NCBI RefSeq assembly: GCF_004337705.1
Contig: NZ_SKBU01000015.1
Location: 78,852-142,851 of the forward strand
Length of the DNA stretch: 64,000 nt
DNA from: Rubrobacter taiwanensis
Lineage (GTDB): Bacteria > Actinomycetota > Rubrobacteria > Rubrobacterales > Rubrobacteraceae
Reading direction: 5' to 3'
Positions 1 through 64,000 of the stretch are shown piece by piece. Every line of letters starts with the position of its first letter. Positions within the stretch are counted from its first letter, which is position 1. The notes beneath the pieces were generated by a model. That model searched no databases and was not told where the DNA came from. It was given only the letters and a program-made list of their open reading frames with translations. A program made the position numbers and the translations under genes.

Positions 1-90
1 GCCCTCCAGCACCGCCCTCAAACCCTCTCTGGCTATCTCGTGATCGTCCGCTATGAGCAGTCTGCGGGGTCCATACGCATCTCGCCGCAA
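1..90 (-). CDS. Response regulator, N-terminal fragment (runs off window)
   Basis: Only the first 30 codons are inside the window. They encode the start of a receiver domain with the acidic pair in LLIADDHE followed by IAREGLRAVLEG, as in NarL/FixJ response regulators. A TTG at 88-90 is the probable start, because a GGAGGAGG-type ribosome site lies just upstream at about 93-102 and no ATG or GTG fits. The gene begins 17 bases after the stop of the histidine kinase and is probably in the same transcript. Bases 2-62 are identical to 2526-2586 in the other response regulator gene, so the two are recent duplicates or have exchanged sequence. The DNA-binding half is not visible. Confidence 0.8.
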   Translation of the reverse strand, partial: MRRDAYGPRRLLIADDHEIAREGLRAVLEG

Positions 91-107
91 AGCCCTCCTC
101 CCCCTGC

Positions 108-1913
108 TCACCCGTCCCCTCCGGAGACGCGGACCTCGGCCTCAACCTCGGTACCGGTGCCCGGCCTGCTGCGTATCTCGAACCGGCCGCCGAGAAGAGC
201 AACCCTCTCGCGCATGCTGGAGAGCCCGACCCTCTCGCCCGGACCGCTCCTGACCGGAACCTCGTCCGGGTCAAACCCATCCCCCCAGTCCCTGACCCGC
301 AACCTGACGGAGCGCTCCAGCCGCTCCAGCGTCACCCGGACCCGGGCGGAAGGTGCGTGTTTGGCGGCATTCGACAGCGCCTCCTGCGCTACCCGGTAGA
401 GAGCGGTCTCCACGGTTTCCGGAAGCCGCTCGTCTCCCAGCGTCTCCTCGTACTCCACCTGCCGCCCCTCGCCGGCCAGCTTCTTGACCTGCTCCTGAAC
501 GGCGGCCGCCAGCCCGAAGTCGTCGAGCGTGGTCGGCCTGAGATCAGCTATCACCTGCCGGGCATCCCTGACGGTCTGCTGGATCAGCTCCAGAGCCCGT
601 TCGAGCTGCGCCCGGGCCCCGGGAGACTCGCAGCTGTGCCGCCGGGCGAAGGCCTGCAGGATCTGATGCGCACCTGCCGCCGTCTGCGCGAGCCCGTCGT
701 GCACCTCGTAGGCGACCCGCCGCCGCTCTTCTTCCTGCGCTCTCAGCACCTGCCTGACCAGCTGGCGCAGCCGCCGCTCGTGCTCGACGAGCTCCTCGTA
801 CAGGCGGGCGTTCTCCAGCGCGCCCGCCGCCTGCCCGGCCAGACTGGTGAGCGTCTCCAGAGCGTCTTCCCGAGCGAGCGCCTCCGTTCCGTAGAGCTCC
901 AGCAACCCGACTACCCGGCCTCCCGCCCGCAGCGGCAGATGCAGTCCCACGGACACGCCGGCCTCCCGCATCCGGAACAGGCGGCGCTCTCCGCTCTTCA
1001 GCGCCCGCCCGCGCGCCTCCTGTGCCGCCGGATCGGACCGGGCTGTCCTGCAGATCTCCTCCGGTCCGGCGGTGTCCTGCAGGCGCTCCGCACCTCCGGA
1101 GCCGCTCAGAAGGACGGCGCTCGCCTCGATACCCGACCTCCGCTGTACGATCTCCAGCAGCCAGGCGCAGATCTCATCCCGCCGGAGCGTGGAGCTTAGT
1201 ATCCTGCCACCTTCGTGGAGTGTGAGCAGCGAGTTGAGGGCGCTCCGGAGTCTCTCCTCCATGCGCCTCTGCTCGGAGATATCGTAGATCAGGCCCTGCC
1301 AGAAGATGGGTCGCTCCCCCTCATCACGCACGAGTTCGGCCTCGTCGCGGACCCACACGGTTCGGCCGTCGCCGGCTATCAGCCGGTACTCCATCCTGAA
1401 GGGCTCGCCGCTCCTCTCGGCGCGGACGCGCCCGGACATCACCTCATCACGGTCCCCGGGATGGATGTCCCCGGGCGTCCCCTCGACCACCGGGCTTACA
1501 TAGTGGATGGTGCCGTTTGCCTCCAGCACGTTCGCGATGTCCGGTGCCCGGAAGTAGTCCCGGCTGCGCCCGGAGAGCTCGCGCGCGGCGATCACAACGG
1601 CCGGCTGCCCCCGGAACCGGATCGGGGACGAGCTGACCGAAACCTCGATGGGACTCCCGTCACGGCGGCGGTGGACGGCCTTGACGTCCCGACAGACCTC
1701 CCTCAGACACCGCTCATCGCCCCCGCACTCCGGCCAGAGGTCTGAAAGACTGCGCCCGGCAAGCTCCTCTCCGGAAGCCCCGTACATCCGGCAGGCGCGG
1801 CCGTTCGCGTAGATCACCCGCCGGCTTCCGGCATCGAAGACCACCACGGCGTCGTGAACGAGCTCCCAGAGCGAAGCCCAGGGCTCCTGTTCGGAGTCCG
1901 GGGCGCCGCTCAT
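108..1913 (-). CDS. PAS-PAS-GAF sensor histidine kinase (NarX/DegS type)
   Basis: A predicted soluble sensor kinase of 601 residues. Two PAS domains come first (about residues 15-115 and 125-220, the second ending in a PAC-like YDISEQRRMEERLR), then a GAF domain (about 235-370). A HisKA_3 dimerisation domain has the phosphoacceptor histidine in EVHDGLAQ (about residue 405), and a HATPase domain ends the protein, with an N-box in EALSNAAKHAP. No transmembrane segment is evident, so the signal is probably cytoplasmic (redox, gas or small ligand); this is inference. The ATG at 1911-1913 overlaps the TAA of the upstream regulator (TAATG), so translation is probably coupled. A longer reading frame upstream exists but would overlap the regulator. 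The partner regulators lie on both sides. Confidence 0.92.
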   Translation of the reverse strand: MSGAPDSEQEPWASLWELVHDAVVVFDAGSRRVIYANGRACRMYGASGEELAGRSLSDLWPECGGDERCLREVCRDVKAVHRRRDGSPIEVSVSSSPIRFRGQPAVVIAARELSGRSRDYFRAPDIANVLEANGTIHYVSPVVEGTPGDIHPGDRDEVMSGRVRAERSGEPFRMEYRLIAGDGRTVWVRDEAELVRDEGERPIFWQGLIYDISEQRRMEERLRSALNSLLTLHEGGRILSSTLRRDEICAWLLEIVQRRSGIEASAVLLSGSGGAERLQDTAGPEEICRTARSDPAAQEARGRALKSGERRLFRMREAGVSVGLHLPLRAGGRVVGLLELYGTEALAREDALETLTSLAGQAAGALENARLYEELVEHERRLRQLVRQVLRAQEEERRRVAYEVHDGLAQTAAGAHQILQAFARRHSCESPGARAQLERALELIQQTVRDARQVIADLRPTTLDDFGLAAAVQEQVKKLAGEGRQVEYEETLGDERLPETVETALYRVAQEALSNAAKHAPSARVRVTLERLERSVRLRVRDWGDGFDPDEVPVRSGPGERVGLSSMRERVALLGGRFEIRSRPGTGTEVEAEVRVSGGDG

Positions 1914-2671
1914 TAAGCGCGCCCCCTCTCCCGATCCTCGATCCCGGACGTGGCCAGCCCGAGCTCGAGGGCACACACCGCCGCCTGCGTGCGGTCGGAG
2001 ACGCCCAGCTTGGAGATCACGCTCCGCACCCGCGCCTTTACGGTGCTCACGCTAAAGAGCAGCTCCCGCGCGATCTGGGGGTTGGTGTACCCCCGCGCCA
2101 GAAGCCGCAGCACCTCCAGCTCTTCGTCCGTCAGGCGCTCCAGAGGCGGATGCGGTCCCGGGTCCGGCTCCTCCTCGCTCGCCAGCCGCTTCAGAAGGCG
2201 GGCGGCAAGCCCCTCATCCAGAGGCATCTCCCCGCAAAGCGTCCTCCTCACCACCTCAACCACCCGCCCCGCCGAAGCCTCCTTCAAAACATACCCCGAA
2301 GCCCCAGCCCTTATCGCCTCAAGCAGGTACTCCGCATCCTCGTGCATGGTCACCATCACCACGCTCACCTCAGAAAACTCCCGCTTGATCGCACGCGTGG
2401 CCTCAAGCCCGTCCATCCCGGGCATGCGCACATCCATCAAGACCAGATCCGGCCCAAGAGCCCGGCACAGCCTCAGAGCCTCCCGGCCGTCCCTAGCCTC
2501 CCCGACCACCTCGAAGTCCTCCTCACCCTCCAGCACCGCCCTCAAACCCTCTCTGGCTATCTCGTGATCGTCCGCTATGAGCAGTCCGTACGCCGCACGC
2601 CGCGGCCGCCGGGTCTCCCCCCGGCCGTTCCCTTCGTGATGGCCGGTTACACGGAACATCGGAAAAACCAC
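1913..2671 (-). CDS. NarL/FixJ-family response regulator
   Basis: A two-domain response regulator of about 250 residues. The receiver has the acidic pair in IADDHE (residues 34-35), the phosphorylatable aspartate in LVLMDVRMPG (about D80) and the conserved lysine in VLKEAS. The C-terminal LuxR-type helix-turn-helix lies at about residues 185-245 (LTDEELEVLRLLARG, then STVKARVRSVISKLG). It should bind promoter DNA after phosphorylation by the kinase encoded immediately downstream. The GTG at 2669-2671 and the ATG at 2657-2659 are both possible starts; the purine-rich ribosome site lies at 2672-2680. Its 5' end is nearly identical in DNA to the partial regulator gene at the window edge. Confidence 0.92.
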   Translation of the reverse strand: MVFPMFRVTGHHEGNGRGETRRPRRAAYGLLIADDHEIAREGLRAVLEGEEDFEVVGEARDGREALRLCRALGPDLVLMDVRMPGMDGLEATRAIKREFSEVSVVMVTMHEDAEYLLEAIRAGASGYVLKEASAGRVVEVVRRTLCGEMPLDEGLAARLLKRLASEEEPDPGPHPPLERLTDEELEVLRLLARGYTNPQIARELLFSVSTVKARVRSVISKLGVSDRTQAAVCALELGLATSGIEDRERGRA

Positions 2672-2810
2672 CCTCCCTCCAAACGGCGAAGGTCGCGGGC
2701 TTCTCCCTGCTTTTCAGACAGTGTATGTGTATCAGTTATCGGAAGGACGGAGAGAAATCTTTAACGCGCGGAGCCGCAACCCACCGGACGGGTTATGCGG
2801 CGGCAAAGAG

Positions 2811-2833
2811 AAGCGCCCCCGGAGGGGGCGCTT
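2811..2833 (-). terminator. Intrinsic terminator downstream of the major pilin gene
   Basis: AAGCGCCCCC and GGGGGCGCTT form a stem of nine to ten pairs with a very short loop, located 27 bases after the pilin stop. On the minus strand it is followed by CTCTTTG, a weak U-rich tail. It separates pilin transcription from the two-component genes. The symmetric stem could also work on the plus strand, but no plus-strand gene ends here. Confidence 0.65.
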
Positions 2834-2859
2834 GGGATTTTACAGTTACTTGCCTCAGC

Positions 2860-3288
2860 CTACTCGAAAGCGCCATCTCCTATATACCTACCCGCATTTT
2901 CGCCGGCCTTGTAGTACGTCCACGTTCCCTCAAGACCATCGTAGCTGCCCTGTATACTCTCGTCTGTGACGGTAATGGTTACACCCTCAGAAACGCGGAA
3001 GGAGTTGTCACCGGAGCCGATCTGCTGCCCGGAGTTGTACGTGCCGTTGGAGATACCGCTACCGGTTTCTGTTGCCATAGCAGTATCCATCGTCACGGCG
3101 TTCCGCACGTCCGACTTGGTTGTAGACACTTGAGCTTTGGTACGCTGGTTGAGGAACACCGGAATAGCGATGGCAGCGAGGACGCCGATAATGATCACGA
3201 CCACCAGAAGCTCGATGAGGGTAAATCCCCGCTGATCTTCTTGCGCCTCCCTGATCTGGCGCAACATCTTTCCGAACCAGTGCAGCAT
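2860..3288 (-). CDS. Type IV major pilin-like protein
   Basis: A 142-residue prepilin. After a 20-residue charged leader comes the prepilin peptidase site, G followed by FTLIELLVVVIIIG, with the glutamate at mature position +5. A hydrophobic helix ending in IAIPVFLNQR follows. The rest is a small globular head of the kind seen in Gram-positive PilA and pseudopilins. The start is supported by AAGGAG six bases upstream of the ATG. It follows the minor pilin genes but is separated from them by about 130 bases containing a perfect inverted repeat, so it may be expressed at a different level. It probably forms the pilus shaft, being the shortest and most pilin-like member of the set. Confidence 0.9.
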   Translation of the reverse strand: MLHWFGKMLRQIREAQEDQRGFTLIELLVVVIIIGVLAAIAIPVFLNQRTKAQVSTTKSDVRNAVTMDTAMATETGSGISNGTYNSGQQIGSGDNSFRVSEGVTITVTDESIQGSYDGLEGTWTYYKAGENAGRYIGDGAFE

Positions 3289-3389
3289 CTCTTCTCCTTA
3301 CTTGCTCGCTGCTCTTTTGCCTCTGTTTACTGTTAGGCCCGTTTCTCCGTGTTTTAGACACTTCCGGCAGTCTTTTTCCGGAGATTTTT

Positions 3390-3417
3390 CCGGTTTCCGG
3401 CCACGGCCGGAAACCGG
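3390..3417. repeat. Perfect 13-bp inverted repeat between minor and major pilin genes
   Basis: CCGGTTTCCGGCC, two bases, then GGCCGGAAACCGG: a perfect 13-bp stem directly abutting the stop codon of the PilX-like gene. On the minus-strand transcript it is followed by AAAAAUC, not a U-run, so it is not a classical intrinsic terminator there. It could stabilise an upstream mRNA end, be a processing site, or give partial termination before the pilin gene. The remainder of the gap (3289-3389) holds the pilin ribosome site and no other clear signal. Confidence 0.8.
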
Positions 3418-4830
3418 CTACTGGTAGAGCTCCCGCCAGCTCCAGAGCTCCACGCCGTAGAAGCCGGGGCGGTAGAGAGCCTCCTCGCTGGCGAGCGGCT
3501 GCACCGAGCCGCGGATCGTTATGTTGCCCGAGGCGTTCACGAAACCGTCCAGGCAGGTGTTGCCTCCGGCATCGTCTGAGTCGCCGTCCTGGTAGATCCC
3601 GCCGCGCACGATCACCGTGCCCTGAAGGGGCGTGGTGTGCTGTCCCATCTTGAAGTCGCCGTTCGTGATCACCAGCGTTCCCCTCACCGGAGGATCGTTG
3701 CAGCTCTTCCCCACGCTCCAGGTCAGCGTGCTGGAGCTAGGCGAATCGGGGAACCGCACGAAAACCACCGTGCTGGAGGTCGAGTTCGCGGGCCAGGTGC
3801 TCAGGGTCTTGTTCCCGCTGGAGGCGTACTCTATGTAGTTGCCCTGCCGGATGGCCTCCTCGCGCAGGAACTCTATCTGGACCCCGTCCTGCTGGCCGAG
3901 CTGGCTTTCGTGCTCGAAGGGGAATGTGATCTCACCGCTGCCCTGCGGGCTGGAGGGATTCTCGACGAAGCGGGGGGTTGTGGGTTTCGACAGGTCGCCG
4001 TGGAAGTCCCGCGTCCCCATCTTGTCAGAGCCCGTGATCCTGCCCACCGCCCCGATCCCCGCGGCGTTCGTGGGACGCGCCGTGGTGTTGTAGGGCTCGT
4101 TCGCCCAGTCTCCGTAGGCCCGGTCCTCGCCCCGCACCTGCGCTCCGCCGTTGATTTCTACATTACCGAGGCTGAAGAGGCTCACACCGGTTATGTCCGC
4201 TGTGCCCCGGAGGGTTATGTTGCTCGGGGTGAAGTAGGCGCGGGGTACGCCCAGATCAACCGTGTGATAGACGGCCTCGACCCTGCGCACCGCGCCGCTG
4301 CCGTCCGCCGGGTAGTAACCGGTGGAGATTATCTTGAAGAAGGCCCGTTCCGTGGCTTCCACGTTCTCGGGAGCCACCTCCTCCACCCCGGCGCATTCAT
4401 CGGCGTCATCGCCCGGCTGCCTCAGGCACTGGATGGTCACGTTGAACCTGCCGCCGGCGAAGTTCCGGCTGATGCCGCCCTCAGAACGGGTCACCGTTCC
4501 GCTGGTGCAGTCGGCCGGATCGCTGTAGACGGTGGTGAGCGGAGACCAGTCCTCGGCGATGACGCGCCGGTCGCCGCCTGTGCAGTCGTTGGAGAGCTCT
4601 AGATCATAGTGCCTCCGGTTGGCATCGGAGAGGAGCTGCCGCTTGGCGGCCTGCACCCCGGCCTCCGCTATGTCGGCGGCCCGCTGGCCCCGGTTCACCT
4701 CGACGACGGCCTCCAGATCGCTGCGCACGAAGACGAGCAGCCCCGCGCCCATCACGCCCACGATGACCATGACCATGATGGCCAGCGGTAGCGCTACTCC
4801 CGCCTCGTCTCTTGCGAACCCGACCGACAC
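3418..4830 (-). CDS. PilX-like minor pilin / pilus assembly protein
   Basis: A 470-residue protein with an N-terminal class III-like signal: a short charged stretch (FARDEAGVALPLA) and a hydrophobic helix at about residues 12-35, then RSDLEAVVEVNRGQRAADIAEAGVQ. That pattern is typical of PilX N-terminal domains, where residues after the helix end in an AAExG-type motif. The large remainder is an exported beta-rich region with repeated glycine/threonine segments (about residues 200-440). The GTG start at 4828-4830 lies five bases after the stop of the preceding minor pilin gene, so they share a transcript. Function is assigned by motif and context only; no enzymatic motif was seen. Confidence 0.75.
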   Translation of the reverse strand: MSVGFARDEAGVALPLAIMVMVIVGVMGAGLLVFVRSDLEAVVEVNRGQRAADIAEAGVQAAKRQLLSDANRRHYDLELSNDCTGGDRRVIAEDWSPLTTVYSDPADCTSGTVTRSEGGISRNFAGGRFNVTIQCLRQPGDDADECAGVEEVAPENVEATERAFFKIISTGYYPADGSGAVRRVEAVYHTVDLGVPRAYFTPSNITLRGTADITGVSLFSLGNVEINGGAQVRGEDRAYGDWANEPYNTTARPTNAAGIGAVGRITGSDKMGTRDFHGDLSKPTTPRFVENPSSPQGSGEITFPFEHESQLGQQDGVQIEFLREEAIRQGNYIEYASSGNKTLSTWPANSTSSTVVFVRFPDSPSSSTLTWSVGKSCNDPPVRGTLVITNGDFKMGQHTTPLQGTVIVRGGIYQDGDSDDAGGNTCLDGFVNASGNITIRGSVQPLASEEALYRPGFYGVELWSWRELYQ

Positions 4831-4835
4831 ACCCG

Positions 4836-5396
4836 CTACCCTCTATCCGTCCGGTTCCTGAGCGCAACCTCGGTGGAGAGCGTCTGGGTGCCGGCCCACG
4901 GGCCGCGCCGCACCTCGATATCCAGCGTTATCCTCACCATCGCTATGTCGGACTCTCCGGTGGCTGCAGCCCCGCTCGCGTCCAGGTACTCGAAGCTCAG
5001 GTCGTCCACAAACTCCACCATCGGGAGCCCGTTGCGCATGAGCGTGGAGCCGTTCAGTTCGTAGATGATCTCCTCCCCGGGTGCGACCTTCCGGCTCCCG
5101 TCGAGGTCGTTGCCGAAGGAGATGTGCTCCGGCCCGTAGGAGGGGAGTAGCGTCTCGTCCCCCCCGGCCCTGTCGTACGGATGGGCGGCCGTCAGTTCCC
5201 GGTCCATCCGCTCCAGCCCCGCCCGGGCCTGCTCCACGGCCTCGGTCCTGTCGTTGCCGAAGCTGAAGATCCGCAGGCTCATGTCGAAGATGGAGTAGAG
5301 GGCGAACATGGCGGTGAGCATCAGCATCATCGCCACCAACAGCTCCGGGAGCGTGAACCCGCCCTCCTCCCGCCGCAGCCGCCGCACCGCTCTCAT
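4836..5396 (-). CDS. PilW/PulJ-like minor prepilin
   Basis: A 186-residue prepilin with a prepilin peptidase site EEGG-FTLPELLVAMMLML near residue 14 and one hydrophobic helix (about 14-36), followed by an extracellular domain. The segment RTEAVEQARAGLERMDRELTAA after the helix resembles the PulJ/PilW family. The start ATG overlaps the stop of the next upstream gene (ATGA at 5393-5396), showing translational coupling within the minor-pilin string. It probably contributes to the pilus tip or to assembly priming; this is inferred from family. Confidence 0.8.
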   Translation of the reverse strand: MRAVRRLRREEGGFTLPELLVAMMLMLTAMFALYSIFDMSLRIFSFGNDRTEAVEQARAGLERMDRELTAAHPYDRAGGDETLLPSYGPEHISFGNDLDGSRKVAPGEEIIYELNGSTLMRNGLPMVEFVDDLSFEYLDASGAAATGESDIAMVRITLDIEVRRGPWAGTQTLSTEVALRNRTDRG

Positions 5397-5845
5397 CTGG
5401 CCACCAGTCCCGTGGTGCTGTAAGACCGGCCGCCGCTCCAGACGACCGTCACCTCCACCCTCATCATGGTCCGGGCGGCGGGGTCCTCCACCACCTCCGG
5501 GCTGCCGGGAGGCCCTACCGAGACGAAGGCGGTCCTGACCCGGCAGGTGAAGCCCGGAGGTATCTCCACCCCCGTCCGGCAGGCGTGCGGACCGGGGGGC
5601 GGGTAGAGCTCGCGCACGCCTCCGGCCGGGCCGTCCGGAGCATGGTAGGGCAGAGCCCGGATGCCGTCCAGCTCGGCGGCTGCCAGCGCCCGGGCCCGGT
5701 CGTAGTTGCCGCCCAGCAGCGCTGCCCGGAGGCCCGCATCGAACATGCCGACCATCGGGATTACGGCGATGGCCAGGATCATGATCGCCACCATCACCTC
5801 GGCCAGCGAGTAGCCGGCTTCGCTTCCGAAGCGTCCGCTACTCAA
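5393..5845 (-). CDS. PilV/PulI-like minor prepilin
   Basis: A 150-residue prepilin. The leader ends SEAG, followed by YSLAEVMVAIMILAIAVIPM, giving a prepilin peptidase site with glutamate at +5 and a hydrophobic helix (about residues 10-35). The motif ALAAAELDGIRALPY after the helix is typical of PilV-type proteins. It overlaps both neighbours by a few bases (ATGA at its stop, eight bases at its start), as expected for an operon of minor pilins. Confidence 0.82.
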   Translation of the reverse strand: MSSGRFGSEAGYSLAEVMVAIMILAIAVIPMVGMFDAGLRAALLGGNYDRARALAAAELDGIRALPYHAPDGPAGGVRELYPPPGPHACRTGVEIPPGFTCRVRTAFVSVGPPGSPEVVEDPAARTMMRVEVTVVWSGGRSYSTTGLVAR

Positions 5846-6287
5846 CGATCCTCACCCTCGAAGTCGTGGTGTTGATCTCCACATCGCGGTAGTTCTCCGG
5901 GTCGTCGACCGAACGGACCCGGACCGTGATGGTGCCTTCCGGAGGTTCCACCGAGCCCCGCGGGGTGAAGATCAGCGCGGCCCCGGTGGCCACCCGGGTG
6001 CCCTCCGGCAGGGTGCGTACGGCAGGGGTTTCACCGGCGGGGCCTATCGTGTAGGTCGCACCACCGGAGGTCAGAACGACCACCCGGTCCTCCAGACGGT
6101 TCGTGGCCCCGATGTGGGCCAGGCGCAGATCTGCGGCCAGCTGGTTGGCGGCCGAGTCCACCGCCCGGCTCTCCGATACGCTCCACCACACGGGCGCGGC
6201 CAGAGCGAACAGGATGCCCGCGATAGCCAGGACGGCCAGCACCTCTGACAGGGTGAATCCCCGTTCGCAGAGTCTCAGCCGGGGCAC
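5838..6287 (-). CDS. GspH/FimT-like minor prepilin
   Basis: A 149-residue prepilin. CERG is followed by FTLSEVLAVLAIAGILFALAAP (about residues 9-30), a class III signal with the +5 glutamate. The following SRAVDSAANQLAADLRLAHIGATNR is characteristic of the GspH/FimT family, and the C-terminal part is predicted to be beta-rich. Its first codons overlap the end of the sigma-factor gene by 13 bases, so the sigma factor and the minor pilins are one transcriptional unit. Confidence 0.82.
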   Translation of the reverse strand: MPRLRLCERGFTLSEVLAVLAIAGILFALAAPVWWSVSESRAVDSAANQLAADLRLAHIGATNRLEDRVVVLTSGGATYTIGPAGETPAVRTLPEGTRVATGAALIFTPRGSVEPPEGTITVRVRSVDDPENYRDVEINTTTSRVRIVE

Positions 6288-7102
6288 TCCACGCTCCCGC
6301 CGTCCGCGCCGTAGAGGCCCCTGAGCGCCTTTAGTGCCGAGGCCAGGGCGCGCGAGACCTTGCGCTGGGAGAGCCCGAGCATGCCACCGATCTCGGTCTG
6401 GGAGAGATCCTCGTAGAAGAAGAGATGGACGATCCTGCGCTGAAGCTCGGTCAGGGACTCCAGGGACTGCTCAAGCTGAATGCGGTCCTCCACCGGCAGG
6501 GTGAAGCTCTCATGCCGGATGCTCCTGATGGCCGAGAGGTCCGCACTCCCCTCACCGCCGTCCAGCGACACCACATCGGTCTCCAGAAAGAGCTTCATAA
6601 GCTCCAGCACACCCTCCGGTGCGACGTTGACCTCCTCCGCCAGCTCCTCGATCAGCGGCGGCCGGCCCAGCTTCGCGGTGAGCCGCAAGTTGGCCTCCTT
6701 GAGCTTCGCGTACAGGCTGCGCGCCCACCGGGGCTTCCTCACCAGCTCGGTGTCGCGGAAGTAATGCCGGAGCTCGCCGTCTATGGTCGCGTACGCGTAG
6801 GAGCCGAACTGCGCCCCGGATTCGCCCTTGTATCCGTTGATGGCCTTGATCAGGCCCAGATGAGCCACCTGGAGCAGATCCTCATACGGCTCTCCGGAGG
6901 CGGCCGCGTACCGGCCGGCCAGCCGCCTGAGCATCCCGCCGTGCAGGGTGAAGATGCGCTCCATGGCCCGCCGGTCGCCGCGCTCCCGGTACGCCTCCAG
7001 CAGCCGGAAGACCCGGTCCTTCCCTGTGCTGACGGGGGGAGAGATCGTCATGCCGGGAGTATGTAATACTTTGTAAGGCGCGCCCATATGCCATCCGGGC
7101 AT
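6275..7102 (-). CDS. SigB/SigF-type alternative sigma factor in the pilus operon
   Basis: A 275-residue sigma-70 family protein without region 1. Region 2 contains EDLLQVAHLGLIKAINGYK and FGSYAYATIDGELRHYFRD; region 3 covers about residues 130-175; region 4 ends with LSQTEIGGMLGLSQRKVSRAL. The domain order matches the B/F/G stress-sporulation group. The start at 7102 is favoured by an AGAGGGG ribosome site; ATGs at 7087 and 7051 are alternatives without a visible site. The gene lies between the PilB-like ATPase gene and the minor pilins and overlaps the latter, so its likely role is transcription of pilus or associated genes. That role is inference from position. Confidence 0.88.
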   Translation of the reverse strand: MPGWHMGAPYKVLHTPGMTISPPVSTGKDRVFRLLEAYRERGDRRAMERIFTLHGGMLRRLAGRYAAASGEPYEDLLQVAHLGLIKAINGYKGESGAQFGSYAYATIDGELRHYFRDTELVRKPRWARSLYAKLKEANLRLTAKLGRPPLIEELAEEVNVAPEGVLELMKLFLETDVVSLDGGEGSADLSAIRSIRHESFTLPVEDRIQLEQSLESLTELQRRIVHLFFYEDLSQTEIGGMLGLSQRKVSRALASALKALRGLYGADGGSVECPG

Positions 7103-7152
7103 TTCCCCTCTGCCGGGTGGACACTTGTACCGCGCCGCCGGGAGGGAGGCGC

Positions 7153-8862
7153 TCAGACCGTGCTTCTGAGCACCTCTTCGATCGTGGTCACACCGCGGGC
7201 GGCCTTCAGCAGGCCATCCTCCCGGAGCCGCATCATCCCCTGGCTCCGGGCGGCCTGCGCGATCTCGCTCGTCGGCGTCCGGCGGACGACCATCTCCCGA
7301 ATCTCCTCACTCACCAGCATTAGCTCGTAGACCCCGACCCGGCCCCGGTAGCCGCTCCCGCCGCAGTGCCGGCAGCCGACGGCCTCCCGGAAATCCGGCT
7401 CCCCGACCCCGGACAGCTCGAAGGGGAATCCGACCTCCTCCAGAGTCCGGCGGTCCGGTTCGGCCGGGCGCGAGCAGCGGTCACAGACGCGCCGAGCCAG
7501 CCGCTGGGCCAGCACGCAGTCCACCGCCGAGGCCGTCAGGAAGGGCTCCACCCCCATGTCCGTGAGGCGGTTGAGAGCGCCGGGCGCGTCGTTCGTGTGC
7601 AGCGTGGCCAGAACCAGATGCCCGGTCAGGGCGGACTCGACGCTGATCTTAGCCGTCTCGTAGTCCCGGATCTCGCCGATCATGATCACCTCCGGGTCGC
7701 TGCGGAGGATGCTCCTGAGCCCTGAGGCGAACGTCAGCCCGACCCGGGGATTGACCTGGATCTGGTTGACGCCCGTGATCCGGTGCTCCACCGGATCCTC
7801 CACCGTCACGATGCTCCGCTCGGGCGAGTTGAGCTCGTTGAGGGTGGCGTACAGCGTGGTGGACTTGCCGCTCCCGGTCGGTCCGGTGACCAGGATGGCA
7901 CCGTGCGGCCTGCCGAAAGCCTTCCGGTAGAGCTCCAGCATCCGGGACTCGAAGCCGAGCTTCTCCAGCTCCATCCTCGCCCCGCCCCCGTCCAGAATGC
8001 GCAGCACGAGCTTCTCCCCGTACACGGTCGGCAGCGAGGCCACCCGCAGGTCCGCGCCGGAGTCTCCGAGCCTGAGGGAGAACCGCCCGTCCTGTGGCAC
8101 GCGCCGCTCGGCGATATTCATCCCGGCCATGATCTTGACGCGGGCCACGATCTCGCCGTGCAGCTTGCGCGGGATGGACATGATCTCCCGCAGGACCCCG
8201 TCTACCCGGAAGCGCACCGATATCTCGCTCGCCCACGGCTCGATGTGGATGTCCGACGCCCCGTCGGAGGCGGCCTGCTGCAGGATCGAGTTCACCAGCC
8301 GGATGATGGGTGCGTCCCCGACCTCCGCCTCGGAGGCGAGCTCCGGCTCCTCATCCGGAGCGCTCCTCTCCTGCGCCTCTCGCAGGAACTCCGAAACCTC
8401 GCCGCCCACGGCGAAGAGCCGGTTCTGAACCCGCCGCACGTCCTCCTCGGAGGCGACCACCGGCACCACCGGATGCCCGGAGATCATCTTGACATCGTCG
8501 AGCGCGTGCACGTTAGTGGGGTCGCTCATCGCCAGCCGGAGACGCCCGTCCTTCATCCCGAGCGGCAGAGCACCGTACCGCCGGAGCAGCTTCTCCCCTA
8601 TCATGCCGGCCATCGCCAGATCTACCTGATCCTCGGAGAGCTCCACGTACTCCAGGTTGAGCCGCCGGGCTATGCCCCGTGCCAGATCCGCCGGGGAGAT
8701 GTACCCCATCGAGACGAGGATGCTCCCGAGCCTCTTGCGCGTCCGGCGCTGCACCTCGAGCGCCCTTGCGAGCTGCTCTTCGGTCAGCTTCCCTTGCGCG
8801 ATCAGGATGTCCCCGATCCTGCTGGCCTGCGCGGGCCGCTCGCCCCGGTCAAAGTACCGCAC
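7153..8862 (-). CDS. pilB: Type IV pilus extension ATPase (PilB/GspE family)
   Basis: A 569-residue secretion ATPase. An N-terminal MshEN/GspE-N domain (about residues 15-155) is followed by the N2 domain (about 185-290) and the motor domain with Walker A GPTGSGKST (K333), an Asp box in TVEDPVEH and a Walker B in EVIMIGEIRD. The four-cysteine zinc motif (CDRCSRP and CRHCGG) typical of GspE/PilB is present near the C-terminus. It powers pilin polymerisation at the inner face of the membrane. The GTG start overlaps the aroE stop by 14 bases. No PilC, PilM or PilT genes are in the window, so the rest of the machine is encoded elsewhere. Confidence 0.93.
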   Translation of the reverse strand: MRYFDRGERPAQASRIGDILIAQGKLTEEQLARALEVQRRTRKRLGSILVSMGYISPADLARGIARRLNLEYVELSEDQVDLAMAGMIGEKLLRRYGALPLGMKDGRLRLAMSDPTNVHALDDVKMISGHPVVPVVASEEDVRRVQNRLFAVGGEVSEFLREAQERSAPDEEPELASEAEVGDAPIIRLVNSILQQAASDGASDIHIEPWASEISVRFRVDGVLREIMSIPRKLHGEIVARVKIMAGMNIAERRVPQDGRFSLRLGDSGADLRVASLPTVYGEKLVLRILDGGGARMELEKLGFESRMLELYRKAFGRPHGAILVTGPTGSGKSTTLYATLNELNSPERSIVTVEDPVEHRITGVNQIQVNPRVGLTFASGLRSILRSDPEVIMIGEIRDYETAKISVESALTGHLVLATLHTNDAPGALNRLTDMGVEPFLTASAVDCVLAQRLARRVCDRCSRPAEPDRRTLEEVGFPFELSGVGEPDFREAVGCRHCGGSGYRGRVGVYELMLVSEEIREMVVRRTPTSEIAQAARSQGMMRLREDGLLKAARGVTTIEEVLRSTV

Positions 8863-9685
8863 GCCGCATGACCTCCACGTTGGGCTCCCGGCCGGTCCAC
8901 ATCCGCTGCGCCCGCACCCCCTGGTAGAGCAGCATCAGACCCCCCGGCACCACCCTGCACCCTAGCTCGCGCGCCCGCTGAATGAGACGGGTCTCCCGCC
9001 CCGGCAGGTACACCGCATCGCAGACCGCCTTCCCCTCCAGAACCTCCGCGGCGACGGGGAGCGGATCCTCCGGCTCCATTCCCAGATAGGTGGAGTTGAT
9101 GATGACGTCCGAGATGCGGGCAACCTCGCCCGCCTCCTCCCAATCGAGAACCTCCATCCCCCCTTCCGGCCTCCGCTCCTTGAGCACCCGGCGCAGCTCC
9201 TCGGCCCGCTTCCGCGTGCGGTTGGCGATGTAGAGCGCCCCCGCTCCCTCGCGCAGCACCTCTACCGCGATCGCCGCGGCCGCCCCCCCGGCCCCCAGCA
9301 GCAGGACCCTCCGCCCCCCGAACTCCACCCCGGACTCCCGGCAGGCGTCCACGAACCCCGCGCCGTCGGTGTTGAAGCCTAGCATCCTCCCGTCCTCGAT
9401 CACGACGGTGTTGACGGCCCCGGAGACCTCGGCCGCCGCGTCCAGCGAGTCCAGGAGGGGGATGACCGCGCCCTTGTGCGGCATGGTGACGTTGAAGCCC
9501 CGGAACCCCAGGGCCCGCAAACCCTCCACCGCCGCGGCGAGCTGTCCGGGCTCCACGTCCATGGGAACGTAGACATAGTCCAGCCCGTCCGCCGCGAAGG
9601 CGGCGTTGTGCATCCGGGGGCTCAGGGTATGCCCCACCGGGTGGCCGATGATCCCGACCAGCGTCGCCCTCCCGCTAAAGAACAT
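8849..9685 (-). CDS. aroE: Shikimate dehydrogenase
   Basis: Catalyses NADPH-dependent reduction of 3-dehydroshikimate to shikimate in aromatic amino acid synthesis. The substrate domain has GHPVGHTLSPRMHN and NVTMPHK (catalytic lysine), and NTDGAGF follows. The nucleotide-binding motif is LLLGAGGAAAAIA with NRTRKRAEEL downstream. The ATG at 9683-9685 is chosen because AGAAGGGA lies at the right distance and homologues begin close to the first beta strand; a GTG 13 codons upstream is possible. Length about 278 residues, normal for AroE. Confidence 0.94.
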   Translation of the reverse strand: MFFSGRATLVGIIGHPVGHTLSPRMHNAAFAADGLDYVYVPMDVEPGQLAAAVEGLRALGFRGFNVTMPHKGAVIPLLDSLDAAAEVSGAVNTVVIEDGRMLGFNTDGAGFVDACRESGVEFGGRRVLLLGAGGAAAAIAVEVLREGAGALYIANRTRKRAEELRRVLKERRPEGGMEVLDWEEAGEVARISDVIINSTYLGMEPEDPLPVAAEVLEGKAVCDAVYLPGRETRLIQRARELGCRVVPGGLMLLYQGVRAQRMWTGREPNVEVMRRAVL

Positions 9686-9737
9686 GGCGGTCCCTTCTAC
9701 GATGGTTGTCGGCTCTTGGCCCACGCCGCTTTAGCCG

Positions 9738-10847
9738 CTACAGACCCGCTTCGGCCTTGGCCCGCAGGAACTCATCGTAGTCGTCGGTAAAGAAGTGCTC
9801 CCCGCCGCCCGGCCTGATAACGTAGTAGAGGTAGTTGGTGTCGGCCGGGTTGAGCGCGGCCTCTATGGAACCCAAGCTCGGGCTCGCTATCGGGCCGGGG
9901 GGCAGACCGCGATTCTGATAGGTGTTGTACGGTGAGTCTATCTGTGTGTCCTGGATGGAGAGACGTTCCCGGTTCTCGCCAAGAGCGTACTGGATCGTGG
10001 CGTCTATCTGCAGCGGCATCCCCTCCTCTAGACGGTTGTAGATCACGGACGCGACGAGGGGACGCTCGGCGTCGTTGGCCGACTCACGCTCGATCATGGA
10101 GGCCACGGTTATGAGCTCGTACTCGTTGAGCCCCGTGCGCCGCTCGGCCGCCTCGAAATCCAGCCCCTGCGTCTCGATCAGGTACTGCTCCAGCAGCCGG
10201 TTGACCATCTGCCGGGCCGTGGTCCCCTCCTCGAACTCGTAGGTCTTGGGGAAGAGGAAGCCCTCGGTGGTGCGGGCTCCCTCCAGAAAGGCGTAACCGT
10301 AGTCCGTCCGGCGGGCAGCCTCGGCAAACTCCTCAGCGGAGACGGAGGTCTCCTCCCCGATCACCTGCGCCGTCTGCTCCAGGGTGAGCCCCTCCGGGAT
10401 GGTAACCCGGTACACCTGCACCGGCTGTCCGGCGGAGAGGGTCTCGATGATCTCGTCCGTGCCGGCGCTCCGGGACAGCTCGTACTCACCCGGCTTGAGA
10501 TCCGTGCCCGCGCCCTTGAGCCGAACCTCCAGCGTGAAGAGCGTGGCGTTCCCGATGATACCGGCCTCCTTCAGCTTCCCGGCTATCTCCGAGAGCGAGT
10601 CGCCCTCCTCGATGACCACCCGCGCGGTCTCCCCGCCGGCTTCCTCCCCGCCGCCGAACGCCTGAGAGATCAGGTACACCCCGCCGAAGATCAGCAGAGC
10701 CACCAGCAACAGCGGGATCACGGGGCTCCGGCGCTTCCTCCGCCGGCGGACCCGGACAGCGTCGCTCCTCTTCAGAACCTCAAGGCGCTCTTCCAGATCT
10801 TCCGGGTCCCGGTACCTTCGCCTGCTGTAACTACCGTGGCGATCCAA
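9738..10847 (-). CDS. mltG: Endolytic murein transglycosylase
   Basis: A 369-residue membrane-anchored protein. A basic cytoplasmic segment (about residues 1-42) precedes one transmembrane helix (about 43-62). A LysM-like subdomain and the YceG/MltG catalytic domain follow, with MIERESANDAERPLVASVIYNRL carrying the catalytic glutamate (in IERES) and LQIDATIQYALG. It cleaves nascent peptidoglycan strands. The TTG start at 10845-10847 overlaps the end of ruvX by 17 bases and has AGGAGGGGG upstream. The order alaS-ruvX-mltG-aroE is common in Gram-positive genomes. Confidence 0.93.
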   Translation of the reverse strand: MDRHGSYSRRRYRDPEDLEERLEVLKRSDAVRVRRRRKRRSPVIPLLLVALLIFGGVYLISQAFGGGEEAGGETARVVIEEGDSLSEIAGKLKEAGIIGNATLFTLEVRLKGAGTDLKPGEYELSRSAGTDEIIETLSAGQPVQVYRVTIPEGLTLEQTAQVIGEETSVSAEEFAEAARRTDYGYAFLEGARTTEGFLFPKTYEFEEGTTARQMVNRLLEQYLIETQGLDFEAAERRTGLNEYELITVASMIERESANDAERPLVASVIYNRLEEGMPLQIDATIQYALGENRERLSIQDTQIDSPYNTYQNRGLPPGPIASPSLGSIEAALNPADTNYLYYVIRPGGGEHFFTDDYDEFLRAKAEAGL

Positions 10848-11240
10848 CGCTCCCCCTCCTGAGAGTCAGATACTCCTGCAACATGTGAGCAGCGGCTACG
10901 TCGTCCACCGGGCCCCGCTTCCGGCTCCCCGCGGCGAGCCGGGTGGTAAACCTCTCGTCCCACTCCACGAACCTCACCCCGGGCAGGGCCCCTCGCAGCT
11001 CGGAGAGCACCTCCATGGTTCGCCGGGCCTGAAAGCCGGCCTCGCCCCGGAGGTTCCTCGGCACCCCGACCACGATCTCCCGTATCCGCTCCCTCCGGAC
11101 CAGCTCCCGGAGGCGGGGGACCAGCTCGTCACGCGTCACTATCCCGTGCGGCCGTGCGATCACGCCCCCGGGATCGGAGATGGCAACGCCGGTGCGCACC
11201 TCCCCGAGGTCCAGAGCGAGGATTCTCTCCCGGAGAGGCA

Positions 11241-11241
<1 letters not shown>
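10831..11241 (-). CDS. ruvX: RuvX/YqgF Holliday-junction-type nuclease
   Basis: A 136-residue RNase H-fold protein, implicated in 16S rRNA 5' maturation and possibly recombination. Motifs visible: LALDLGEVRTGVAISD at the N-terminus (first catalytic aspartate), VVGVPRNLRGE in the middle, and WDERFTTRLA plus GPVDDVAAAHMLQEYL at the end. The GTG at 11239-11241 is chosen as start because it overlaps the alaS stop (TAGTG), giving a typical YqgF length. A much longer open frame extends upstream but is antisense-like composition inside alaS. Confidence 0.92.
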
Positions 11242-13874
<2,633 letters not shown>

Positions 13875-13881
13875 TGGGCGT

Positions 13882-13909
13882 ATTCTACTTTTTCAGCCGC
13901 CGTTTTCCA
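13882..13909 (-). promoter_or_regulatory. Probable leaderless promoter of alaS
   Basis: On the minus strand TGGAAA (13904-13909), a 16-base spacer and TAGAAT (13882-13887) precede the alaS ATG by seven bases. Transcription would then start at or next to the A of the start codon, which fits the absence of a Shine-Dalgarno sequence. The -35 match is partial; the element overlaps the 3' end of the upstream sigma-factor gene. Confidence 0.55.
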
Positions 13910-14657
13910 GTTCTTTGCGCAGCTCTCCGAGCGCCCGGCGCATGAGCCGCGAGACGTGCATCTGGCTGACCCCGATCTCCTTCGCGATCTCGGTCTGCGT
14001 CTTCCCCTCGTTGAAGCGCAGCTCCAGTATCCGGCGCTGCTGCCCCTGCAGCGCCTGCATGGCCCTCTGCAGCAGCACCCGATCTTCGGTGCCGGCGATA
14101 TCCTCGTCCTCATCCGGCTGCAGGTCCATGATCGTGTCGCCCTCGTCCTCCTCCTGATTGACGGGAGCGTCCAGACTTACCGTGTTGTACGCCCGCCCCA
14201 GCGCCAGAGCCTCGGCCACGCTCTCCACATCAGAGTCCAGATGCTCGGCCAGCTCCTCCATAGTGGGCGAGCGGCCGGTCCTGACCGTGCTCTCCCGCAC
14301 GGCCTCCTTGGCGGCCTGCCGCAGCTCCTGCAGTCCCCGGGGCACGCGCATCGCCCACCCCTTGTCCCGGAAGTGGCGCTTGATCTCCCCCAGGATGTTG
14401 GGCGTGGCATAGGTGGAGAGCTCTATGTTCCGGTCCACGTCGAAGCGGTCCACCGCCTTGATGAGCCCCACGGAGCCGACCTGTATCAGATCATCCAAAG
14501 GCTCGCCACGGCCCGTGAACTTGCGGGCCAGAAACTCCACGAGCGGCAGATGCTCCTGTATTATGGCCTCGCGCGCCTTCTCGTCGCCCCGCCTGTGGTA
14601 GCGTTCGAGCAGCTCGCGGGTGCGGCGCTTGTCCGGGCGGCGGTATCTGCGCGTCAT
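13893..14657 (-). CDS. SigB/SigF/SigG-family RNA polymerase sigma factor
   Basis: A 254-residue sigma factor. Region 2 has LVEFLARKFTGRGEPLDDLIQVGSVGLIKAVDRF and STYATPNILGEIKRHFRDKGW (the FRDKGW hallmark of the SigB/F group). Region 3 contains VPRGLQELRQAAKEA, and region 4 ends GKTQTEIAKEIGVSQMHVSRLMRRAL. It is more canonical than the pilus-operon sigma factor and would direct general stress-type transcription. Its ATG overlaps the stop of the RsbW-like gene (ATGA at 14654-14657), so the two proteins are made together, as for sigma and anti-sigma pairs. Confidence 0.95.
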   Translation of the reverse strand: MTRRYRRPDKRRTRELLERYHRRGDEKAREAIIQEHLPLVEFLARKFTGRGEPLDDLIQVGSVGLIKAVDRFDVDRNIELSTYATPNILGEIKRHFRDKGWAMRVPRGLQELRQAAKEAVRESTVRTGRSPTMEELAEHLDSDVESVAEALALGRAYNTVSLDAPVNQEEDEGDTIMDLQPDEDEDIAGTEDRVLLQRAMQALQGQQRRILELRFNEGKTQTEIAKEIGVSQMHVSRLMRRALGELRKELENGG

Positions 14658-14926
14658 GCCACCAGCTCGGCCACGGTCCGCCACCCGCCGGATTCGGGCG
14701 ACTCCACCTCGGCCGTGATCTTCTCCTCCTCGCAGAGGAATCTGAACCTCAGCGTCCGGCCGCTCTCGACCTGCAGGCGCTCCAGCGCCTGCACGAACTC
14801 GTCCATGTTCCCAACCCCGATCCGGGCCCGGGCCGACATGCCCGCCACCACGAGCCCCAGGCAGGAGCGCACCTCCGCGCCCGGAGGCAGCGTCAGGTAG
14901 ACGAAGTCCCCGCCGCGGGAGGCCAA
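14654..14926 (-). CDS. Short degenerate RsbW-like protein, putative sigma partner
   Basis: Only 90 residues. The first half (FVYLTLPPGAEVRSCLGLVVAGMSARARIG) resembles the beginning of RsbW/SpoIIAB anti-sigma kinases, which read like RLPA.PE.V..LR..V.GLA..AG. However, the N-box and the glycine-rich ATP loops expected later are missing; instead there is a short FVQALERLQVE..LRFRFLCEEE segment. It is therefore too short to be an active kinase of this family. It is translationally coupled to the sigma factor gene downstream, suggesting a regulator that works by binding. Assignment is by weak similarity and position. Confidence 0.6.
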   Translation of the reverse strand: MASRGGDFVYLTLPPGAEVRSCLGLVVAGMSARARIGVGNMDEFVQALERLQVESGRTLRFRFLCEEEKITAEVESPESGGWRTVAELVA

Positions 14927-14931
14927 ACTGC

Positions 14932-15243
14932 CTACCCCTCCACGCGATCCAGGCGCTCGGTAGTGTCCGGGTCGGGCTGCGGAACGTTGACGTCCGCAGC
15001 GCTGGTCTTCCCGGCCCGGCTCGCCTCGCCGCCGTGCCGGCTGAGCTCCCGCAGGATCTCCTCCCGCCGCTGCGCGGCAGCAGCCCTGCCGGCCACCACC
15101 GCCCGCCGGAAACGGTCGCGTACGTCTTCGGGCAGCTCCCGCAGCTGCTCCGGCAGCTTCCGGCGCAGCTCTTCATTGGTGGCGTAGAGCGTCCCGGCCA
15201 CGCCGAGCGCGGCCCCCACGATAAGCTTGCCCCAATCGGCCAT
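14932..15243 (-). CDS. Small YtxH-like membrane-anchored protein
   Basis: 103 residues with an N-terminal hydrophobic segment (about residues 4-21, KLIVGAALGVAGTLYA) followed by a charged, probably helical region (EELRRKLPEQLRELPEDVRDRFRRAV) and a polar tail. This architecture resembles YtxH-type general stress proteins, but no sequence motif proves it. It starts exactly where the next upstream gene stops and ends five bases before the RsbW-like gene, so it belongs to the sigma-factor operon. Confidence 0.7.
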   Translation of the reverse strand: MADWGKLIVGAALGVAGTLYATNEELRRKLPEQLRELPEDVRDRFRRAVVAGRAAAAQRREEILRELSRHGGEASRAGKTSAADVNVPQPDPDTTERLDRVEG

Positions 15244-15612
15244 CTACCTCGCCTCCCGCCCGCGGAAGAACTCCCCGATCCCGCGCGACACCCCGCTTGC
15301 GGCCGCGGAGACCTTGATGACGCCCCCCCGGATGCTCTGGGTTATCGCGGTGGTGGTCTGGTCCAGCTCGCCCGTTATGTCCGTGACGTCACCTACGGCG
15401 GTGTCCAGCTGGGAGAGCTGGCTGTTTATGTTGTCCACCGTAACATGCGTCTTGCCGACCAGCGGGACGAGCTCTCTGGAAACCTCTTTTATCGTCTGTT
15501 CTGTGGTCGAGAAGATGCGGGCCAGCCTCAGAAACGTGTAGGCTAGCAACAGAAACGCTATCGCTATGGCGATGAACAGCGCGCCGCGCGCAACCTCAAC
15601 GAAGATCTCCAA
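15244..15612 (-). CDS. DUF948-like membrane protein
   Basis: 122 residues: one N-terminal transmembrane helix (about residues 8-28, GALFIAIAIAFLLLAYTFL), then a long amphipathic, coiled-coil-prone region (TTEQTIKEVSRELVPLVG to GELDQTTTAITQSI). This is the pattern of DUF948 proteins, which in Gram-positive bacteria often sit next to YtxH-like stress proteins. Biochemical function unknown. It is the first gene of the sigma-factor group and directly abuts its neighbour. Confidence 0.75.
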   Translation of the reverse strand: MEIFVEVARGALFIAIAIAFLLLAYTFLRLARIFSTTEQTIKEVSRELVPLVGKTHVTVDNINSQLSQLDTAVGDVTDITGELDQTTTAITQSIRGGVIKVSAAASGVSRGIGEFFRGREAR

Positions 15613-15646
15613 CCTTCTCTACACCTCCAGCGAAGCTCGGATCCGG

Positions 15647-16708
15647 TCACCCCCCATTATAACCGCCCGCGGCGTCCGGCCTCTGTATGATCCCGCCGCC
15701 GACCACCCGATCGCCAGCGTAGAAGACGGCCGACTGCCCCGGCGCGACGCCCGGAATCTTCTCCCCCAGCCGCACGCGGCACGCCCCGTTACCTGCCGGC
15801 TCTACCCGGCAGGTAACGGGGCGGCTGTTGTAGCGGACCTGCACCGCCTCTGCCAGCTCCGGCTCCAGGAACCAGTTGAGGCCGCAGACCCGGATCTCGT
15901 CCACCTCCAGATCGCGCCTGCGCCCCACGACGACCTGCCGGCTCTGCGGCCGCACCTCGGTTACGTACAGCGGCTCCCCGGCGGAGATTCCGAGCCCCCG
16001 CCGCTGCCCGATGGTGAAGTTCACAACTCCCCCGTGCCGCCCCAGAACCCGGCCCTCACGATCCACTATCTCCCCGGATTCGACCGGCACGCGCCCGCGG
16101 ATGAAGCTCCGGTAGTCCCCGTCCGGGATGAAGCAGATGTCCTGACTCTCCGGCGTGTACGCGACCGCCAGCTCCCGCTCGGCCGCGATCCTCCGGATGT
16201 CGGATTTCAGGTACTCCCCGAGCGGGAAGACCGTGCGCGCCAGAAGCTCCTTCGGGACCGGCCAGAGCACGTACGTCTGGTCCTTCGCCCGGTCCGTGGG
16301 CCGCGCCAGGGTCGGTCCCTCCACGACCCGTGCGTAGTGCCCGGTGGCTATGTGCTCGTAGCCGAGCCTGTCGGCCAGAAACGCCGCAGCGTGGAACTTG
16401 ACGTGCGCGTTGCACGCCACACAGGGGTTCGGCGTGCGGCCCCTTGCATAAGAGCCTATGAAGTCCTGCATCACGCGCTTGCCGAACAGCTCCTTGAGGT
16501 TGAGCGTGAAGTGCGGGATGCCCACGCGGTGGGCCGTGTCCCGGGCGAAGAGCACCGTGTCCGGCGAACAGCACGAGCGGCTGCCCTTCTCGCCGTCGTG
16601 CAACCGGAAGGTGACGCCGACCACCTCGTACCCGGCCTCCTTCAGCAGCAGCGCGGTCATGGCCGAATCCACGCCGCCGCTCATCGCCGCCACGACGGTC
16701 TTAGCCAC
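15647..16708 (-). CDS. mnmA: tRNA-specific 2-thiouridylase
   Basis: 353 residues. Inserts sulfur at C2 of U34 in Lys, Glu and Gln tRNAs. The N-terminal PP-loop motif is AAMSGGVDSAMTA; the catalytic cysteines are visible in TPNPCVACNAHVKF and SQDICFIPDGDY. The GTG at 16706-16708 is chosen because the sequence from VAKTVVAAMSGG matches MnmA N-termini and it overlaps the upstream IscU-like gene by eight bases. Its sulfur supply is probably the desulfurase and scaffold-like protein encoded just upstream. Confidence 0.95.
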   Translation of the reverse strand: MAKTVVAAMSGGVDSAMTALLLKEAGYEVVGVTFRLHDGEKGSRSCCSPDTVLFARDTAHRVGIPHFTLNLKELFGKRVMQDFIGSYARGRTPNPCVACNAHVKFHAAAFLADRLGYEHIATGHYARVVEGPTLARPTDRAKDQTYVLWPVPKELLARTVFPLGEYLKSDIRRIAAERELAVAYTPESQDICFIPDGDYRSFIRGRVPVESGEIVDREGRVLGRHGGVVNFTIGQRRGLGISAGEPLYVTEVRPQSRQVVVGRRRDLEVDEIRVCGLNWFLEPELAEAVQVRYNSRPVTCRVEPAGNGACRVRLGEKIPGVAPGQSAVFYAGDRVVGGGIIQRPDAAGGYNGG

Positions 16709-17105
16709 GGTATCCCTCCACCAGATCGGCCTCCTCGGCTTCCCGGTTCCAGTAGTCTTCAAGCGCCCTGTGCAGCGCGTCCAAAACCAGCGTGAGCGCG
16801 TGCTCCTTGCCCTCGGGCAGCTCGCCACCGAGAGCGCGCCGCAGATCCTCCCGGGAGATCGCCGCCGCCCGGATTATGCTTTCGCCCTGGATCAGCTCCG
16901 TCATGGCCGATCCGGCCGCAATGCACGGCGCACAGCCATAGGCCTTGTAGCCGACCGCGGCCACCGTTCCGTTCGAGATCCGCACCGTAAAGCGCACCAC
17001 ATCGCCGCAGGCGGCGTGCCCCGACTCCCCGAAGCCGTCCGGTTCGGAGAGCTCGCCCACGTTCTGGGGACGCACCAGGTGCTCTATGAGCTCGGGCCGG
17101 TACAT
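16701..17105 (-). CDS. IscU/NifU-like protein lacking the third cluster cysteine
   Basis: 134 residues aligned by eye with IscU: HAACGDVVRF supplies the first cysteine and AYGCAPCIAAGSAMTE the second (plus an extra cysteine three residues later). The segment that normally carries the third ligand (PPVKxHCS in IscU) reads PEGKEHALTLV, with alanine in place of cysteine. It sits between a NifS-like desulfurase (one base away) and mnmA (overlapping), so it may relay persulfide sulfur to MnmA or be a modified Fe-S scaffold. Family assignment is firm; the role is inferred. Confidence 0.85.
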   Translation of the reverse strand: MYRPELIEHLVRPQNVGELSEPDGFGESGHAACGDVVRFTVRISNGTVAAVGYKAYGCAPCIAAGSAMTELIQGESIIRAAAISREDLRRALGGELPEGKEHALTLVLDALHRALEDYWNREAEEADLVEGYRG

Positions 17106-17106
17106 C

Positions 17107-18261
17107 TCAGCCTCCCGTCCGCAGAGGTGAGAGCTCCCTCAGCCCCGCTACGGCCCCGGAGAACGCCTCCACGAACCGGTCTACCTCCTCCACGGTGTTC
17201 TCCCGCCCGACGGAGATCCTGACAGCCGAGAACGCTTCGCGCTCGCCCAGCCCCATCGCCAGCAGCACTGGAGATGCCTTGTGCTCCCCGGATGAGCACG
17301 CAGAGCCCTTCCCGACGGCGAACCCCTGCGCGTCCAAAACCAGCACCAGCCCCTCGGCCTCCACCCCGTCGACGCTCACGTGCACGTTGTTGGGCAGCCG
17401 CCGCTCCGGGTGCCCGTTCAGGCTCACGCCGGGTATCCGCGTGAGCCCGGAGATGATCCTGTCCCGGAGCTCGCGCTCGTGGCGCATCCGCTCCTCCAGC
17501 TCTGCGCGGGCGATACGGCAGGCGACCCCCAGCCCGCAGATGCCGGCCACGTTCTCCGTTCCGTTCCTGAGCCCCCGCTCCTGGCCGCCGCCGAACGAGA
17601 CGGGTGCGAGCTCCACGCCCTCCCGGACGTAGAGTACTCCCACACCCGGCGGGCCGTAGAGCTTGTGCCCGGAGAAGGCCAGCGTAAAGACCGGCGCCTC
17701 CTCGACGCTCACCGGCAGATGTCCCACCGCCTGCACGGCGTCGGTGTGGAACGGCACGCCGCACTCGCGACAGATCTCCGCCAGCTCCGCCACCGGCTGC
17801 ACGCTCCCGACCTCGTTGTTTGCCCACATGACGGTGGCGAACGCCGTGTCCGGCCGCAGCGCCCGCCGGAACGCCTCCGGGTCCACCACGCCGTACGCGT
17901 CTACCTCCAGCCAGGTCACCTCGTACCCCCCGGCCTCCAGATGCTTCACCGCGTTGCGGACCGCCGGGTGCTCGATGGGCGCGGCAACGATGTGCCTCTT
18001 CTCTCCCGCCGCCCGCGCCAGCCCGAAGACGGCCAGATTGTCGGCCTCGGTGCCGCCGCCGGTGAATATGATCTCCTGCGGCTCCGCCCCGAGCAGCCGG
18101 GCGACCTCCTCCCGGGCCTCCTCGATCGCGTTCCGCGCCGCAACACCGCCCGAGTGGATCGAGGACGGGTTCCCCCGCACCTCCCGGAGGTGGCGCAGCA
18201 TGGCCTCCAGAACCCGCGGGTCGGGAGGGGTCGTAGCTGCGTGATCCAGGTAGATGCCCAT
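17107..18261 (-). CDS. iscS: Cysteine desulfurase (IscS/NifS family)
   Basis: 384 residues. A PLP enzyme that removes sulfur from cysteine as an enzyme persulfide. Motifs: YLDHAATTPPDP at the N-terminus, EHPAVRNAV, the PLP lysine in SGHKLYGPPG (K200), RNGTENVAG, and the active-site cysteine in GSACSSGEH (C322). Gene order (desulfurase, IscU-like, mnmA with tiny gaps or overlaps) indicates a dedicated sulfur donor for tRNA thiolation, though a wider Fe-S role is possible. The gap upstream (18262-18305) shows no clear signal. Confidence 0.95.
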   Translation of the reverse strand: MGIYLDHAATTPPDPRVLEAMLRHLREVRGNPSSIHSGGVAARNAIEEAREEVARLLGAEPQEIIFTGGGTEADNLAVFGLARAAGEKRHIVAAPIEHPAVRNAVKHLEAGGYEVTWLEVDAYGVVDPEAFRRALRPDTAFATVMWANNEVGSVQPVAELAEICRECGVPFHTDAVQAVGHLPVSVEEAPVFTLAFSGHKLYGPPGVGVLYVREGVELAPVSFGGGQERGLRNGTENVAGICGLGVACRIARAELEERMRHERELRDRIISGLTRIPGVSLNGHPERRLPNNVHVSVDGVEAEGLVLVLDAQGFAVGKGSACSSGEHKASPVLLAMGLGEREAFSAVRISVGRENTVEEVDRFVEAFSGAVAGLRELSPLRTGG

Positions 18262-18305
18262 ACCAGATCTAGTTTAACCCATCTACCCGGGATTTCAGGG
18301 CGTTA

Positions 18306-19292
18306 CTAGATCACTGCGGACCCGGCGACCGCGCCGGAGGGGTCCACAAGCGCAACCTGATCCCCGGCCACAAGGTTCATCTCCCGGCCGCCCCGGAAGG
18401 TGCCGGCGACCCGGTCCCCCCGCTCGTCGGTTATGCCGGGCACCCGGCCCACCGAGACCGTCTCCCCCGGCGCGATCGGGATGGAGTCCGGAATCTGAAC
18501 CCCCGGCGAATCCTCCCCCGGCTCGCCCAGCTCCGGATCGAGCACCCGCAGGCTCCAGCCCCGCAGGTTCACGTCCTCCGCAGATTCGTTCGTGACGGTG
18601 AAGTACTCGATGCCGCCCCCCGCGGACGTGAGCCGCACGCTCTCCAGCGTGACGGCGAACTCGCTCGTGTTGGTCCGGACGCTCTCGTCGGTGGTGACGT
18701 CGAAGAGTGCCTGATCCATGACACCCGCCTCCACATAGCCCTGCCAGAGGTTCTCGATGTGGTAGCCGCCGGCGCGCGGAGCCAGCACGGCCACAAACGG
18801 CGTGAACCCCACGTTCAGCTGAGCCGCCAGGCTCCCGTACTCCCCGCTCCGCAACCCGCCCGCTGGGGCCGCCGGCCCGGGCCGGCCTATGTCGTAGGTG
18901 AAGAACTCGACCCCCGGATACTCCGGGCGCAGGGACTCGAGCGCAGAGCTTACCTCCCGGTCGACGGTGAGCCCCTGCGGGTAGTTCACCCGCTCACCCT
19001 GCGTGAAATCTGCCTCCGGTTTGAAGAATCCGACCACGATGATCGCGCGGCGCTGGTAGGCCGCCCGGAAGTCCGGAGGCACGGGCTGGTTCAGATTCAG
19101 CTCGAACGGCGTGCCCTCCAGCGCCTCTACCTGCGTCTCGGCCACCGCCGTCTCATCCTCCGGAGTCCCGAAGGGAGCCGCCTCTACCTCCACGGGCTCC
19201 GGTGGCGGCTCGGGAGCCGGCTCCTCAATCCCGCACCCGATAACCAGGAGAACGGCCGGTACCAGCACCAGGACCGCGAGTCTGGATAACAA
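18306..19292 (-). CDS. Lipoprotein with C-terminal lamin-tail-like domain
   Basis: 328 residues. The signal peptide LSRLAVLVLVPAVLLVIGC ends in a lipobox (LVIG-C), followed by a proline/glutamate-rich linker (EPAPEPPPEPVEVEAAP). The middle part (about residues 60-200) contains VVGFFKPEADF, EVSSALESLRPEYPGVEFFTYDI and QLNVGFTPFVAVLAPR, reminiscent of a thioredoxin-like fold. The C-terminal part (about 205-325) resembles a lamin-tail (LTD) domain with NLRGWSLRVLDPE. The TTG at 19290-19292 is chosen because GGAGG lies nine bases upstream and the signal peptide begins there. Function unknown. Confidence 0.7.
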   Translation of the reverse strand: MLSRLAVLVLVPAVLLVIGCGIEEPAPEPPPEPVEVEAAPFGTPEDETAVAETQVEALEGTPFELNLNQPVPPDFRAAYQRRAIIVVGFFKPEADFTQGERVNYPQGLTVDREVSSALESLRPEYPGVEFFTYDIGRPGPAAPAGGLRSGEYGSLAAQLNVGFTPFVAVLAPRAGGYHIENLWQGYVEAGVMDQALFDVTTDESVRTNTSEFAVTLESVRLTSAGGGIEYFTVTNESAEDVNLRGWSLRVLDPELGEPGEDSPGVQIPDSIPIAPGETVSVGRVPGITDERGDRVAGTFRGGREMNLVAGDQVALVDPSGAVAGSAVI

Positions 19293-19310
19293 CCCCTTAC
19301 ACCTCCGCGC

Positions 19311-19483
19311 ATAAAAGGCTCCACCCTGCCGTCGCGGCGAATTTTTTGAACCTGCTTCGCAGGTGGGTGTCCCAGAGGACGGTGCGCTCGTCCGGAGCAG
19401 CAAGGCCCTTAATGGAGACTCCCTCGTCAGTTAGGGTGTTGGCCCAAAATGTCTTCGCCGCTAACGCACAGGGTCGAGCCTGT
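19311..19483 (-). ncRNA. ssrS: Probable 6S RNA
   Basis: A stretch of about 173 bases without a convincing gene folds into one long rod on the minus strand. The 5' segment ACCCTGTGCGTTAGCGGCGAA pairs with the 3' segment TTCGCCGCGACGGCAGGGT, leaving a central region and an apical arm. Near the 3' side a small hairpin CCTGC-GAA-GCAGG followed by TTCAA resembles the 3' bubble hairpin of 6S RNA. A promoter (TTGCTT, 17 bases, TAACTT) lies at the right place upstream and a CCTTTTAT tail follows. Bacillus subtilis also has a 6S gene beside aspS. Ends are approximate. 6S RNA binds the housekeeping RNA polymerase. Confidence 0.62.
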
Positions 19484-19489
19484 AAGGGT

Positions 19490-19518
19490 AAGTTACCACA
19501 GGCGGGGCGGGTAAGCAA
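19490..19518 (-). promoter_or_regulatory. Promoter of the 6S-like RNA
   Basis: Minus strand: -35 TTGCTT (19513-19518), exactly 17 bases, -10 TAACTT (19490-19495). The predicted start near 19483 coincides with the beginning of the long rod-like structure. It is back to back with the aspS promoter. Confidence 0.6.
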
Positions 19519-19524
19519 CAGAGC

Positions 19525-19552
19525 TTGCGCCCTCCCCGCTCTCCCTTATACT
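19525..19552 (+). promoter_or_regulatory. Promoter of aspS
   Basis: Plus strand: TTGCGC (19525-19530), a 16-base spacer and TATACT (19547-19552). Transcription would start near 19559, giving a leader of about 60 bases with GGAGG five bases before the aspS TTG codon. Confidence 0.5.
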
Positions 19553-19618
19553 TGCAGCGACCGACCACGTTACGAACCGGCACATCCGGCGATCTAAGGG
19601 CGACGAGCGGAGGAAGAC

Positions 19619-21406
19619 TTGACGCACACCAACCCCTACAGGACGCACACGGCGGGAGAGCTGCGCGCCGAGCATGCCGGCCGGCACGTGAGGCTGGCCG
19701 GCTGGGTGAGCCGGCGGCGGGACCACGGCGGGCTCATCTTCATAGACCTGCGCGACCGCTGGGGGATAACCCAGGCAACCTTCCATCCGGACAACGAGGC
19801 CGCCTTCGAGCTGGCCGAGCGGCTGCGTCCGGAGTGGACGGTCTCAGTCTCCGGTGAGGTGGCCCGCCGGCCGCCGGGCAACGAGAATCCGGAGCTGCCC
19901 ACGGGGGAGATCGAGGTTCTCGCGGACGAGTTAGAGATCCTGAGCACCTCCGAGACGCCGCCGTTCGAGATAGAGCGCGAGCGGCCCGTGGAGGAGATGC
20001 TGCGCCTCCGCTACCGCTACCTGGATCTCCGCCGCGCCCGGATGCGGGAGAACATACTCTTCCGCCACCGGGTCGTGAAGTACATGCGGGACTACCTGAC
20101 GGAGCGGGGCTTCGTGGAGATAGAGACCCCTCTGCTGACGGCCTCCACCCCCGAGGGTGCCCGGGACTTCCTGGTCCCGAGCCGCCTCTATCCGGGCGAG
20201 TTCTACGCGCTGCCCCAGTCGCCGCAGCAGTTCAAGCAGCTCTTGATGGTCGCCGGCTTCGAGCGGTACTTTCAGATCGCCCGCGCACTCCGGGACGAGG
20301 ACCAGCGCGGCGACCGGCAGCCGGAGCACACCCAGCTGGACCTGGAGATGAGCTTCACGACCCAGGACGAGGTTCTCGACCTCATAGAGGGTCTCTACAC
20401 AGGGCTGGTCGAGGATCTCACACGCAAGCGCATCGCCCGCAGGCCCTTCCCCCGCCTCACCTACCAGGAGGCCATGGACCGCTACGGCTCCGACAAGCCG
20501 GACATCCGCTTCGGCCTGGAGCTCAGGGACGTCTCGGAGATCGGCCGGGACGCCGGGTTTAAGGTCTTCGCCAATGCCGTGCGGGACGGCGGCTCGGTGC
20601 GCGGGATAGCGGTCCCCGGCCTCGGAAATCTGAGCCGCCGGGAGCTGGACGAGCTGACCGGCGTGGCGGCGCTCGGCGGCGCGAAGGGTCTCGCCCACTT
20701 CCAGGTCACCGAGAGCGGGCTGAAGAGCCCGGTGGCCAAGTTCTTCTCCGCAGAGCAGCAGGCCGCGCTGCGGGAGGCGCTGGAGGCCCAACCCGGCGAC
20801 TGGCTTTTCTTCGTCGCCGACGCCGACCCGGTGGTCTTCGAGAGCCTGAACCGCCTGCGGCTGCACTTCCGGGACCGGCTGGATCTGGCAAACCGGGACG
20901 AGCTCGCCTTCCTCTGGGTCACGGACTTCCCGCTCTTCGAGTGGAACGAGGAGGAGCGGAGGATAGAGCCGATGCATCACATGTTCACCATGCCGCGGGA
21001 GGAGGACATCCCCCTGCTGGACTCCGATCCCCTGCAGGTCACCGGCCAGCTCTACGACCTGGTCGCAAACGGGATAGAGCTCGCCTCCGGCAGCATCAGG
21101 ATCCACCGCCCGGAGCTTCAGAAGAAGGTGTTCGAGATCATCGGCCTCTCTTCAGAGGAGGCCGAACGGCGCTTCGGGCCCCTTCTGCAGGCCTTCCGCT
21201 ACGGGGCCCCGCCGCACGGCGGCATCGCGCCGGGCGTCGACCGGCTGGTCATGGTGCTCCGGGACGAGCCCAACATCCGGGAGGTCATAGCCTTCCCCAA
21301 GACCCAGGCCGCCCGCGACGAGATGATGAACGCCCCGAGCCCGGTCGCCAGAGAGCAGCTCGAGGAGCTGCATATCCGGCTCGCGGGCAGAGCTGCCGGG
21401 GATTGA
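19619..21406 (+). CDS. aspS: Aspartyl-tRNA synthetase
   Basis: 595 residues, the bacterial-type class II AspRS with the large GAD insertion. The N-terminal OB-fold anticodon domain has RLAGWVSRRRDHGGLIFIDLRD. Motif 2 is in FERYFQIARALRDED and motif 3 in GIAPGVDRLVMVL near the C-terminus. The start is a TTG with GGAGG five bases upstream; the next in-frame residues THTNPYRTHTAGEL fit homologues. It is one of few plus-strand genes here and is divergent from the 6S-like RNA. Whether it also charges tRNA-Asn cannot be told from the sequence alone. Confidence 0.97.
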   Translation: MTHTNPYRTHTAGELRAEHAGRHVRLAGWVSRRRDHGGLIFIDLRDRWGITQATFHPDNEAAFELAERLRPEWTVSVSGEVARRPPGNENPELPTGEIEVLADELEILSTSETPPFEIERERPVEEMLRLRYRYLDLRRARMRENILFRHRVVKYMRDYLTERGFVEIETPLLTASTPEGARDFLVPSRLYPGEFYALPQSPQQFKQLLMVAGFERYFQIARALRDEDQRGDRQPEHTQLDLEMSFTTQDEVLDLIEGLYTGLVEDLTRKRIARRPFPRLTYQEAMDRYGSDKPDIRFGLELRDVSEIGRDAGFKVFANAVRDGGSVRGIAVPGLGNLSRRELDELTGVAALGGAKGLAHFQVTESGLKSPVAKFFSAEQQAALREALEAQPGDWLFFVADADPVVFESLNRLRLHFRDRLDLANRDELAFLWVTDFPLFEWNEEERRIEPMHHMFTMPREEDIPLLDSDPLQVTGQLYDLVANGIELASGSIRIHRPELQKKVFEIIGLSSEEAERRFGPLLQAFRYGAPPHGGIAPGVDRLVMVLRDEPNIREVIAFPKTQAARDEMMNAPSPVAREQLEELHIRLAGRAAGD

Positions 21407-21424
21407 CCGCTCCCCGCCGCAAGA

Positions 21425-21549
21425 GAAGAACAGCCGGGTCGGCTTAGTAGGAGGGGGGATTAGAAAGGTCGGCCCGGCTGTATGAGGTTTGGAGACCGGG
21501 CGGTAGACCACAAGGCTTCCGGTCTAAGGACAGCCACCCGGTTTCACCA
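21425..21549 (-). ncRNA. Orphan structured RNA with promoter and terminator
   Basis: The 220-base gap between aspS and hisS contains, on the minus strand, a perfect -10 TATAAT (21556-21561) followed by strong secondary structure: an outer stem 21534-21542 with 21495-21503 (nine pairs, one G-U) directly stacked on an inner stem 21521-21526 with 21504-21509. A last hairpin (CAGCCGGG 21473-21480 with CCCGGCTG 21431-21438) is followed by TTCTTCTCTT, so it looks like a terminator. No convincing -35 and no known RNA family was recognised. The last hairpin may also serve aspS on the other strand. Confidence 0.4.
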
Positions 21550-21627
21550 GCTTGGATTATACGACGGCCGGATGGCGCCTCATATAGGTCATTTGTCCCG
21601 GTCTACCGGCTACGGTGGGGGTGTCGG

Positions 21628-22902
21628 CTAGCGGGCGAGCTCGCGCAGCAGCGCCGCGGAGCCGTCCGAGAGCGGCACGCCCCGCTGCTCGCCGGAATCC
21701 ATGTCGCGCAGGGTGACGTAACCGCCGCTCAACTCGTCCTCTCCCAGCACCAGCACCCTGCGGGCCGAGAGCCGGTCGGCCTGCTTGAACTGCCCCTTGG
21801 CGCTCCGGCCTGCGTAGTCCAGATCGCAGGAGATCCCTTCCCGCCGCAGCTCCGTCGCTAGACGCAGGGCCGGAGCCCGTGCCTCCCGGACCAGCGTCAC
21901 GACGAACACGTCTACCGCCGCCCGTTCCTCGGGCGCGCTCGCAGCGAGCAGGATCCGCTCGATCCCGGTGCCGAAGCCCATCCCCGGGACGTCCGGCCCG
22001 CCGAGCAGCGAGACCAGCCCGTTGTACCGGCCGCCCGCTCCCACCGTGTCCTGCGCCCCCAGCGCGCCGCTCTTGGCCTCAAAGACGGTCAGGGTATAGT
22101 AGTCGAGGCCGCGCACCAGCCGCTCGTCCACCTCGTAAGGGATCTCCAAAGCCTCCAGCCCCGCCTTCACCTGCTCGAAGTGCTCCTTCGCCGGCTCGCT
22201 CAGGAACTCCCCGATCGTGGGCGCCTCCTCCAGCACAGCCTGGGTGTTCGGATCTTTGGAGTCGAAGGTGCGCATGGGGTTGATCTCTATGCGCTCGACG
22301 GAGTCCGGGTCCAGCTCGGAGCGGTGCTTCTCCAGGAACGCCCGCAGCTCCGGAAAGTACCGCCGCCTCGATTCGAAGTCCCCGATATTGTTGATGTAGA
22401 AGACCTCATCCCGCACGCCCACGCTCCGGTGCAGCTCGTACAGCAGGGCTATGACCTCCACGTCCAGCAGCGGGTCTTCGGAGCCCAGGACCTCGGCCCC
22501 GATCTGGGTGTGCTGCCGGTAGCGGCCCTTCTGCTGGCGTTCGTGGCGGAACATCGGGCCCATATACCAGAGCTTCACCGGCTGGGCCAGCTTGTACAGG
22601 CCGTGCTGGATGTAGGCCCGCACCACGCCCGCCGTCCCCTCGGGCCGCAGGGTAAGCTCCCGGCCGCCCTTGTCCCGGAAGCTGAACATCTCCTTGCGCA
22701 CGATGTCCGACGCCTCGCCGCTGCTACGGACGAAGACCTCCGTCTCCTCGAAGACCGGCGTGCTCACCCGCGTGTAGTTGTACCGCTCGAAGGTCGCGCG
22801 GGCCAGCCCCTCTACGAGCTCCCAGAGCTCCGGACGCTCGTGCGGCTCCCGGCCGCCGGGGATCACGTCGTAGGTTCCCTTCGGCCCCCTGAATCCGCTC
22901 AA
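21628..22902 (-). CDS. hisS: Histidyl-tRNA synthetase
   Basis: 424 residues. Class II motifs are visible: FRGPKGTYDVIPG at the N-terminus, TLRPEGTAGVVRA (motif 2 region), GPMFRHERQQKGRYRQ, the histidine-binding LVRGLDYYT, and motif 3 GMGFGTGIERI. The C-terminal anticodon domain includes VFVVTL and LDYAGRSAKGQFKQAD. The start is a TTG at 22900-22902 overlapping the TGA of the upstream MBL gene (TTGA), a coupled arrangement that matches the homologous N-terminus; longer frames upstream overlap that gene. Confidence 0.96.
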   Translation of the reverse strand: MSGFRGPKGTYDVIPGGREPHERPELWELVEGLARATFERYNYTRVSTPVFEETEVFVRSSGEASDIVRKEMFSFRDKGGRELTLRPEGTAGVVRAYIQHGLYKLAQPVKLWYMGPMFRHERQQKGRYRQHTQIGAEVLGSEDPLLDVEVIALLYELHRSVGVRDEVFYINNIGDFESRRRYFPELRAFLEKHRSELDPDSVERIEINPMRTFDSKDPNTQAVLEEAPTIGEFLSEPAKEHFEQVKAGLEALEIPYEVDERLVRGLDYYTLTVFEAKSGALGAQDTVGAGGRYNGLVSLLGGPDVPGMGFGTGIERILLAASAPEERAAVDVFVVTLVREARAPALRLATELRREGISCDLDYAGRSAKGQFKQADRLSARRVLVLGEDELSGGYVTLRDMDSGEQRGVPLSDGSAALLRELAR

Positions 22903-23477
22903 AGCGCCACCGGGGGAAGGTAGGGGTTGGTCCTTACCTCCTCGGCTGCAAAGATCACGCCCCCGTGCCCCGGGTAGAGCCGGGTGTTCGCATTCCACAG
23001 CTCCATGACCTTGCGGATGGAGACCTCTATCTCGCGCCAGGAGGCGCCGGGGATATCCGTGCGGCCCACGCTGCCCGGCATGATGAGATCGCCTACGATC
23101 TGGTCGTCCCCCAGCACGAACGTGACCGCCCCGGGCGAGTGGCCCGGCGTGTGCAGGACCCGGATCAGCTCCCCGGCCAAACGCAGCTCCTGCCCGTCGT
23201 CCAGCGGCTCGTAGACCTCGACGCCGGTGCGCTCCGCGTCATCGGGGTGCACGTAGAGCGGGGCGTTGGTCTCCCTCAGCACCGCCTCGAGCGCGCTCAC
23301 GTGATCCGCGTGGCCGTGCGTGATAAGGACGGCCTCCACCGGCCGGCGGACGGCGGCCAGGATCTTCTCCGGCTCCGCGCCCGCGTCCACGATGATGTCG
23401 CCCCCGGAGCCGTGCACCACGTAGGAGTTGACCTCGAAGCCGTTCATGTCGAGGCGCACTTGTTCTATATCGGCCAC
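22899..23477 (-). CDS. MBL-fold metal hydrolase (glyoxalase II-like)
   Basis: 192 residues with the metallo-beta-lactamase signature THGHADHVSAL, plus LHTPGHSPGAV, LIMPGSVGRTDIPG and the final YPGHGGV. The ligand set is complete for a binuclear site. It resembles the short glyoxalase II-like hydrolases found between rel and hisS in Gram-positive genomes. Substrate unknown; thioester hydrolysis is likely from family. It starts nine bases after the rel stop. Confidence 0.88.
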   Translation of the reverse strand: MADIEQVRLDMNGFEVNSYVVHGSGGDIIVDAGAEPEKILAAVRRPVEAVLITHGHADHVSALEAVLRETNAPLYVHPDDAERTGVEVYEPLDDGQELRLAGELIRVLHTPGHSPGAVTFVLGDDQIVGDLIMPGSVGRTDIPGASWREIEVSIRKVMELWNANTRLYPGHGGVIFAAEEVRTNPYLPPVAL

Positions 23478-23486
23478 GTCCCTCCT

Positions 23487-25715
23487 TTACTGGCTGACGC
23501 GCGTCCCGTCGCGGGAGACGCGGTACACGTCGTAGACGTCTGGGATGCTGCGGATCTTGCGGATCACGTCCTCCACGTGCTCCAGGCTGGCGGCCTTGAA
23601 CGCGAAGCGGCTCAAGGCCGTGCGTTCCTCGATCGTGTCCACCCGGGCGGAGATGATGTTCACGTTGCAGTCCGAGATCGCCGAGGTGACATCCCGCAGC
23701 AGGTGCATCCGGTCCAGAGCCTCCACCTGCAGCTCCACGGTAAAGAGGCGCCCCCTGCCCGGGGTCCACTCCACCTCCACGAATCGCTCCGGATTGCGGG
23801 ACTTGAGCGAGATGGCGTTCAGGCAGCCCGCCGAATGCACCACCACCCCCCGCCCGAGCGAGACGTAGCCCACGATCTCGTCGCCCGGCATCGGGCTGCA
23901 GCAACGCGCCAGCCGCGTCAGAATGCCGCTGGAGCCCACCACCCGCACCCCCGTATCGGAGCCCGCCCCGTCCTGCTCCTCGGGGATCGGCAGCGGAGCC
24001 AGGGCCGGTACCGGCTCCTTCTCCTCCTCCTCGTGCGGCCGGATCTTCTCCAGGATGCGGTTCGCGACGCTCTCCGCCGAGACCACCCCCGCACCGACGG
24101 CGGTCAACAGGTCATCCGGCGTGTTGTAGTTGGTGGTCTCGGCGACCTCGTCCCACACACGCGCCGGAACCCGCTCCACCCGGTGCTTCTTCAGGAGCGC
24201 CTGCACCTTCTCGCGCCCCAGCTCCAGATTGTCCTCCCGGTCGGCCCGGTTAAAGTACTGCCGGATCTTGTTCCGGGCCCGGCCGCTCTTCACCACCGAG
24301 AGCCAGTCGCGGCTCGGCCCGGAGCTGGACTTGCTGGTTATGATCTCCACCCGGTCGCCGGATACCAGCTCGGAGTCCAGCGGCACGATCTGGCCGTTCA
24401 CCTTCGCCCCCACGCACTGGTGACCCACCTCGGTGTGGATATGATAGGCGAAGTCTATGGGGGTCGCGCCGGAGGGCAGGCTCACGACATCGCCCTTCGG
24501 CGTGAAGACGTAGACCTCGTCCACGAAGAGCTCGCCCTTCAAAGACTCCATGAACTCCGCGGAATCCTGCGTCTCCTGCTGCCACTCGAGCATGCTCTTC
24601 AGCCAGGCGGGACGGTCGGGATCCGCCTCGGCGCCCTGCTTGTACATCCAGTGCGCCGCGATCCCGTACTCGGCGGTCGCGTTCATCTCCTCGGTGCGGA
24701 TCTGGATCTCAAGCAGCTTGCCCTCGCTGCTCATCACCGTGGTGTGCAGCGACTGGTACATGTTGAACTTGGGCATGGCGATGTAGTCCTTGAAGCGGCC
24801 GGGTATCGGCTTCCAGATCGAGTGGATCACGCCCAGAGCCCCGTAGCAGTCCCGGATGCTCTCCACGATGACCCGGAGTCCGGTGAGGTCGTAGATCTCG
24901 TTGAACTCCTTGTTGCGCCGCACCATCTTGTTGTAGATGGAGTAGAAGTGCTTGGCCCGGCCCTGTACCTTGAAGTTGCGGATGCCGGACCGCTTCAGAT
25001 GCCCGGCCAGCTCCTCCCGCATGCGGTTGATGAACGCCTCGCGCTCCTCCCGCCGGGCCGCCACCAGGCGCTTGATCTCCTCGTAGCGCCGCGGATGCAG
25101 CGTGGCGAACGCCAGATCCTCTAGCTCCCACTTGAGCGAGTAGATGCCGAGGCGGTGCGCGAGCGGGGCGTAGATCTCCAGCGTCTCCGTCGCCTTCTTG
25201 AGCTGGGTCTCGCGCTTGAGGTAGTCCAGCGTGCGCATGTTGTGCAGCCGGTCGGCCAGCTTGATGATGATCACGCGCACGTCCCGACTCATCGCCACGA
25301 TCATCTTCCGCAGCGACTCGGCCTGCGCCTCCTCCAGGTTCCCGGACGGGAGCCGCTTCAGCTTGGTCACCCCGTCCACAATCAGCGCGATCTCCTCGCC
25401 GAACTCCTCCTCGAGCTCCTCCCGCGTTACGCCCGTGTCCTCGATGACATCGTGCAGGAGCGCCGCGGCGATAGTGGTGGAGTCCAGCTTCAGATTGGCC
25501 AGAATGTCCGCCGTGCACAGAGGGTGGTAGATGAAGGGCTCGCCGCTCTTGCGCACCTGACCGGTGTGCGCCCGGTGCGCCACCCGGTAGGCATTGGCGA
25601 TCAGCTCCTCGTCCGCCTCCGGGTCGTAGGAGGCGATCTTCTCCAGCAGCGACGAGATCGTCACCGCCGGGGTCGCCCGCCCCTCGAACTCTATGTCGGT
25701 GCGCGCGGTCTCCAC
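23487..25715 (-). CDS. rel: Bifunctional (p)ppGpp synthetase/hydrolase
   Basis: 742 residues with full RelA/SpoT architecture: HD hydrolase (about residues 40-190, with LLHDVIEDTG), synthetase domain (about 235-345, with RAKHFYSIYNKM and MPKFNMYQSLHT), TGS domain (about 390-450, FTPKGDVVSLPSGATPIDFAYHIH) and C-terminal ACT domain (about 665-740). Both catalytic domains keep their motifs, so it should be bifunctional. The GTG at 25713-25715 has no ribosome site; TAAAAT ends seven bases upstream, suggesting a leaderless transcript in addition to read-through from ubiB. Confidence 0.96.
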   Translation of the reverse strand: METARTDIEFEGRATPAVTISSLLEKIASYDPEADEELIANAYRVAHRAHTGQVRKSGEPFIYHPLCTADILANLKLDSTTIAAALLHDVIEDTGVTREELEEEFGEEIALIVDGVTKLKRLPSGNLEEAQAESLRKMIVAMSRDVRVIIIKLADRLHNMRTLDYLKRETQLKKATETLEIYAPLAHRLGIYSLKWELEDLAFATLHPRRYEEIKRLVAARREEREAFINRMREELAGHLKRSGIRNFKVQGRAKHFYSIYNKMVRRNKEFNEIYDLTGLRVIVESIRDCYGALGVIHSIWKPIPGRFKDYIAMPKFNMYQSLHTTVMSSEGKLLEIQIRTEEMNATAEYGIAAHWMYKQGAEADPDRPAWLKSMLEWQQETQDSAEFMESLKGELFVDEVYVFTPKGDVVSLPSGATPIDFAYHIHTEVGHQCVGAKVNGQIVPLDSELVSGDRVEIITSKSSSGPSRDWLSVVKSGRARNKIRQYFNRADREDNLELGREKVQALLKKHRVERVPARVWDEVAETTNYNTPDDLLTAVGAGVVSAESVANRILEKIRPHEEEEKEPVPALAPLPIPEEQDGAGSDTGVRVVGSSGILTRLARCCSPMPGDEIVGYVSLGRGVVVHSAGCLNAISLKSRNPERFVEVEWTPGRGRLFTVELQVEALDRMHLLRDVTSAISDCNVNIISARVDTIEERTALSRFAFKAASLEHVEDVIRKIRSIPDVYDVYRVSRDGTRVSQ

Positions 25716-25733
25716 GCCGGAGATTTTAACATC

Positions 25734-27377
25734 CTAGAGCCTGCCGCCCCGGAAGATGACCACCATGAGGATCGCCGCGAGAACCGAGGCGAGCGTGAAC
25801 CCCACGAAGCTCACCACCGGCACCCCCAGATAGGGGACCTGAGGTCCCCCGGTCGCGAACCCCCCAATGACGGCCGAACCTATCAGGAGCGCCCCGGTCA
25901 CCACGGCGAACACGAGCCGGTTGGCGAGTATGTCCACCTCCCCGATCAGATCGTCCAGACCCTCATGGTTGAACCTGACCTCCAGCTCCCCGTCTTCCAG
26001 CTCCTTCAAAAACTGCCGGATCTGCTCGGGGTAGTCCTCCAGATACCGCGCGTACTCGAGCGAGCGCTCCTGCAGTTGCTCGGCGAGCGCTTCGGGCCGC
26101 AGACGGTCCCAGAGGAGCCGGTCAGCGAAGGGCCGGGCCACCTCGTATACGTTGAGAGAGGGGTCTATGGAGCGCGCCAGCCCTTCGGCGGTGATGAGCG
26201 CCTTGGTGAGCAGCGGGTAGACAGGGGGCACGCGCACCCGGTAGCGGCGGGCGACGCCGATGATCTCGCCCAGAGCGTCGCCCAGCGTCACCTCGCCCAC
26301 GGAGAGACCCGAGTACTTGAAGAGGAACTCCCGCACCTCCTGCACCAGCTCGCTGCGCACCTCGACGTCGTAGGTCAGCCCGAGCCGCTCCAGCCCCCGC
26401 ACCACCGCGGGTGCGTCGCGCTGGATGACGGCTATGAAGAGGTTGCTCAGGGCCTCCATCTCTCCCCGGCTCATGTACCCGACCATCCCGAAGTCCAGCA
26501 GCGCCAGGTTGCCCTCCGGGGTGAGGATGAGGTTGGCCGGATGCGGATCGCCGTGGAAGAACCCGTGCTCGAAGGCCATCTGAAAGATGGCCTCGGCCCC
26601 CATCGTGGCGATCCGGCGCCGCTCCTCGGGCTCCAGCAGCAGCGGGTTGATGCTGTAGAACTTCCGGCCCTCAACGTACTCCAGCGTGAGCACCCGGCGG
26701 GTCGAAAGCTCCCGGTACACCCCCGGTATGACCACCGGCGTACCCGCGAAGTTGGCCGCGAAGCGCTCGGCATTCAGGGCCTCGGTCTCGTAGTCCAGCT
26801 CGCGCCGGATCACATCCTCGAACTCCAGCACCAGCCGCTCCACGTCGATGAACAGCCGGTCGCCGAACCGCCGGTTGATGAGCGCCGCAAGCCGGTTCAT
26901 CAGCTCCAGGTCGGCCTCCACCCGCGGTGCGGCCTCGGGCCGCTGCACCTTCACGGCGACCGCCTCCCCGCCGGGCAGCACCGCCCGGTGCACCTGCCCG
27001 ATGCTGGCCGATCCCAGGGGCTGGGGGTCGAAATGCGCAAAGAGCTTCTCTACCGGAGCCCCGAGCTCGTATTCGATCACCCGGCGCACGGTCTCCAGCG
27101 GCATGGGAGCGACCTCGTCCTGCAGCTTGCGCAGCTCCTGCAGGACCCGCTCGGGCAGGAGGTCGGAACGGGTGCTGAGCATCTGCCCGAACTTTACGAA
27201 CGTGGGGCCCAGATCGTCGAGCGCCCGCCGCAACCGCACCCCGAAGCTGGGCGCGAGCACCTCCTCGGCCCCGCGCTGCCGGCGGCTCCGCCGCACGTCG
27301 AAGACGAAGCCGAAGCCGTGCCGGGCCAGAACCCGCCCGATCTGGGAGAAGCGCGCCAGGTTCTCGGCGCGGGTCAC
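25734..27377 (-). CDS. ubiB: UbiB/ABC1/ADCK-family atypical kinase
   Basis: 547 residues. The family signature KxGQ appears in LGPTFVKFGQMLSTR; the kinase-like core has VAVKVQRPEA (lysine), HGFFHGDPHPANL and LLDFGMVG. Two hydrophobic helices at the C-terminus (about residues 490-510 and 520-542) anchor it in the membrane. In other bacteria the family supports quinone synthesis or lipid metabolism; here the role is unassigned. A 40-base gap follows the phasin-like gene upstream. Confidence 0.93.
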   Translation of the reverse strand: MTRAENLARFSQIGRVLARHGFGFVFDVRRSRRQRGAEEVLAPSFGVRLRRALDDLGPTFVKFGQMLSTRSDLLPERVLQELRKLQDEVAPMPLETVRRVIEYELGAPVEKLFAHFDPQPLGSASIGQVHRAVLPGGEAVAVKVQRPEAAPRVEADLELMNRLAALINRRFGDRLFIDVERLVLEFEDVIRRELDYETEALNAERFAANFAGTPVVIPGVYRELSTRRVLTLEYVEGRKFYSINPLLLEPEERRRIATMGAEAIFQMAFEHGFFHGDPHPANLILTPEGNLALLDFGMVGYMSRGEMEALSNLFIAVIQRDAPAVVRGLERLGLTYDVEVRSELVQEVREFLFKYSGLSVGEVTLGDALGEIIGVARRYRVRVPPVYPLLTKALITAEGLARSIDPSLNVYEVARPFADRLLWDRLRPEALAEQLQERSLEYARYLEDYPEQIRQFLKELEDGELEVRFNHEGLDDLIGEVDILANRLVFAVVTGALLIGSAVIGGFATGGPQVPYLGVPVVSFVGFTLASVLAAILMVVIFRGGRL

Positions 27378-27416
27378 GGGTCCACCCGGGCCCCGCCGCC
27401 CCTCAATGTGCTCCCG

Positions 27417-27800
27417 CTACGGTCCGGTCGGCGGCCGCTCCGGTCCGCCGGGCGGCGGGGTCGGCGGCTCGGGCCGGGAGCCCGCGGCTTGGTCCTCCAG
27501 CAGCCGGATCCTGTGCTCCAGCTGCTCCACCCGGAAGAGCAGGTCTTCGTAGTCCTGCCGGGTCGGCACACCCACCTGCCGCATGCCCTGCTGCAGCGAG
27601 GCGTCCACGAGCGTCCGGGCGTTGGTCGAACGCTGGCGGGCCCGCTCCAGCACCTCCCGGGCCACGCTCCGGCCCTCTTCGCGCGTCATGCGGCCCTGCT
27701 CGATCAGCTCGTTTATGGCCCGCTCCACCCGCTCCTGGGTTATCGCGGCAGCGCCTATCTGCAGGAGAACCAGCTTCTCCAGCGTATCCCTTACCGCCAT
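27417..27800 (-). CDS. Phasin-like coiled-coil protein
   Basis: 127 residues: an N-terminal helix (RDTLEKLVLLQIGAAAITQERVERAINELIEQG), a basic helix with EEGRSVAREVLERARQR, a coiled coil (YEDLLFRVEQLEHRIRLLEDQA) and a proline-rich tail. This resembles PhaF/phasin-like or UbiK-like accessory proteins, which often accompany UbiB kinases; the link is inference. The ATG at 27798-27800 is chosen for its GGAAGG ribosome site; longer frames exist upstream without one. Confidence 0.72.
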   Translation of the reverse strand: MAVRDTLEKLVLLQIGAAAITQERVERAINELIEQGRMTREEGRSVAREVLERARQRSTNARTLVDASLQQGMRQVGVPTRQDYEDLLFRVEQLEHRIRLLEDQAAGSRPEPPTPPPGGPERPPTGP

Positions 27801-27871
27801 CAGAGAACCTTCCTTTCGACTCGCTCTCCCCGCTATTATGCCCGCCGGAGATCCGAACGCAACGGTAGGCG

Positions 27872-28771
27872 TCAGGCCGAGGCCTTCGCCGCCTTCGCCC
27901 GCCGGTCGCGCCACGCTTTGAACAACGAGAGGACTGGGGAGGCGATAAAGATGGAGCTGTACGTCCCGGCCACGATGCCTACCAGCAGCGCGAACGCGAA
28001 GTCGCTCAGCGTGGCCTCCCCGAAGATCAGAAGCGCCGTGATCGGGATGAGGGTGGACATCGAGGTGTACAGCGAGCGCCGCACCACCTGCCGGATGGAG
28101 GTGTTGATCATGGCGTCGAACCGCCGCCGGTTGTAGCCCAGCGCCGGAGCGTTCTCCCGGATGCGGTCGAAGATGATGACCGTATCATAGAGCGAGTAGC
28201 CCAGCACCGTCAGCAGCGCCACCACCGTCACCAGGTTGAACTCCCGGCCCACCAGCGCGTAGACGCCGAGCGTTATCAGGATGTCGTGCGTGAGCGCTGC
28301 CAGCGCCGCGATCGCGAAGGCGAACTCGAACCGGAAGCTGATGAACGCCACGATGATCAGCAGCGCCGCCGCCACGGCCTGCAACGCCTCGTCCCGGATC
28401 TGGAGCCCGAACGTGGGGCTTATAGTGGTGACGCTCACCTCGGCCCCCAGTTCCCGCTGCAGAGCCTGCTGTATCTGCGTCTGTTCCTGCGTGTCTATGG
28501 GCGGGGTGCGGATCTCGTAGTTCTCGCCGCCGAGCTGCTGGATGATGGCCGACCCCTGGTACTCCTGCGGCAGCGCCTCCCGCACCTCCTGCACGCTGGC
28601 GCCGCCCGCCCCCTGGGCGGTAAACTTGGCCCCGCCCTCGAAGTCTATGCCGAAGTTCAGGCCGTTGACGGCCAGGGCTCCGATGCCGAGCGCGAGCATG
28701 ACGCCCGAGAGGGCGAACCACACCCGCCAGTTGCCGACGAAATCCACCCGGCTGAAGATGCGGTCCAGCAC
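27872..28771 (-). CDS. secF: Protein translocase subunit SecF
   Basis: 299 residues with six predicted membrane helices. The N-terminal helix is followed by GLNFGIDFEGGAKF (conserved SecF motif) and a periplasmic domain (about residues 45-130); the C-terminal half has VVALLTVLGYSLYDTVIIFDRIRE. Forms the SecDF proton-driven complex that helps pull exported proteins through SecYEG. The GTG start lies one base after the secD stop. Confidence 0.96.
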   Translation of the reverse strand: MLDRIFSRVDFVGNWRVWFALSGVMLALGIGALAVNGLNFGIDFEGGAKFTAQGAGGASVQEVREALPQEYQGSAIIQQLGGENYEIRTPPIDTQEQTQIQQALQRELGAEVSVTTISPTFGLQIRDEALQAVAAALLIIVAFISFRFEFAFAIAALAALTHDILITLGVYALVGREFNLVTVVALLTVLGYSLYDTVIIFDRIRENAPALGYNRRRFDAMINTSIRQVVRRSLYTSMSTLIPITALLIFGEATLSDFAFALLVGIVAGTYSSIFIASPVLSLFKAWRDRRAKAAKASA

Positions 28772-28772
28772 G

Positions 28773-30257
28773 CTAGCGCACCCCCGCCGGTCCGGGCGTC
28801 TTAGGCGGGGCCTCGATAGCGTCCTTCCGGACGCCCATCGCCGCCGGAGAGAGCTGGATGCCCCGGCTGGAGATCACGCCCAGCAGCGCCCGCGTGACCG
28901 CGACGGCCGTGAACATCGAGAGCAGCACGCCGAGCGTCAGAAGTACCGCAAACCCCCGCACCTGCCCGCTGGAGAGCGCGAACAGGATGAAGGCCGCAAT
29001 AAGCGTCGTGATGTTCCCGTCCAGGATGGCCCGGAAGCCCTTCTGGTAGCCGATCTGGATCGCCGTCCGGGTCGTCTTGCCCCGGCGGACCTCCTCCCTG
29101 ATCCGCTCGAAGATGACGATGTTGGCGTCCGCCGCCACCCCGATAGCCAGCACGATGCCCGCAATACCCGGCAGCGTGACCGTGATCGGGATCGCCACGA
29201 TGAGCCCCCAGAGCAGGAAGGCGTAGATCAGGAGTGCCAGGTCCGCCACGACCCCGAGCGCCCGGTAGATGAAGAGCAAGAACAGGAGCACCAGCCCGAA
29301 TCCCACGAGCGCCGCCGTGAGCCCGGCCCTCAGCGAGTCGGCCCCGAGCGTCGGCCCGATGGTGGAGACCTGCAGGACCTCCATGTTGATGGGCAGCGCG
29401 CCGGTGTTCAGCACCACCTCCAGCTCCCGTGCTTCGTCCTGCGGCAGGCCGCCCGGCAGCCCCGTATTCTCGATGACTACCTGGCCTCCGTAGATCGGCT
29501 CGTTCACGGTCGGGGCGCTCACCACCTCCTCGTCCAGCACGATGGCGAGCTGCCCCGGGGTCCCCCGCGCCAACGATTCGCTGACTATCTGCTGCGTGAG
29601 ATCCCCGAACTCCCGCGCTCCCTCGTTGTTGAGCTCCATGCCGACCCGCAGCCGGCCGGCCTCGTCGCGGTCCAGGAAGGCCCGCTCCAGCCCCGCACCG
29701 GTGAGCGCGGGCTGCTCCGGCAGTACGTAGCCGATCACGTCCATCCCCTCGCCCGTGCGGGATTCGCTCACCTCGAAGAGGATCTTGGTCTCCCCCTCCT
29801 CGTAGGCCGGGTCGTTCTCCAAGCGGTTCTGGATCTCCTCCCGGACCTGGTACACCTCGCCCTCCGGGACGGCCTGCTGGAAGTCCGCGGCCAGCACGGG
29901 GTAGAAGCCCAGCTGGGCGGTCCGCCCGATGACCTCTACCGCCTGCTCGGCGTCGGTGATGCCGGGTATGTTGACCACGATCTGATCCTCGCCCTGGATC
30001 TGGATCTCCGGCTCCGTCACGCCCAGACGGTCCACGCGCTGGCTGATGACCCCCGCCGCGGTCTCCATCTCCTCGCGGGTGACGGGCGTGCCGTCGGTCC
30101 TGTAGCCCTCCATGGTCACGCTGACCCCCCCGCTCAGATCCAGCCCGAGCTGCGTCGCCTCGGTCACCGGCTGGCGGAGGAAGATCACGTAGGCCGCAAT
30201 CGCGATGAGCACGACCACAGCCCCGAGGATGATCATATTGTTCCTTCTGTTCTTCAT
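28773..30257 (-). CDS. secD: Protein translocase subunit SecD
   Basis: 494 residues: N-terminal helix, the motif LGLDLSGGVSVTME, a large extracytoplasmic P1 domain (about residues 50-290) and five C-terminal helices with IAGIVLAIGVAADANIVIFERIREE. Pairs with SecF. The first ATG gives a basic N-terminus (MKNRRNN); a second ATG seven codons later has a better AGAAGG ribosome site and may be the true start (30236). tgt precedes it as in many genomes, but the usual yajC between them is absent. Confidence 0.96.
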   Translation of the reverse strand: MKNRRNNMIILGAVVVLIAIAAYVIFLRQPVTEATQLGLDLSGGVSVTMEGYRTDGTPVTREEMETAAGVISQRVDRLGVTEPEIQIQGEDQIVVNIPGITDAEQAVEVIGRTAQLGFYPVLAADFQQAVPEGEVYQVREEIQNRLENDPAYEEGETKILFEVSESRTGEGMDVIGYVLPEQPALTGAGLERAFLDRDEAGRLRVGMELNNEGAREFGDLTQQIVSESLARGTPGQLAIVLDEEVVSAPTVNEPIYGGQVVIENTGLPGGLPQDEARELEVVLNTGALPINMEVLQVSTIGPTLGADSLRAGLTAALVGFGLVLLFLLFIYRALGVVADLALLIYAFLLWGLIVAIPITVTLPGIAGIVLAIGVAADANIVIFERIREEVRRGKTTRTAIQIGYQKGFRAILDGNITTLIAAFILFALSSGQVRGFAVLLTLGVLLSMFTAVAVTRALLGVISSRGIQLSPAAMGVRKDAIEAPPKTPGPAGVR

Positions 30258-30323
30258 CGGGCTGAAAAGAGTCCCTTGCCGCTGGAATTACCGTGCGAAT
30301 TCTAACATCTGAGAGAGAAGAGT

Positions 30324-32434
<2,111 letters not shown>

Positions 32435-32435
32435 G

Positions 32436-32654
32436 CTAGCGCCGGAAGAGGATGTTCAGCAGGATCGTCAGGACTATCGAGAGCAGGATCATGAGCCCCA
32501 GCGGGAAGTAGAGGGTGAAGTTCCCCCGCTGCCACACTATGTCCCCCGGCAGGCGCTCTACACCGAACCGGCCGAGCAACAACAGCAGCCCGCCGATGAC
32601 GAGCAGCACGAGCGCGCCGCCGATCAGGATCTTCCCGATAGCCTCCATGTTCAC
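32436..32654 (-). CDS. DUF2905 family small membrane protein
   Basis: 72 residues with two hydrophobic helices (about residues 8-27 and 48-68) and the conserved central piece RFGVERLPGDIVWQRGNFTLYFP. This is the DUF2905 family, normally found between ruvB and queA. Function unknown. The GTG at 32652-32654 follows a -10 TAAAAT by six bases, so translation probably begins at the very 5' end of the mRNA; the ATG two codons later is an alternative. First gene of the queA-tgt-secDF operon. Confidence 0.88.
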   Translation of the reverse strand: MNMEAIGKILIGGALVLLVIGGLLLLLGRFGVERLPGDIVWQRGNFTLYFPLGLMILLSIVLTILLNILFRR

Positions 32655-32660
32655 GCGGTT

Positions 32661-32689
32661 ATTTTATGACCCGGGCGGGCACTATCCAA
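32661..32689 (-). promoter_or_regulatory. Promoter of the DUF2905-queA-tgt-secDF operon
   Basis: Minus strand: TTGGAT (32684-32689), 17 bases, TAAAAT (32661-32666). The spacing is ideal and the predicted start coincides with the GTG start codon, giving a leaderless mRNA. The -35 lies within the last codons of the upstream VOC gene. Confidence 0.62.
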
Positions 32690-33173
32690 CCTCGGCCAGC
32701 AGACCGCCCAGGTCCAGCGGCCGGGTGACCATGGCGACTCCCCGGCCGCTCTCCGGACGCGGCCACTCTTTCTGCGGGCGGTCGCGGTAGAGCTCGACCC
32801 CGTTTCCGTCCGGGTCGCGCAGATAGATAGCCTCAGAGACCCCGTGGTCTGAAGCACCATCCAGCGGATATCCCGCCTCCAGCAGGCGCTTGACCGCTTT
32901 CGCCAGCTCCTTCCGGTCCGGGTAGAGGATGGCGAAGTGGTAGAGCCCGGCGGAGCGCTCCGGCGCGGGCGGAGCGCCCTTGCTCTGCCAGGTGTTGAGC
33001 CCGATGTGGTGGTGGTAGCCCCCGGCGGAGAGGAAGACGGCCTCCTCGCCGTACCACTGCATCACCTCGAAGCCCAGAAGATCCCGGTAGAAGCGCAGCG
33101 CGCGCTCGATGTCCGCCACCTTCAGGTGCACGTGCCCGATCCTCACCTCTGGATGTACGCGCGGAGTCTCCAT
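32682..33173 (-). CDS. VOC-family dioxygenase/glyoxalase-like protein
   Basis: 163 residues with two beta-alpha-beta-beta-beta units: RIGHVHLKVADIERALRFYRDLLGF and LYHFAILYPDRKELAKAVKRLL. Candidate metal ligands are H in GHVHL, H in LYHFAIL and E in GVELYRD, the arrangement of CatE-type extradiol dioxygenases and related VOC proteins. Substrate unknown. The ATG at 33171-33173 is preceded by AGGAGG at five bases, better than an ATG six codons upstream. It closes the accessory block before the queA operon. Confidence 0.85.
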   Translation of the reverse strand: METPRVHPEVRIGHVHLKVADIERALRFYRDLLGFEVMQWYGEEAVFLSAGGYHHHIGLNTWQSKGAPPAPERSAGLYHFAILYPDRKELAKAVKRLLEAGYPLDGASDHGVSEAIYLRDPDGNGVELYRDRPQKEWPRPESGRGVAMVTRPLDLGGLLAEVG

Positions 33174-33253
33174 AACGACCTCCTGCCTCATATAAGAATC
33201 CGTGCCACGACGATCCAGAGTATACGCCGTTTGCGAGCCGCCGGACGCCTCCT

Positions 33254-33361
33254 CTAGCCGCCGACGATGCTCGGCCCGACGAAGAACGCAAGCGCCCCGA
33301 TCGCCAGCACGACAACGACGAGCAGGATCCAGCTCCAGTCCCTACCCCGTCCCGAGTTCAC
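33254..33361 (-). CDS. 35-residue single-helix membrane peptide
   Basis: A very short gene with a GTG start (33359-33361) and a GGGGAGG ribosome site formed by the last codons of the M24 peptidase gene. It encodes a basic N-terminus (NSGRGRDWSW) and one hydrophobic helix (ILLVVVVLAIGALAFFVG). The stop-to-start overlap region (three bases apart) points to coupling. No family recognised; membrane mini-protein by appearance. Confidence 0.6.
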   Translation of the reverse strand: MNSGRGRDWSWILLVVVVLAIGALAFFVGPSIVGG

Positions 33362-33363
33362 CT

Positions 33364-34458
33364 TTACACCTCCCCTCTGAAGTAGTGTCTGCGGGGGCTC
33401 CGGTTCAACGGCTCCGGCCCCTCCGGTCCGAGGTAGACGATGTTCTCGTACCTGACCCCGAACTTCCCCCTGACGTATATCCCGGGCTCCACGCTGAAGA
33501 CGTGCCCGACCTCCAGCGGGCGCCGGTTGCCGCTCCTGATGTACGGCGGCTCGTGCATCTCCAGCCCGAGCCCGTGCCCGGTACGGTGCAGGAAGTTCTC
33601 GCCGTACCCGGCCTCCTCGATGACGCGCCGCGCCGCCCGGTCCACCTCCTCGCATGAAATCCCCGGCTCTATGGCGGCGAAGGCCGCGTCGTACGCCTCG
33701 CAGACGAGCTCGTAGGCCGCCTTCACCTCCGGATCGGGCTCGCGCGGGAAGTAGAGGCGGGTTATGTCCGACCAGTATCCATCCACCGCGCAGCCGAAGT
33801 CCATCAGGAGCGGACGGTCGGGGCGGATGCGCACATCCCCGCCGGTGTAGTGCGGCATGGCGGCGTTGGGACCGGATGCGATCAGGGGCTCCGGCGTGGG
33901 CCTGTAGCCGAGCTCCAGGTAGCGGGCCTGAATCCTGCCGGCCAGCTCCAGCTCGGTGAGCTCGCCCAGCGGCAGCGTCCCGGCCCACTTAACCACCTCG
34001 TCGGTGACGGCGCCGGACTTCCGCAGCAGCTCCACCTCGCCCGCGTCTTTCAGCTCCCTCAGGCCCGCGAGGATGCCCGGGTCCTGCTCGATCCGGAGGT
34101 CCGGGCAGACTTTCTGCAAGAGGAAGAGAGCCCAGGCGGGCAGGGAGCCCTGGACGCAGAGCCGGGAGACGCCCTTCAGAGCAGAACGGGCCGCCTCCTC
34201 CGGTCCCTCCGCGTCGTCCCAGACGATCGGCGCCGCCACGTGCCCGCACTCGTCGCGCAAGAGCAGCGGCACCACCAGCCTGAGCTCGCCGGAGGCGGGG
34301 ACCACGAGCCCGAAGAGCCGCTCCATGCTGACCGGCTCGAGCCCGGTGAGGTAGAAGAGGCCGACGGAGGGCTCGACCCAGAGCGCTTCGAGCCCCCGCT
34401 CCCGGAGGGCATTCCGGACGCTATCTATACGTCGCCGGTAGCGCTCCTCCAAGCCCAT
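33364..34458 (-). CDS. M24 metallopeptidase (Xaa-Pro dipeptidase-like)
   Basis: 364 residues: a creatinase-like N-terminal domain (about 1-140) and a pita-bread catalytic domain. All five metal ligands can be assigned: D in LLMDFGCAVDG, D in WSDITRLYF, H in HRTGHGLGLEMHE, E in FSVEPGIY and E in VRYENIVYL. This argues for a metal-dependent peptidase and against metal-free creatinase. Its ATG overlaps the hyuB stop (TGATG). In context it may process an N-substituted or proline-like product of the hydantoinase pair; that is inference. Confidence 0.9.
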   Translation of the reverse strand: MGLEERYRRRIDSVRNALRERGLEALWVEPSVGLFYLTGLEPVSMERLFGLVVPASGELRLVVPLLLRDECGHVAAPIVWDDAEGPEEAARSALKGVSRLCVQGSLPAWALFLLQKVCPDLRIEQDPGILAGLRELKDAGEVELLRKSGAVTDEVVKWAGTLPLGELTELELAGRIQARYLELGYRPTPEPLIASGPNAAMPHYTGGDVRIRPDRPLLMDFGCAVDGYWSDITRLYFPREPDPEVKAAYELVCEAYDAAFAAIEPGISCEEVDRAARRVIEEAGYGENFLHRTGHGLGLEMHEPPYIRSGNRRPLEVGHVFSVEPGIYVRGKFGVRYENIVYLGPEGPEPLNRSPRRHYFRGEV

Positions 34459-36191
34459 CAGGTCCTCCTCTCTCTCCGGCGGCGGGCCGTGGCCGCCTCG
34501 TCCACGCGCAGCTTCTCGTCCAGGACGACGCCGTAGTCGCGTTCGGCTCCCTCACGGGTCACATAGCCGGCGAGCACGTCCCGCCGGACCCGCTCCGGGT
34601 CGCGCTCCAGGGGGTCGCCGTACCCGCCGCCCCCGCCGGTGTAGGTGGTGACCAAGCTCCCGGCCTCAAGCGGCAGGTTGTTTACCTTGAGCAGCGTCTG
34701 CTCGGAGCCGTCGCTGTGGCGCACCACGACCTGCGGGCCGCGGGCGTCGCGCCCGCCTTCGAGCCCCCAGGCCGGGGTCTTCGAGCGCTCGAACCAGAGG
34801 TAGAGGCTCGCGTCCGTCTGGAGCCGGTACTCCCGGAAGAGCCCGCAGCCGCCGCGGGTCCGGCCGGGGCCGCCGGAGTCGGGCCGGAAGCCGTAGCGTC
34901 TGATCTGGATCGGGTACTTCGTCTCGTAGACCTCGACGGGGATGTCCTTGAAGCCGCCGTTGACGTTGTTGATGAGCCCGTCCTGCCCGTCGCCGCTCGC
35001 GAACGCGCCCCAGCCGCCGGGGGTAGGTTCAAGGGCCAGGAAGGGAGCGTTGCCCTTCCTGGGGTCCAGGCCGGCGAGGTAGATCACCATCGAGTCGCCG
35101 TAGTGGGCTCCGGCTGCCTCGTCCGGCACGGCAGGCGCGAGAGCCTTTACGATCAGGTCTATAAGCAGCCCGAGCGGGGTGAAGTACCAGCCGCAGGGAG
35201 CAGGCTCCTGCGCGTGGAAGATGGAGCCCTCCGGCGCCCTCACCGTCAGGGTCGGGAACGTGCCGCCGTCCACCGGGCGGTCGGGGTTTATGAGCAGCTT
35301 GTACGCCACGCGGCAGGCGGAGATCGTCTGCGCAATGCCGCAGTTGACGGGGCCCCGGGCGGCCTCCGAGGACCCTCCCAGGTCTATCGTCATCTCCTCG
35401 CCGGAGACGTCCACCCGCACCCGGACCCAGACCGGATCTTCGCCGACGCCGTCGTTATCCAGGCAGCCCTCGGCGGTGTAGGTGCCGTCCGGGATGGCGG
35501 CGACCGCCTCCCGGTCCAGCTGGGCGGACTGGCGGAAGATCTCCTCCCTTGCTGCCCGGATGGTCTCCATCCCGAAGCGGTCCACGATGGAGCGGAACCG
35601 CTCTTCGCCGGTGAAGCAGGCCGAGACCTGGGCGTTCATGTCCCCAACTAGCGAGTAGCCGAACCGGCCGTTGCGCCGCAGGAGATCGACGACGTCCTCC
35701 CTTTGTTCGTAGCCGGCGTAGATCCTGGTCGGCCCCCAGCGGAAGCCCTCCTGGTAGATCTCGGTCGAGTCCATCGGCGTGCCGGGGTCTTTGGCCCCCA
35801 CGTCCAGCCAGTGGGCGCGGGTGGCGGAGAAGCCGACCAGCTCGTCCCCGTGGTAGATGGGGGCGAAGATCGTGGAGTCGTTCAGGTGGGTGCCCTGCAG
35901 GTAGGGGTCGTTCATGTAGAACACGTCGCCGGGCCGGAAGGCCTCCAGCCCGAACTCCTCTATCGCCAGCTTGACGCAGACCTCCAGGTTGCCGAGGAAG
36001 ATGGGCAGCCCCGAGGACTGCCCCAGGACGTCTCCGTTCTCGTCCAGCAGCGCGACCGAGCAGTCCTTGCCCTCGTAGATGATCGGGGTGTAGGCGGACC
36101 GGATCAGGGTCGCGTTCATGTCCTCCGCGCAGGAGAGGAAGAGATTGCGGATGATCTCCGTGGTTATCGGGTCGGTGCGCGTCTCGGCCAT
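34458..36191 (-). CDS. hyuB: Hydantoinase/oxoprolinase subunit B
   Basis: 577 residues of the HyuB family (N-methylhydantoinase B, 5-oxoprolinase and acetone carboxylase relatives). Typical pieces: DPITTEIIRNLFLSCAEDMNATLIRSAYTPIIYEGKDCSVALLD, DVFYMNDPYLQGTHLNDSTIFAPIY and GGCGLFREYRL near the C-terminus. Works with subunit A in ATP-dependent ring opening of cyclic amides. Four bases separate it from hyuA. Exact substrate cannot be read from sequence. Confidence 0.92.
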   Translation of the reverse strand: MAETRTDPITTEIIRNLFLSCAEDMNATLIRSAYTPIIYEGKDCSVALLDENGDVLGQSSGLPIFLGNLEVCVKLAIEEFGLEAFRPGDVFYMNDPYLQGTHLNDSTIFAPIYHGDELVGFSATRAHWLDVGAKDPGTPMDSTEIYQEGFRWGPTRIYAGYEQREDVVDLLRRNGRFGYSLVGDMNAQVSACFTGEERFRSIVDRFGMETIRAAREEIFRQSAQLDREAVAAIPDGTYTAEGCLDNDGVGEDPVWVRVRVDVSGEEMTIDLGGSSEAARGPVNCGIAQTISACRVAYKLLINPDRPVDGGTFPTLTVRAPEGSIFHAQEPAPCGWYFTPLGLLIDLIVKALAPAVPDEAAGAHYGDSMVIYLAGLDPRKGNAPFLALEPTPGGWGAFASGDGQDGLINNVNGGFKDIPVEVYETKYPIQIRRYGFRPDSGGPGRTRGGCGLFREYRLQTDASLYLWFERSKTPAWGLEGGRDARGPQVVVRHSDGSEQTLLKVNNLPLEAGSLVTTYTGGGGGYGDPLERDPERVRRDVLAGYVTREGAERDYGVVLDEKLRVDEAATARRRRERRT

Positions 36192-36195
36192 GCTC

Positions 36196-38223
36196 TTACT
36201 CCTCCTCCGGCGTGATGATCATGTTCCCCAGCTCGTCCACCCGGGCTCTCCAGCCGGGCGGGATTACGGTCGTTGAGGTCTCTTCTTCCACCACCGCCGG
36301 ACCCGACACCCCGGAGCCGGTGGGCAGCCTGTCGCGCCGGAAGATCTTGGCCGGCACCCGCTCGCCCTCGAAGACGACCCCGCGCACCTCCTCGTGACCG
36401 CCCCCCGCGGGCGGTCGGAAGCCTATCACCCGCCGCTCCAGCTCGCCGAGCGCCGCCACCCGCAGGTTCACGAACTCGACCGGGGCTCCCGGCGTGGAGT
36501 GGCCGTAGCGGGTGCGGTAGGCGGCGTGGAAGCGGTCTGCGATCTCCTCCAGAGTCTCCGCGTCGAATCCGCCTCCGGGCAGCTCCACGTTCACGAAGTA
36601 CTCCTGCCCCACGTAGCGCATGTCCGCCGTGCGCAGCAGGTGCATCCGGCCCTCCGGCACCTCCTCGTCGCGCAGGATCTCGCGCGCCTGCTCCTCCAGC
36701 TCCGTGTAGGCAGACTCCAGGTCCCCGGCCACCGAAGCCTCCATCGGCCGGTAGAAGGTGCGGGTCACGTCGTGGCGGATGTCGGTCTGGAGCATCCCCC
36801 AGGCGGAGAAGGTCCCCGGCGCCCAGGGCACTATGACCTCGCCGATCTCCAGCTCCTCGGCCAGCGCGACGGCGTGCATCGGCCCGGCGCCGCCGAACGC
36901 CACGAGCGAGTACTCCCTCGGGTCCACCCCCTGCTCGACCGTGATCGTGCGCATCGCCTCGGCCATCTTGGCGTTGATGATCGCCAGCATCCCCTCGGCC
37001 AGCTCTTCGGCACCCAGGTTGAGCTCCCGGGCGACCCGGCCTATCTCCCGCTCCGCGGCCGCCCGGTCCAGCGCCATCGCCCCGCCGAGGAAGTAGTCCG
37101 GGTTCATGCGCCCGAGCAGGAGGTTCGCGTCGGTGACGGTGGGCTGTGTGCCGCCCCGGCCGTAGCAGACGGGGCCGGGGTCCGCCCCGGCGCTCCTGGG
37201 CCCGACGCGCAAGGCGCCCGCCTCAAGGTAGGCCAGCGACCCGCCCCCGGCCCCGATGGTGTGTATGTCCACCAGCGACATCAGAACCGGCAGCCCCTCC
37301 AGCTCCGTCTCGGTCGAGACGGAGGGCCGGCCGTTCACGATGAGGCTCGCGTCGAAGGAGGTCCCGCCCATGTCCACGCAGAGCAGGTTCGGCCGGTTTA
37401 GCGTGCGGCTCAGCGCCTGGCCACCGATGGTGCCCCCCACCGGCCCGGAGAGCAGGGTCTGAATCGGGAGCTCCCGGGCCGCCGCGGCCGTCATGACGCC
37501 GCCGTTGGACTGCATGACGTGCAGCCGGGCGGGTACGCCCCGGTCTTTCAGCTGGCCGTCGAGGCTCTTCAGGTAGCGCTCGACGGTCGGCGCAATGTAG
37601 GCGTTCAGCACCGCCGAGGAGGACCGCTCGTACTCCCGCCACTCGCTGGCGATCTCGTGCGAGAGCGTGACGGAGAGGCCGGGCACGCGCTCGCGCAGGA
37701 TCTCGCGCGCCCGCAGCTCGTGCTCGGGGTTCAGGTAGGAGTAGAGGAAGCAGACCGCTACCGAGTCGATCCCCTCCCGCTCTATGCGCTCGATGATGGG
37801 GCCGAAGTCCTCCTCGCGCAGCGGCTCCTGCACCGAACCGTCGTACAGCATCCGCTCCCGCACGGTGTGGATGTCCTCGGGCGGGACGAGCCCCCGGGGC
37901 TTGCGGTACTGGAGGGCGAAGAGCTTCTTGCGGTCGCCGCGGGCTATGGTGTAGACGTCCCGGAAGCCCTCGGTGGTAATGAGGAGAACGCGCGTGCCGC
38001 GCCGCTCCAGGAAGGCGTTGAGTCCGACGGTGGTGCCGTGCACCAGGAAGGAGATGCCCTCCAGGTCCGCGATCAGGTCCGCAAGCCCCGAAACGACCCC
38101 GCGTGCCGGATCGTCCGGGGTGCTCAGGACCTTCCCGGTGAACGCCCGCTCCCTCCCCTGATCGTAGACGACGAAGTCCGTAAACGTCCCGCCGATGTCT
38201 ATCGATACACGGTAGTCTGCCAT
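36196..38223 (-). CDS. hyuA: Hydantoinase/oxoprolinase subunit A
   Basis: 675 residues. The acetate/sugar kinase-like ATP domain has SIDIGGTFTDFVVYD at the N-terminus and DMGGTSFDASLI plus GAGGGSLAYL in the middle; VAFGGAGPMHAVALAEEL follows. The C-terminal part is the oxoprolinase-specific domain. Supplies ATP-dependent activation for the A/B enzyme. It begins directly after the EthD gene (two bases) and is part of the ECF importer operon. Confidence 0.93.
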   Translation of the reverse strand: MADYRVSIDIGGTFTDFVVYDQGRERAFTGKVLSTPDDPARGVVSGLADLIADLEGISFLVHGTTVGLNAFLERRGTRVLLITTEGFRDVYTIARGDRKKLFALQYRKPRGLVPPEDIHTVRERMLYDGSVQEPLREEDFGPIIERIEREGIDSVAVCFLYSYLNPEHELRAREILRERVPGLSVTLSHEIASEWREYERSSSAVLNAYIAPTVERYLKSLDGQLKDRGVPARLHVMQSNGGVMTAAAARELPIQTLLSGPVGGTIGGQALSRTLNRPNLLCVDMGGTSFDASLIVNGRPSVSTETELEGLPVLMSLVDIHTIGAGGGSLAYLEAGALRVGPRSAGADPGPVCYGRGGTQPTVTDANLLLGRMNPDYFLGGAMALDRAAAEREIGRVARELNLGAEELAEGMLAIINAKMAEAMRTITVEQGVDPREYSLVAFGGAGPMHAVALAEELEIGEVIVPWAPGTFSAWGMLQTDIRHDVTRTFYRPMEASVAGDLESAYTELEEQAREILRDEEVPEGRMHLLRTADMRYVGQEYFVNVELPGGGFDAETLEEIADRFHAAYRTRYGHSTPGAPVEFVNLRVAALGELERRVIGFRPPAGGGHEEVRGVVFEGERVPAKIFRRDRLPTGSGVSGPAVVEEETSTTVIPPGWRARVDELGNMIITPEEE

Positions 38224-38224
38224 G

Positions 38225-38557
38225 CTAGCCTCCCGTCTCGCTCCGCTCCCGGACGAGGCACTCGGACACGAACATCACCGGGTCCGAGACCCTCTCCAGA
38301 TCCTTCTCCAGCTTCGCCTGCACCCCGGGGTCGTAGAAGCCGCGCTCGAAGCTCTCCCGGTCCGGCCAGTCCACCGTGGTCATGAAGCGGTACCCGCCGC
38401 CGCCCCCGCGCTCCTGCTTCAGAACCCGGTGGAACTCGGAGGCCACGACCCCCTCCAGCGCCATGTTCGCCTCCTGGTGCTCGCCCAGCCGCCACTCCAG
38501 AAACGCGTCCTCGTCTTGGCCGGGCGGCAGGTTGTACAGAACGGTCAGCCGGATCAC
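38225..38557 (-). CDS. EthD-domain protein
   Basis: 110 residues forming one ferredoxin-like alpha-beta unit: RLTVLYNLPPGQDEDAFLEWRLGEHQEANMAL, later YRFMTTVDWPDRESFERGFYDPGVQAKLEKDL. This matches small EthD/stress-response dimeric alpha-beta barrel proteins that act on or protect against hydrophobic intermediates. GTG start with AGGAGGAG upstream. Lies between the ECF transporter and hyuA, so a role in the same pathway is likely but unproven. Confidence 0.82.
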   Translation of the reverse strand: MIRLTVLYNLPPGQDEDAFLEWRLGEHQEANMALEGVVASEFHRVLKQERGGGGGYRFMTTVDWPDRESFERGFYDPGVQAKLEKDLERVSDPVMFVSECLVRERSETGG

Positions 38558-38575
38558 CTCTCCTCCTTCTCTGGC

Positions 38576-39427
38576 TCACAAACCCAGCAAACCGGCGGTG
38601 AACGTGTACTTCGCTATCCCCGCGAACCCCAAAGAGACCCCGATCACCAGCGCCGCCGTGAACGCTCCGGCCGCCGCCCAGTCCCTCCGCCGGAACCGCA
38701 GCGGGTTCAGCTCGGTGCGGTTGTCCACGTCGTAGCCGAAGCCGCGGGACATCATCGCCGAGGCCATCGCCTCCGCCGCCTGGAAGGAGCGGAAGAACGT
38801 GGGGATGGCTATGGGGACGTAGGCCCTAAAGCGGGCGATGGGGTTTGAGACCTTCGTGTTCCAGGCCCGGGACTGCTGCGCCTCCATAACGGCGGTGAGC
38901 TGCCCGATCACGACCGGGATGTAGGCTATCGTCATCGAGAGCGCCATCCCGATCTCCGGCGGCACCCCCATCTTCACCACCGCTAGCGCCAGCTCCGACG
39001 GGGAGACGGTCTTGATGAGGATCAGGGCACTCAGCACGAGGGTGAGCAGCCGCAACAGCGTCCCCACCGAGAAGATCAGGGTCTCCCAGTAGACCGGTAT
39101 CGCCGGGAGCACCGGCACGCCCTCGCCGAACAGGTGCCCGATGAGGTTCGCCGCCGCCGGGTCGGGCGGCCGCCAGAAAGCGATGTTCGCCACCAGCACG
39201 AACGCGACGAACGGCAGCACCGGCAGGAGGTGCCTGGCGTTCTCCGCGAAGGGTATGCCCGCCACCCGCCCGTAGGCGAAGACGCTCCCCAGCAGCAGCG
39301 CCAGGAAGAGGGGGTCGTTCCAGGTGGCGAGCGTCACGTTGATGGAGAGCCACCACAGCAGCTTGACCCGGGGGTCCAGCCGGTGGATGATCGTGCCCCG
39401 GTCCTGGTACGCTACCTCATACGCCAC
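38576..39427 (-). CDS. ecfT: Energy-coupling factor transporter transmembrane protein
   Basis: 283 residues with about five to six hydrophobic helices. The coupling-helix motifs appear as QQSRAWNT and MMSRGFGYD, the two short Ala/Ser-Arg-Gly-type motifs that dock on the ATPases. Begins IIHRLDPRVKLLWWL, a hallmark of EcfT (RLDPRTKL). Overlaps the ATPase gene by 11 bases. Together with the fused ATPase and the S component it forms a complete ECF importer. Confidence 0.92.
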   Translation of the reverse strand: MAYEVAYQDRGTIIHRLDPRVKLLWWLSINVTLATWNDPLFLALLLGSVFAYGRVAGIPFAENARHLLPVLPFVAFVLVANIAFWRPPDPAAANLIGHLFGEGVPVLPAIPVYWETLIFSVGTLLRLLTLVLSALILIKTVSPSELALAVVKMGVPPEIGMALSMTIAYIPVVIGQLTAVMEAQQSRAWNTKVSNPIARFRAYVPIAIPTFFRSFQAAEAMASAMMSRGFGYDVDNRTELNPLRFRRRDWAAAGAFTAALVIGVSLGFAGIAKYTFTAGLLGL

Positions 39428-41150
39428 CTGACGCCCCCAGCATCTCCACCGCCTCGTCCACCGTCAGCCACGCCTCTCGGTAGCCGAGAGCCTCGCCCAG
39501 CACCGTCACCTGCGGCGGCCGGAGCGACGAGGCCTCCAGCTTCTTGCGGGCGAGAAACGCTTCCCGGGCCGGCGCGTCCAGGAGGACGCGTCCCCCCTCC
39601 ATGATCACGACCCGGTCGCAGTACTCGGCGGCGAGGTTCATGTCGTGGGTTATGACGATCACGGTCTGCCCCTCGGCGTGCAGGCGCACGGCGAGGTCCA
39701 TGATCTCCCGGGCGCGCTTGAAGTCCTGGCCCGTGGTCGGCTCGTCGAGCACCAGGATGTCCGGCTTCATCGCCATCACCGCGGCGACCGCGATCCGCTG
39801 CTTCTCGCCCTTGCTCAGGAAGAATGGGTTCTTCTCCAAAAGGTGCGAGATCTCCAGGTCCCCGGCCGCCTCCCTGACGCGCTTTGCGACCTCTTCCTCA
39901 GACAACCCCACGTTCTGCGGGCCGAAGGCCAGCTCGTCCCCGACCTTCATCTTGAAGATCTGGGAGTCCGGGTTCTGGAAGATGTACCCGACGGTCTGCG
40001 CCATCTGAGCGATCGTGGCCTTCCGGGTGTCCAGCCCCGCCACCGTGACCGTCCCTTCGGTAGGCTTCAGGAGCCCGTTGAGGTGCTTGACGAGCGTGGT
40101 CTTGCCGGAGCCGTTCTGGCCCAGCACTCCGACGAACTCTCCCCGGCGGATCTCCAAATCCACGCCGCTCAGTGCCCGGGTGCCGTCGCGGTAGACGTGC
40201 GAGAGGCCCGTGATCTCAACCACGACCTCCTCCTCGCCGTGCTGCACGCGCCGCGGCGGGAGCTGCGGAGCGCGGGAGAGCGCTTCCCGGTCGATCAGCG
40301 GCGCAAGCACCTCTACGGCCTCTTCTATCCCGATGGGCAGCCTCTCTATCGGCCAGCCGGCCGAACGGAGCTTCGCACAGAGCAGCGTCACCTGCGGGAC
40401 GGAGAGGCCGACCGAGTCTATATACTCCACGTGCTCCAGCACCTCCCGGACCGGTCCGCGGTGCAGGATCTCGCCCTCATGCAGCACGATCATCTCGTCC
40501 ACGAGGTCTGCCAGCTCCTCGATCTTGTGCTCCACCAGCAGCGTGGTGCGGTTCTCCTCGCGCGCGAGGCGGGCCACCAGCTCCAGGACCTGCTGGCTCC
40601 CGATCGGATCTATGTTCGAGGTGGGCTCGTCGAGCACGAGCACCAGCGGGTCGAAGGCCAGGATCGAGGCCAGCGCGCAGGACTGCTGCTGGCCGCCGGA
40701 GAGGTTGTGCGGGTTCTTGTGCCGGTGCGGCTTGAGCCGGGTTAGCTCCAGCAGCCTCTCCGTGCGCTCCCGGATTGTCTCGACCGGCAGCCCGTAGTTG
40801 CAGGCGCCAAATACGATCTCTTCCTCCACCGTGGGGTTGAAGAGCTGCGTCTCCGGGTCCTGCGAGAGAACCCCAACGATCTTGGATAGGGCACTGACGC
40901 TCAACTTGCGCGAGTCGTAGCGCCCCGCGATAGTGACGCTGCCTGCGAGCCGGCCCTTGAACTCGTGCGGGATGAGGCCGTTCGCCATCCGGCAGACGGT
41001 GGTCTTGCCCGCGCCGCTGGGCCCGGTAATGAGAACCACCTTCCCCTCCTCCAGCCGGATCGATACGTCGCGAACCGCCTCTTCCCCGCCTCTGTAGGCG
41101 TAGGCGACCCGGTCGTATACCAGCGGGTGCTGCCGCTCGCCGCCCGGCAC
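39417..41150 (-). CDS. ecfA: Fused double ATPase of ECF transporter (EcfA-EcfA')
   Basis: 577 residues with two ABC domains in one chain. Domain 1: Walker A GPSGAGKTT (about residue 43), signature NLSGGQQQSCALA, Walker B VLVLDEPTSN. Domain 2 (from about residue 300): Walker A GQNGSGKTT, signature FLSKGEKQRIAVA (degenerate LSxGE), Walker B ILVLDEPTTG. The second signature with K in place of G is a feature of EcfA-type proteins. Powers the ECF complex. Six bases separate it from the S component gene. Confidence 0.93.
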   Translation of the reverse strand: MPGGERQHPLVYDRVAYAYRGGEEAVRDVSIRLEEGKVVLITGPSGAGKTTVCRMANGLIPHEFKGRLAGSVTIAGRYDSRKLSVSALSKIVGVLSQDPETQLFNPTVEEEIVFGACNYGLPVETIRERTERLLELTRLKPHRHKNPHNLSGGQQQSCALASILAFDPLVLVLDEPTSNIDPIGSQQVLELVARLAREENRTTLLVEHKIEELADLVDEMIVLHEGEILHRGPVREVLEHVEYIDSVGLSVPQVTLLCAKLRSAGWPIERLPIGIEEAVEVLAPLIDREALSRAPQLPPRRVQHGEEEVVVEITGLSHVYRDGTRALSGVDLEIRRGEFVGVLGQNGSGKTTLVKHLNGLLKPTEGTVTVAGLDTRKATIAQMAQTVGYIFQNPDSQIFKMKVGDELAFGPQNVGLSEEEVAKRVREAAGDLEISHLLEKNPFFLSKGEKQRIAVAAVMAMKPDILVLDEPTTGQDFKRAREIMDLAVRLHAEGQTVIVITHDMNLAAEYCDRVVIMEGGRVLLDAPAREAFLARKKLEASSLRPPQVTVLGEALGYREAWLTVDEAVEMLGASGGV

Positions 41151-41156
41151 GGCCGG

Positions 41157-41762
41157 CTACCTTACACGCCCGCCCTCATCCCCGGCATCCTCCGGCTTCT
41201 GCCAGGGCCAGCGCCACTCCGGAGCGACGAACTGCGGGGCCCGCGCCAGCACGATGGCCGGGATGAGGAAGTAGATGGCGAGGTAGACCCAGTAGGCGTA
41301 GCCGAACTGCAGGATGAGCTGCGCCCGGAACGGGATTATCTCCAGCACGAACGAGTAGAGCGCGATCCACCACCAGTACTGGAAGAAGAGCGCGATCATG
41401 GTCGCCACCAGGTATCCCGCGAGCCGCCGGGTGGGGTTCTGGATCCTGTACACCCTCGGGTACAGCGCGGCCAGGATCAGGACGTGGATCGTGAACCCCG
41501 GCCAGCCGAGAATTCCCACCTGCCCGGTGATGGCGTCCACGAAGGCCACTATCGTCCCGACTATCGGGCCGCCGATCATGGTGGCGAGCGAGATCCAGAT
41601 CCCGCTCAGGCTGAAGTTGACGCCCGGCAGATACCCGGGGATCGTGATCTGCAACAACTCGAACGCGCCGGCTATCGCACCGAAGATCACGGTGATCGCC
41701 ACCTGCCGCGCACTCAGGATGGGCTGGCGCTGGACGAGCTCGGTCTGCCTTGTAGACTGCAC
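41157..41762 (-). CDS. ECF transporter S component, substrate unassigned
   Basis: 201 residues with about six hydrophobic helices, beginning RQVAITVIFGAIAGAFELLQITIPGYLPGVNFSLSGIWISLATMIGGPIVG. The placement of small residues in the first helix is the usual S-component docking face. The GTG at 41760-41762 is chosen because AAGGAG lies nine bases upstream; a TTG 17 codons earlier lacks one. Context with hydantoinase and peptidase suggests it imports a cyclic amide or related small compound; the sequence does not decide this. Confidence 0.85.
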   Translation of the reverse strand: MQSTRQTELVQRQPILSARQVAITVIFGAIAGAFELLQITIPGYLPGVNFSLSGIWISLATMIGGPIVGTIVAFVDAITGQVGILGWPGFTIHVLILAALYPRVYRIQNPTRRLAGYLVATMIALFFQYWWWIALYSFVLEIIPFRAQLILQFGYAYWVYLAIYFLIPAIVLARAPQFVAPEWRWPWQKPEDAGDEGGRVR

Positions 41763-41924
41763 TTCTGTACGCTCCTTGATCGGATGTATTCGCCCCCGCC
41801 GGACCACCGGCAAGAGAGCGTCACCGGAATTACCTGAACCGCCGCAGCAGACCTGAGACGCACCCGCGCCACAGAAGCGGAACGCAGATCATCGCCTCCC
41901 CCTTTCTAATCCCCTCTAGAACCA

Positions 41925-42545
41925 CTACCTGAAGAGCCGCGGCGTCAGGACCCACAGCACCTGAGCCGGCTCGTCCGAAGGATTGTGAATCGCGTGCGGC
42001 ACCGTGGATTTCACGTGGATGCTGTCGCCGGGACCAAGCCGGTACTCCCGGCCGTCTACGAGGTAGATCAACTCCCCCGATAACACGTACGCGAACTCCT
42101 CCCCTTCATGAGTATACGGCTCCTCGAAATCCTCGCTGGGCTGCACGGTGACCAGCAGAGGCTCCAAAACCAGCCCCGGCCCCCGCGGAGAGAGCATCTT
42201 GTACGTGCGCTCGCTGGAGATCATCTCCAGCTTGCTGTTCTCCTCAGCCCGAACTACGTGCGGCAGAGGATGCCTCTCCTCCATCGCCCGCTCACCCGGT
42301 AGAAAACTGGCCATGTCGGCGTCAAGCGCCCGCGCCACGTTGTAAAGCGAGGTGATAGCCAACGCCGAACGCCCCCGCTCGACCAGCGAAAGGAACCCGC
42401 TCGAAAGCCCCGACCGCTCACTCAGCTCCTTCAAGGACATCCCCCGCTCTTTCCGCCGCCGCCGGATCGCCGCCCCAATGGCCCGGATCTCCTCCTCGCG
42501 CCCAGTACCGCCCGTATCGTGGCCGGAACCCCTCGTCAATGACAC
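41925..42545 (-). CDS. XRE-family regulator with cupin sensor domain
   Basis: About 206 residues. An N-terminal Cro/C1-type helix-turn-helix (about residues 20-75: RRRRKERGMSLKELSERSGLSSGFLSLVERGRS) and a C-terminal cupin (about 130-205: EPYTHEGEEFAYVLSGELIYLVDG and GDSIHVKSTVPHAIHNP). This PuuR-like layout usually senses a small metabolite. Probably controls the ECF-hydantoinase operon that starts 160 bases downstream. Several starts are possible; the GTG at 42545 has GGGAAGGGA upstream. The 41763-41924 gap shows the ribosome site for the S component and no other clear element. Confidence 0.9.
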   Translation of the reverse strand: MSLTRGSGHDTGGTGREEEIRAIGAAIRRRRKERGMSLKELSERSGLSSGFLSLVERGRSALAITSLYNVARALDADMASFLPGERAMEERHPLPHVVRAEENSKLEMISSERTYKMLSPRGPGLVLEPLLVTVQPSEDFEEPYTHEGEEFAYVLSGELIYLVDGREYRLGPGDSIHVKSTVPHAIHNPSDEPAQVLWVLTPRLFR

Positions 42546-42583
42546 CCGCCCTCCCTTCCCCAGCTGTTTTACTTGCACAAAAC

Positions 42584-42625
42584 TTTACGGTAAATAATTT
42601 TGTCACATTAAAGAAACACCTGCAA
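42584..42625 (-). promoter_or_regulatory. Promoter and palindromic operator of the XRE-cupin gene
   Basis: In an unusually AT-rich stretch, TTGCAG (42620-42625), 17 bases and CAAAAT (42597-42602) form a promoter on the minus strand, predicted to start near 42590. An 11-base palindrome TTTACGGTAAA (42584-42594) covers that start, an ideal place for an autoregulatory operator. The remainder up to 42697 is AT-rich and shows no gene. Confidence 0.5.
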
Positions 42626-42697
42626 CAAACCGGTGGAGTTTTTTCTGGAATTCCTGTGGTGGGTCTCGGCGGCGGAGGCGCTGGAGGTCTCCCCGGG

Positions 42698-44131
42698 CTA
42701 CCGGTGGGAGTCTGGCGGGTTCGGGGAGAAGGTAAGTTTTCTCACCCGTTCTCTCTCGAAGACGGCCTCGGCCGTTCCCTCTGTCGGCCTGGGTTCTGTT
42801 CCGCCGGAGTGTTGGGGAGAGACCTTCACGGTCCAGGTTACGGTCTCGCCTGCCACCTGTTTTCTGGTCAGGTCGAGACGCACGCTCTCATCTCCGGCCA
42901 GGTATCTCCGGGCGAACTGCTCGATCTCCCGGCGTCCCTGGTAAGTACTGTGCTCTCCGAAGAGCGGCCGCTCTAGGTGGATCTCGGCGTCCCCGGTGAA
43001 GAGCCCGGCCACGGCGCGGGGATCGCGTGAGGCCCACGTTCTCTCGAAGGCCAGTGCTGCGAACAGTTCCCCGGCGCGCTCTTCGCCGTAGGCCATCATC
43101 CGGCGGATGAAGGCGGGATTCCGGTCCAGCTTCGAGGCGGCGCCCAGCGGCCAAGACATCTCGATCCGCCGCAGCACGACCGGGCGGTACTCCTTGCCGT
43201 TCTTGAGGCGGAGCCGCCGGTCGCGGGGGCGTTCGCCCTCGCCCAGCTCTTGCACGAGCTCGTTGATCTTCTCGACGTAGTGCAGCTCCTGGTTCAGCGA
43301 GATGTTACCTGCGAGTGCGTTGCGCCGATCCATGACATCCACCACCGAGGCGGGTTCGTCGCCGGGACGCGGGCTCCACGGCCGGGGTGCCATCCTGCTG
43401 GGGTTTATCTGGATCACCCACACCTCGTCGGGGCGGGCGTCGAGCAGCTCACGGATCGGGGGATTCTGGGAGAACAGGCCGTCCCAGTAGACGCGCTCGC
43501 CGATGCGCACGGCCCGAAAGATCGGGGGTATGGCGGCCGAGGCGAGCACGGCCTCTACCCCTATGCCGTCCCCGGGCTCGTCGTTGAAGACCCAGGAGGG
43601 CTCCCCGGGGCGTCTTCTATGGCTCTTGAAGACCTTAAACTCCCCGGAGAGGACGTCCACGGCTCCGATGAAGAGCATGGGGCTCACGGGCGTGACGAGC
43701 CTCTCGTCTATCCGCTCGAAGAGGACATTGCGCTCGAGCGACCGGCGCAGCCGGCGCTGCCAGTAGTCCGAGAAGGCGTTGGGGCTACCCTCGATCAGCA
43801 CACCGGTCGCCTTCTGCCAGCGCATCCACCCCACAAGCCAGTCGTTAAGGAGCCGTTCCGGCAGGTCCGTGGCGGCATTATCCCGGAGCCAGAAACCGTC
43901 GAGCAGCCGGCCCGCCTCCCGCGCTCCGGCCTCTCCCGCGCCGCGCTCCAGCAGGGCGTACCATGCCAGAAGAGCGCACACCGCCCCTCCGGAGGTCCCG
44001 CTGAAAGCCACAAAGTCGTACTTCTCGTGTCCCCGGGCGAGCAGCCCCTTAAGAGCTCCGGCCGTAAACGAGGTATGGCTTCCACCGCCCTGGCAGGCTA
44101 TCGCGATCCGCTTCCTCTCACCGGATTGCAT
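42698..44131 (-). CDS. Patatin-like phospholipase fused to an NTF2/SnoaL-like domain
   Basis: 477 residues. The patatin domain has the oxyanion loop [11 protein letters not shown], the nucleophile in SGTSGGA (about S47) and the catalytic aspartate in [12 protein letters not shown] (about D217). From about residue 350 a second domain reads [25 protein letters not shown] and [17 protein letters not shown], the pattern of SnoaL/NTF2-like folds. Probable lipid acyl hydrolase with an added small-ligand or dimerisation domain. AAAGGAG precedes the ATG. It is divergent from ilvD. Confidence 0.88.
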
Positions 44132-44194
44132 CTTCTCCTTTCCGCGTACATCGCCTCTACTTCAGGGTAGCGCCCCCCGATGCGGAGATCACCG

Positions 44195-44223
44195 TTGCGG
44201 AGAGCCGCCCGACGCTGCACAAT
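44195..44223 (+). promoter_or_regulatory. Leaderless promoter of ilvD
   Basis: TTGCGG (44195-44200), 17 bases, CACAAT (44218-44223) precede the ilvD ATG by six bases. There is no ribosome site before the ATG, so the mRNA probably starts at the start codon. The other half of this intergenic region carries the patatin ribosome site. Confidence 0.55.
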
Positions 44224-44229
44224 GATTCC

Positions 44230-45915
44230 ATGGATACTATAGACACGCGCCGGCGCAGCCGCAGGATACTGGAAGGCAGAGACCGGGCTCCGGCCCGTTC
44301 GTTCCTCAGGGCCATTGGGTTCTCGGACGAGGATCTCTCGCGCCCCATCGTGGGGGTGGCGCACACCTGGACCGAGACCATGCCCTGCAACTTCAATCAG
44401 CGAAGACTGGCCGAGCGCGTAAAGGAGGGCGTGCGCGCCGCGGGCGGCACCCCGATGGAGTACAACACCATCTCCATCTCGGACGGCATCACGATGGGCA
44501 CCGAAGGCATGAAGACCTCGCTCATAAGCCGGGAGGTGATCGCCGACTCCATCGAGCTCGTGGGCCGGGGCCACATGTTCGACGCCGTGGTCGCCATCGT
44601 GGGTTGCGACAAGACCATCCCCGGAGCGGCGATGGCGCTCCTGCGGCTGGACGTACCGGGCATCGTCGTCTACGGCGGCTCCATAGCTCCGGGCCGCTTC
44701 AAGGGCCGGGACGTCACCATCCAGGACGTCTTCGAGGCCGTGGGAGCCCACGCCGCGGGCAAGATGACCGACGAGGACCTCCGGGAGCTGGAGGAGTCCG
44801 CCTGTCCGGGGGCCGGGGCCTGCGGCGGCCAGTACACCGCCAACACGATGGCCATGGCGCTGGAGTTCCTGGGCCTCTCGCCGGTCGGCTCGGCCAGCCC
44901 GCCCGCCACCGACCCGCGCAAGGACGAGGTCTGCGTGGAAGCCGGAAAACTGGTGATGGATCTGCTACAGCGGAACTTCAAGCCCTCGGACTACCTCACC
45001 CGGCAATCGTTCGAGAACGCCATCGCGGCCATCGCCGCCAGCGGCGGCTCCACCAACGGTGTGCTGCACCTGCTGGCGCTCGCCCGCGAGGCGGGAATAC
45101 CGCTGAAGATAGAGGACTTCGACCGGATCAGCCGCCGCACCCCTATCATCGCGGACCTCAAGCCCGGCGGGCGTTACACGGCTTTCGACCTGGACCGGGC
45201 CGGAGGCACGAAGCTCTTCGGCAAGCGCCTGGTAGACGCCGGGCTCGTAGACGGCGCGCAGCTAACCCCCACGGGGCGCACCCTGGAAGAGGAGACCGCC
45301 GGGGCCGAAGAGACGCCGGGGCAGGAGGTGGTGGTGAGCGTCGAGCAACCGCTCAAGCAGACCGGCGGGCTCGTGATCCTGAAGGGCAACCTGGCTCCGG
45401 AGGGGTGCGTGATCAAGGTCGCCGGCCACGAGCGCCTCTACCACCGGGGCCCGGCCCGCGTCTTCGAGTCGGAAGAAGAGGCGATGGAAGCCGTCACCCA
45501 CGGCCGGATCAACGCCGGCGACGTGGTCGTGATCCGGTACGAAGGCCCGAAGGGCGGCCCCGGAATGCGCGAGATGCTCGGGGTTACCGCCGCGCTGGTC
45601 GGCCAGGGGCTCGGAGAGTCGGTCGCGCTCCTGACGGACGGCCGGTTCTCCGGAGCCACCCGCGGGCTCATGGCCGGGCACGTCGCCCCGGAGGCGGCGC
45701 ACGGCGGCCCCATCGCGGCCCTGCGCGAAGGAGATACCGTCGTCTTCGACATCGAGAACCGGACGCTCAGCGTTGAGATACCAGACCGGGAGCTCGAAGC
45801 CCGGCTGCGGGAGTGGGTGCCTCCGGAACCCCGCTACCGGACGGGAGTGATGGCCAAGTACGCCGCACTCGTGAGCTCGGCCTCCGAAGGAGCCGTCACG
45901 AACCCGGATCTCTAA
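44230..45915 (+). CDS. ilvD: Dihydroxy-acid dehydratase
   Basis: 561 residues. Penultimate step of valine, leucine and isoleucine synthesis. The Fe-S ligands can be placed: C53 in MPCNFNQ, C126 in [10 protein letters not shown] and C198 in CPGAGACGG (three cysteines, as in [2Fe-2S] enzymes). Other motifs: [11 protein letters not shown] and GRFSGATRG. The N-terminus [21 protein letters not shown] fits the family. It is a single plus-strand gene between the patatin gene and ruvB, convergent with the latter. Confidence 0.96.
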
Positions 45916-45923
45916 GCGAGCCC

Positions 45924-46931
45924 CTACTCCGGAACCGGCACGCCGAGGTGGTCGTAGGCGCGGCGCGTGGCGATTCGCCCCCGGCTGGTGCGCTGGATCA
46001 GGCCGGACTGCAGGAGGTAAGGCTCGTAGACGTCCTCCACGGTGTCCCGGGCTTCACCGAGAGCAACCGCGATGGTTCCCAGGCCCACCGGCCCGCCGTC
46101 AAACTTCCGGATTACCAGCTCCAGGTACTCCCGGTCCACCCGGTCCAGGCCCAGTTCGTCCACCCCAAGCATCTCCAGCGCAGCCCGTGCGGTAGCCTCG
46201 TCTATGAAGCCGCCGCCCCGCACCTCCGCGTAATCCCGGGCGCGCTTGAGCAACCGGTTCGCGATGCGCGGCGTCCCCCGGCTGCGGCCGGCGAGCTGCC
46301 GCGCCCCGCCCTCGTCTATCGGGATGCCGAGGATCCCGGCATTGCGCTCCACTAACCGCTGCAGCTCTCCGGCCGAGTAGTAGTCGAGCCGGCTGGAGAA
46401 CCCGAAGCGGTCCCGCAGCGGCGAGGTTATGAGGCCGGTGCGGGTGGTCGCTCCCACCAGGGTGAACCTCGGCACGTCCATGCGGATCGTGCGCGCCGAA
46501 GGCCCCTGGCCGAGAACGATGTCTATCTCGAAGTCCTCCATCGCCGGGTAGAGCACCTCCTCGACGGCGCGGTTGAGGCGGTGGATCTCGTCTATGAACA
46601 GGAAGTCCCCGTCCTCAAGCGAGGTGAGGATCGCCGCGATGTCGCCCGCGCGCTCCAGTGTGGGACCGCTGGTGATGGAGATGTTAACCCCCATCTCGTT
46701 GGCCAGAATGCGGCAGAGCGAGGTCTTCCCGAGCCCCGGTGGGCCGGCGAGCAGCACGTGGTCCAGTGGCTCCCCCCTCCGCCGGGCGGCCTCCACGAAG
46801 ATGCGCAGGTTCTCTTTGAGCTGCTCCTGCCCGATGAACTCCTCCAGCGTGCGCGGCCGGAGCGAGAGGTCGTCGTCCCCGGCGTGCAGCTCCGGGTCCA
46901 GCGGGTCCACGCCGTTTTGGAACTCTTCCAC
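45924..46931 (-). CDS. ruvB: Holliday junction branch migration ATPase RuvB
   Basis: 335 residues: [20 protein letters not shown], Walker [12 protein letters not shown], Walker [31 protein letters not shown] (arginine finger region) and a C-terminal winged helix ending with [22 protein letters not shown]. Pumps DNA through RuvA at four-way junctions. The GTG start directly follows the ruvA stop. In many bacteria DUF2905-queA follows next; here that operon lies 13 kb away. Confidence 0.97.
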
Positions 46932-47516
46932 CTAGCGCTCGCTCCCTATCTTGCGCAACGCCGCCTTCACGTACTCCTGCACCGAGTCCTGCTCGGGCAC
47001 ATCCCGGAGTACCTGCTCGGCCTCCTCCAGCGAGTATCCCAGACCGGTGAGCGCCTCCCGCGCCTCCAAGTACGCGCTTCCTGCGCCGTTGCCCGAGACC
47101 TGCGGTTCGAACGGGACGAAGTCTTTCCCCCTGAGCTCCAAGACCAGCCGCTCGGCCGTCTTCTTCCCAAGCCCCGGCACGGAGGCCAGCTTCGTCACAT
47201 CCCCGCGCCCCACTGCCTCCGAGATCTGGGCCGGAGAGAGCGCCGAGAGCACCGCGAGCGCCAGCTTCGGCCCCACCTTGCTCACGGCGGTCAGGGCGTC
47301 GAACGAAGCCCGCTCCTCCCTCGTAGCAAACCCGAAGAGCTGGATGGCGTCCTCCCGGACGACCATCCGGGTGTGCAGGACGCACTCCTGCCCCACCCGC
47401 GGCAGCTTTCTCAGGGTGGAGAGCGGCGTGGCAACGTAATATCCTACCCCGCCCACGTCTAGGACGGCCCCCTCACCGCTCTTCTCTACCAGCTCTCCGC
47501 GCAGACGGTGTATCAT
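46932..47516 (-). CDS. ruvA: Holliday junction DNA-binding protein RuvA
   Basis: 194 residues: OB-fold N-terminus (MIHRLRGELVEKSGEGAVLDVGGVGY), helix-hairpin-helix motifs (LTAVSKVGPKLALAVLS and LASVPGLGKKTAERLVLEL) and the flexible C-terminal domain that binds RuvB. The ATG at 47514-47516 matches the family start; GATAAT ends six bases upstream, so it could also be read from its own leaderless mRNA. An ATG six codons upstream has an AAGGG site and remains possible. Confidence 0.95.
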   Translation of the reverse strand: MIHRLRGELVEKSGEGAVLDVGGVGYYVATPLSTLRKLPRVGQECVLHTRMVVREDAIQLFGFATREERASFDALTAVSKVGPKLALAVLSALSPAQISEAVGRGDVTKLASVPGLGKKTAERLVLELRGKDFVPFEPQVSGNGAGSAYLEAREALTGLGYSLEEAEQVLRDVPEQDSVQEYVKAALRKIGSER

Positions 47517-47540
47517 GCCCCAATTATCCGGCATGATCCC

Positions 47541-48056
47541 TTACTTTCCCACCGCCATCCTGGCGTTCATCCGGGTCGAGAAAGCGTGGCAGACGGCTAT
47601 GGCGAGCCCGTCGGCCGCGTCGTCGGGCCTGGGGATCTCCTTCAGGTTCAGCAGCGTTCGCACCATCTCCTGCACCTGCCGCTTGTCCGCCCGACCGTAG
47701 GAGGTTATAGCCTGCTTGACCTGCAGCGGCGTGTACTCGTAGACCTCGGCCCCGCACCGGTAGGCGGCCAGGATCGCCATCCCGCGCGCCTGCCCGACGG
47801 TGATGGCGGTGGTTACGTTGGTGTTGAAGAAGAGCTCCTCGATGGCCACCGCGTCCGGCCGGAAGGAGCGCACCAGCTCGGTAACGCTCTCGAAGAGGCG
47901 GTTGAGCCGCCGCGGCATGATCCAGCCCGCAGGGGTGGTGATGGTGCCGTGATCCAGATACCGCAGCTTCCTCCCCTCCTGACGCACCACCCCCCAACCC
48001 ATCCGGGCCGTGCCGGGGTCTACGCCGAGCACCGTAATGCCGCGCCTGCCCTCCAT
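47541..48056 (-). CDS. ruvC: Crossover junction endodeoxyribonuclease RuvC
   Basis: 171 residues. Catalytic acids are visible in VLGVDPGTARMGWG, VAIEELFFNTN and the C-terminal DAADGLAIAVCHA. Conserved VKQAITSYGRADKRQVQEMV is the junction-binding region. Resolves Holliday junctions as a dimer. The 87-base gap upstream (48057-48144) has no clear promoter; a small CACCC-TCC-GGGTG hairpin after yebC could be a weak terminator. Confidence 0.95.
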   Translation of the reverse strand: MEGRRGITVLGVDPGTARMGWGVVRQEGRKLRYLDHGTITTPAGWIMPRRLNRLFESVTELVRSFRPDAVAIEELFFNTNVTTAITVGQARGMAILAAYRCGAEVYEYTPLQVKQAITSYGRADKRQVQEMVRTLLNLKEIPRPDDAADGLAIAVCHAFSTRMNARMAVGK

Positions 48057-48144
48057 GCCCTAGAGGTTAGCGCGCCGGAGCGCGCTCTGCACGGGGCACA
48101 ATATCTGGTGGGCACACCGGAGCTGCGCAACCACCCGGAGGGTG

Positions 48145-48906
48145 TCAGGATTTTTCGCTCACGACGGATGACATTACTTCTTCGGATATGTCGAAGTTGG
48201 CGTAGACCTCCTGCACGTCGTCGTTCTCTTCGAGAGCCTCTATCAGGCGCAGGGTCTGCCTCGCGGTGGATGCGTCCAGCTCCACGGTGTTCATGGGCTC
48301 CATCGAGAGCTGAGCGCTCTCGTACTCTATCCCGGCCTCCTCAAGCCCCCGGCGCACGGTCATGAAGTCGCTCGCCTCGGTGACTACCCGGTAGTGGCTC
48401 CCGTCCAGCTCCACGTCCTCGGCTCCGGCTTCGAGGGCGGCCTCCATCAGCTCATCCTCGCCCACGCTGCCGGCAGGGACCAGGATCACGCCCCTCCGCT
48501 CGAAGAGGTAGGAGACCGAGCCGCTGGTCCCCAGCTTGCCGCCGTGCTTGGAGAAGAGGTAGCGCACGTCCGAGGCCGCCCGGTTGCGGTTGTCGGTGAG
48601 CACCTCGACCAGCACCGCAACCCCACCCGGGGCGTAGCCCTCGTAGGTTATGCGCTCGTACGCCTCGCCCTCGGCACCCGCACCGATGCCCCGGGCTATG
48701 GCGCGCTCTATGTTGTCATTGGGCATGTTGGCGTCTTTGGCCTTCTGGATTGCCAGAGCCAGCGCCGGGTTGGCCTCCGGATCTCCCCCGCCTTCGCGCG
48801 CCGCGACGGAGATGGCCCGCGAGAGCTTGGCGAATAGCGCACCGCGCCGGGCATCCTGAGCGCCCTTCTTGCGCTTTATGGTAGACCACTTGGAGTGACC
48901 GCTCAT
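48145..48906 (-). CDS. yebC: YebC/TACO1-family translation or transcription factor
   Basis: 253 residues with the family start [22 protein letters not shown], then [25 protein letters not shown] and [22 protein letters not shown]. YebC proteins relieve ribosome stalling or bind DNA depending on the member. The ATG overlaps the pdxT stop (ATGA at 48903-48906). Precedes ruvC as in many genomes. Confidence 0.95.
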
Positions 48907-49487
48907 ATGCCGCACACCTCCTGCAGGAAGTACTCGTGGAACCTGGTATCGTCCGTCAGCTCCGGGTGGAAGGCGGTGGCGAGCACCCGCTCGCCGGCGG
49001 CGGCCACTATGCGGCCCTGGACCTCGCTCAGCACCTCGACGCCCGGCCCGACCTCCTCGAAGAACGGGGCGCGGATGAAGACGCCGGGGAACGGCTCGTC
49101 GAAGCCCTTCACGTCCAGCTCCCGCTCGAAGGAGTGCACCTGCCGCCCGAAGCCGTTGCGCTCCACCAGGGCGTTCATGAGCGCGATCAGGGGCTGCGGC
49201 GGCCCCGTAGTGGCCGAGGCCAGCAGCACCATCCCGGCGCACGTGCCCCACACCTTCCCGTTCCGGTAGTAATAGCTGCGCACCGCGTCCAGGAGTCCGT
49301 TCTCCAGCATCAGCTTGCCGATGGTGGTGGACTCGCCGCCGGGGATGATGAGGCCTGCCAGGTCTTCCAGCTCCTCCGGCCGGCGTACCTCCACGGGCTC
49401 CACGCCCAGCCGCTGCAGGATCTGGACGTGCTCCCGGAAGTCCCCCTGCAGGGCCAGAACCCCTACTCTGTCCCCGTTACCAGCCAC
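48903..49487 (-). CDS. pdxT: Pyridoxal 5'-phosphate synthase glutaminase subunit
   Basis: 194 residues: [29 protein letters not shown], nucleophile cysteine in [12 protein letters not shown], and the His-Glu dyad in [11 protein letters not shown]. Releases ammonia from glutamine and channels it to PdxS. GTG start overlapping the pdxS stop by 11 bases. Confidence 0.96.
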
Positions 49488-50367
49488 GGACCGCCAGCCG
49501 CTCCTCCAGCTCTCCCACGCTGCGCCCGACCATCGCCTCGCCGAGCCCCTTGCTGGCCTCGGCGATGGCCCGCGGATCCTTGTAGTTGGTCGTGGCCCTG
49601 ACTATCGCGGCCGCCCGCTTTACCGGATCTCCGCTCTTGAAGATGCCGCTGCCGACGAACACGCCGTCCGCCCCGAGCTGCATCATCATCGCCGCATCCG
49701 CCGGCGTGGCTATACCCCCGGCGGTAAAGAGCACCACCGGCAGCCGCCCGTTCTGCGCAACCCACTTCACCAGCTCGTAGGGAGCGCCGTGCTGCTTGGC
49801 CGCCGACATCAGCTCCTCCTCCCCGAGGGTGGCAAGCCGCCTTATCTCGCCGGTGATCGCCCGCATGTGCCTGACCGCCTCGACCACGTTGCCGGTGCCG
49901 GCCTCACCCTTGGAGCGGATCATGGCCGCCCCCTCGCCGATGCGCCGCAGCGCCTCCCCAAGGTTCGTAGCCCCACACACGAAGGGCACCTTGAAGGCCC
50001 ACTTGTTTATGTGGTTCGCCTCATCGGCGGGTGTCAGCACCTCCGATTCGTCTATGTAGTCCACCTCCAGCGCCTCAAGCACCTGCGCCTCGACGAAGTG
50101 CCCGATGCGCACCTTGGCCATGACGGGGATACTGACGGCGGCCTGGATCTCGGCGATCTTCTCCGGATCGGCCATCCGTGCCACGCCGCCTTCGGCCCTT
50201 ATGTCCGCCGGCACCCTTTCGAGCGCCATTACCGCCACCGCGCCGGCCTCCTCGGCTATCTTCGCCTGCTCGGCGCTGGTGACGTCCATGATGACGCCGC
50301 CCTTGAGCATCTGAGCCATGCCGCTCTTGACCCGGAACGTCCCGGTCGACTGCGCGTTCTCCGCCAT
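49477..50367 (-). CDS. pdxS: Pyridoxal 5'-phosphate synthase subunit PdxS
   Basis: About 296 residues of the highly conserved PdxS barrel. Key parts: [37 protein letters not shown], the active-site lysine in [21 protein letters not shown], and [13 protein letters not shown]. Makes PLP from ribose 5-phosphate, glyceraldehyde 3-phosphate and ammonia. The ATG at 50365-50367 has GGGAG five bases upstream. A promoter and a pair of direct repeats lie in its leader. Confidence 0.97.
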
Positions 50368-50380
50368 ATCCACTCCCGGA

Positions 50381-50401
50381 TTTATCAGGGGTTTATCAGG
50401 G
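50381..50401 (-). repeat. Tandem 10-bp direct repeat in the pdxS leader
   Basis: TTTATCAGGG occurs at 50381-50390 and again at 50392-50401, an 11-base period (one helical turn), between the pdxS promoter and start codon. Such spacing suits a protein binding one DNA face. No family was recognised. Confidence 0.6.
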
Positions 50402-50414
50402 ATTCTCGGAGATT

Positions 50415-50443
50415 ATTCTACTACTCCGTCCGGCGGCAACCAA
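50415..50443 (-). promoter_or_regulatory. Promoter of pdxS-pdxT-yebC operon
   Basis: Minus strand: TTGGTT (50438-50443), 17 bases, TAGAAT (50415-50420); predicted start near 50408, giving a leader of about 40 bases that contains the direct repeat. Confidence 0.6.
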
Positions 50444-50451
50444 TCGCCCCG

Positions 50452-50649
50452 CTACTCTATGTCTATGCGCTTGCGCTGCGGATGCGGAACTTCCTCGGTG
50501 CGCTTCGGAAGGGCGAGCTCGCGCACGCCCTTCAGCACCTCGAACCCGGCCCGGCGGAAGTGATCCTCCGCTTTCCTGCGCCGCTCGCCGCGCACCAGCG
50601 CGTATGCTATGAGCCCCAGAAGGGGATGTCCGCTACGCCTGTTTCTCAT
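50452..50649 (-). CDS. Small basic protein of unknown function
   Basis: 65 residues: a short hydrophobic segment (GHPLLGLIAYALV, about residues 7-19), a basic helix (RGERRRKAEDHFRRAGFEVLKGV) and a polar tail. The ATG lies within the last codons of the restored arsA frame (17-base overlap), which suggests coupling and supports its being real. No family recognised. Confidence 0.5.
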   Translation of the reverse strand: MRNRRSGHPLLGLIAYALVRGERRRKAEDHFRRAGFEVLKGVRELALPKRTEEVPHPQRKRIDIE

Positions 50650-51813
50650 CCAGCCTCACCCTCAGCTTTCCTTCTTCCAGCTTCGCTCTTACGGCCTGCA
50701 GGCGCGCCAGGGAATCGGGCAGCAGGATGTTCCTGCGATGCCCACCGACGCGTACGAAGAGCTCTGCCCCGCGCTTAGAGAGAGAGAAACCTCTCCCTTC
50801 TCAACCAGCGGCAGGTTCAGGACAACCTCATACCCGCCGGCACCGTTCTTGACGATCTCGTGCGTCGCGCCCCGGAAGAGCATCCCCAGCGGCTCTATGC
50901 CGCCGAAAATGTCCTCCGCGAGCGCCGATAAGGCCTCCACCCCATACATCTCGCGCTCGAAGAGGCGGGCTTTGAGGATCGGTATCGGAGCGAAGGACTC
51001 CTCGATGGCGCGCAGATGGCGCTCCTGGGCCTCACGCCAGCGCGCGAAGTACGGGTCCGACACTTCTTCGGGGAGCACCTTATTTACCACCACAGCGTCC
51101 ACCCCGTAGTCGTAGAGGTTCAGATAGGCATAGGCCCGGCGGGCCTCGGCGATCACCATCTTCTCCGCATTCGTGACCAGCCTCACGCTGGCGTTCTCTC
51201 TGTCGGTGAGGATCTCCTCGACCCCGGCTATCGCTTCATAGAACCTCTGACCGGCGGCGAAGACGCTGTCCTCCGGTAGCGGCGGCAGGGCCTTCGTGCG
51301 GCGGGCGAAGGGGCGCGCAATCTTCGCCACCCGGCGGTGGACGGGCATGATCTTCTCGACGTACCAGCTCATCTGGTCCGGGAGGCTGAGGAGCTTGAGC
51401 GTCTCCCCGGTTGGCGCGGCATCGAGGATGAGGGCGTCGTAGCGGCCCTCCCGGTGGTGCCGGCGTACCGCGAGGAGTCCGAAGACCTCGTCCATCCCCG
51501 GGAGCATCGCCAGTTCGTCGGCGGCCACGTCTGCGGTGCCCTGCCACTCGAAGACCGCGGTGACATAGTTCCGGATCTCGCCCCAGTACTCCTCGATCAT
51601 GACCGACCGGTCCATCTCCTGAGCCCACAGCCCGCTCTCCATCTCTTTGGGCTCCGGCCCGATGGGCGCATCGAAGGCGTCTGCGAGCGAGTGCGCAGGA
51701 TCGGTGCTCATCACGAGCACCCTCTTTCCGCCGCGCGCGGCCTTCAGCGCCGTCGCGGCAGCGACGCTCGTCTTCCCGACACCGCCCTTGCCGGTGTAGA
51801 GAATCGTCCTCAT
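50633..51813 (-). pseudogene. ArsA/GET3-family ATPase, frameshifted near the 3' end
   Basis: An intact P-loop GKGGVGKTS, VLVMSTDPAHSLADAF and LDAAPTGETLKLLSLP identify the ArsA/GET3 family (a soluble ATPase). The frame opened at 51813 ends at 50689 with an unrelated tail. In another frame, directly after VEKGEVSLS, the DNA encodes KRGAELFVRVGGHRRNILLP and a normal family C-terminus up to a TAG at 50633. The switch lies in a dinucleotide run, (AG)5 at 50777-50786 on the plus strand; removing one AG unit restores one continuous gene of about 390 codons. It could be slippage-controlled expression, a recent mutation or a sequence error. Confidence 0.85.
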
Positions 51814-51847
51814 AACGGGATTCTATCCCGGAGCCGGGCCGCCGGCG

Positions 51848-52195
51848 CTACTCTCTGCGCCGCTGGGCCTCGATGGTGTATACGGCCTCCGGGACGGCTT
51901 CCAGCCGTCCCCGGGGGATGGGCTCTCCGGTCTCGTCACAGATACCGTAGGTCCCTTCCTCGATCTTCTGCAGGGCCCGCTCTATGTTCTCCAGCCGCCG
52001 CGCGAGCTGGCGGCCGACCGTGGCCTCCATCTGACGGGCGTGCAGGTGCTGCCCTATATCCCCCCGGTCGGCGAGGTTCTCCCACTCCTCCTGCTGCGCC
52101 TGCTCGGTATGCATGCGCAGGATCTCCTCCCGCATCTGCTCCAGCCTCTTTCGCTGCCGTACAATGAATTCCTGATCCAGTTCCGGGTTAGCCAC
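51848..52195 (-). CDS. TraR/DksA-family protein without zinc-finger cysteines
   Basis: About 114 residues: a coiled-coil N-terminal half (RQRKRLEQMREEILRMHTEQ to RRLENIERALQKIEEG) and a C-terminal segment YGICDETGEPIPRGRLEAVPEAVYTIEAQ that aligns with the DksA zinc finger (YGxCxxCGxPI...RLxAxPxAxxCxxCQ). Only one of the four cysteines is left, so zinc binding is lost. Such proteins bind RNA polymerase through the secondary channel. The GTG at 52195 has AGAGAGG upstream; a GTG three codons earlier is also possible. Confidence 0.85.
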   Translation of the reverse strand: MANPELDQEFIVRQRKRLEQMREEILRMHTEQAQQEEWENLADRGDIGQHLHARQMEATVGRQLARRLENIERALQKIEEGTYGICDETGEPIPRGRLEAVPEAVYTIEAQRRRE

Positions 52196-52246
52196 AGGCC
52201 ACACCTCTCTCCCAGAATAGCCGGTCTTACCGCATTCTAGACTATC

Positions 52247-53260
52247 TCAGACGCCCGCCAGCCGCAGCGCCCGCACATCCGCAGCTCCCACGGCGAACGC
52301 CGCAACCTGCATCTCGCGCCGGAAACGCTCCAGCCACCGCACGACCGCTCCCGCCGACTCTGTTGCGGGAGCGAGCAGCGGCATCGCAGCTCCGGCCATG
52401 TCCGCCCCGAGAACCAGCGCCTTGACCGCATCCACCCCGGTTCGCACACCACCAGCCCCGATGACGAACTTCTCCGGGCACGCCTCGCGCACCACCCGGA
52501 TGCTCTCGGCCGTCGGGGTTCCGAACTCGTCGAAGGCATCCAGATCCTCCCTCCCCCAAACGCGCTTCTCCACCTCCAGCCAGGAGGTCCCCCCGGCTCC
52601 CCCAACGTCCACGCCCCACACGGGCATCTTCCCCAGCAGCTCCGCGATCCTCTGCCCGATCCCGAACCCCACTTCCTTGACGATCACCGGAACGGGCAGC
52701 GCCCCGGCGACCTCCCCGATCTTCTCCGCCAGCCCCCTCCAGTCCGTGTCCCCCCCGCGCTGGGCCACCTCCTGCAGCGCGTTGAGGTGCAGGCATATCC
52801 CGTCGGCCTCGACCATCTCCACGAGCCTCATGCACTCCCCGACCCCACATCCGCGGTTGAGCTGCACGGCCCCCAGGTTCGCCCACAGCGGCACGTCCGG
52901 ACAGAGCTTGCGCACCCGGAAGCTCTCCGCAGCCTCGGGAACCTCCAGAGCGACCCGCATGGAGCCCAGACCGAGCGCCACCCCGCACTCCTGAGCGGCC
53001 CGCGCCAGATTGCGGTTTATGGTGCCGGAGAGCCGCGCCCCACCGGTCATCCCGCAGACCATGAACGGCATCGAGAGCCGCCGCCCCAACATCTCGCACG
53101 AGAGATCCACCGCCTCCAAGTCTACCTCCGGCAGACTGGCATACGGCAGCCGTACCGCCTCAAAACCGGTGGTCAGCACCGGATGCCGCACATCCTCCTC
53201 CAGGCACACCCGGATGTGCTCCTTCTTGCGCCGCGCCAGCGTATCCCGAGGCTCGCTCAC
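52247..53260 (-). CDS. fni: Type 2 isopentenyl-diphosphate delta-isomerase
   Basis: 337 residues, FMN- and NADPH-dependent isomerase interconverting IPP and DMAPP. Motifs: RKKEHIRVCLEEDVRH near the start, MPFMVCGMTGGA, LGLGSMRVAL, WANLGAVQLN, LHLNALQEVAQRGGDTDW and VDVGGAGGTSW. It is the first gene on the minus strand beside the ABC operon; the 160-base region upstream (53261-53420) is shared between the two divergent units. Confidence 0.95.
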   Translation of the reverse strand: MSEPRDTLARRKKEHIRVCLEEDVRHPVLTTGFEAVRLPYASLPEVDLEAVDLSCEMLGRRLSMPFMVCGMTGGARLSGTINRNLARAAQECGVALGLGSMRVALEVPEAAESFRVRKLCPDVPLWANLGAVQLNRGCGVGECMRLVEMVEADGICLHLNALQEVAQRGGDTDWRGLAEKIGEVAGALPVPVIVKEVGFGIGQRIAELLGKMPVWGVDVGGAGGTSWLEVEKRVWGREDLDAFDEFGTPTAESIRVVREACPEKFVIGAGGVRTGVDAVKALVLGADMAGAAMPLLAPATESAGAVVRWLERFRREMQVAAFAVGAADVRALRLAGV

Positions 53261-53337
53261 AGGCCCATGATACTACTGCCCGCCCCACTCCCACACCAGA
53301 GACAGCAATTCCACAAAACATACCCTCTTGCGAATGC

Positions 53338-53365
53338 TTGACAACTCGAACACCCCGCATGTAAG
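53338..53365 (+). promoter_or_regulatory. Candidate promoter of the ABC importer operon
   Basis: TTGACA (53338-53343), 16 bases, TGTAAG (53360-53365). The -35 is perfect but the -10 is weak. The intergenic stretch is AT-richer than its surroundings. A second TTGACA at 53380-53385 has no matching -10. Confidence 0.35.
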
Positions 53366-53420
53366 CTGTTCGCATGTTATTGACATTGGATCTCATTACT
53401 AACAATCGGAGGTTGCGGAG

Positions 53421-55028
53421 GTGTTGAGGTCTGGTGGTCTTCTGGGGGTGGGGGTTGCGCTACTGATATTCGCCTTCGGTTGTGGAGGAGGTTCTGGGGA
53501 GGCGGACCGGCTTACGATCGCTGTACCTCAGGACGTTGGTCCGCTCAACATCTTCGCTCAGCACGAGGAGCCGCTGACGGAGCTGGTCTATGACAAGCTG
53601 TTAGCGCCGTCACCTTATGTGGAGGAGCCGCGGCCATGGCTGGCGGAGAGTGTGGAGCGGATAGATCCCGAGACGTGGGAGGTTACCGTCAGAGACGGGA
53701 TCACCTGGCACGATGGAGAGCCGTTCGCGGCCGGGGACGTAAAGTTCACCTTTGAGTATTTCCTTGAAGCTCCGACCGGGCGTTGGACGCATCACATCAG
53801 CGAGGTTCCGCACGTCGAGGAGGTTGAGATAGTAGATGAGAACACGCTGCGGCTCTCGTGCGCCTACCCGTGTCCGGAGTTGGGGCCGGTGACGCTGGCG
53901 GATCTGCCGATCCTGCCCCAGCACATCTGGGAGGATGTGCCTGGGGATCGGGCGGCGACCTATAACGAGTTGCCGGTCGGAACCGGACCGTACAGGCTGG
54001 TCGAGTACAGCGCCGAGCGGGGATACCGATTTGAGGCCAACGAGGACTACTTCGCGGGCAGGCCGCTTGTGGACGAGCTGGTGATGCCGATCATCGAGGA
54101 TACAGCGGCGACCTTCACGGCGCTCAGATCCGGCGAGCTCGACGCCGCCGCGCGCAACGTTCCACCGGAGCTGGTCCCGGAGTTCGAGAGCTCGCGGGCC
54201 ATAGCGCTGGCCGAGACCGCCCCGCTGCAATTCGATGAGATAAGGATCAACTACGAGCGCGAGCCCTTCGACATACCGGAGTTCCGACAGGCATTCTCTT
54301 TGGCGGTCGATCGCCGGGAGCTTCTGGACACGGTCTTGCTCGGACAGGGACGTCCCGGTACGCAGGGGTATCCACACCCTGACTCTCCCTGGACCAGTCC
54401 AGACAACCGGCAGCCATACGATCCGGAGCGTGCCCGGCAGATACTCGATGGTCTAGGGTTCGTTGACCGCGACGGCGACGGCGTACGCGAGACGCCGGAC
54501 GGGAATCCCTTGGAGTTCACCATCAAGGTCGCCGGGACCGAACCCTCGCAGGTACGCGCCGCCGAACTGGTAGTGAAGCAGCTCGGCGAGGCCGGCATCT
54601 CCATGACGGTTCAGACCCTGGATCCCGGCGCCATGGGAGAGCTCTTCACCTCGCGCGACTTTGACACCAGCCTGGGCACGATCACGGCTCACGGCGTGGC
54701 CGATCCCACCCAATTCATCATGTCCCACCGTTCGGGATACCTCTGGAACCTGCCAGAGGTTCCATATCCCGAGATGGAAGCCCTGATCGAGGAGTGGATG
54801 CAAGCCACGACCGTAGAGGAGCGTACCCGCATCTCCTTCGAGATGCAGGAGCTTTTCAATAGTCAGCCTACATCCATCGTCCTGTACTACCCCGAAGAGC
54901 GGTGGGCCTACCGTCCCGACGCCCACGACGGCTGGGTGGAGTCGCCGGGCTACGGCATCGTGCACAAATGGTCGTTCCTGCCCGAGGAGGTCGGCAATGA
55001 AGCCAACGCGATCACCGAGCGGTTCTAG
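53421..55028 (+). CDS. Peptide-type ABC transporter substrate-binding lipoprotein
   Basis: 535 residues of the SBP family 5 (Dpp/Opp/Nik type). The signal peptide GVGVALLIFAFGC ends in a lipobox cysteine. Family landmarks: WLAESVERIDPETWEVTVRDGITWHDGEPFAAGDVKFTFEY, LPVGTGPYRLVEY and FRQAFSLAVDRRELLDTVLLG. The GTG start has GGAGG eight bases upstream. First gene of a five-gene importer operon on the plus strand. Ligand unknown. Confidence 0.94.
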   Translation: MLRSGGLLGVGVALLIFAFGCGGGSGEADRLTIAVPQDVGPLNIFAQHEEPLTELVYDKLLAPSPYVEEPRPWLAESVERIDPETWEVTVRDGITWHDGEPFAAGDVKFTFEYFLEAPTGRWTHHISEVPHVEEVEIVDENTLRLSCAYPCPELGPVTLADLPILPQHIWEDVPGDRAATYNELPVGTGPYRLVEYSAERGYRFEANEDYFAGRPLVDELVMPIIEDTAATFTALRSGELDAAARNVPPELVPEFESSRAIALAETAPLQFDEIRINYEREPFDIPEFRQAFSLAVDRRELLDTVLLGQGRPGTQGYPHPDSPWTSPDNRQPYDPERARQILDGLGFVDRDGDGVRETPDGNPLEFTIKVAGTEPSQVRAAELVVKQLGEAGISMTVQTLDPGAMGELFTSRDFDTSLGTITAHGVADPTQFIMSHRSGYLWNLPEVPYPEMEALIEEWMQATTVEERTRISFEMQELFNSQPTSIVLYYPEERWAYRPDAHDGWVESPGYGIVHKWSFLPEEVGNEANAITERF

Positions 55029-55665
55029 TTCGCCGAGCAAGTCCGCCCGCATCGCAATGCTCGACACCGGGCTCGGCACGATGCCCCATATGAAATACGA
55101 CTTCATCCGTGAGAGAGTCGAGTCTCTCGACATGTACGAACTACCGGAGGCAGAACTGAGCCCCTATGTCGCCCTCATGATCACGGGCAATGTGGACCAG
55201 GAATTGCTGTATCGGGAGCGGAAGAGGATCCAGGACTTCCTCGACTCCGGGAAAGTCCTCGTCTTCAGCGGCCACCTCTCGCGTGAGTGGCTGCCCGGAG
55301 CCGGAACATTCGTGCCGAAGGAGATCCGCTCCTTCCAAGACTACGAGATCCACAAAGCCAAGGACCACCCTATCTTCGAGGGCGTGGAGACAAAAGACCT
55401 CACCTTCCGCCGCGGTGTCGCAGGCTTCTTCGCCCGCGGGCACAACCCGCCGCCCGAAGGAGTCGAGGTGATCCTCACGCTCCCCGGCGGGGAGCCGGTG
55501 GTCTACGTGGACCGGCGGAGCACCCGGGGTGTCATCTTCGTCTCCGCCTGTTACGACCTTCTCGGTTTCGGACTCGACAGGCTATACAGCGACGACGCCC
55601 CGGAGACCACGGCGAGCCTCATCGCGCCGCAGCTTCTGGCCTGGATCGAGAAGGAGACCTCATGA
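54997..55665 (+). CDS. ThuA/GATase1-like protein, paralogue 1
   Basis: 222 residues, cytoplasmic, predicted alpha-beta fold. It shows ALMITGNVDQELLYRERKRIQDFLDSGKVLVFSGHLSREWLPG, then PVVYVDRRSTRGVIFVSACYDLLGFG. These resemble a ThuA/class I amidotransferase-like fold (a flat fold with a strand-turn after VLVFSG) but no catalytic cysteine is at the elbow. The ATG overlaps the 3' end of the substrate-binding gene by 32 bases and has GAGGAGG upstream. Its paralogue follows immediately. Function unknown. Confidence 0.7.
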   Translation: MKPTRSPSGSSSPSKSARIAMLDTGLGTMPHMKYDFIRERVESLDMYELPEAELSPYVALMITGNVDQELLYRERKRIQDFLDSGKVLVFSGHLSREWLPGAGTFVPKEIRSFQDYEIHKAKDHPIFEGVETKDLTFRRGVAGFFARGHNPPPEGVEVILTLPGGEPVVYVDRRSTRGVIFVSACYDLLGFGLDRLYSDDAPETTASLIAPQLLAWIEKETS

Positions 55666-56273
55666 AGAAGCTCGCCGCCGTCTACGGCGGCTCCGCCCCA
55701 CACCACCGCGCCCTCAACGAGCCCAAGTACCGCCGCTGGCTCTCCGGGCTCATCTACCTGCCCGACCTTCCCGGAGCCGACCTCGACGGCTTCGACGGCC
55801 TTCTCATCCCCGAACGCCTCCACAGAGGCAAGCTCGACGAAGCGGCGGGCTCCGTGCTCGCTTACCTGGACCGCGGCGGCACCGTGCTCGTCTTCAGCGG
55901 CGGGGAGCATCCTCCGGTGTGGCTACCCGGACTCAAATGGGAGCACCGCCCCACAAACTTCTGGTGGTGGCTGGAGCCGGGTGCAGACCTCGGCTTAGTC
56001 TGCCACAACCCGGACCACAGCCTCTTCGGCTACATCGAACTCGACGACGCCACCTGGCACTACCACGGCCTGCTACACCCACCAGAAGGAGCGGAGACCC
56101 TCATCGCTCTGCGAGACGAGGGCGCGCTGCTCTACATAGACCGGGTCAGTACGCCCGGCACGCTGCTCGTCACCACCCTGGACCCGCTGTACCACTTCGG
56201 CTCTTACTTCATGCCCGCAACCGAACGCTTCCTGGACGGGTTCTTGCCGTGGGTGGTCAGAGAGTTGCTGTGA
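55662..56273 (+). CDS. ThuA/GATase1-like protein, paralogue 2
   Basis: 203 residues, related to the preceding protein: GTVLVFSGGEHPPVWLPG corresponds to KVLVFSGHLSREWLPG, and LLYIDRVSTPGTLLVTTLDPLYHFG to VVYVDRRSTRGVIFVSACYDLLGFG. The start overlaps the first paralogue's stop (ATGA at 55662-55665), so the two are coupled and may form a heterodimer. A tryptophan- and histidine-rich middle (PTNFWWWLEPG, DATWHYHGLLHPPEG) is distinctive. Its job in an importer operon is unknown. Confidence 0.7.
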   Translation: MKKLAAVYGGSAPHHRALNEPKYRRWLSGLIYLPDLPGADLDGFDGLLIPERLHRGKLDEAAGSVLAYLDRGGTVLVFSGGEHPPVWLPGLKWEHRPTNFWWWLEPGADLGLVCHNPDHSLFGYIELDDATWHYHGLLHPPEGAETLIALRDEGALLYIDRVSTPGTLLVTTLDPLYHFGSYFMPATERFLDGFLPWVVRELL

Positions 56274-56295
56274 GAGCGCACCGAAGGGCCTGGCG

Positions 56296-57279
56296 GTGCC
56301 TCCGGGAAGATTAGGAAACCGAATAGGACAGTACGTCCTCGTCCTCTGGGTTGCGCTGACGCTCAACTTCCTCCTGACCCGCGTGGCCCCCGGAGACCCC
56401 ATAAATTACCTCCTCGGCGACGAGGTCAACGCGCTCACGCCGGAGCAGAGGGAGCAGGTGTTGAGCCAGTACGGCCTCGATGAGCCCTTGCTCGTGCAGT
56501 ACGGCATGTACTGGGTGAACGTGGCCCGGTTCGAGCTCGGCACCTCGGTCCGGTTCGGGCAGCCGGTAGCCGACGTGCTCATAGACCGCCTGCCGTGGAC
56601 GCTGCTCCTGGTAGGCTGCGCGACGGTACTCAGCACCTTCATCGGTATCACGGCCGGCACCATAGCCGCCTGGAAGCGCGGCAGTGCCCGCGACACGGGC
56701 CTGATGGTGGGCATCCTCTCTCTGGAGGCCATGCCGGGGTTCTGGATCGGGATGATCCTGATCTCCGTCTTCTCGGTCACCCTCGGGCTGTTCCCGACGT
56801 ACGGCGCCGTCTCGCTCGTGAGTCTCGACGGGCTGGCGCACGTGTGGGACGTCGCCCGCCACCTGGTCCTGCCCGTCATCGCCATCACGCTGGCGACCAG
56901 CGGTAGCGTCTTCCTGCTCTCCCGGGCCTCCATGCTCACGACGCTGGGCGAGGACTACACGACCATGGCCGAGGCCAAAGGCGTCAGCGAGCGCGGCGTC
57001 GTCTTCCGCCACGCCCTGCGCAACGCGCTTTTGCCCGTCTACACCAACTTCACGCTGAGCCTGGGTACGCTGGTCAGCGGCGCGGTCGTCATAGAGACCG
57101 TCTTCGCCTACCCGGGGCTGGGACGGCTCATCTACGAGGGTGTGCTCGCCCGGGACTACCCCCTGCTGCAGGGGGCCTTCCTCCTGGTCACGGTGGGCGT
57201 GATCTCCGCCAACCTCCTGGCGGACCTCACCTACCCGTTGCTGGACCCCAGAGTGCGCCGGCCGGGAGCGAACCGGTGA
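56296..57279 (+). CDS. ABC transporter permease (DppB/OppB type)
   Basis: 327 residues with six predicted helices. N-terminal LWVALTLNFLLTRVAPGDPINYLLG and the EAA loop GVSERGVVFRHALRNALLPV are diagnostic of the DppB branch, as is FAYPGLGRLIYEGVLARDYPLLQG. GTG start 22 bases after the second ThuA-like gene. It pairs with the permease domain fused to the ATPases encoded next, overlapping by a GTGA junction. Confidence 0.93.
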   Translation: MPPGRLGNRIGQYVLVLWVALTLNFLLTRVAPGDPINYLLGDEVNALTPEQREQVLSQYGLDEPLLVQYGMYWVNVARFELGTSVRFGQPVADVLIDRLPWTLLLVGCATVLSTFIGITAGTIAAWKRGSARDTGLMVGILSLEAMPGFWIGMILISVFSVTLGLFPTYGAVSLVSLDGLAHVWDVARHLVLPVIAITLATSGSVFLLSRASMLTTLGEDYTTMAEAKGVSERGVVFRHALRNALLPVYTNFTLSLGTLVSGAVVIETVFAYPGLGRLIYEGVLARDYPLLQGAFLLVTVGVISANLLADLTYPLLDPRVRRPGANR

Positions 57280-59741
57280 AGCAGTCCGGAGCAACGCCCG
57301 GCTCGTGGATCCCGGACCGGCGCAGGATACCTGCTCTGGGCGTGGTCGGGCTCGGGATAATAGGGTTCTTCACGCTCGTGGCCGTACTCGCGCCGCTTCT
57401 CGCCCCCTACGACCCCAGCGCCCGGGTAGCGCCGCCCTTCGCCGCGCCGAGCCTCGCCCACCCGCTCGGGGCTAACGACGTCGGGAACGATCTCTTGAGC
57501 AGCCTCATCTTCGGCACCCGCATCTCGCTCGTCGTGGGCGTCGCGGCAGCGGTAGCCGCGACCGTTATCGGCACCGCGGTCGGACTGGCCTCCGGGTACT
57601 TCGGCGGCGTAACAGACGCGGTGCTGATGAGGTTGGTGGATGTCGCGCTATCCCTGCCCTTCCTGCCCCTCATGATCGTGATAGGAGTCTTCCTCGGACC
57701 GGGGCTCTCGACGGAGATCATCGTGATCTCCAGCGTCATCTGGGCCGGAGCGGCCAGGGAGTTGCGCTCCCAGGTGCTCTCGGTCAGCCAGCGGGACCAC
57801 GTCCGGGCCGCCCGGGCGATGGGTGCGGGAGGGACCTACATACTCCGCCGCCACCTCCTGCCGGCGGTCTTCCCGCTCGTGATCCCCCAGTTCGTCCGCG
57901 CCGCGAATATAGCTATCCTGCTTGAGGCTTCCCTGAGCTTTCTGGGCCTCGGGGACCCCATCAAGCAGAGCTGGGGCACGATCCTCTTCTACGCCAACGC
58001 CCGCAGCGCCTTTCTTACGGACGCCTGGATCTGGTGGGTCGTCCCGCCCGGGCTCTGTATCGCCCTCGCGGTCCTGTCCTTTGCTTTTATAGGCTTCGCT
58101 CTGGAGGAGCGCACCCGGCCCCGGTTGCACGCGCTCGCCCCTGCTCAGGTACGCCGCAGCCTCCCGGCCCAAGGTCCGCGCCGGGGAGACTGCCTGCTCG
58201 AGATCGAAGCCCTCACAATAGAGTACGGAGAGCGGCGGGCCGTAGACGGGGCAAGCCTGAAGCTGCCCCGGGGACGTACGCTCGGCGTCGTGGGGGCTTC
58301 GGGTAGCGGCAAGAGCACGCTGGTCTTTGCGGTCATGGGCCTGCTGCGGGCCCCGGCACGTATCACTTCGGGCCGAGTCTTGCTCGCCGGGGAAGATCTG
58401 CTGGGAGCCCCGGAGAAGCGGCTGCGCGAGCTGCGCGGCGACCGGGTGGCGCTCGTCCCGCAGACAGCGATGAACGCGCTCAACCCCATCCTCCCCGTCG
58501 CGAACCAGATCGCCGAGGCCATCCGGCTCCACCGCCCGGTGAGCCGTAAGACCGCCCGCGAGCGGGCGCTAGAGATGCTGGAGGCGGTCGGCATCCCGCG
58601 CGCGCGGGCCGGAAGTTACCCGCACGAATTCTCGGGCGGCATGCGCCAGCGCGCCGTCATCGCAATGGCGCTGGCCAACGAGCCCGACCTGTTGGTCGTG
58701 GACGAGCCCACCACAGGCCTCGACCCCCGCATACAGGGCGAGATCCTCCGACTCCTCAAACGCCTCCAGAGAGAGATGAACCTCGCCATCCTCCTCATCT
58801 CCCACGATTTGCCGGTAGTGAGCCGCACGGTGGACACTCTGGCGGTGATGCAAGAGGGCAGGATAGTCGAGGCGGGACCGGCGGATGAGATCCTCTCCCG
58901 CCCCCAACACCCGTACACCCGCCGTCTCTTGCAGGCCGCCCGGCCTGAGCGCCTCCGCCCCCCACTCACCTCTACCGACAGGACACCGCTGCTCCGGCTC
59001 GAAGGCGTCTCCAAAGCCTACCGGAACGCCATTGCAGCCGACAGAATAAGCTTCGAGGTCCGGGAAGGAGAAGTAGTGGGCCTCATAGGAGAGAGCGGGG
59101 CCGGCAAGAGCACCCTGGCCTGCATGATCCTGGGCCTCGAACGCCCGGATGCAGGACAGATACGGTTCGAAAACCGAGTTCTCAACGACCTCTCCCGGCG
59201 CGAGCTGCGAGCCGCGCGCAAGCGCCTGCACCTGGTCTTCCAGGATCCCTACCAGTCGCTGCCCGAACACCTGCGGGTGCGTGAGATAGTATCCGAACCC
59301 CTGCGCATCCACGGCGAGCCAAAGGTCGAAGACCGGATGCAACAAGCTCTGAGAGAGGTGGACCTGGACCCCGCTCGCTACGCCGAACGCTACCCTTCAG
59401 AGCTCTCCGGCGGCGAGCGCCAGCGCGTGGCCCTCGCCCGCGCCGGGGTGCTGCAGCCACGCCTCGTCGTGCTGGATGAGCCCACCTCCATGCTCGACGC
59501 CGGGCTGCGCAAAGATCTGCTAGAGTCGCTGGAGCGCCTCAAAGAAGACCTTGGAGTCTCCTACCTGTGCATCACGCATGACCTGCTCCTCGCCCGCGCC
59601 TTCTGCGACCGGCTGGTGGTGCTGCGCCGGGGACGGGTTGTGGAGCGCGGCCCGGTGGAGTCGGTTATCCGGAAGCCGAAAGAACCCTACACCCGGCAGC
59701 TCGTGCGTGCCGGGCTGCCGGAAGAGAACCGCGCTACGTAA
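57276..59741 (+). CDS. Fused DppC-type permease and two ABC ATPases
   Basis: 821 residues with three parts. Residues about 1-290: DppC-type permease with six helices and EAA loop AMGAGGTYILRRHLLPAV. Residues about 305-555: DppD-like ATPase (Walker A GASGSGKST, signature FSGGMRQRAVIA, Walker B LLVVDEPTTG). Residues about 570-815: DppF-like ATPase (GESGAGKST, LSGGERQRVALA, LVVLDEPTSM). Normally these are three separate genes. Together with the first permease they would form a complete importer with only two membrane polypeptides. Confidence 0.92.
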   Translation: MKQSGATPGSWIPDRRRIPALGVVGLGIIGFFTLVAVLAPLLAPYDPSARVAPPFAAPSLAHPLGANDVGNDLLSSLIFGTRISLVVGVAAAVAATVIGTAVGLASGYFGGVTDAVLMRLVDVALSLPFLPLMIVIGVFLGPGLSTEIIVISSVIWAGAARELRSQVLSVSQRDHVRAARAMGAGGTYILRRHLLPAVFPLVIPQFVRAANIAILLEASLSFLGLGDPIKQSWGTILFYANARSAFLTDAWIWWVVPPGLCIALAVLSFAFIGFALEERTRPRLHALAPAQVRRSLPAQGPRRGDCLLEIEALTIEYGERRAVDGASLKLPRGRTLGVVGASGSGKSTLVFAVMGLLRAPARITSGRVLLAGEDLLGAPEKRLRELRGDRVALVPQTAMNALNPILPVANQIAEAIRLHRPVSRKTARERALEMLEAVGIPRARAGSYPHEFSGGMRQRAVIAMALANEPDLLVVDEPTTGLDPRIQGEILRLLKRLQREMNLAILLISHDLPVVSRTVDTLAVMQEGRIVEAGPADEILSRPQHPYTRRLLQAARPERLRPPLTSTDRTPLLRLEGVSKAYRNAIAADRISFEVREGEVVGLIGESGAGKSTLACMILGLERPDAGQIRFENRVLNDLSRRELRAARKRLHLVFQDPYQSLPEHLRVREIVSEPLRIHGEPKVEDRMQQALREVDLDPARYAERYPSELSGGERQRVALARAGVLQPRLVVLDEPTSMLDAGLRKDLLESLERLKEDLGVSYLCITHDLLLARAFCDRLVVLRRGRVVERGPVESVIRKPKEPYTRQLVRAGLPEENRAT

Positions 59742-60474
59742 AGGGGGACGGCCCGCGCTTCGGATCCGGAAGAACGCCTCCCAGCTCCCGCGGCGGCCCG
59801 CCGAGCTCGCCCTGCACCCGCTCCAGAAAGGCGCGGGCGAGATCCATTCGGCCCCCGGCGAGAGCCCGCACCGCCAGCTCCGCCGACTCGCCGTCTACCT
59901 CTCGCAGCGCGGGGACGGTTCTGCGCGGGTTCGCCGGCCACTCGCCCTTGAGCCGGATCAGGGCGTCCGCCCCGAACCGGACGGCCTGCGCCAGCAGCAG
60001 CGCGAGCGTCGCCCGTTCATCCAGCTCTTCGCTCTGCGCACGCTCCAGCAGCAGTCTCCGCAGGTGCTCCAGCTCGAAGCTCGCGTACCGCCGCTCCTCC
60101 GCGCTCATCGGGGGCGGTCCCTTGCGGTAGAGCTGCCGGATCTCCGCCACCAGGCGCGCGAAACGCCCCTCCGGGTCGTACAGTATCCGGGCCTCCGCCC
60201 AGGCCGGGACCACTTTCTCAGGCAGAGTCTCTTCCTCCACGGCCTTCCAGACCTCCACCTCGCTCTTGAAGAGGACCTCCACCGGCCACCCGTGATAAAG
60301 GAACGTCTCTACCCGCTCGGGGCTCTCCCCTTCAACCAGCGCCACCATGTCCAGGTCGCTCCCCGACCGCGCCTCGCCGCGGGCGAACGAACCGACCAGA
60401 GCTATTCCCGCCAAGCCCGCGCACCGCCGCAATTGGGCCACCAGCGGCTCTATGTCGGGACGCTCCCCTACCAC
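59734..60474 (-). CDS. Nucleotidyltransferase-domain protein (MNT-like)
   Basis: 246 residues. The N-terminal nucleotidyltransferase motif GSFARGEARSGSDLDMVAL (GSxARGx9-11DxD) is intact, with the third acidic residue in GWPVEVLF. The remainder is helical (about residues 120-230), resembling MNT/HEPN-like fusion or kanamycin nucleotidyltransferase-like proteins. Target unknown. Convergent with the ABC operon (8-base overlap) and lying immediately downstream of the rRNA terminator. Confidence 0.82.
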   Translation of the reverse strand: MVGERPDIEPLVAQLRRCAGLAGIALVGSFARGEARSGSDLDMVALVEGESPERVETFLYHGWPVEVLFKSEVEVWKAVEEETLPEKVVPAWAEARILYDPEGRFARLVAEIRQLYRKGPPPMSAEERRYASFELEHLRRLLLERAQSEELDERATLALLLAQAVRFGADALIRLKGEWPANPRRTVPALREVDGESAELAVRALAGGRMDLARAFLERVQGELGGPPRELGGVLPDPKRGPSPFT

Positions 60475-60483
60475 TCCTCACAC

Positions 60484-60517
60484 ACAAAACAACGCCCCGG
60501 CGCAGCTGCTGCGCCGG
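60484..60517 (-). terminator. rRNA operon intrinsic terminator
   Basis: CCGGCGCAG, three bases, CTGCGCCGG (60497-60517) forms a perfect nine-pair stem on the minus strand, followed by GGCGTTGTTTTG. It lies 23 bases beyond the 5S gene and ends the ribosomal RNA transcript. Confidence 0.85.
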
Positions 60518-60539
60518 AGCAATCTCCGGGCAATAAAAA

Positions 60540-60653
<114 letters not shown>

Positions 60654-61012
60654 TTCTAAAATATTTACTTGTAAATCCCCCGCGAGAGAGGCGCCTGAGC
60701 TTTGAGAACTGCATAGCGCATCGAGCAATAGCATTAAGCCCTCGGCCTATTAGTACCACTCGGCTCAATGCGTCGCCGCACTTACACCTGTGGCCTATCA
60801 ACCTGGTGGTCTACCAGGGGCCTTACCCCCTAGAAGGGGGGGAGACCTCATCTTGGGGTGGGCTTCCCGCTTAGATGCCTTCAGCGGTTATCCCTTCCGC
60901 ACATAGCTACCCGGCGGTGCCCTTGGCAGGACAACCGGTACACCAGAGGTGCGTCCACTCCGGTCCTCTCGTACTAGGAGTCGCTCCCCTCAAGTCTCCT
61001 GCGCCCACGGAA

Positions 61013-61058
<46 letters not shown>

Positions 61059-61059
61059 G

Positions 61060-61095
<36 letters not shown>

Positions 61096-61167
61096 ACTCC
61101 AGCCCCAGGATGCGCTGAGCCGACATCGAGGTGCCAAACCGCTGCGTCGATGTGAACTCTTGGCAGC

Positions 61168-61210
<43 letters not shown>

Positions 61211-61360
61211 CGGCACTTCCACTCGTTACCGCCGGATCACTAAGCCCGACTTTCGTCCCTGCTCGACCCGTCGGTCTCACAGTCAAGCTCCCTTATGCCT
61301 TTGCACTCTGCGCACGATTTCCGACCGTGCTGAGGGAACCTTTGGGCGCCTCCGTTACCG

Positions 61361-61400
<40 letters not shown>

Positions 61401-61535
61401 CTGTTCCCCACCCGGATCACGGCGCGGGGTTAGAACACCAACACACCCAGGGAGGTATCTCAAGGACGGCTCCACCGAGACTGGCGTCCCGGCTTCCCAG
61501 CCTCCCTCCTATCCTGCACAAGGTGTGTCAGCATC

Positions 61536-61576
<41 letters not shown>

Positions 61577-61632
61577 TTTCCGCGGGTAATCGGCATCTTC
61601 ACCGATACTACAATTTCACCGAGCCTCTGGTC

Positions 61633-61697
<65 letters not shown>

Positions 61698-62324
61698 CGG
61701 ACACTCCCAACTGTTTCCAGAAGGGCCGGACTTTATCTTAGCTGGCCTCGATTCACCTGCGCGGCGAGGCGTCGAATCTCTTCAACACCCTCCGCTGTCA
61801 GATGATCGCCCGCCTCCATCATCAACAGGATGCGGCGGAACTTTTGAAATTCCACGCGCTTCCTGGACTTCAGCGGGTGCTTAACGAAGAATGGAACGAT
61901 GTGCCGGAGCAGATGCTCCTTACCCCTCACGCGGTAGGCCATCCGGTCACCGTGGTCCTTGCGAACCACGCCGCAACCGAAGTAAGCCTTCAGCGCGTAC
62001 AGAAGCTGCACATCGCGCTCGTGCCGCACGACAGTGAATTCAGGCAGAACCTGATATCCGGCGCTCATCTCGGGATGCTCGTTGATCCCGACGAAGAAGC
62101 AACCTTCACCATCCACGAAGCCTGTTATCCACCCTGCGTCAAGCTTCATCGGCCAACCCCGAACGTAAAGTCTCTGAGGGTTCCCGCTGCAGCTGCGGGC
62201 CTTCCCTGCGGATTGTCCATGTATCCGCCGGATTTTTACTGCCGATATAAGTATACCGGCTAGTACCGGACGGCTTTAGGAGTTCCCCGCATATGGTTCG
62301 GTTTTACTAAGGCTAGCGTTACTA
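61698..62324 (-). other. Group I intron in 23S rRNA after position U1931 (E. coli numbering)
   Basis: 627 bases interrupt the rRNA between CCTAAGGT and AGCGAAATT. P1 can be read: the exon CTAAGGT pairs with the intron GCCTTAG, with the splice-site U opposite G. P7 strands are CAGAGACT (about 62169-62176) and AAGATAAAGTCC (61729-61740), matching conserved group I elements R and S. The last intron base is G (61698). The position corresponds to L1931, known as an intron site in Thermotoga; that is from memory. Confidence 0.93.
61733..62149 (-). CDS. LAGLIDADG homing endonuclease of the 23S intron
   Basis: 138 residues with one LAGLIDADG motif (WITGFVDGEGCFF, residues 7-19) and a beta-strand region (LPEFTVVRHERDVQLL), so it should act as a homodimer. 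It occupies the loop between the two P7 strands (P8 region). Its TAA stop is part of the P7 3' strand. It is expected to cut intronless 23S genes at the L1931 site and promote intron spread. Confidence 0.93.
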   Translation of the reverse strand: MKLDAGWITGFVDGEGCFFVGINEHPEMSAGYQVLPEFTVVRHERDVQLLYALKAYFGCGVVRKDHGDRMAYRVRGKEHLLRHIVPFFVKHPLKSRKRVEFQKFRRILLMMEAGDHLTAEGVEEIRRLAAQVNRGQLR

Positions 62325-63180
62325 ACCTTAGGACGGTTATAGTTACCGCCGCCATTGACCAGCGCTTCGGTCGGGAGCTTCGCCCGAAGGCTAACCCCCT
62401 TCCTTAACGTTCTGGCATTGGGCAGGCGTCAGCCCCTATACGTCGTCTTTTCGACTTAGCAGAGACCTGTGTTTTTGATAAACAGTCGCCTGGGCCTATT
62501 CTCTGCGGCTCCGGACAGCTCTGGGCCGCGTGGACCCTCACCGTCCAGAGCTCCCCTTCTCCCGAAGTTACGGGGACAGTTTGCCGAGTTCCTTGACCAG
62601 AGTTCGCTCGATCGCCTTAGTGTTCTCCACTCGCCCACCTGTGTCGGTTTGGGGTACGGGCACGTGCGTGACTCGCTTAGAAGCTTTTCCCGGAAGCATG
62701 GGTTCAGCCACTTCGCCCCGAAGGGTTTCGGCTCACTCCTCAGGCCTGTAACGGGGCCCGGATTTTCCTGGTCCCCGCCCTACGAGCAAGCCCGTGGTCG
62801 ACCAGCGCCACGGTTGGCCTACCCTTCTCCGTCCCTCCATCGCTCAGACGCCACGCCCGTGGTGCAGGAATATCAACCTGCTGTCCATCGCCTACGGCTT
62901 TCGCCCTCGGCTTAGGTCCCGACTAACCCTGGGCAGATTAGCTTTACCCAGGAACCCTTGGGCATTCGGCGGACAGGTTTCTCGCCTGTCTTTCGTTACT
63001 CATGCCAGCATTCTCTCTCCTGATGCGTCCACGGCTCAAGCTCACGCCGCCGCTTCATCCGCGACAGGATGCTCCCCTACCACTCCAGCACAAGGCCGAA
63101 GTCCGCGGCTTCGGCAAACGGCTTAAGTCCCGCTGAATTTTCGGCGCAACACCACTTGACCAGTGAGCTATTACGCACTC

Positions 63181-63212
<32 letters not shown>

Positions 63213-63470
63213 TGGTTGTCTGTGCAGCGCCACATCCTTTGCCACTTAGCCGTTATTTAGGGGCCTTAGCCGGCGGTCTGGGTTGTTTCCCTCTCGGGAC
63301 CGAAGTTTATCCCCCGGCCCCTGACTCCGGCGCTCTAACGTCCACGGTCTTCGGAGTTTGTCTGAGATTGGTAACCTTGTAGGGCCCCGCACTCAAACAG
63401 TGCTCTACACCCGCGACGAAACACGCCAGGCTATACCTAAATATATTTCGGGGAGAACCAGATATCGCCG

Positions 63471-63508
<38 letters not shown>

Positions 63509-63565
63509 GCCCGGTTTTCAACCCGAGTCGGTTCGGCCCTCCACGAGGTCTTACCCCCGCTTCAG

Positions 63566-63599
<34 letters not shown>

Positions 63600-63784
63600 G
63601 CGGCACCTGACTAGACGCCCTGTTCAGACTCGCTTTCGCTGCGGCTCGCTCCGTAAAGCTTAACCTCGCCAGGCACCAGCAACTCGCTGGCCCGTTATGC
63701 AAAAAGTACGCCGTCACAGCAGTAGAACCGCTGCTCCGACCGCTTGTAGGCGTATGGTTTCAGGTACTCTTTCACCCCCCTTGC

Positions 63785-63815
<31 letters not shown>

Positions 63816-64000
63816 GGTTCACTATCGGTCACCGTTAGTATTTAGCCTTGCGGGGTGGTCCCCGCGGATTCGATCCGGGTTTCACGTGTCCGGACCTACT
63901 CAGGTACCAGGACAGGGAGTCGCCCGAGTTTCGCCTACGGGGCTTTCACCCTCTGCGGCCGAGATTATCCATCCCGGTTCGGCTACCCGCGCGATTTGTA

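What the first reader, a model, noticed from the sequence alone, without database searches (positions are those of the whole stretch)
54997..56273. Tandem paralogous ThuA-like proteins inside a peptide-type ABC operon
Two adjacent proteins of 222 and 203 residues share VLVFSG, WLPG and a YVDR.ST.G block, overlap translationally and are sandwiched between the binding protein and permeases. They could form a heterodimeric sensor or processing enzyme for the imported compound; I know of no described system with this pair.
Basis: partly seen in the sequence, partly recalled or inferred. Interest (0 to 1): 0.75.

Follow-up and report, generated by a model that had tools for sequence, protein, structure and literature searches.

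The report
Paired proteins for bacterial iron uptake
Two small, related proteins made from overlapping genes beside a nutrient importer are one example of a widespread, unnamed pair that almost always travels together and, in most relatives, sits under iron-starvation control switches, so it is probably a cytoplasmic partner that handles imported iron compounds.

Summary
A (222 aa) and B (203 aa) are paralogues with a 4-base ATGA overlap, inside an Opp/Nik-type ABC operon. "ThuA-like" holds only at fold level: a natural A–B fusion folds confidently (pLDDT 90.6) as two class I glutamine-amidotransferase-like domains, but no Pfam or NCBIfam family covers the members scanned. The pair is conserved in Bacillota, Actinomycetota, Chloroflexota, Proteobacteria and haloarchaea. 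A and B were adjacent in every relative examined (104 pairs, nine A–B fusions and one B–A). In 251 genomes of one actinobacterial family they occur together (A in 38; B in the same 38 plus one fragment). The partner importer varies: Opp-type 46, FecBCD-type 46, Fbp-type and SsuA-type one each, with at least 8 switches on the tree. The common factor is iron. Near-consensus Fur boxes precede 61 of 73 Bacillota operons (shuffles 0.6), and IdeR-type boxes precede many actinobacterial ones. A third conserved protein, distantly FmdE-like, accompanies many pairs. B carries WHxHG and D[PA]xxHxG motifs absent from A. I propose a heterodimeric, cytosolic iron-chelate-processing (iron-release) partner of ferric-chelate importers. 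Iron association is well supported for the family, but no iron box was found in the window, and catalysis and substrate are inferred.

The parts
53421..55028 (+). Solute-binding protein, SBP_bac_5 family, lipoprotein-type N-terminus (IFAFGC); GTG start
   Evidence: PF00496 E 6e-78; N-terminus read from sequence
54997..55665 (+). Protein A (222 aa), GATase1-like fold, no signal peptide seen; family motifs DQ (res 67-68) and GFFxRG (res 143-148)
55195..55200 (+). A: D67-Q68, near-invariant
   Evidence: DQ in 102 of 105 A
55435..55440 (+). A: R147-G148, near-invariant, at about the position of H135-G136 of B
   Evidence: GFFxRG in 100 of 105 A
55662..55665 (+). ATGA overlap of A stop and B start (translational coupling)
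   Evidence: sequence
55662..56273 (+). Protein B (203 aa), GATase1-like fold, likely active/ligand-binding subunit
56055..56069 (+). B: W132-H133-x-H135-G136 motif
   Evidence: invariant in A5; 104 of 105 B and 0 of 105 A
56181..56201 (+). B: D174-P175-x-x-H178-x-G180 motif, near the C-terminus where class I GATases carry their HPE
   Evidence: D[PA]xxHxG in 105 of 105 B and 0 of 105 A; position relative to GATases is inference
56296..57279 (+). OppB/NikB-type permease
   Evidence: PF00528 E 4.9e-40, best NCBIfam Opp2B
57276..59741 (+). OppC permease fused to two ABC ATPases (OppC-OppD-OppF in one 821-aa chain)
   Evidence: PF00528 at 99-283 and ABC_tran twice
53346..53373 (+). TCGAACA-N14-TGTTCGC inverted repeat in the promoter region; possible operator, unassigned
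   Evidence: no Fur or IdeR box found here

Best explanation
A and B are the two subunits of a cytosolic heterodimer with a class I glutamine-amidotransferase-like fold that works with a ferric-chelate ABC importer. Under iron starvation (Fur or IdeR derepression, in the relatives) the binding protein and permease bring an iron complex into the cell. The A-B dimer, often with a third FmdE-like protein C, binds the complex in the cytoplasm and processes it so that iron is released. B carries the working pocket (WHxHG, D[PA]xxHxG and an aromatic NFWWW stretch); A has lost these residues and is a structural or regulatory partner contributing the DQ and RG positions. Shown by computation: paralogy, adjacency, fold, motif asymmetry, importer switching and iron boxes in relatives. 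Inferred: dimerisation of the separate chains, binding of the chelate, catalysis, iron release, and transfer of the iron role to the window's own copy.
For: Pairing: A directly precedes B in every locus examined (104 pairs), with nine A-B fusions and one reversed B-A fusion. In 251 genomes of one actinobacterial family A is in 38 and B in 39, the extra one a 50-aa fragment. Pairwise distances of A and B correlate, r 0.88. Fold: pLDDT 90.6, pTM 0.75 for a natural fusion; best PDB matches are GH42 beta-galactosidases, PabA-like GATases, GATase1-like proteins and IFT52-N. Iron: Fur 7-1-7 box with at most 2 mismatches upstream of 61 of 73 Bacillota operons against a shuffle mean of 0.62, maximum 2, in all 21 genus-level groups, against 34 of 480 other upstream regions of the same loci. 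IdeR-type boxes lie upstream of actinobacterial operons (L012 two at 3 mismatches; at most 4 mismatches in 6 of 20 independent loci, 0 in shuffles). TonB receptor - FecB - FecC - FecE - A - B order in L085, with TonB receptors also in L083 and L093. Cargo independence: at least 8 Opp/Fec changes on the tree, 9 over all four importer types. Division of labour: WHxHG 104/105 B and 0/105 A; D[PA]xxHxG 105/105 B and 0/105 A.
Against: No Fur or IdeR box was found upstream of the window's own operon, and protein C was not found in its genome. No substrate or chemistry is shown; the pair could bind or sense rather than process. The SBP_bac_5 proteins match oligopeptide, nickel and sugar-binding structures, not iron-specific ones. 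The FecB-type protein also resembles H. influenzae HI_1472, known as a molybdate-binding protein. 34 of 480 control regions also carry the box, several of them upstream of the adjacent LysR genes. Model coordinates could not be inspected, so pocket geometry and interface are unmeasured.
Confidence: 0.6

Rival explanations
1. The pair is a cytosolic heme-handling unit: the importers bring in heme, and A-B binds heme through B's Trp/His-rich pocket and hands it on or opens it. This is the heme-specific version of the iron hypothesis.
For: Dpp-type permeases import heme in E. coli and M. tuberculosis (PMC6751184) and FecCD-type permeases do so in HmuTUV/IsdEF systems (general knowledge). The TonB receptors of three loci score best with the heme receptor models (219-238 bits, below the 316.85 cut-off), and PhuR is the best PDB match of one. 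A DyP-peroxidase-like gene lies upstream in Halopenitus.
Against: The receptors miss the heme cut-offs and match a catecholate receptor almost as well (PhuR 95 and colicin I receptor 92 bits). They have FRAP but, on inspection, no His in the loop that follows. Double-length FecC permeases (about 700 aa) in L004 and L083 recall hydroxamate FhuB.
Confidence: 0.2
2. The pair is a heterodimeric sensor or regulator of the imported compound, as the first reader suggested as one option, not an enzyme.
For: No assigned catalytic residues of a known enzyme; a divergent partner A; many operons already carry LysR regulators, so ligand sensing matters in these loci.
Against: Strict conservation of His/Asp/Trp motifs in B across phyla looks like an active or metal site; neither A nor B has a recognisable DNA-binding or signalling domain.
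Confidence: 0.15
3. The pair is an accessory subunit that docks on the importer and controls transport, as GATase-fold domains do in GldG-type ABC systems.
For: Nearly always near an importer; IFT52-N, a relative of the GldG domain by general knowledge, is among the structural matches.
Against: It works with importers of unrelated architectures and switches between them, which is hard to reconcile with a conserved docking surface; no PF09822 match among the members.
Confidence: 0.1
4. The operon is for peptides, nickel or molybdate, and iron boxes in relatives are incidental to the window's copy.
For: NikA/Opp-type binding protein; HI_1472-like FecB proteins; a metal-linked FmdE-like partner (PMC2954224); no iron box in the window.
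Against: Boxes fit Fur better than Zur, PerR or NikR, occur in 21 genus-level groups, and IdeR-type boxes appear independently in Actinomycetota.
Confidence: 0.08

Closest known systems
ThuA family (PF06283)
   Same: Class I GATase-like fold class; weak scattered hits for 3 of 76 B members (best E 0.028)
   Different: No hit for the window proteins; profile comparison 7% (A) and 0.5% (B); the family's invariants differ; not known as an obligate ABC-linked pair
Class I glutamine amidotransferases (PabA, GuaA-type)
   Same: Fold matched by Foldseek (PabA-like target-normalised TM about 0.6)
   Different: No conserved Cys among the invariant columns; no synthase partner
GH42 trimerisation domain (PF08532)
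   Same: GH42 enzymes are the best Foldseek matches; profile comparison 45% for B
   Different: Not attached to a glycosidase; B's His motifs belong to the pair
DUF4159 / DUF4350
   Same: Weak hits for 6 of 75 A (DUF4159) and 4 of 76 B (DUF4350)
   Different: E no better than 0.0037; uncharacterised; not the same family at that level
Ferric siderophore and heme ABC uptake operons (FecBCD, FhuBCD, HmuTUV, Dpp-type heme import)
   Same: Importer types, Fur/IdeR-type control, TonB receptors in some Gram-negative members
   Different: None known to me includes a conserved GATase-fold pair plus an FmdE-like protein; the known cytosolic release steps (esterases, reductases, heme oxygenases) are other folds
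FmdE (PF02663)
   Same: Protein C of many relatives matches it weakly (7 of 20 at E up to 0.01, best 24.2 bits against a 22.9 cut-off); FmdE genes are often next to metal-ion transporters (PMC2954224)
   Different: C is a distant branch with its own GPGxRDxxE block; not found in the window's genome

Membership tests
ThuA (PF06283) | Match to the family profile above cut-off | tested here: not met
   No hit for A or B; the own genome has no ThuA match; hhalign 7.2% and 0.5%
Class I glutamine amidotransferase | Class I GATase-like alpha/beta fold | tested here: met
   Fusion model pLDDT 90.6; matches to GATases
Class I glutamine amidotransferase | Conserved nucleophilic Cys of the Cys-His-Glu triad | tested here: not met
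   No Cys among invariant or nearly invariant columns of A5 or A6
Opp/Dpp/Nik ABC importer (the operon) | SBP_bac_5 protein, two permeases, two ATPases | tested here: met
Opp/Dpp/Nik ABC importer (the operon) | Peptide (or nickel) as substrate | not testable with these tools
   Best SBP structural relatives are mixed
Iron-acquisition module (family level) | Iron-regulator box upstream of the operon | tested here: met
   Fur box 61 of 73 Bacillota operons against 0.62 expected; IdeR-type boxes
Iron-acquisition module (this window) | Iron-regulator box upstream of the window's operon | tested here: not met
   Best Fur match 5 mismatches; no IdeR match within 6. The genome has one DtxR-family protein whose site is unknown
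Iron-acquisition module | Transport or use of an iron complex | not testable with these tools
   Needs experiment
Obligate heterodimer | Both genes always present and adjacent, natural fusions | tested here: met
Obligate heterodimer | Physical A-B complex of the separate chains | not tested
   Only a natural fusion was folded; interface not inspected

The most novel reading that the evidence does not exclude
A-B(-C) is a previously undescribed, phylum-crossing cytosolic iron-release machine: a heterodimeric GATase-fold enzyme whose B subunit uses a His/Asp/Trp site to dismantle imported ferric chelates, recruited repeatedly to unrelated ABC importers.
Probability: 0.4. Interest if true: 0.85.

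Novelty: new variant of a known kind. Interest (0 to 1): 0.72.

Why it matters
How iron is taken from imported chelates inside bacteria is known for only a few enzyme folds. This pair appears in hundreds of genomes (280 relatives from one strict scan), including soil, plant and skin-associated genera, has no family name in the libraries searched, and carries a consistent regulatory signature. It gives a direct, testable route to a new iron-handling activity and would reassign many 'oligopeptide' and 'nickel' importer annotations to iron.

Tried and rejected
Close-relative search: no pair in 59 nearby genomes, so local neighbourhood comparison was impossible. A single-protein scan of genome contigs found nothing; a B-profile scan worked. 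Riboswitches: none in 14 loci. Zur, PerR, MntR, NikR, CcpA, CsoR and LysR consensus sites were less well matched than Fur or near shuffle level. ThuA and GH42 membership were tested and not adopted. I mistakenly spent one of two structure jobs on B without an alignment (pLDDT 44; not used). A first mixed alignment misplaced A rows on the B half and was replaced by A8. In-frame TGA reports in actinobacterial A genes proved, where checked, to be the ordinary stop. Literature searches found no description of the pair; only open-licence PMC papers are held.

Full report
What is there. The two genes are real and exactly placed. A (54997-55665) starts with a good ribosome-binding site inside the end of a binding-protein gene; B (55662-56273) starts on the last bases of A (ATGA). 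Downstream come an OppB-type permease and an 821-residue chain that fuses OppC to two ATPases. A and B are paralogues: E 1e-10 by BLASTP and 99.8% probability, E 9.9e-30, by profile comparison. Neither shows a signal peptide on inspection, whereas the binding protein has a lipoprotein-type start, so A and B are expected to be cytosolic (inference).

What family. No Pfam or NCBIfam model matches the window proteins above threshold. Scanning 75 A and 76 B relatives against Pfam gave only scattered weak hits, several of them in GATase-fold families (DUF4159, DUF4350, ThuA, GH42M). A natural A-B fusion from an actinobacterial relative (L014), folded with a 97-sequence alignment, gave pLDDT 90.6 and pTM 0.75. 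Foldseek places it with GH42 beta-galactosidases, PabA-type amidotransferase subunits, GATase1-like proteins and IFT52-N. The fold class is therefore shared with ThuA, but membership is not supported: the profile comparison with ThuA gives 7% for A and 0.5% for B.

Distribution and pairing. A scan of GTDB contigs with a B profile found 280 relatives and kept 80, from Paenibacillus, Lysinibacillus, Staphylococcus, Pseudonocardia, Solirubrobacteraceae, Dehalococcoidia, Pseudomonas and Halopenitus among others. In all loci that hold the pair, including eight found with A as the query, A and B are neighbours on one strand. Nine are A-B fusions; a tenth is in the order B-A (L006). To remove the bias of a B-anchored scan I searched 251 genomes of one actinobacterial family with each profile. 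A occurs in 38 and B in 39, in the same genomes except for one 50-residue B fragment. A and B distances correlate with r 0.88. This is the signature of an obligate two-subunit unit.

Importers. Of 104 pairs, 46 lie within 6.5 kb of an Opp/Nik-type and 46 of a FecBCD-type importer. The Natribaculum pair sits inside an Fbp-type operon and the Chelatococcus pair beside an SsuA-type one. All 20 loci fetched from the actinobacterial family carry an importer gene nearby. On the B tree the Opp and Fec labels each need at least 8 changes, 5 of them forced by well-supported branches, and all four importer types together need 9 (quick tree, support by SH-aLRT only). A function tied to one transporter architecture would not be expected to do this; a function tied to a common cargo would.

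Iron. Upstream of 73 Bacillota operons, 61 have the Fur 7-1-7 box (TGATAATNATTATCA) with at most two mismatches, 21 of them perfect, in all 21 genus-level groups sampled. Shuffles of two-base blocks give 0.62 on average and never more than 2. Other upstream regions in the same loci have it in 34 of 480 cases, several of them at the neighbouring LysR genes. In Actinomycetota, which use IdeR/DtxR (general knowledge), boxes appear just upstream of the first gene: two with 3 mismatches in L012, and 3-4 mismatches in L120, L133, L134 (two), L136, L138 and L139, with none in 196 kb of shuffled sequence. Three Gram-negative loci carry a TonB receptor near the pair. No such box was found upstream of the window's own operon. 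The genome has one DtxR-family protein, and an unassigned inverted repeat (53346-53373) lies in the promoter region. The iron role is therefore shown, as a regulatory association, at family level and inferred for this copy.

Third component. A protein of about 170 residues, here called C, is found in about 34 loci of the first set, mostly next to the pair, and in most of the 20 actinobacterial ones. It is a distant FmdE relative (7 of 20 members match PF02663 weakly). Most FmdE-family genes are reported to be next to metal-ion transporters (PMC2954224). C was not found in the window's genome.

Mechanism. B and not A carries WHxHG (104 of 105 against 0 of 105) and D[PA]xxHxG (105 against 0). 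A instead has GFFxRG (100 of 105) and DQ (102 of 105). B's second motif lies near the C-terminus, where class I amidotransferases carry their HPE triad residues, and there is no conserved cysteine. I infer a binding or active site in B of His, Asp and Trp residues, with A as its degenerate partner, acting on the imported iron complex. Release of iron by processing of the chelate is my first choice (0.6 for the combined statement). Heme handling is the most specific rival: Dpp-type permeases import heme (PMC6751184), and the TonB receptors lean towards heme models without passing them.

Limits. One structure job was wasted on a single sequence. Operons were delimited by a simple ORF rule, so some upstream regions, mainly in high-GC genomes, may be misplaced. 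The literature library holds open-licence papers only, so a description elsewhere cannot be excluded.

Noticed in passing
window 57276-59741 (+); also L008, L077, L087: OppC fused to two ATPases in one chain; in many Bacillota loci a long ATPase-containing chain (about 500-590 aa) beside a separate ATPase suggests OppC fused to OppD. These fusions look characteristic of the Opp-type importers that accompany the pair.
   Followed up: partly
L079 10612-13941, L027 10603-14215, L021, L024, L029, L067, L078, L090: Next to about ten pairs lies a cassette of FtsE-like ATPase, FtsX-like permease and two secreted proteins whose predicted mature N-terminus would be His (A|HLTGAF, A|HIxNE), one with a His-rich stretch and a membrane anchor: possible N-terminal-His metal sites.
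   Followed up: partly
L010 12851-14408 and L007 11289-12830: A C-like protein and a FecBCD-type importer stand directly before C-P lyase genes phnGH(I) in Agrobacterium and Labrenzia plasmids.
   Followed up: no
L066, L069, L076, L080, L081, L082, L086, L065: Two pairs of different subtypes lie back to back, divergently transcribed and in most cases each with its own Fur box; one subtype is joined to a FecBCD importer.
   Followed up: partly
L021 8135-13196: Three A-B pairs in one Paenibacillus locus with two Opp-type importers.
   Followed up: no
L077 1620-3960 (Halopenitus): DUF7405 (DyP-peroxidase-like) and DUF7350 (weak Fe2+-transport-like) genes directly precede the importer and pair.
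   Followed up: no
window 53346-53373: TCGAACA-N14-TGTTCGC inverted repeat in the promoter region of the operon, regulator unknown.
   Followed up: partly
window 61733-62149 (-): 138-aa ORF starting MKLDAGWITGFVDGEGCFFVGI, LAGLIDADG-type homing endonuclease by its look.
   Followed up: no
window 59734-60474 (-): Nucleotidyltransferase-domain protein (PF01909) convergent with the operon.
   Followed up: no

Follow-up and report, generated by a model that had tools for sequence, protein, structure and literature searches.

A probable mobile group I intron, most likely acquired horizontally, at position L1931 of the 23S rRNA gene of Rubrobacter taiwanensis

Introns that encode endonucleases with one LAGLIDADG motif are described at position L1931 from Thermotoga, Simkania, Synechococcus, green algal organelles and Acanthamoeba (PMC1995217), and 23S insertions at 1931 with LAGLIDADG_1 proteins are described from CPR bacteria (PMC11270868). 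The Thermotoga introns (T. naphthophila, T. neapolitana and T. petrophila) are given as 698–700 nt long with a 162-aa endonuclease, the intron of Simkania negevensis as 654 nt with a protein of 143 aa, and those of Synechococcus lividus C1 and Synechococcus sp. C9 as 675 and 666 nt, IC1-like and devoid of P2 (PMC1995217). For the intron protein of T. neapolitana a maturase-like activity has been reported, and the same 2014 review saw little evidence for horizontal movement of introns among bacterial species (PMC3984707). Our literature search, with most subscription papers outside its reach, returned no report of such an intron from Rubrobacter or Actinobacteria.

The intron described here lies in a 64,000-nt stretch of the genome of Rubrobacter taiwanensis (the window) and is a further case of this known kind. 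It shares with the Thermotoga introns the insertion site and a single-motif LAGLIDADG protein, which is 56% identical to I-TnaI (PDB 5gkk) and is predicted to adopt the same fold. Judging from its name, we take I-TnaI to be the L1931 enzyme of T. naphthophila. In contrast to this likeness, the window intron is about 70 nt shorter, and I-TnaI groups with a second protein, G251 (support 99/90), outside the window clade. The Simkania intron has the same site and class, and a Simkaniaceae locus (L007) belongs to the window's clade; however, the chlamydial rows form a separate subclade, and the Simkania intron is reportedly termed unspliced in the title of a 1999 paper by Everett. Going by their published descriptions, the Synechococcus introns agree in site and in their single LAGLIDADG motif and reside in hot-spring cyanobacteria, and the CPR insertions agree in site and in protein family (LAGLIDADG_1) and reside in CPR hosts. 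A second L1931 lineage within the phylum of the window (L061–L068, L071, L072 and L075) uses the same site and protein family, but forms a separate clade (98/97) whose members score at most about 140 bits with the endonuclease model, as against at least 231 bits for the full-length rows of the window clade.

The 5′ exon ends at 62325 and the 3′ exon starts at 61697 (Table 1). On the minus strand the junctions read ...AACCGTCCTAAGGT/TAGTAACGCTAGCCTTAG... and ...GGGAGTGTCCG/AGCGAAATTCCTTG..., which places the insertion after U1931 and before A1932 in E. coli numbering, counted from the helix 69–71 sequence. The joined exons equal the uninterrupted sequence of four family members (L025, L034, L035 and L036). 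An earlier sequence-only reading of this DNA had derived exact splice sites from the pairing of exon CUAAGGU with intron GCCUUAG, with a U-G pair at the junction; this pairing is kept in the window and in all 15 relatives aligned with it. The placement at L1931 proposed by the same reading also stands, with both junctions of these 15 relatives at the same site. The terminal omega-G is present in 15 of the 16 introns, the exception being L010, which ends in A. As that reading had suggested, we compared the insert with the Rfam model Intron_gpI, which aligned over its full length (1–253; 44.4 bits, E 6.1e-10). Since this score is below the curated gathering score of 50, the intron is missing from a gathering-score scan. 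The Rfam alignment has its start in helix 69, and its path through P1 departs from the guide pairing. Free folding of 62130–62340 (z −3.2) recovered P1 and P4, with P3 absent. The guide pairing, a P3–P9 core, the omega-G with P9.0 and the full-length Rfam match together confirm a group I intron.

Table 1. Positions of the intron, its host gene and their elements in the window
Feature	Position	Strand	Evidence or remark
23S rRNA gene, interrupted	60730..64000, runs past window end	-	RF02541, 2468 bits
Compensated flip in host helix 69: C1909G (62347) and G1921C (62335)	62335..62347	-	comparison of relatives
Group I intron at L1931, 627 nt, terminal omega-G (61698)	61698..62324	-	exon junctions; RF00028, 44.4 bits
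Single-motif LAGLIDADG_1 homing endonuclease gene, 138 aa	61733..62149	-	PF00961, E 3.7e-23
P1, 5′ exon strand CUAAGGU	62325..62331	-	pairs with internal guide sequence
P10 strand CGCU	62315..62318	-	pairs with 3′ exon AGCG 61694–61697; 4/4 in window
P1, internal guide sequence GCCUUAG	62307..62313	-	7/7 positions paired in 16/16 rows
P3, 5′ strand	62296..62301	-	pairs with 62159–62164
P4, 5′ strand	62286..62291	-	pairs with 62207–62212
P5, short in window	62279..62281	-	pairs with 62216–62218
P6 and P6a	62178..62206	-	paired cells and double changes
P7, 5′ strand	62167..62172	-	pairs with 61729–61734; 6/6 in window
P8, 5′ strand	62151..62158	-	pairs with 61740–61747, also endonuclease coding sequence
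P9.0, 5′ strand	61726..61727	-	pairs with 61699–61700, directly before omega-G
P9, GAAA loop	61706..61725	-	pairing over rows

To examine the helices, we aligned the window intron with the 15 loci that have both junctions, out of 16 found by protein search. For each helix the paired cells were compared with the level after shuffling, and pairs with double changes were counted. The counts should not be taken as probabilities, since the rows share ancestry and shuffling preserves only the composition of each column. P8 pairs in 121/124 cells (shuffled 61%) with double changes in 8/8 pairs, P6a in 75/77 (64%; 5/5), P9 in 89/96 (77%; 5/6), P9.0 in 32/32 (77%; 2/2), P3 in 96/96 (95%; 2/6) and P6 in 48/48 (92%; 1/3). 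P5 has three pairs in 16/16 rows, two of them with double changes; by eye, the window forms three contiguous pairs where five are possible in most relatives. The group I reading draws on the double changes in P3, P5, P6, P6a, P8, P9 and P9.0 across the 16 introns. P1 (112/112 cells, shuffled 100%, a single pair varying between G-C and G-U) and P4 (96/96, shuffled 100%, invariant) are near-invariant and show no double changes, and P7 (84/96, shuffled 86%; 1/6) and P10 (44/55 cells in 16 rows, shuffled 80%; 0/4) hardly exceed or only equal the shuffled level. These four helices thus neither support nor refute the fold. For P10, pairing matches the shuffled level because the exon is invariant.

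The homing endonuclease gene that the sequence-only reading had placed inside the intron matches PF00961 with 82.8 bits against a cut-off of 23.1, and its catalytic motif is intact (ITGFVDGEGCF, with GFVDGEG). In one chlamydial L1931 intron (L014) this motif reads GFVDGRG, so that the second acid is lost. The predicted structure, the best of five AlphaFold models (pLDDT 84.3; the other four 49.5–57.6), matches I-TnaI with Z 19.4 and rmsd 2.2 over 137 residues, at the 56% identity given above. Between the window and L002 endonucleases pN is 0.124 and pS 0.626, with synonymous sites near saturation. The gene sits in the P8 loop: its start codon follows one base after the P8 5′ strand, and its stop codon falls within J8/7–P7. 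The final codons, CGA GGC CAG CTA AGA TAA, also supply the P8 3′ strand, J8/7 and the opening bases of P7, and the covariation of P8 therefore falls inside the gene end. The bases GGGG, 8–11 upstream of the start (GGAG in some relatives), lie within P3/P8; from this location, translation of the endonuclease would be expected to compete with folding of the intron.

A protein search with the endonuclease returned 16 relatives (63–79% identity), all at L1931; 15 have both junctions there and L017 has the 5′ junction only. They carry 11 phylum-level labels if Deltaproteobacteria are counted apart, one of these labels being contradicted by the 23S. Many relatives are contigs of metagenome-assembled genomes, and not all labels are correct: the 23S of L013 is chlamydial, although its genome carries the label Actinomycetota. 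The 23S of L016, labelled Klebsiella, groups with gammaproteobacterial loci in a comparison that held no Klebsiella 23S. Four relatives (L003, L007, L009 and L011) stand on contigs of at least 1.9 Mb, which limits the worry about misbinning. In a draw of 396 genomes from the phylum of the window, 40 match the endonuclease model, and loci were taken for 30 of these 40 and for G045. L1931 endonuclease introns are present in about 14 of the 396 (the window, L059, L061–L068, L070, L071, L072 and L075), counting L063 and L070 with one junction each and L070 (G362) with a doubtful host, since its 23S falls with a Chloroflexi locus; the junctions come from blastn, and their left ends may be off by as many as 10 bases. 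The suggestion that bacterial introns at this site are rare does not agree with these numbers, with the 16 loci under 11 phylum-level labels, or with the published descriptions from Thermotoga, Simkania and Synechococcus (PMC1995217) and CPR bacteria (PMC11270868).

Further inserts were seen at and near this site. Endonuclease inserts at about L1911, with the 3′ exon starting at A1912, occur in L020 (about 1290–2035), L021, L085 and L086. Their endonucleases are related to those at L1917, and their support as introns by Rfam is weak (E 0.033 for L020, E 0.014 for L021); neither 1911 nor 1912 is mentioned in the body of the CPR survey (PMC11270868). Stacked inserts combine L1917 with L1931 in L004 and L005 (read directly) and in L071 (blastn junctions), and L1923 with L1931 in L006 (read directly) and in L061, L067 and L072 (blastn junctions), leaving exons of 8–14 nt between them in helix 69–71. 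Inserts free of an endonuclease lie at or beside L1931 in L021 (2041–2364; Intron_gpI E 1.7e-10) and in L019 (335 nt), the latter ending in C if placed at L1931. In L019 (G036) an L1931-type endonuclease apparently sits in an insert at about L1911, possibly by a change of insertion site. Two vehicles were considered and rejected. Among viral contigs searched with two exact peptide patterns, 29 of 211 stretches encode a relative, the best at 40% identity and hence none of them close. Matches to the 23S stretch came from 553 plasmid records, all with coverage below 80%; the 15 listed cover 65%, which is the exon share of that stretch.

The family of the window comprises 13 genera, and among 60 relatives there was no other family nearer than the phylum. 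The 3′ exon is visible in 16 of 39 family genomes, of which 15 have an empty site and the window genome alone has the intron. The remaining 23 showed neither the intron nor the empty-site pattern; they are treated as unreadable and were not counted as empty. A search of nine of these 23 for 23S found none in eight and, in G008, only pieces beside N-masked sequence. G032 (L022) has a weak endonuclease match (E 2e-4) at a locus without 23S. The host helix 69 carries a compensated base change, C1909G with G1921C, whose nearer base lies 10 before U1931. The same change occurs in four of the 15 intron-free relatives (L025, L034, L035 and L036) and is absent from the other 11. Because the 23S tree unites these four with the window genome (support 96), the base change is most likely older than the arrival of the intron.

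In a tree of 51 endonucleases the clades mostly track the insertion site, L019 being an exception. The window protein groups with L002–L016 (support 88/86, and 79/77 in a second tree with other rows), and the clade of G251 and I-TnaI is sister to this group, the whole of 18 rows having support 100/99. G251, also inside this wider clade, is an L1931 endonuclease from the phylum of the window. Chlamydial loci L006, L007 and L014 form a subclade of their own within the window's clade. By path length L002, L003 and L004 are nearest to the window; branching in this part is too poorly resolved for a donor to be named. The sequence-only reading had proposed horizontal arrival from a thermophile or an organelle, with Thermotoga and algal L1931 introns as a comparison. 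A donor in Thermotoga is not indicated, as I-TnaI stands beside and not inside the window clade.

Horizontal arrival itself is supported by the 15 readable relatives with empty sites (23 more being unreadable) and by the trees. When the window was constrained to the main L1931 clade of its phylum, the AU test gave p 0.037, and when it was placed there together with G251, p 0.0005; these values flatter because the forced group was named after the tree had been seen. In a set of 15 loci, the endonuclease (p 0.0015), the ribozyme core (p 0.0005) and the intron as a whole (p 0.0002) each reject the topology of the 23S tree. Errors in this 15-row tree, several of whose deep branches have weak support (31–64%), may account for some of the rejection. 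Conversely, the 23S alignment rejects the endonuclease and whole-intron trees. In 18 of 105 pairs the cores are at least as similar to each other as the 23S sequences are; for the window and L002 the values are 0.861 for the core and 0.822 for the 23S (over 1324 columns), and for the window and L004 they are 0.814 and 0.766. Intron and 23S identities correlate over the 105 pairs (Spearman 0.60), and the chlamydial loci remain one group, which shows that part of the history is host-bound; such descent is real alongside transfer. The core also rejects the endonuclease tree (p 0.0002). In the core tree L012 is the partner of L005 (81), in the protein tree that of L015 (86); this discord, seen in a short alignment, hints at exchanged genes.

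The complete 23S gene (G000:C6:139581–143209, G000 being the window genome) is the sole 23S match in the assembly. The single 16S gene adjoins it, and 16S, 23S and 5S follow in order on one contig with protein-coding sequence alongside. A search of the assembly for an empty L1931 site gave no match at up to three mismatches. Being a draft in 57 contigs, the assembly may have collapsed 23S copies. G+C content is 56.6% in the intron and 67.3% in the first 60 kb of the window. The window also contains a 6S RNA (19314–19482, minus strand, 65 bits) and, adjoining the 5S gene, an ORF that by eye is nucleotidyltransferase-like (59734–60474, minus strand). The actinobacterial setting suggested earlier is supported indirectly. 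Of 80 genomes from the phylum draw, 41 contain WhiB, an actinobacterial marker, and among 14 controls Corynebacterium alone does; seven genomes of the window's family, the window genome included, showed none. This distribution, with its controls, points indirectly to Actinomycetota as the phylum.

We are confident in reading the locus as a mobile group I intron, most likely acquired horizontally after the split from the sampled relatives. The intron is probably self-splicing, judged from its sequence. The pre-rRNA would fold, an external guanosine would attack after U1931 in P1, and the freed exon would then attack after the omega-G, held by P9.0 and P10, joining the exons into a normal 23S rRNA. 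The endonuclease would work as a homodimer that cuts intron-free 23S genes at L1931, and repair would copy the intron in; by analogy with the Thermotoga relative, it may also aid folding of the intron. The source would be a lineage moving among bacterial phyla.

Other readings of the locus can be weighed against this one. An artefact of assembly or binning, with the 23S contig coming from another organism, has precedent in that rRNA contigs are often misplaced, and L013 and L070 look misplaced when judged by their 23S. Here it is highly improbable, as the window 23S clusters with 15 family members at support 100, its nearest 23S (L036) is 96% identical over 1334 columns, and the contig that holds the ordered rRNA genes also holds neighbouring protein-coding sequence, with ABC-transporter matches (generic, below 60% identity in the plasmid protein search). 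Another reading accepts group I descent and denies splicing: the insert would be kept in the ribosome, or excised by RNase without ligation to leave a fragmented 23S rRNA. The term unspliced in the title on the Simkania intron and the short P5 of the window speak for it. We nevertheless regard it as distinctly unlikely, since P9.0, P10, omega-G and guide are intact, and P8 and P9.0 covary as expected under selection for splicing. Moreover, a 627-nt insert retained beside helix 69, in the only 23S copy found, should be costly.

The intron might also be spliced and yet immobile, with an open but inactive endonuclease and vertical inheritance within the species. Damaged copies do exist in the group, as L014 shows among the 15 aligned rows, and a recent loss of activity would be compatible with the sequence of the window protein. 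This reading is unlikely, if less so than an unspliced intron: the gene retains the LAGLIDADG_1 motif, an I-TnaI-like predicted fold and a pN far below pS, which argue for mobility, and the placement in the tree favours transfer.

Beyond this locus, we lean slightly towards a broader account of the mobile intron, in which a single L1931 lineage has recently been passing between bacterial phyla, endonuclease and ribozyme sometimes swapping partners, and the window records one arrival into a target already bearing G1921C, within a family in which the site is empty in every other readable member. The reading of recent passage is based on the core, which in places is as similar between phyla as the host 23S. 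The arrival is bracketed by one carrier genome, 15 empty relatives, a conflicting endonuclease tree and 11 phylum-level labels at the site, and serves well as an example of intron transfer across distantly related bacteria, in a lineage spread over many phyla. Its P8 offers a clean test of one RNA strand serving both as a catalytic helix and as the end of a protein gene, and the G1921C change in the host clade offers a test of how far a homing endonuclease tolerates a changed target.
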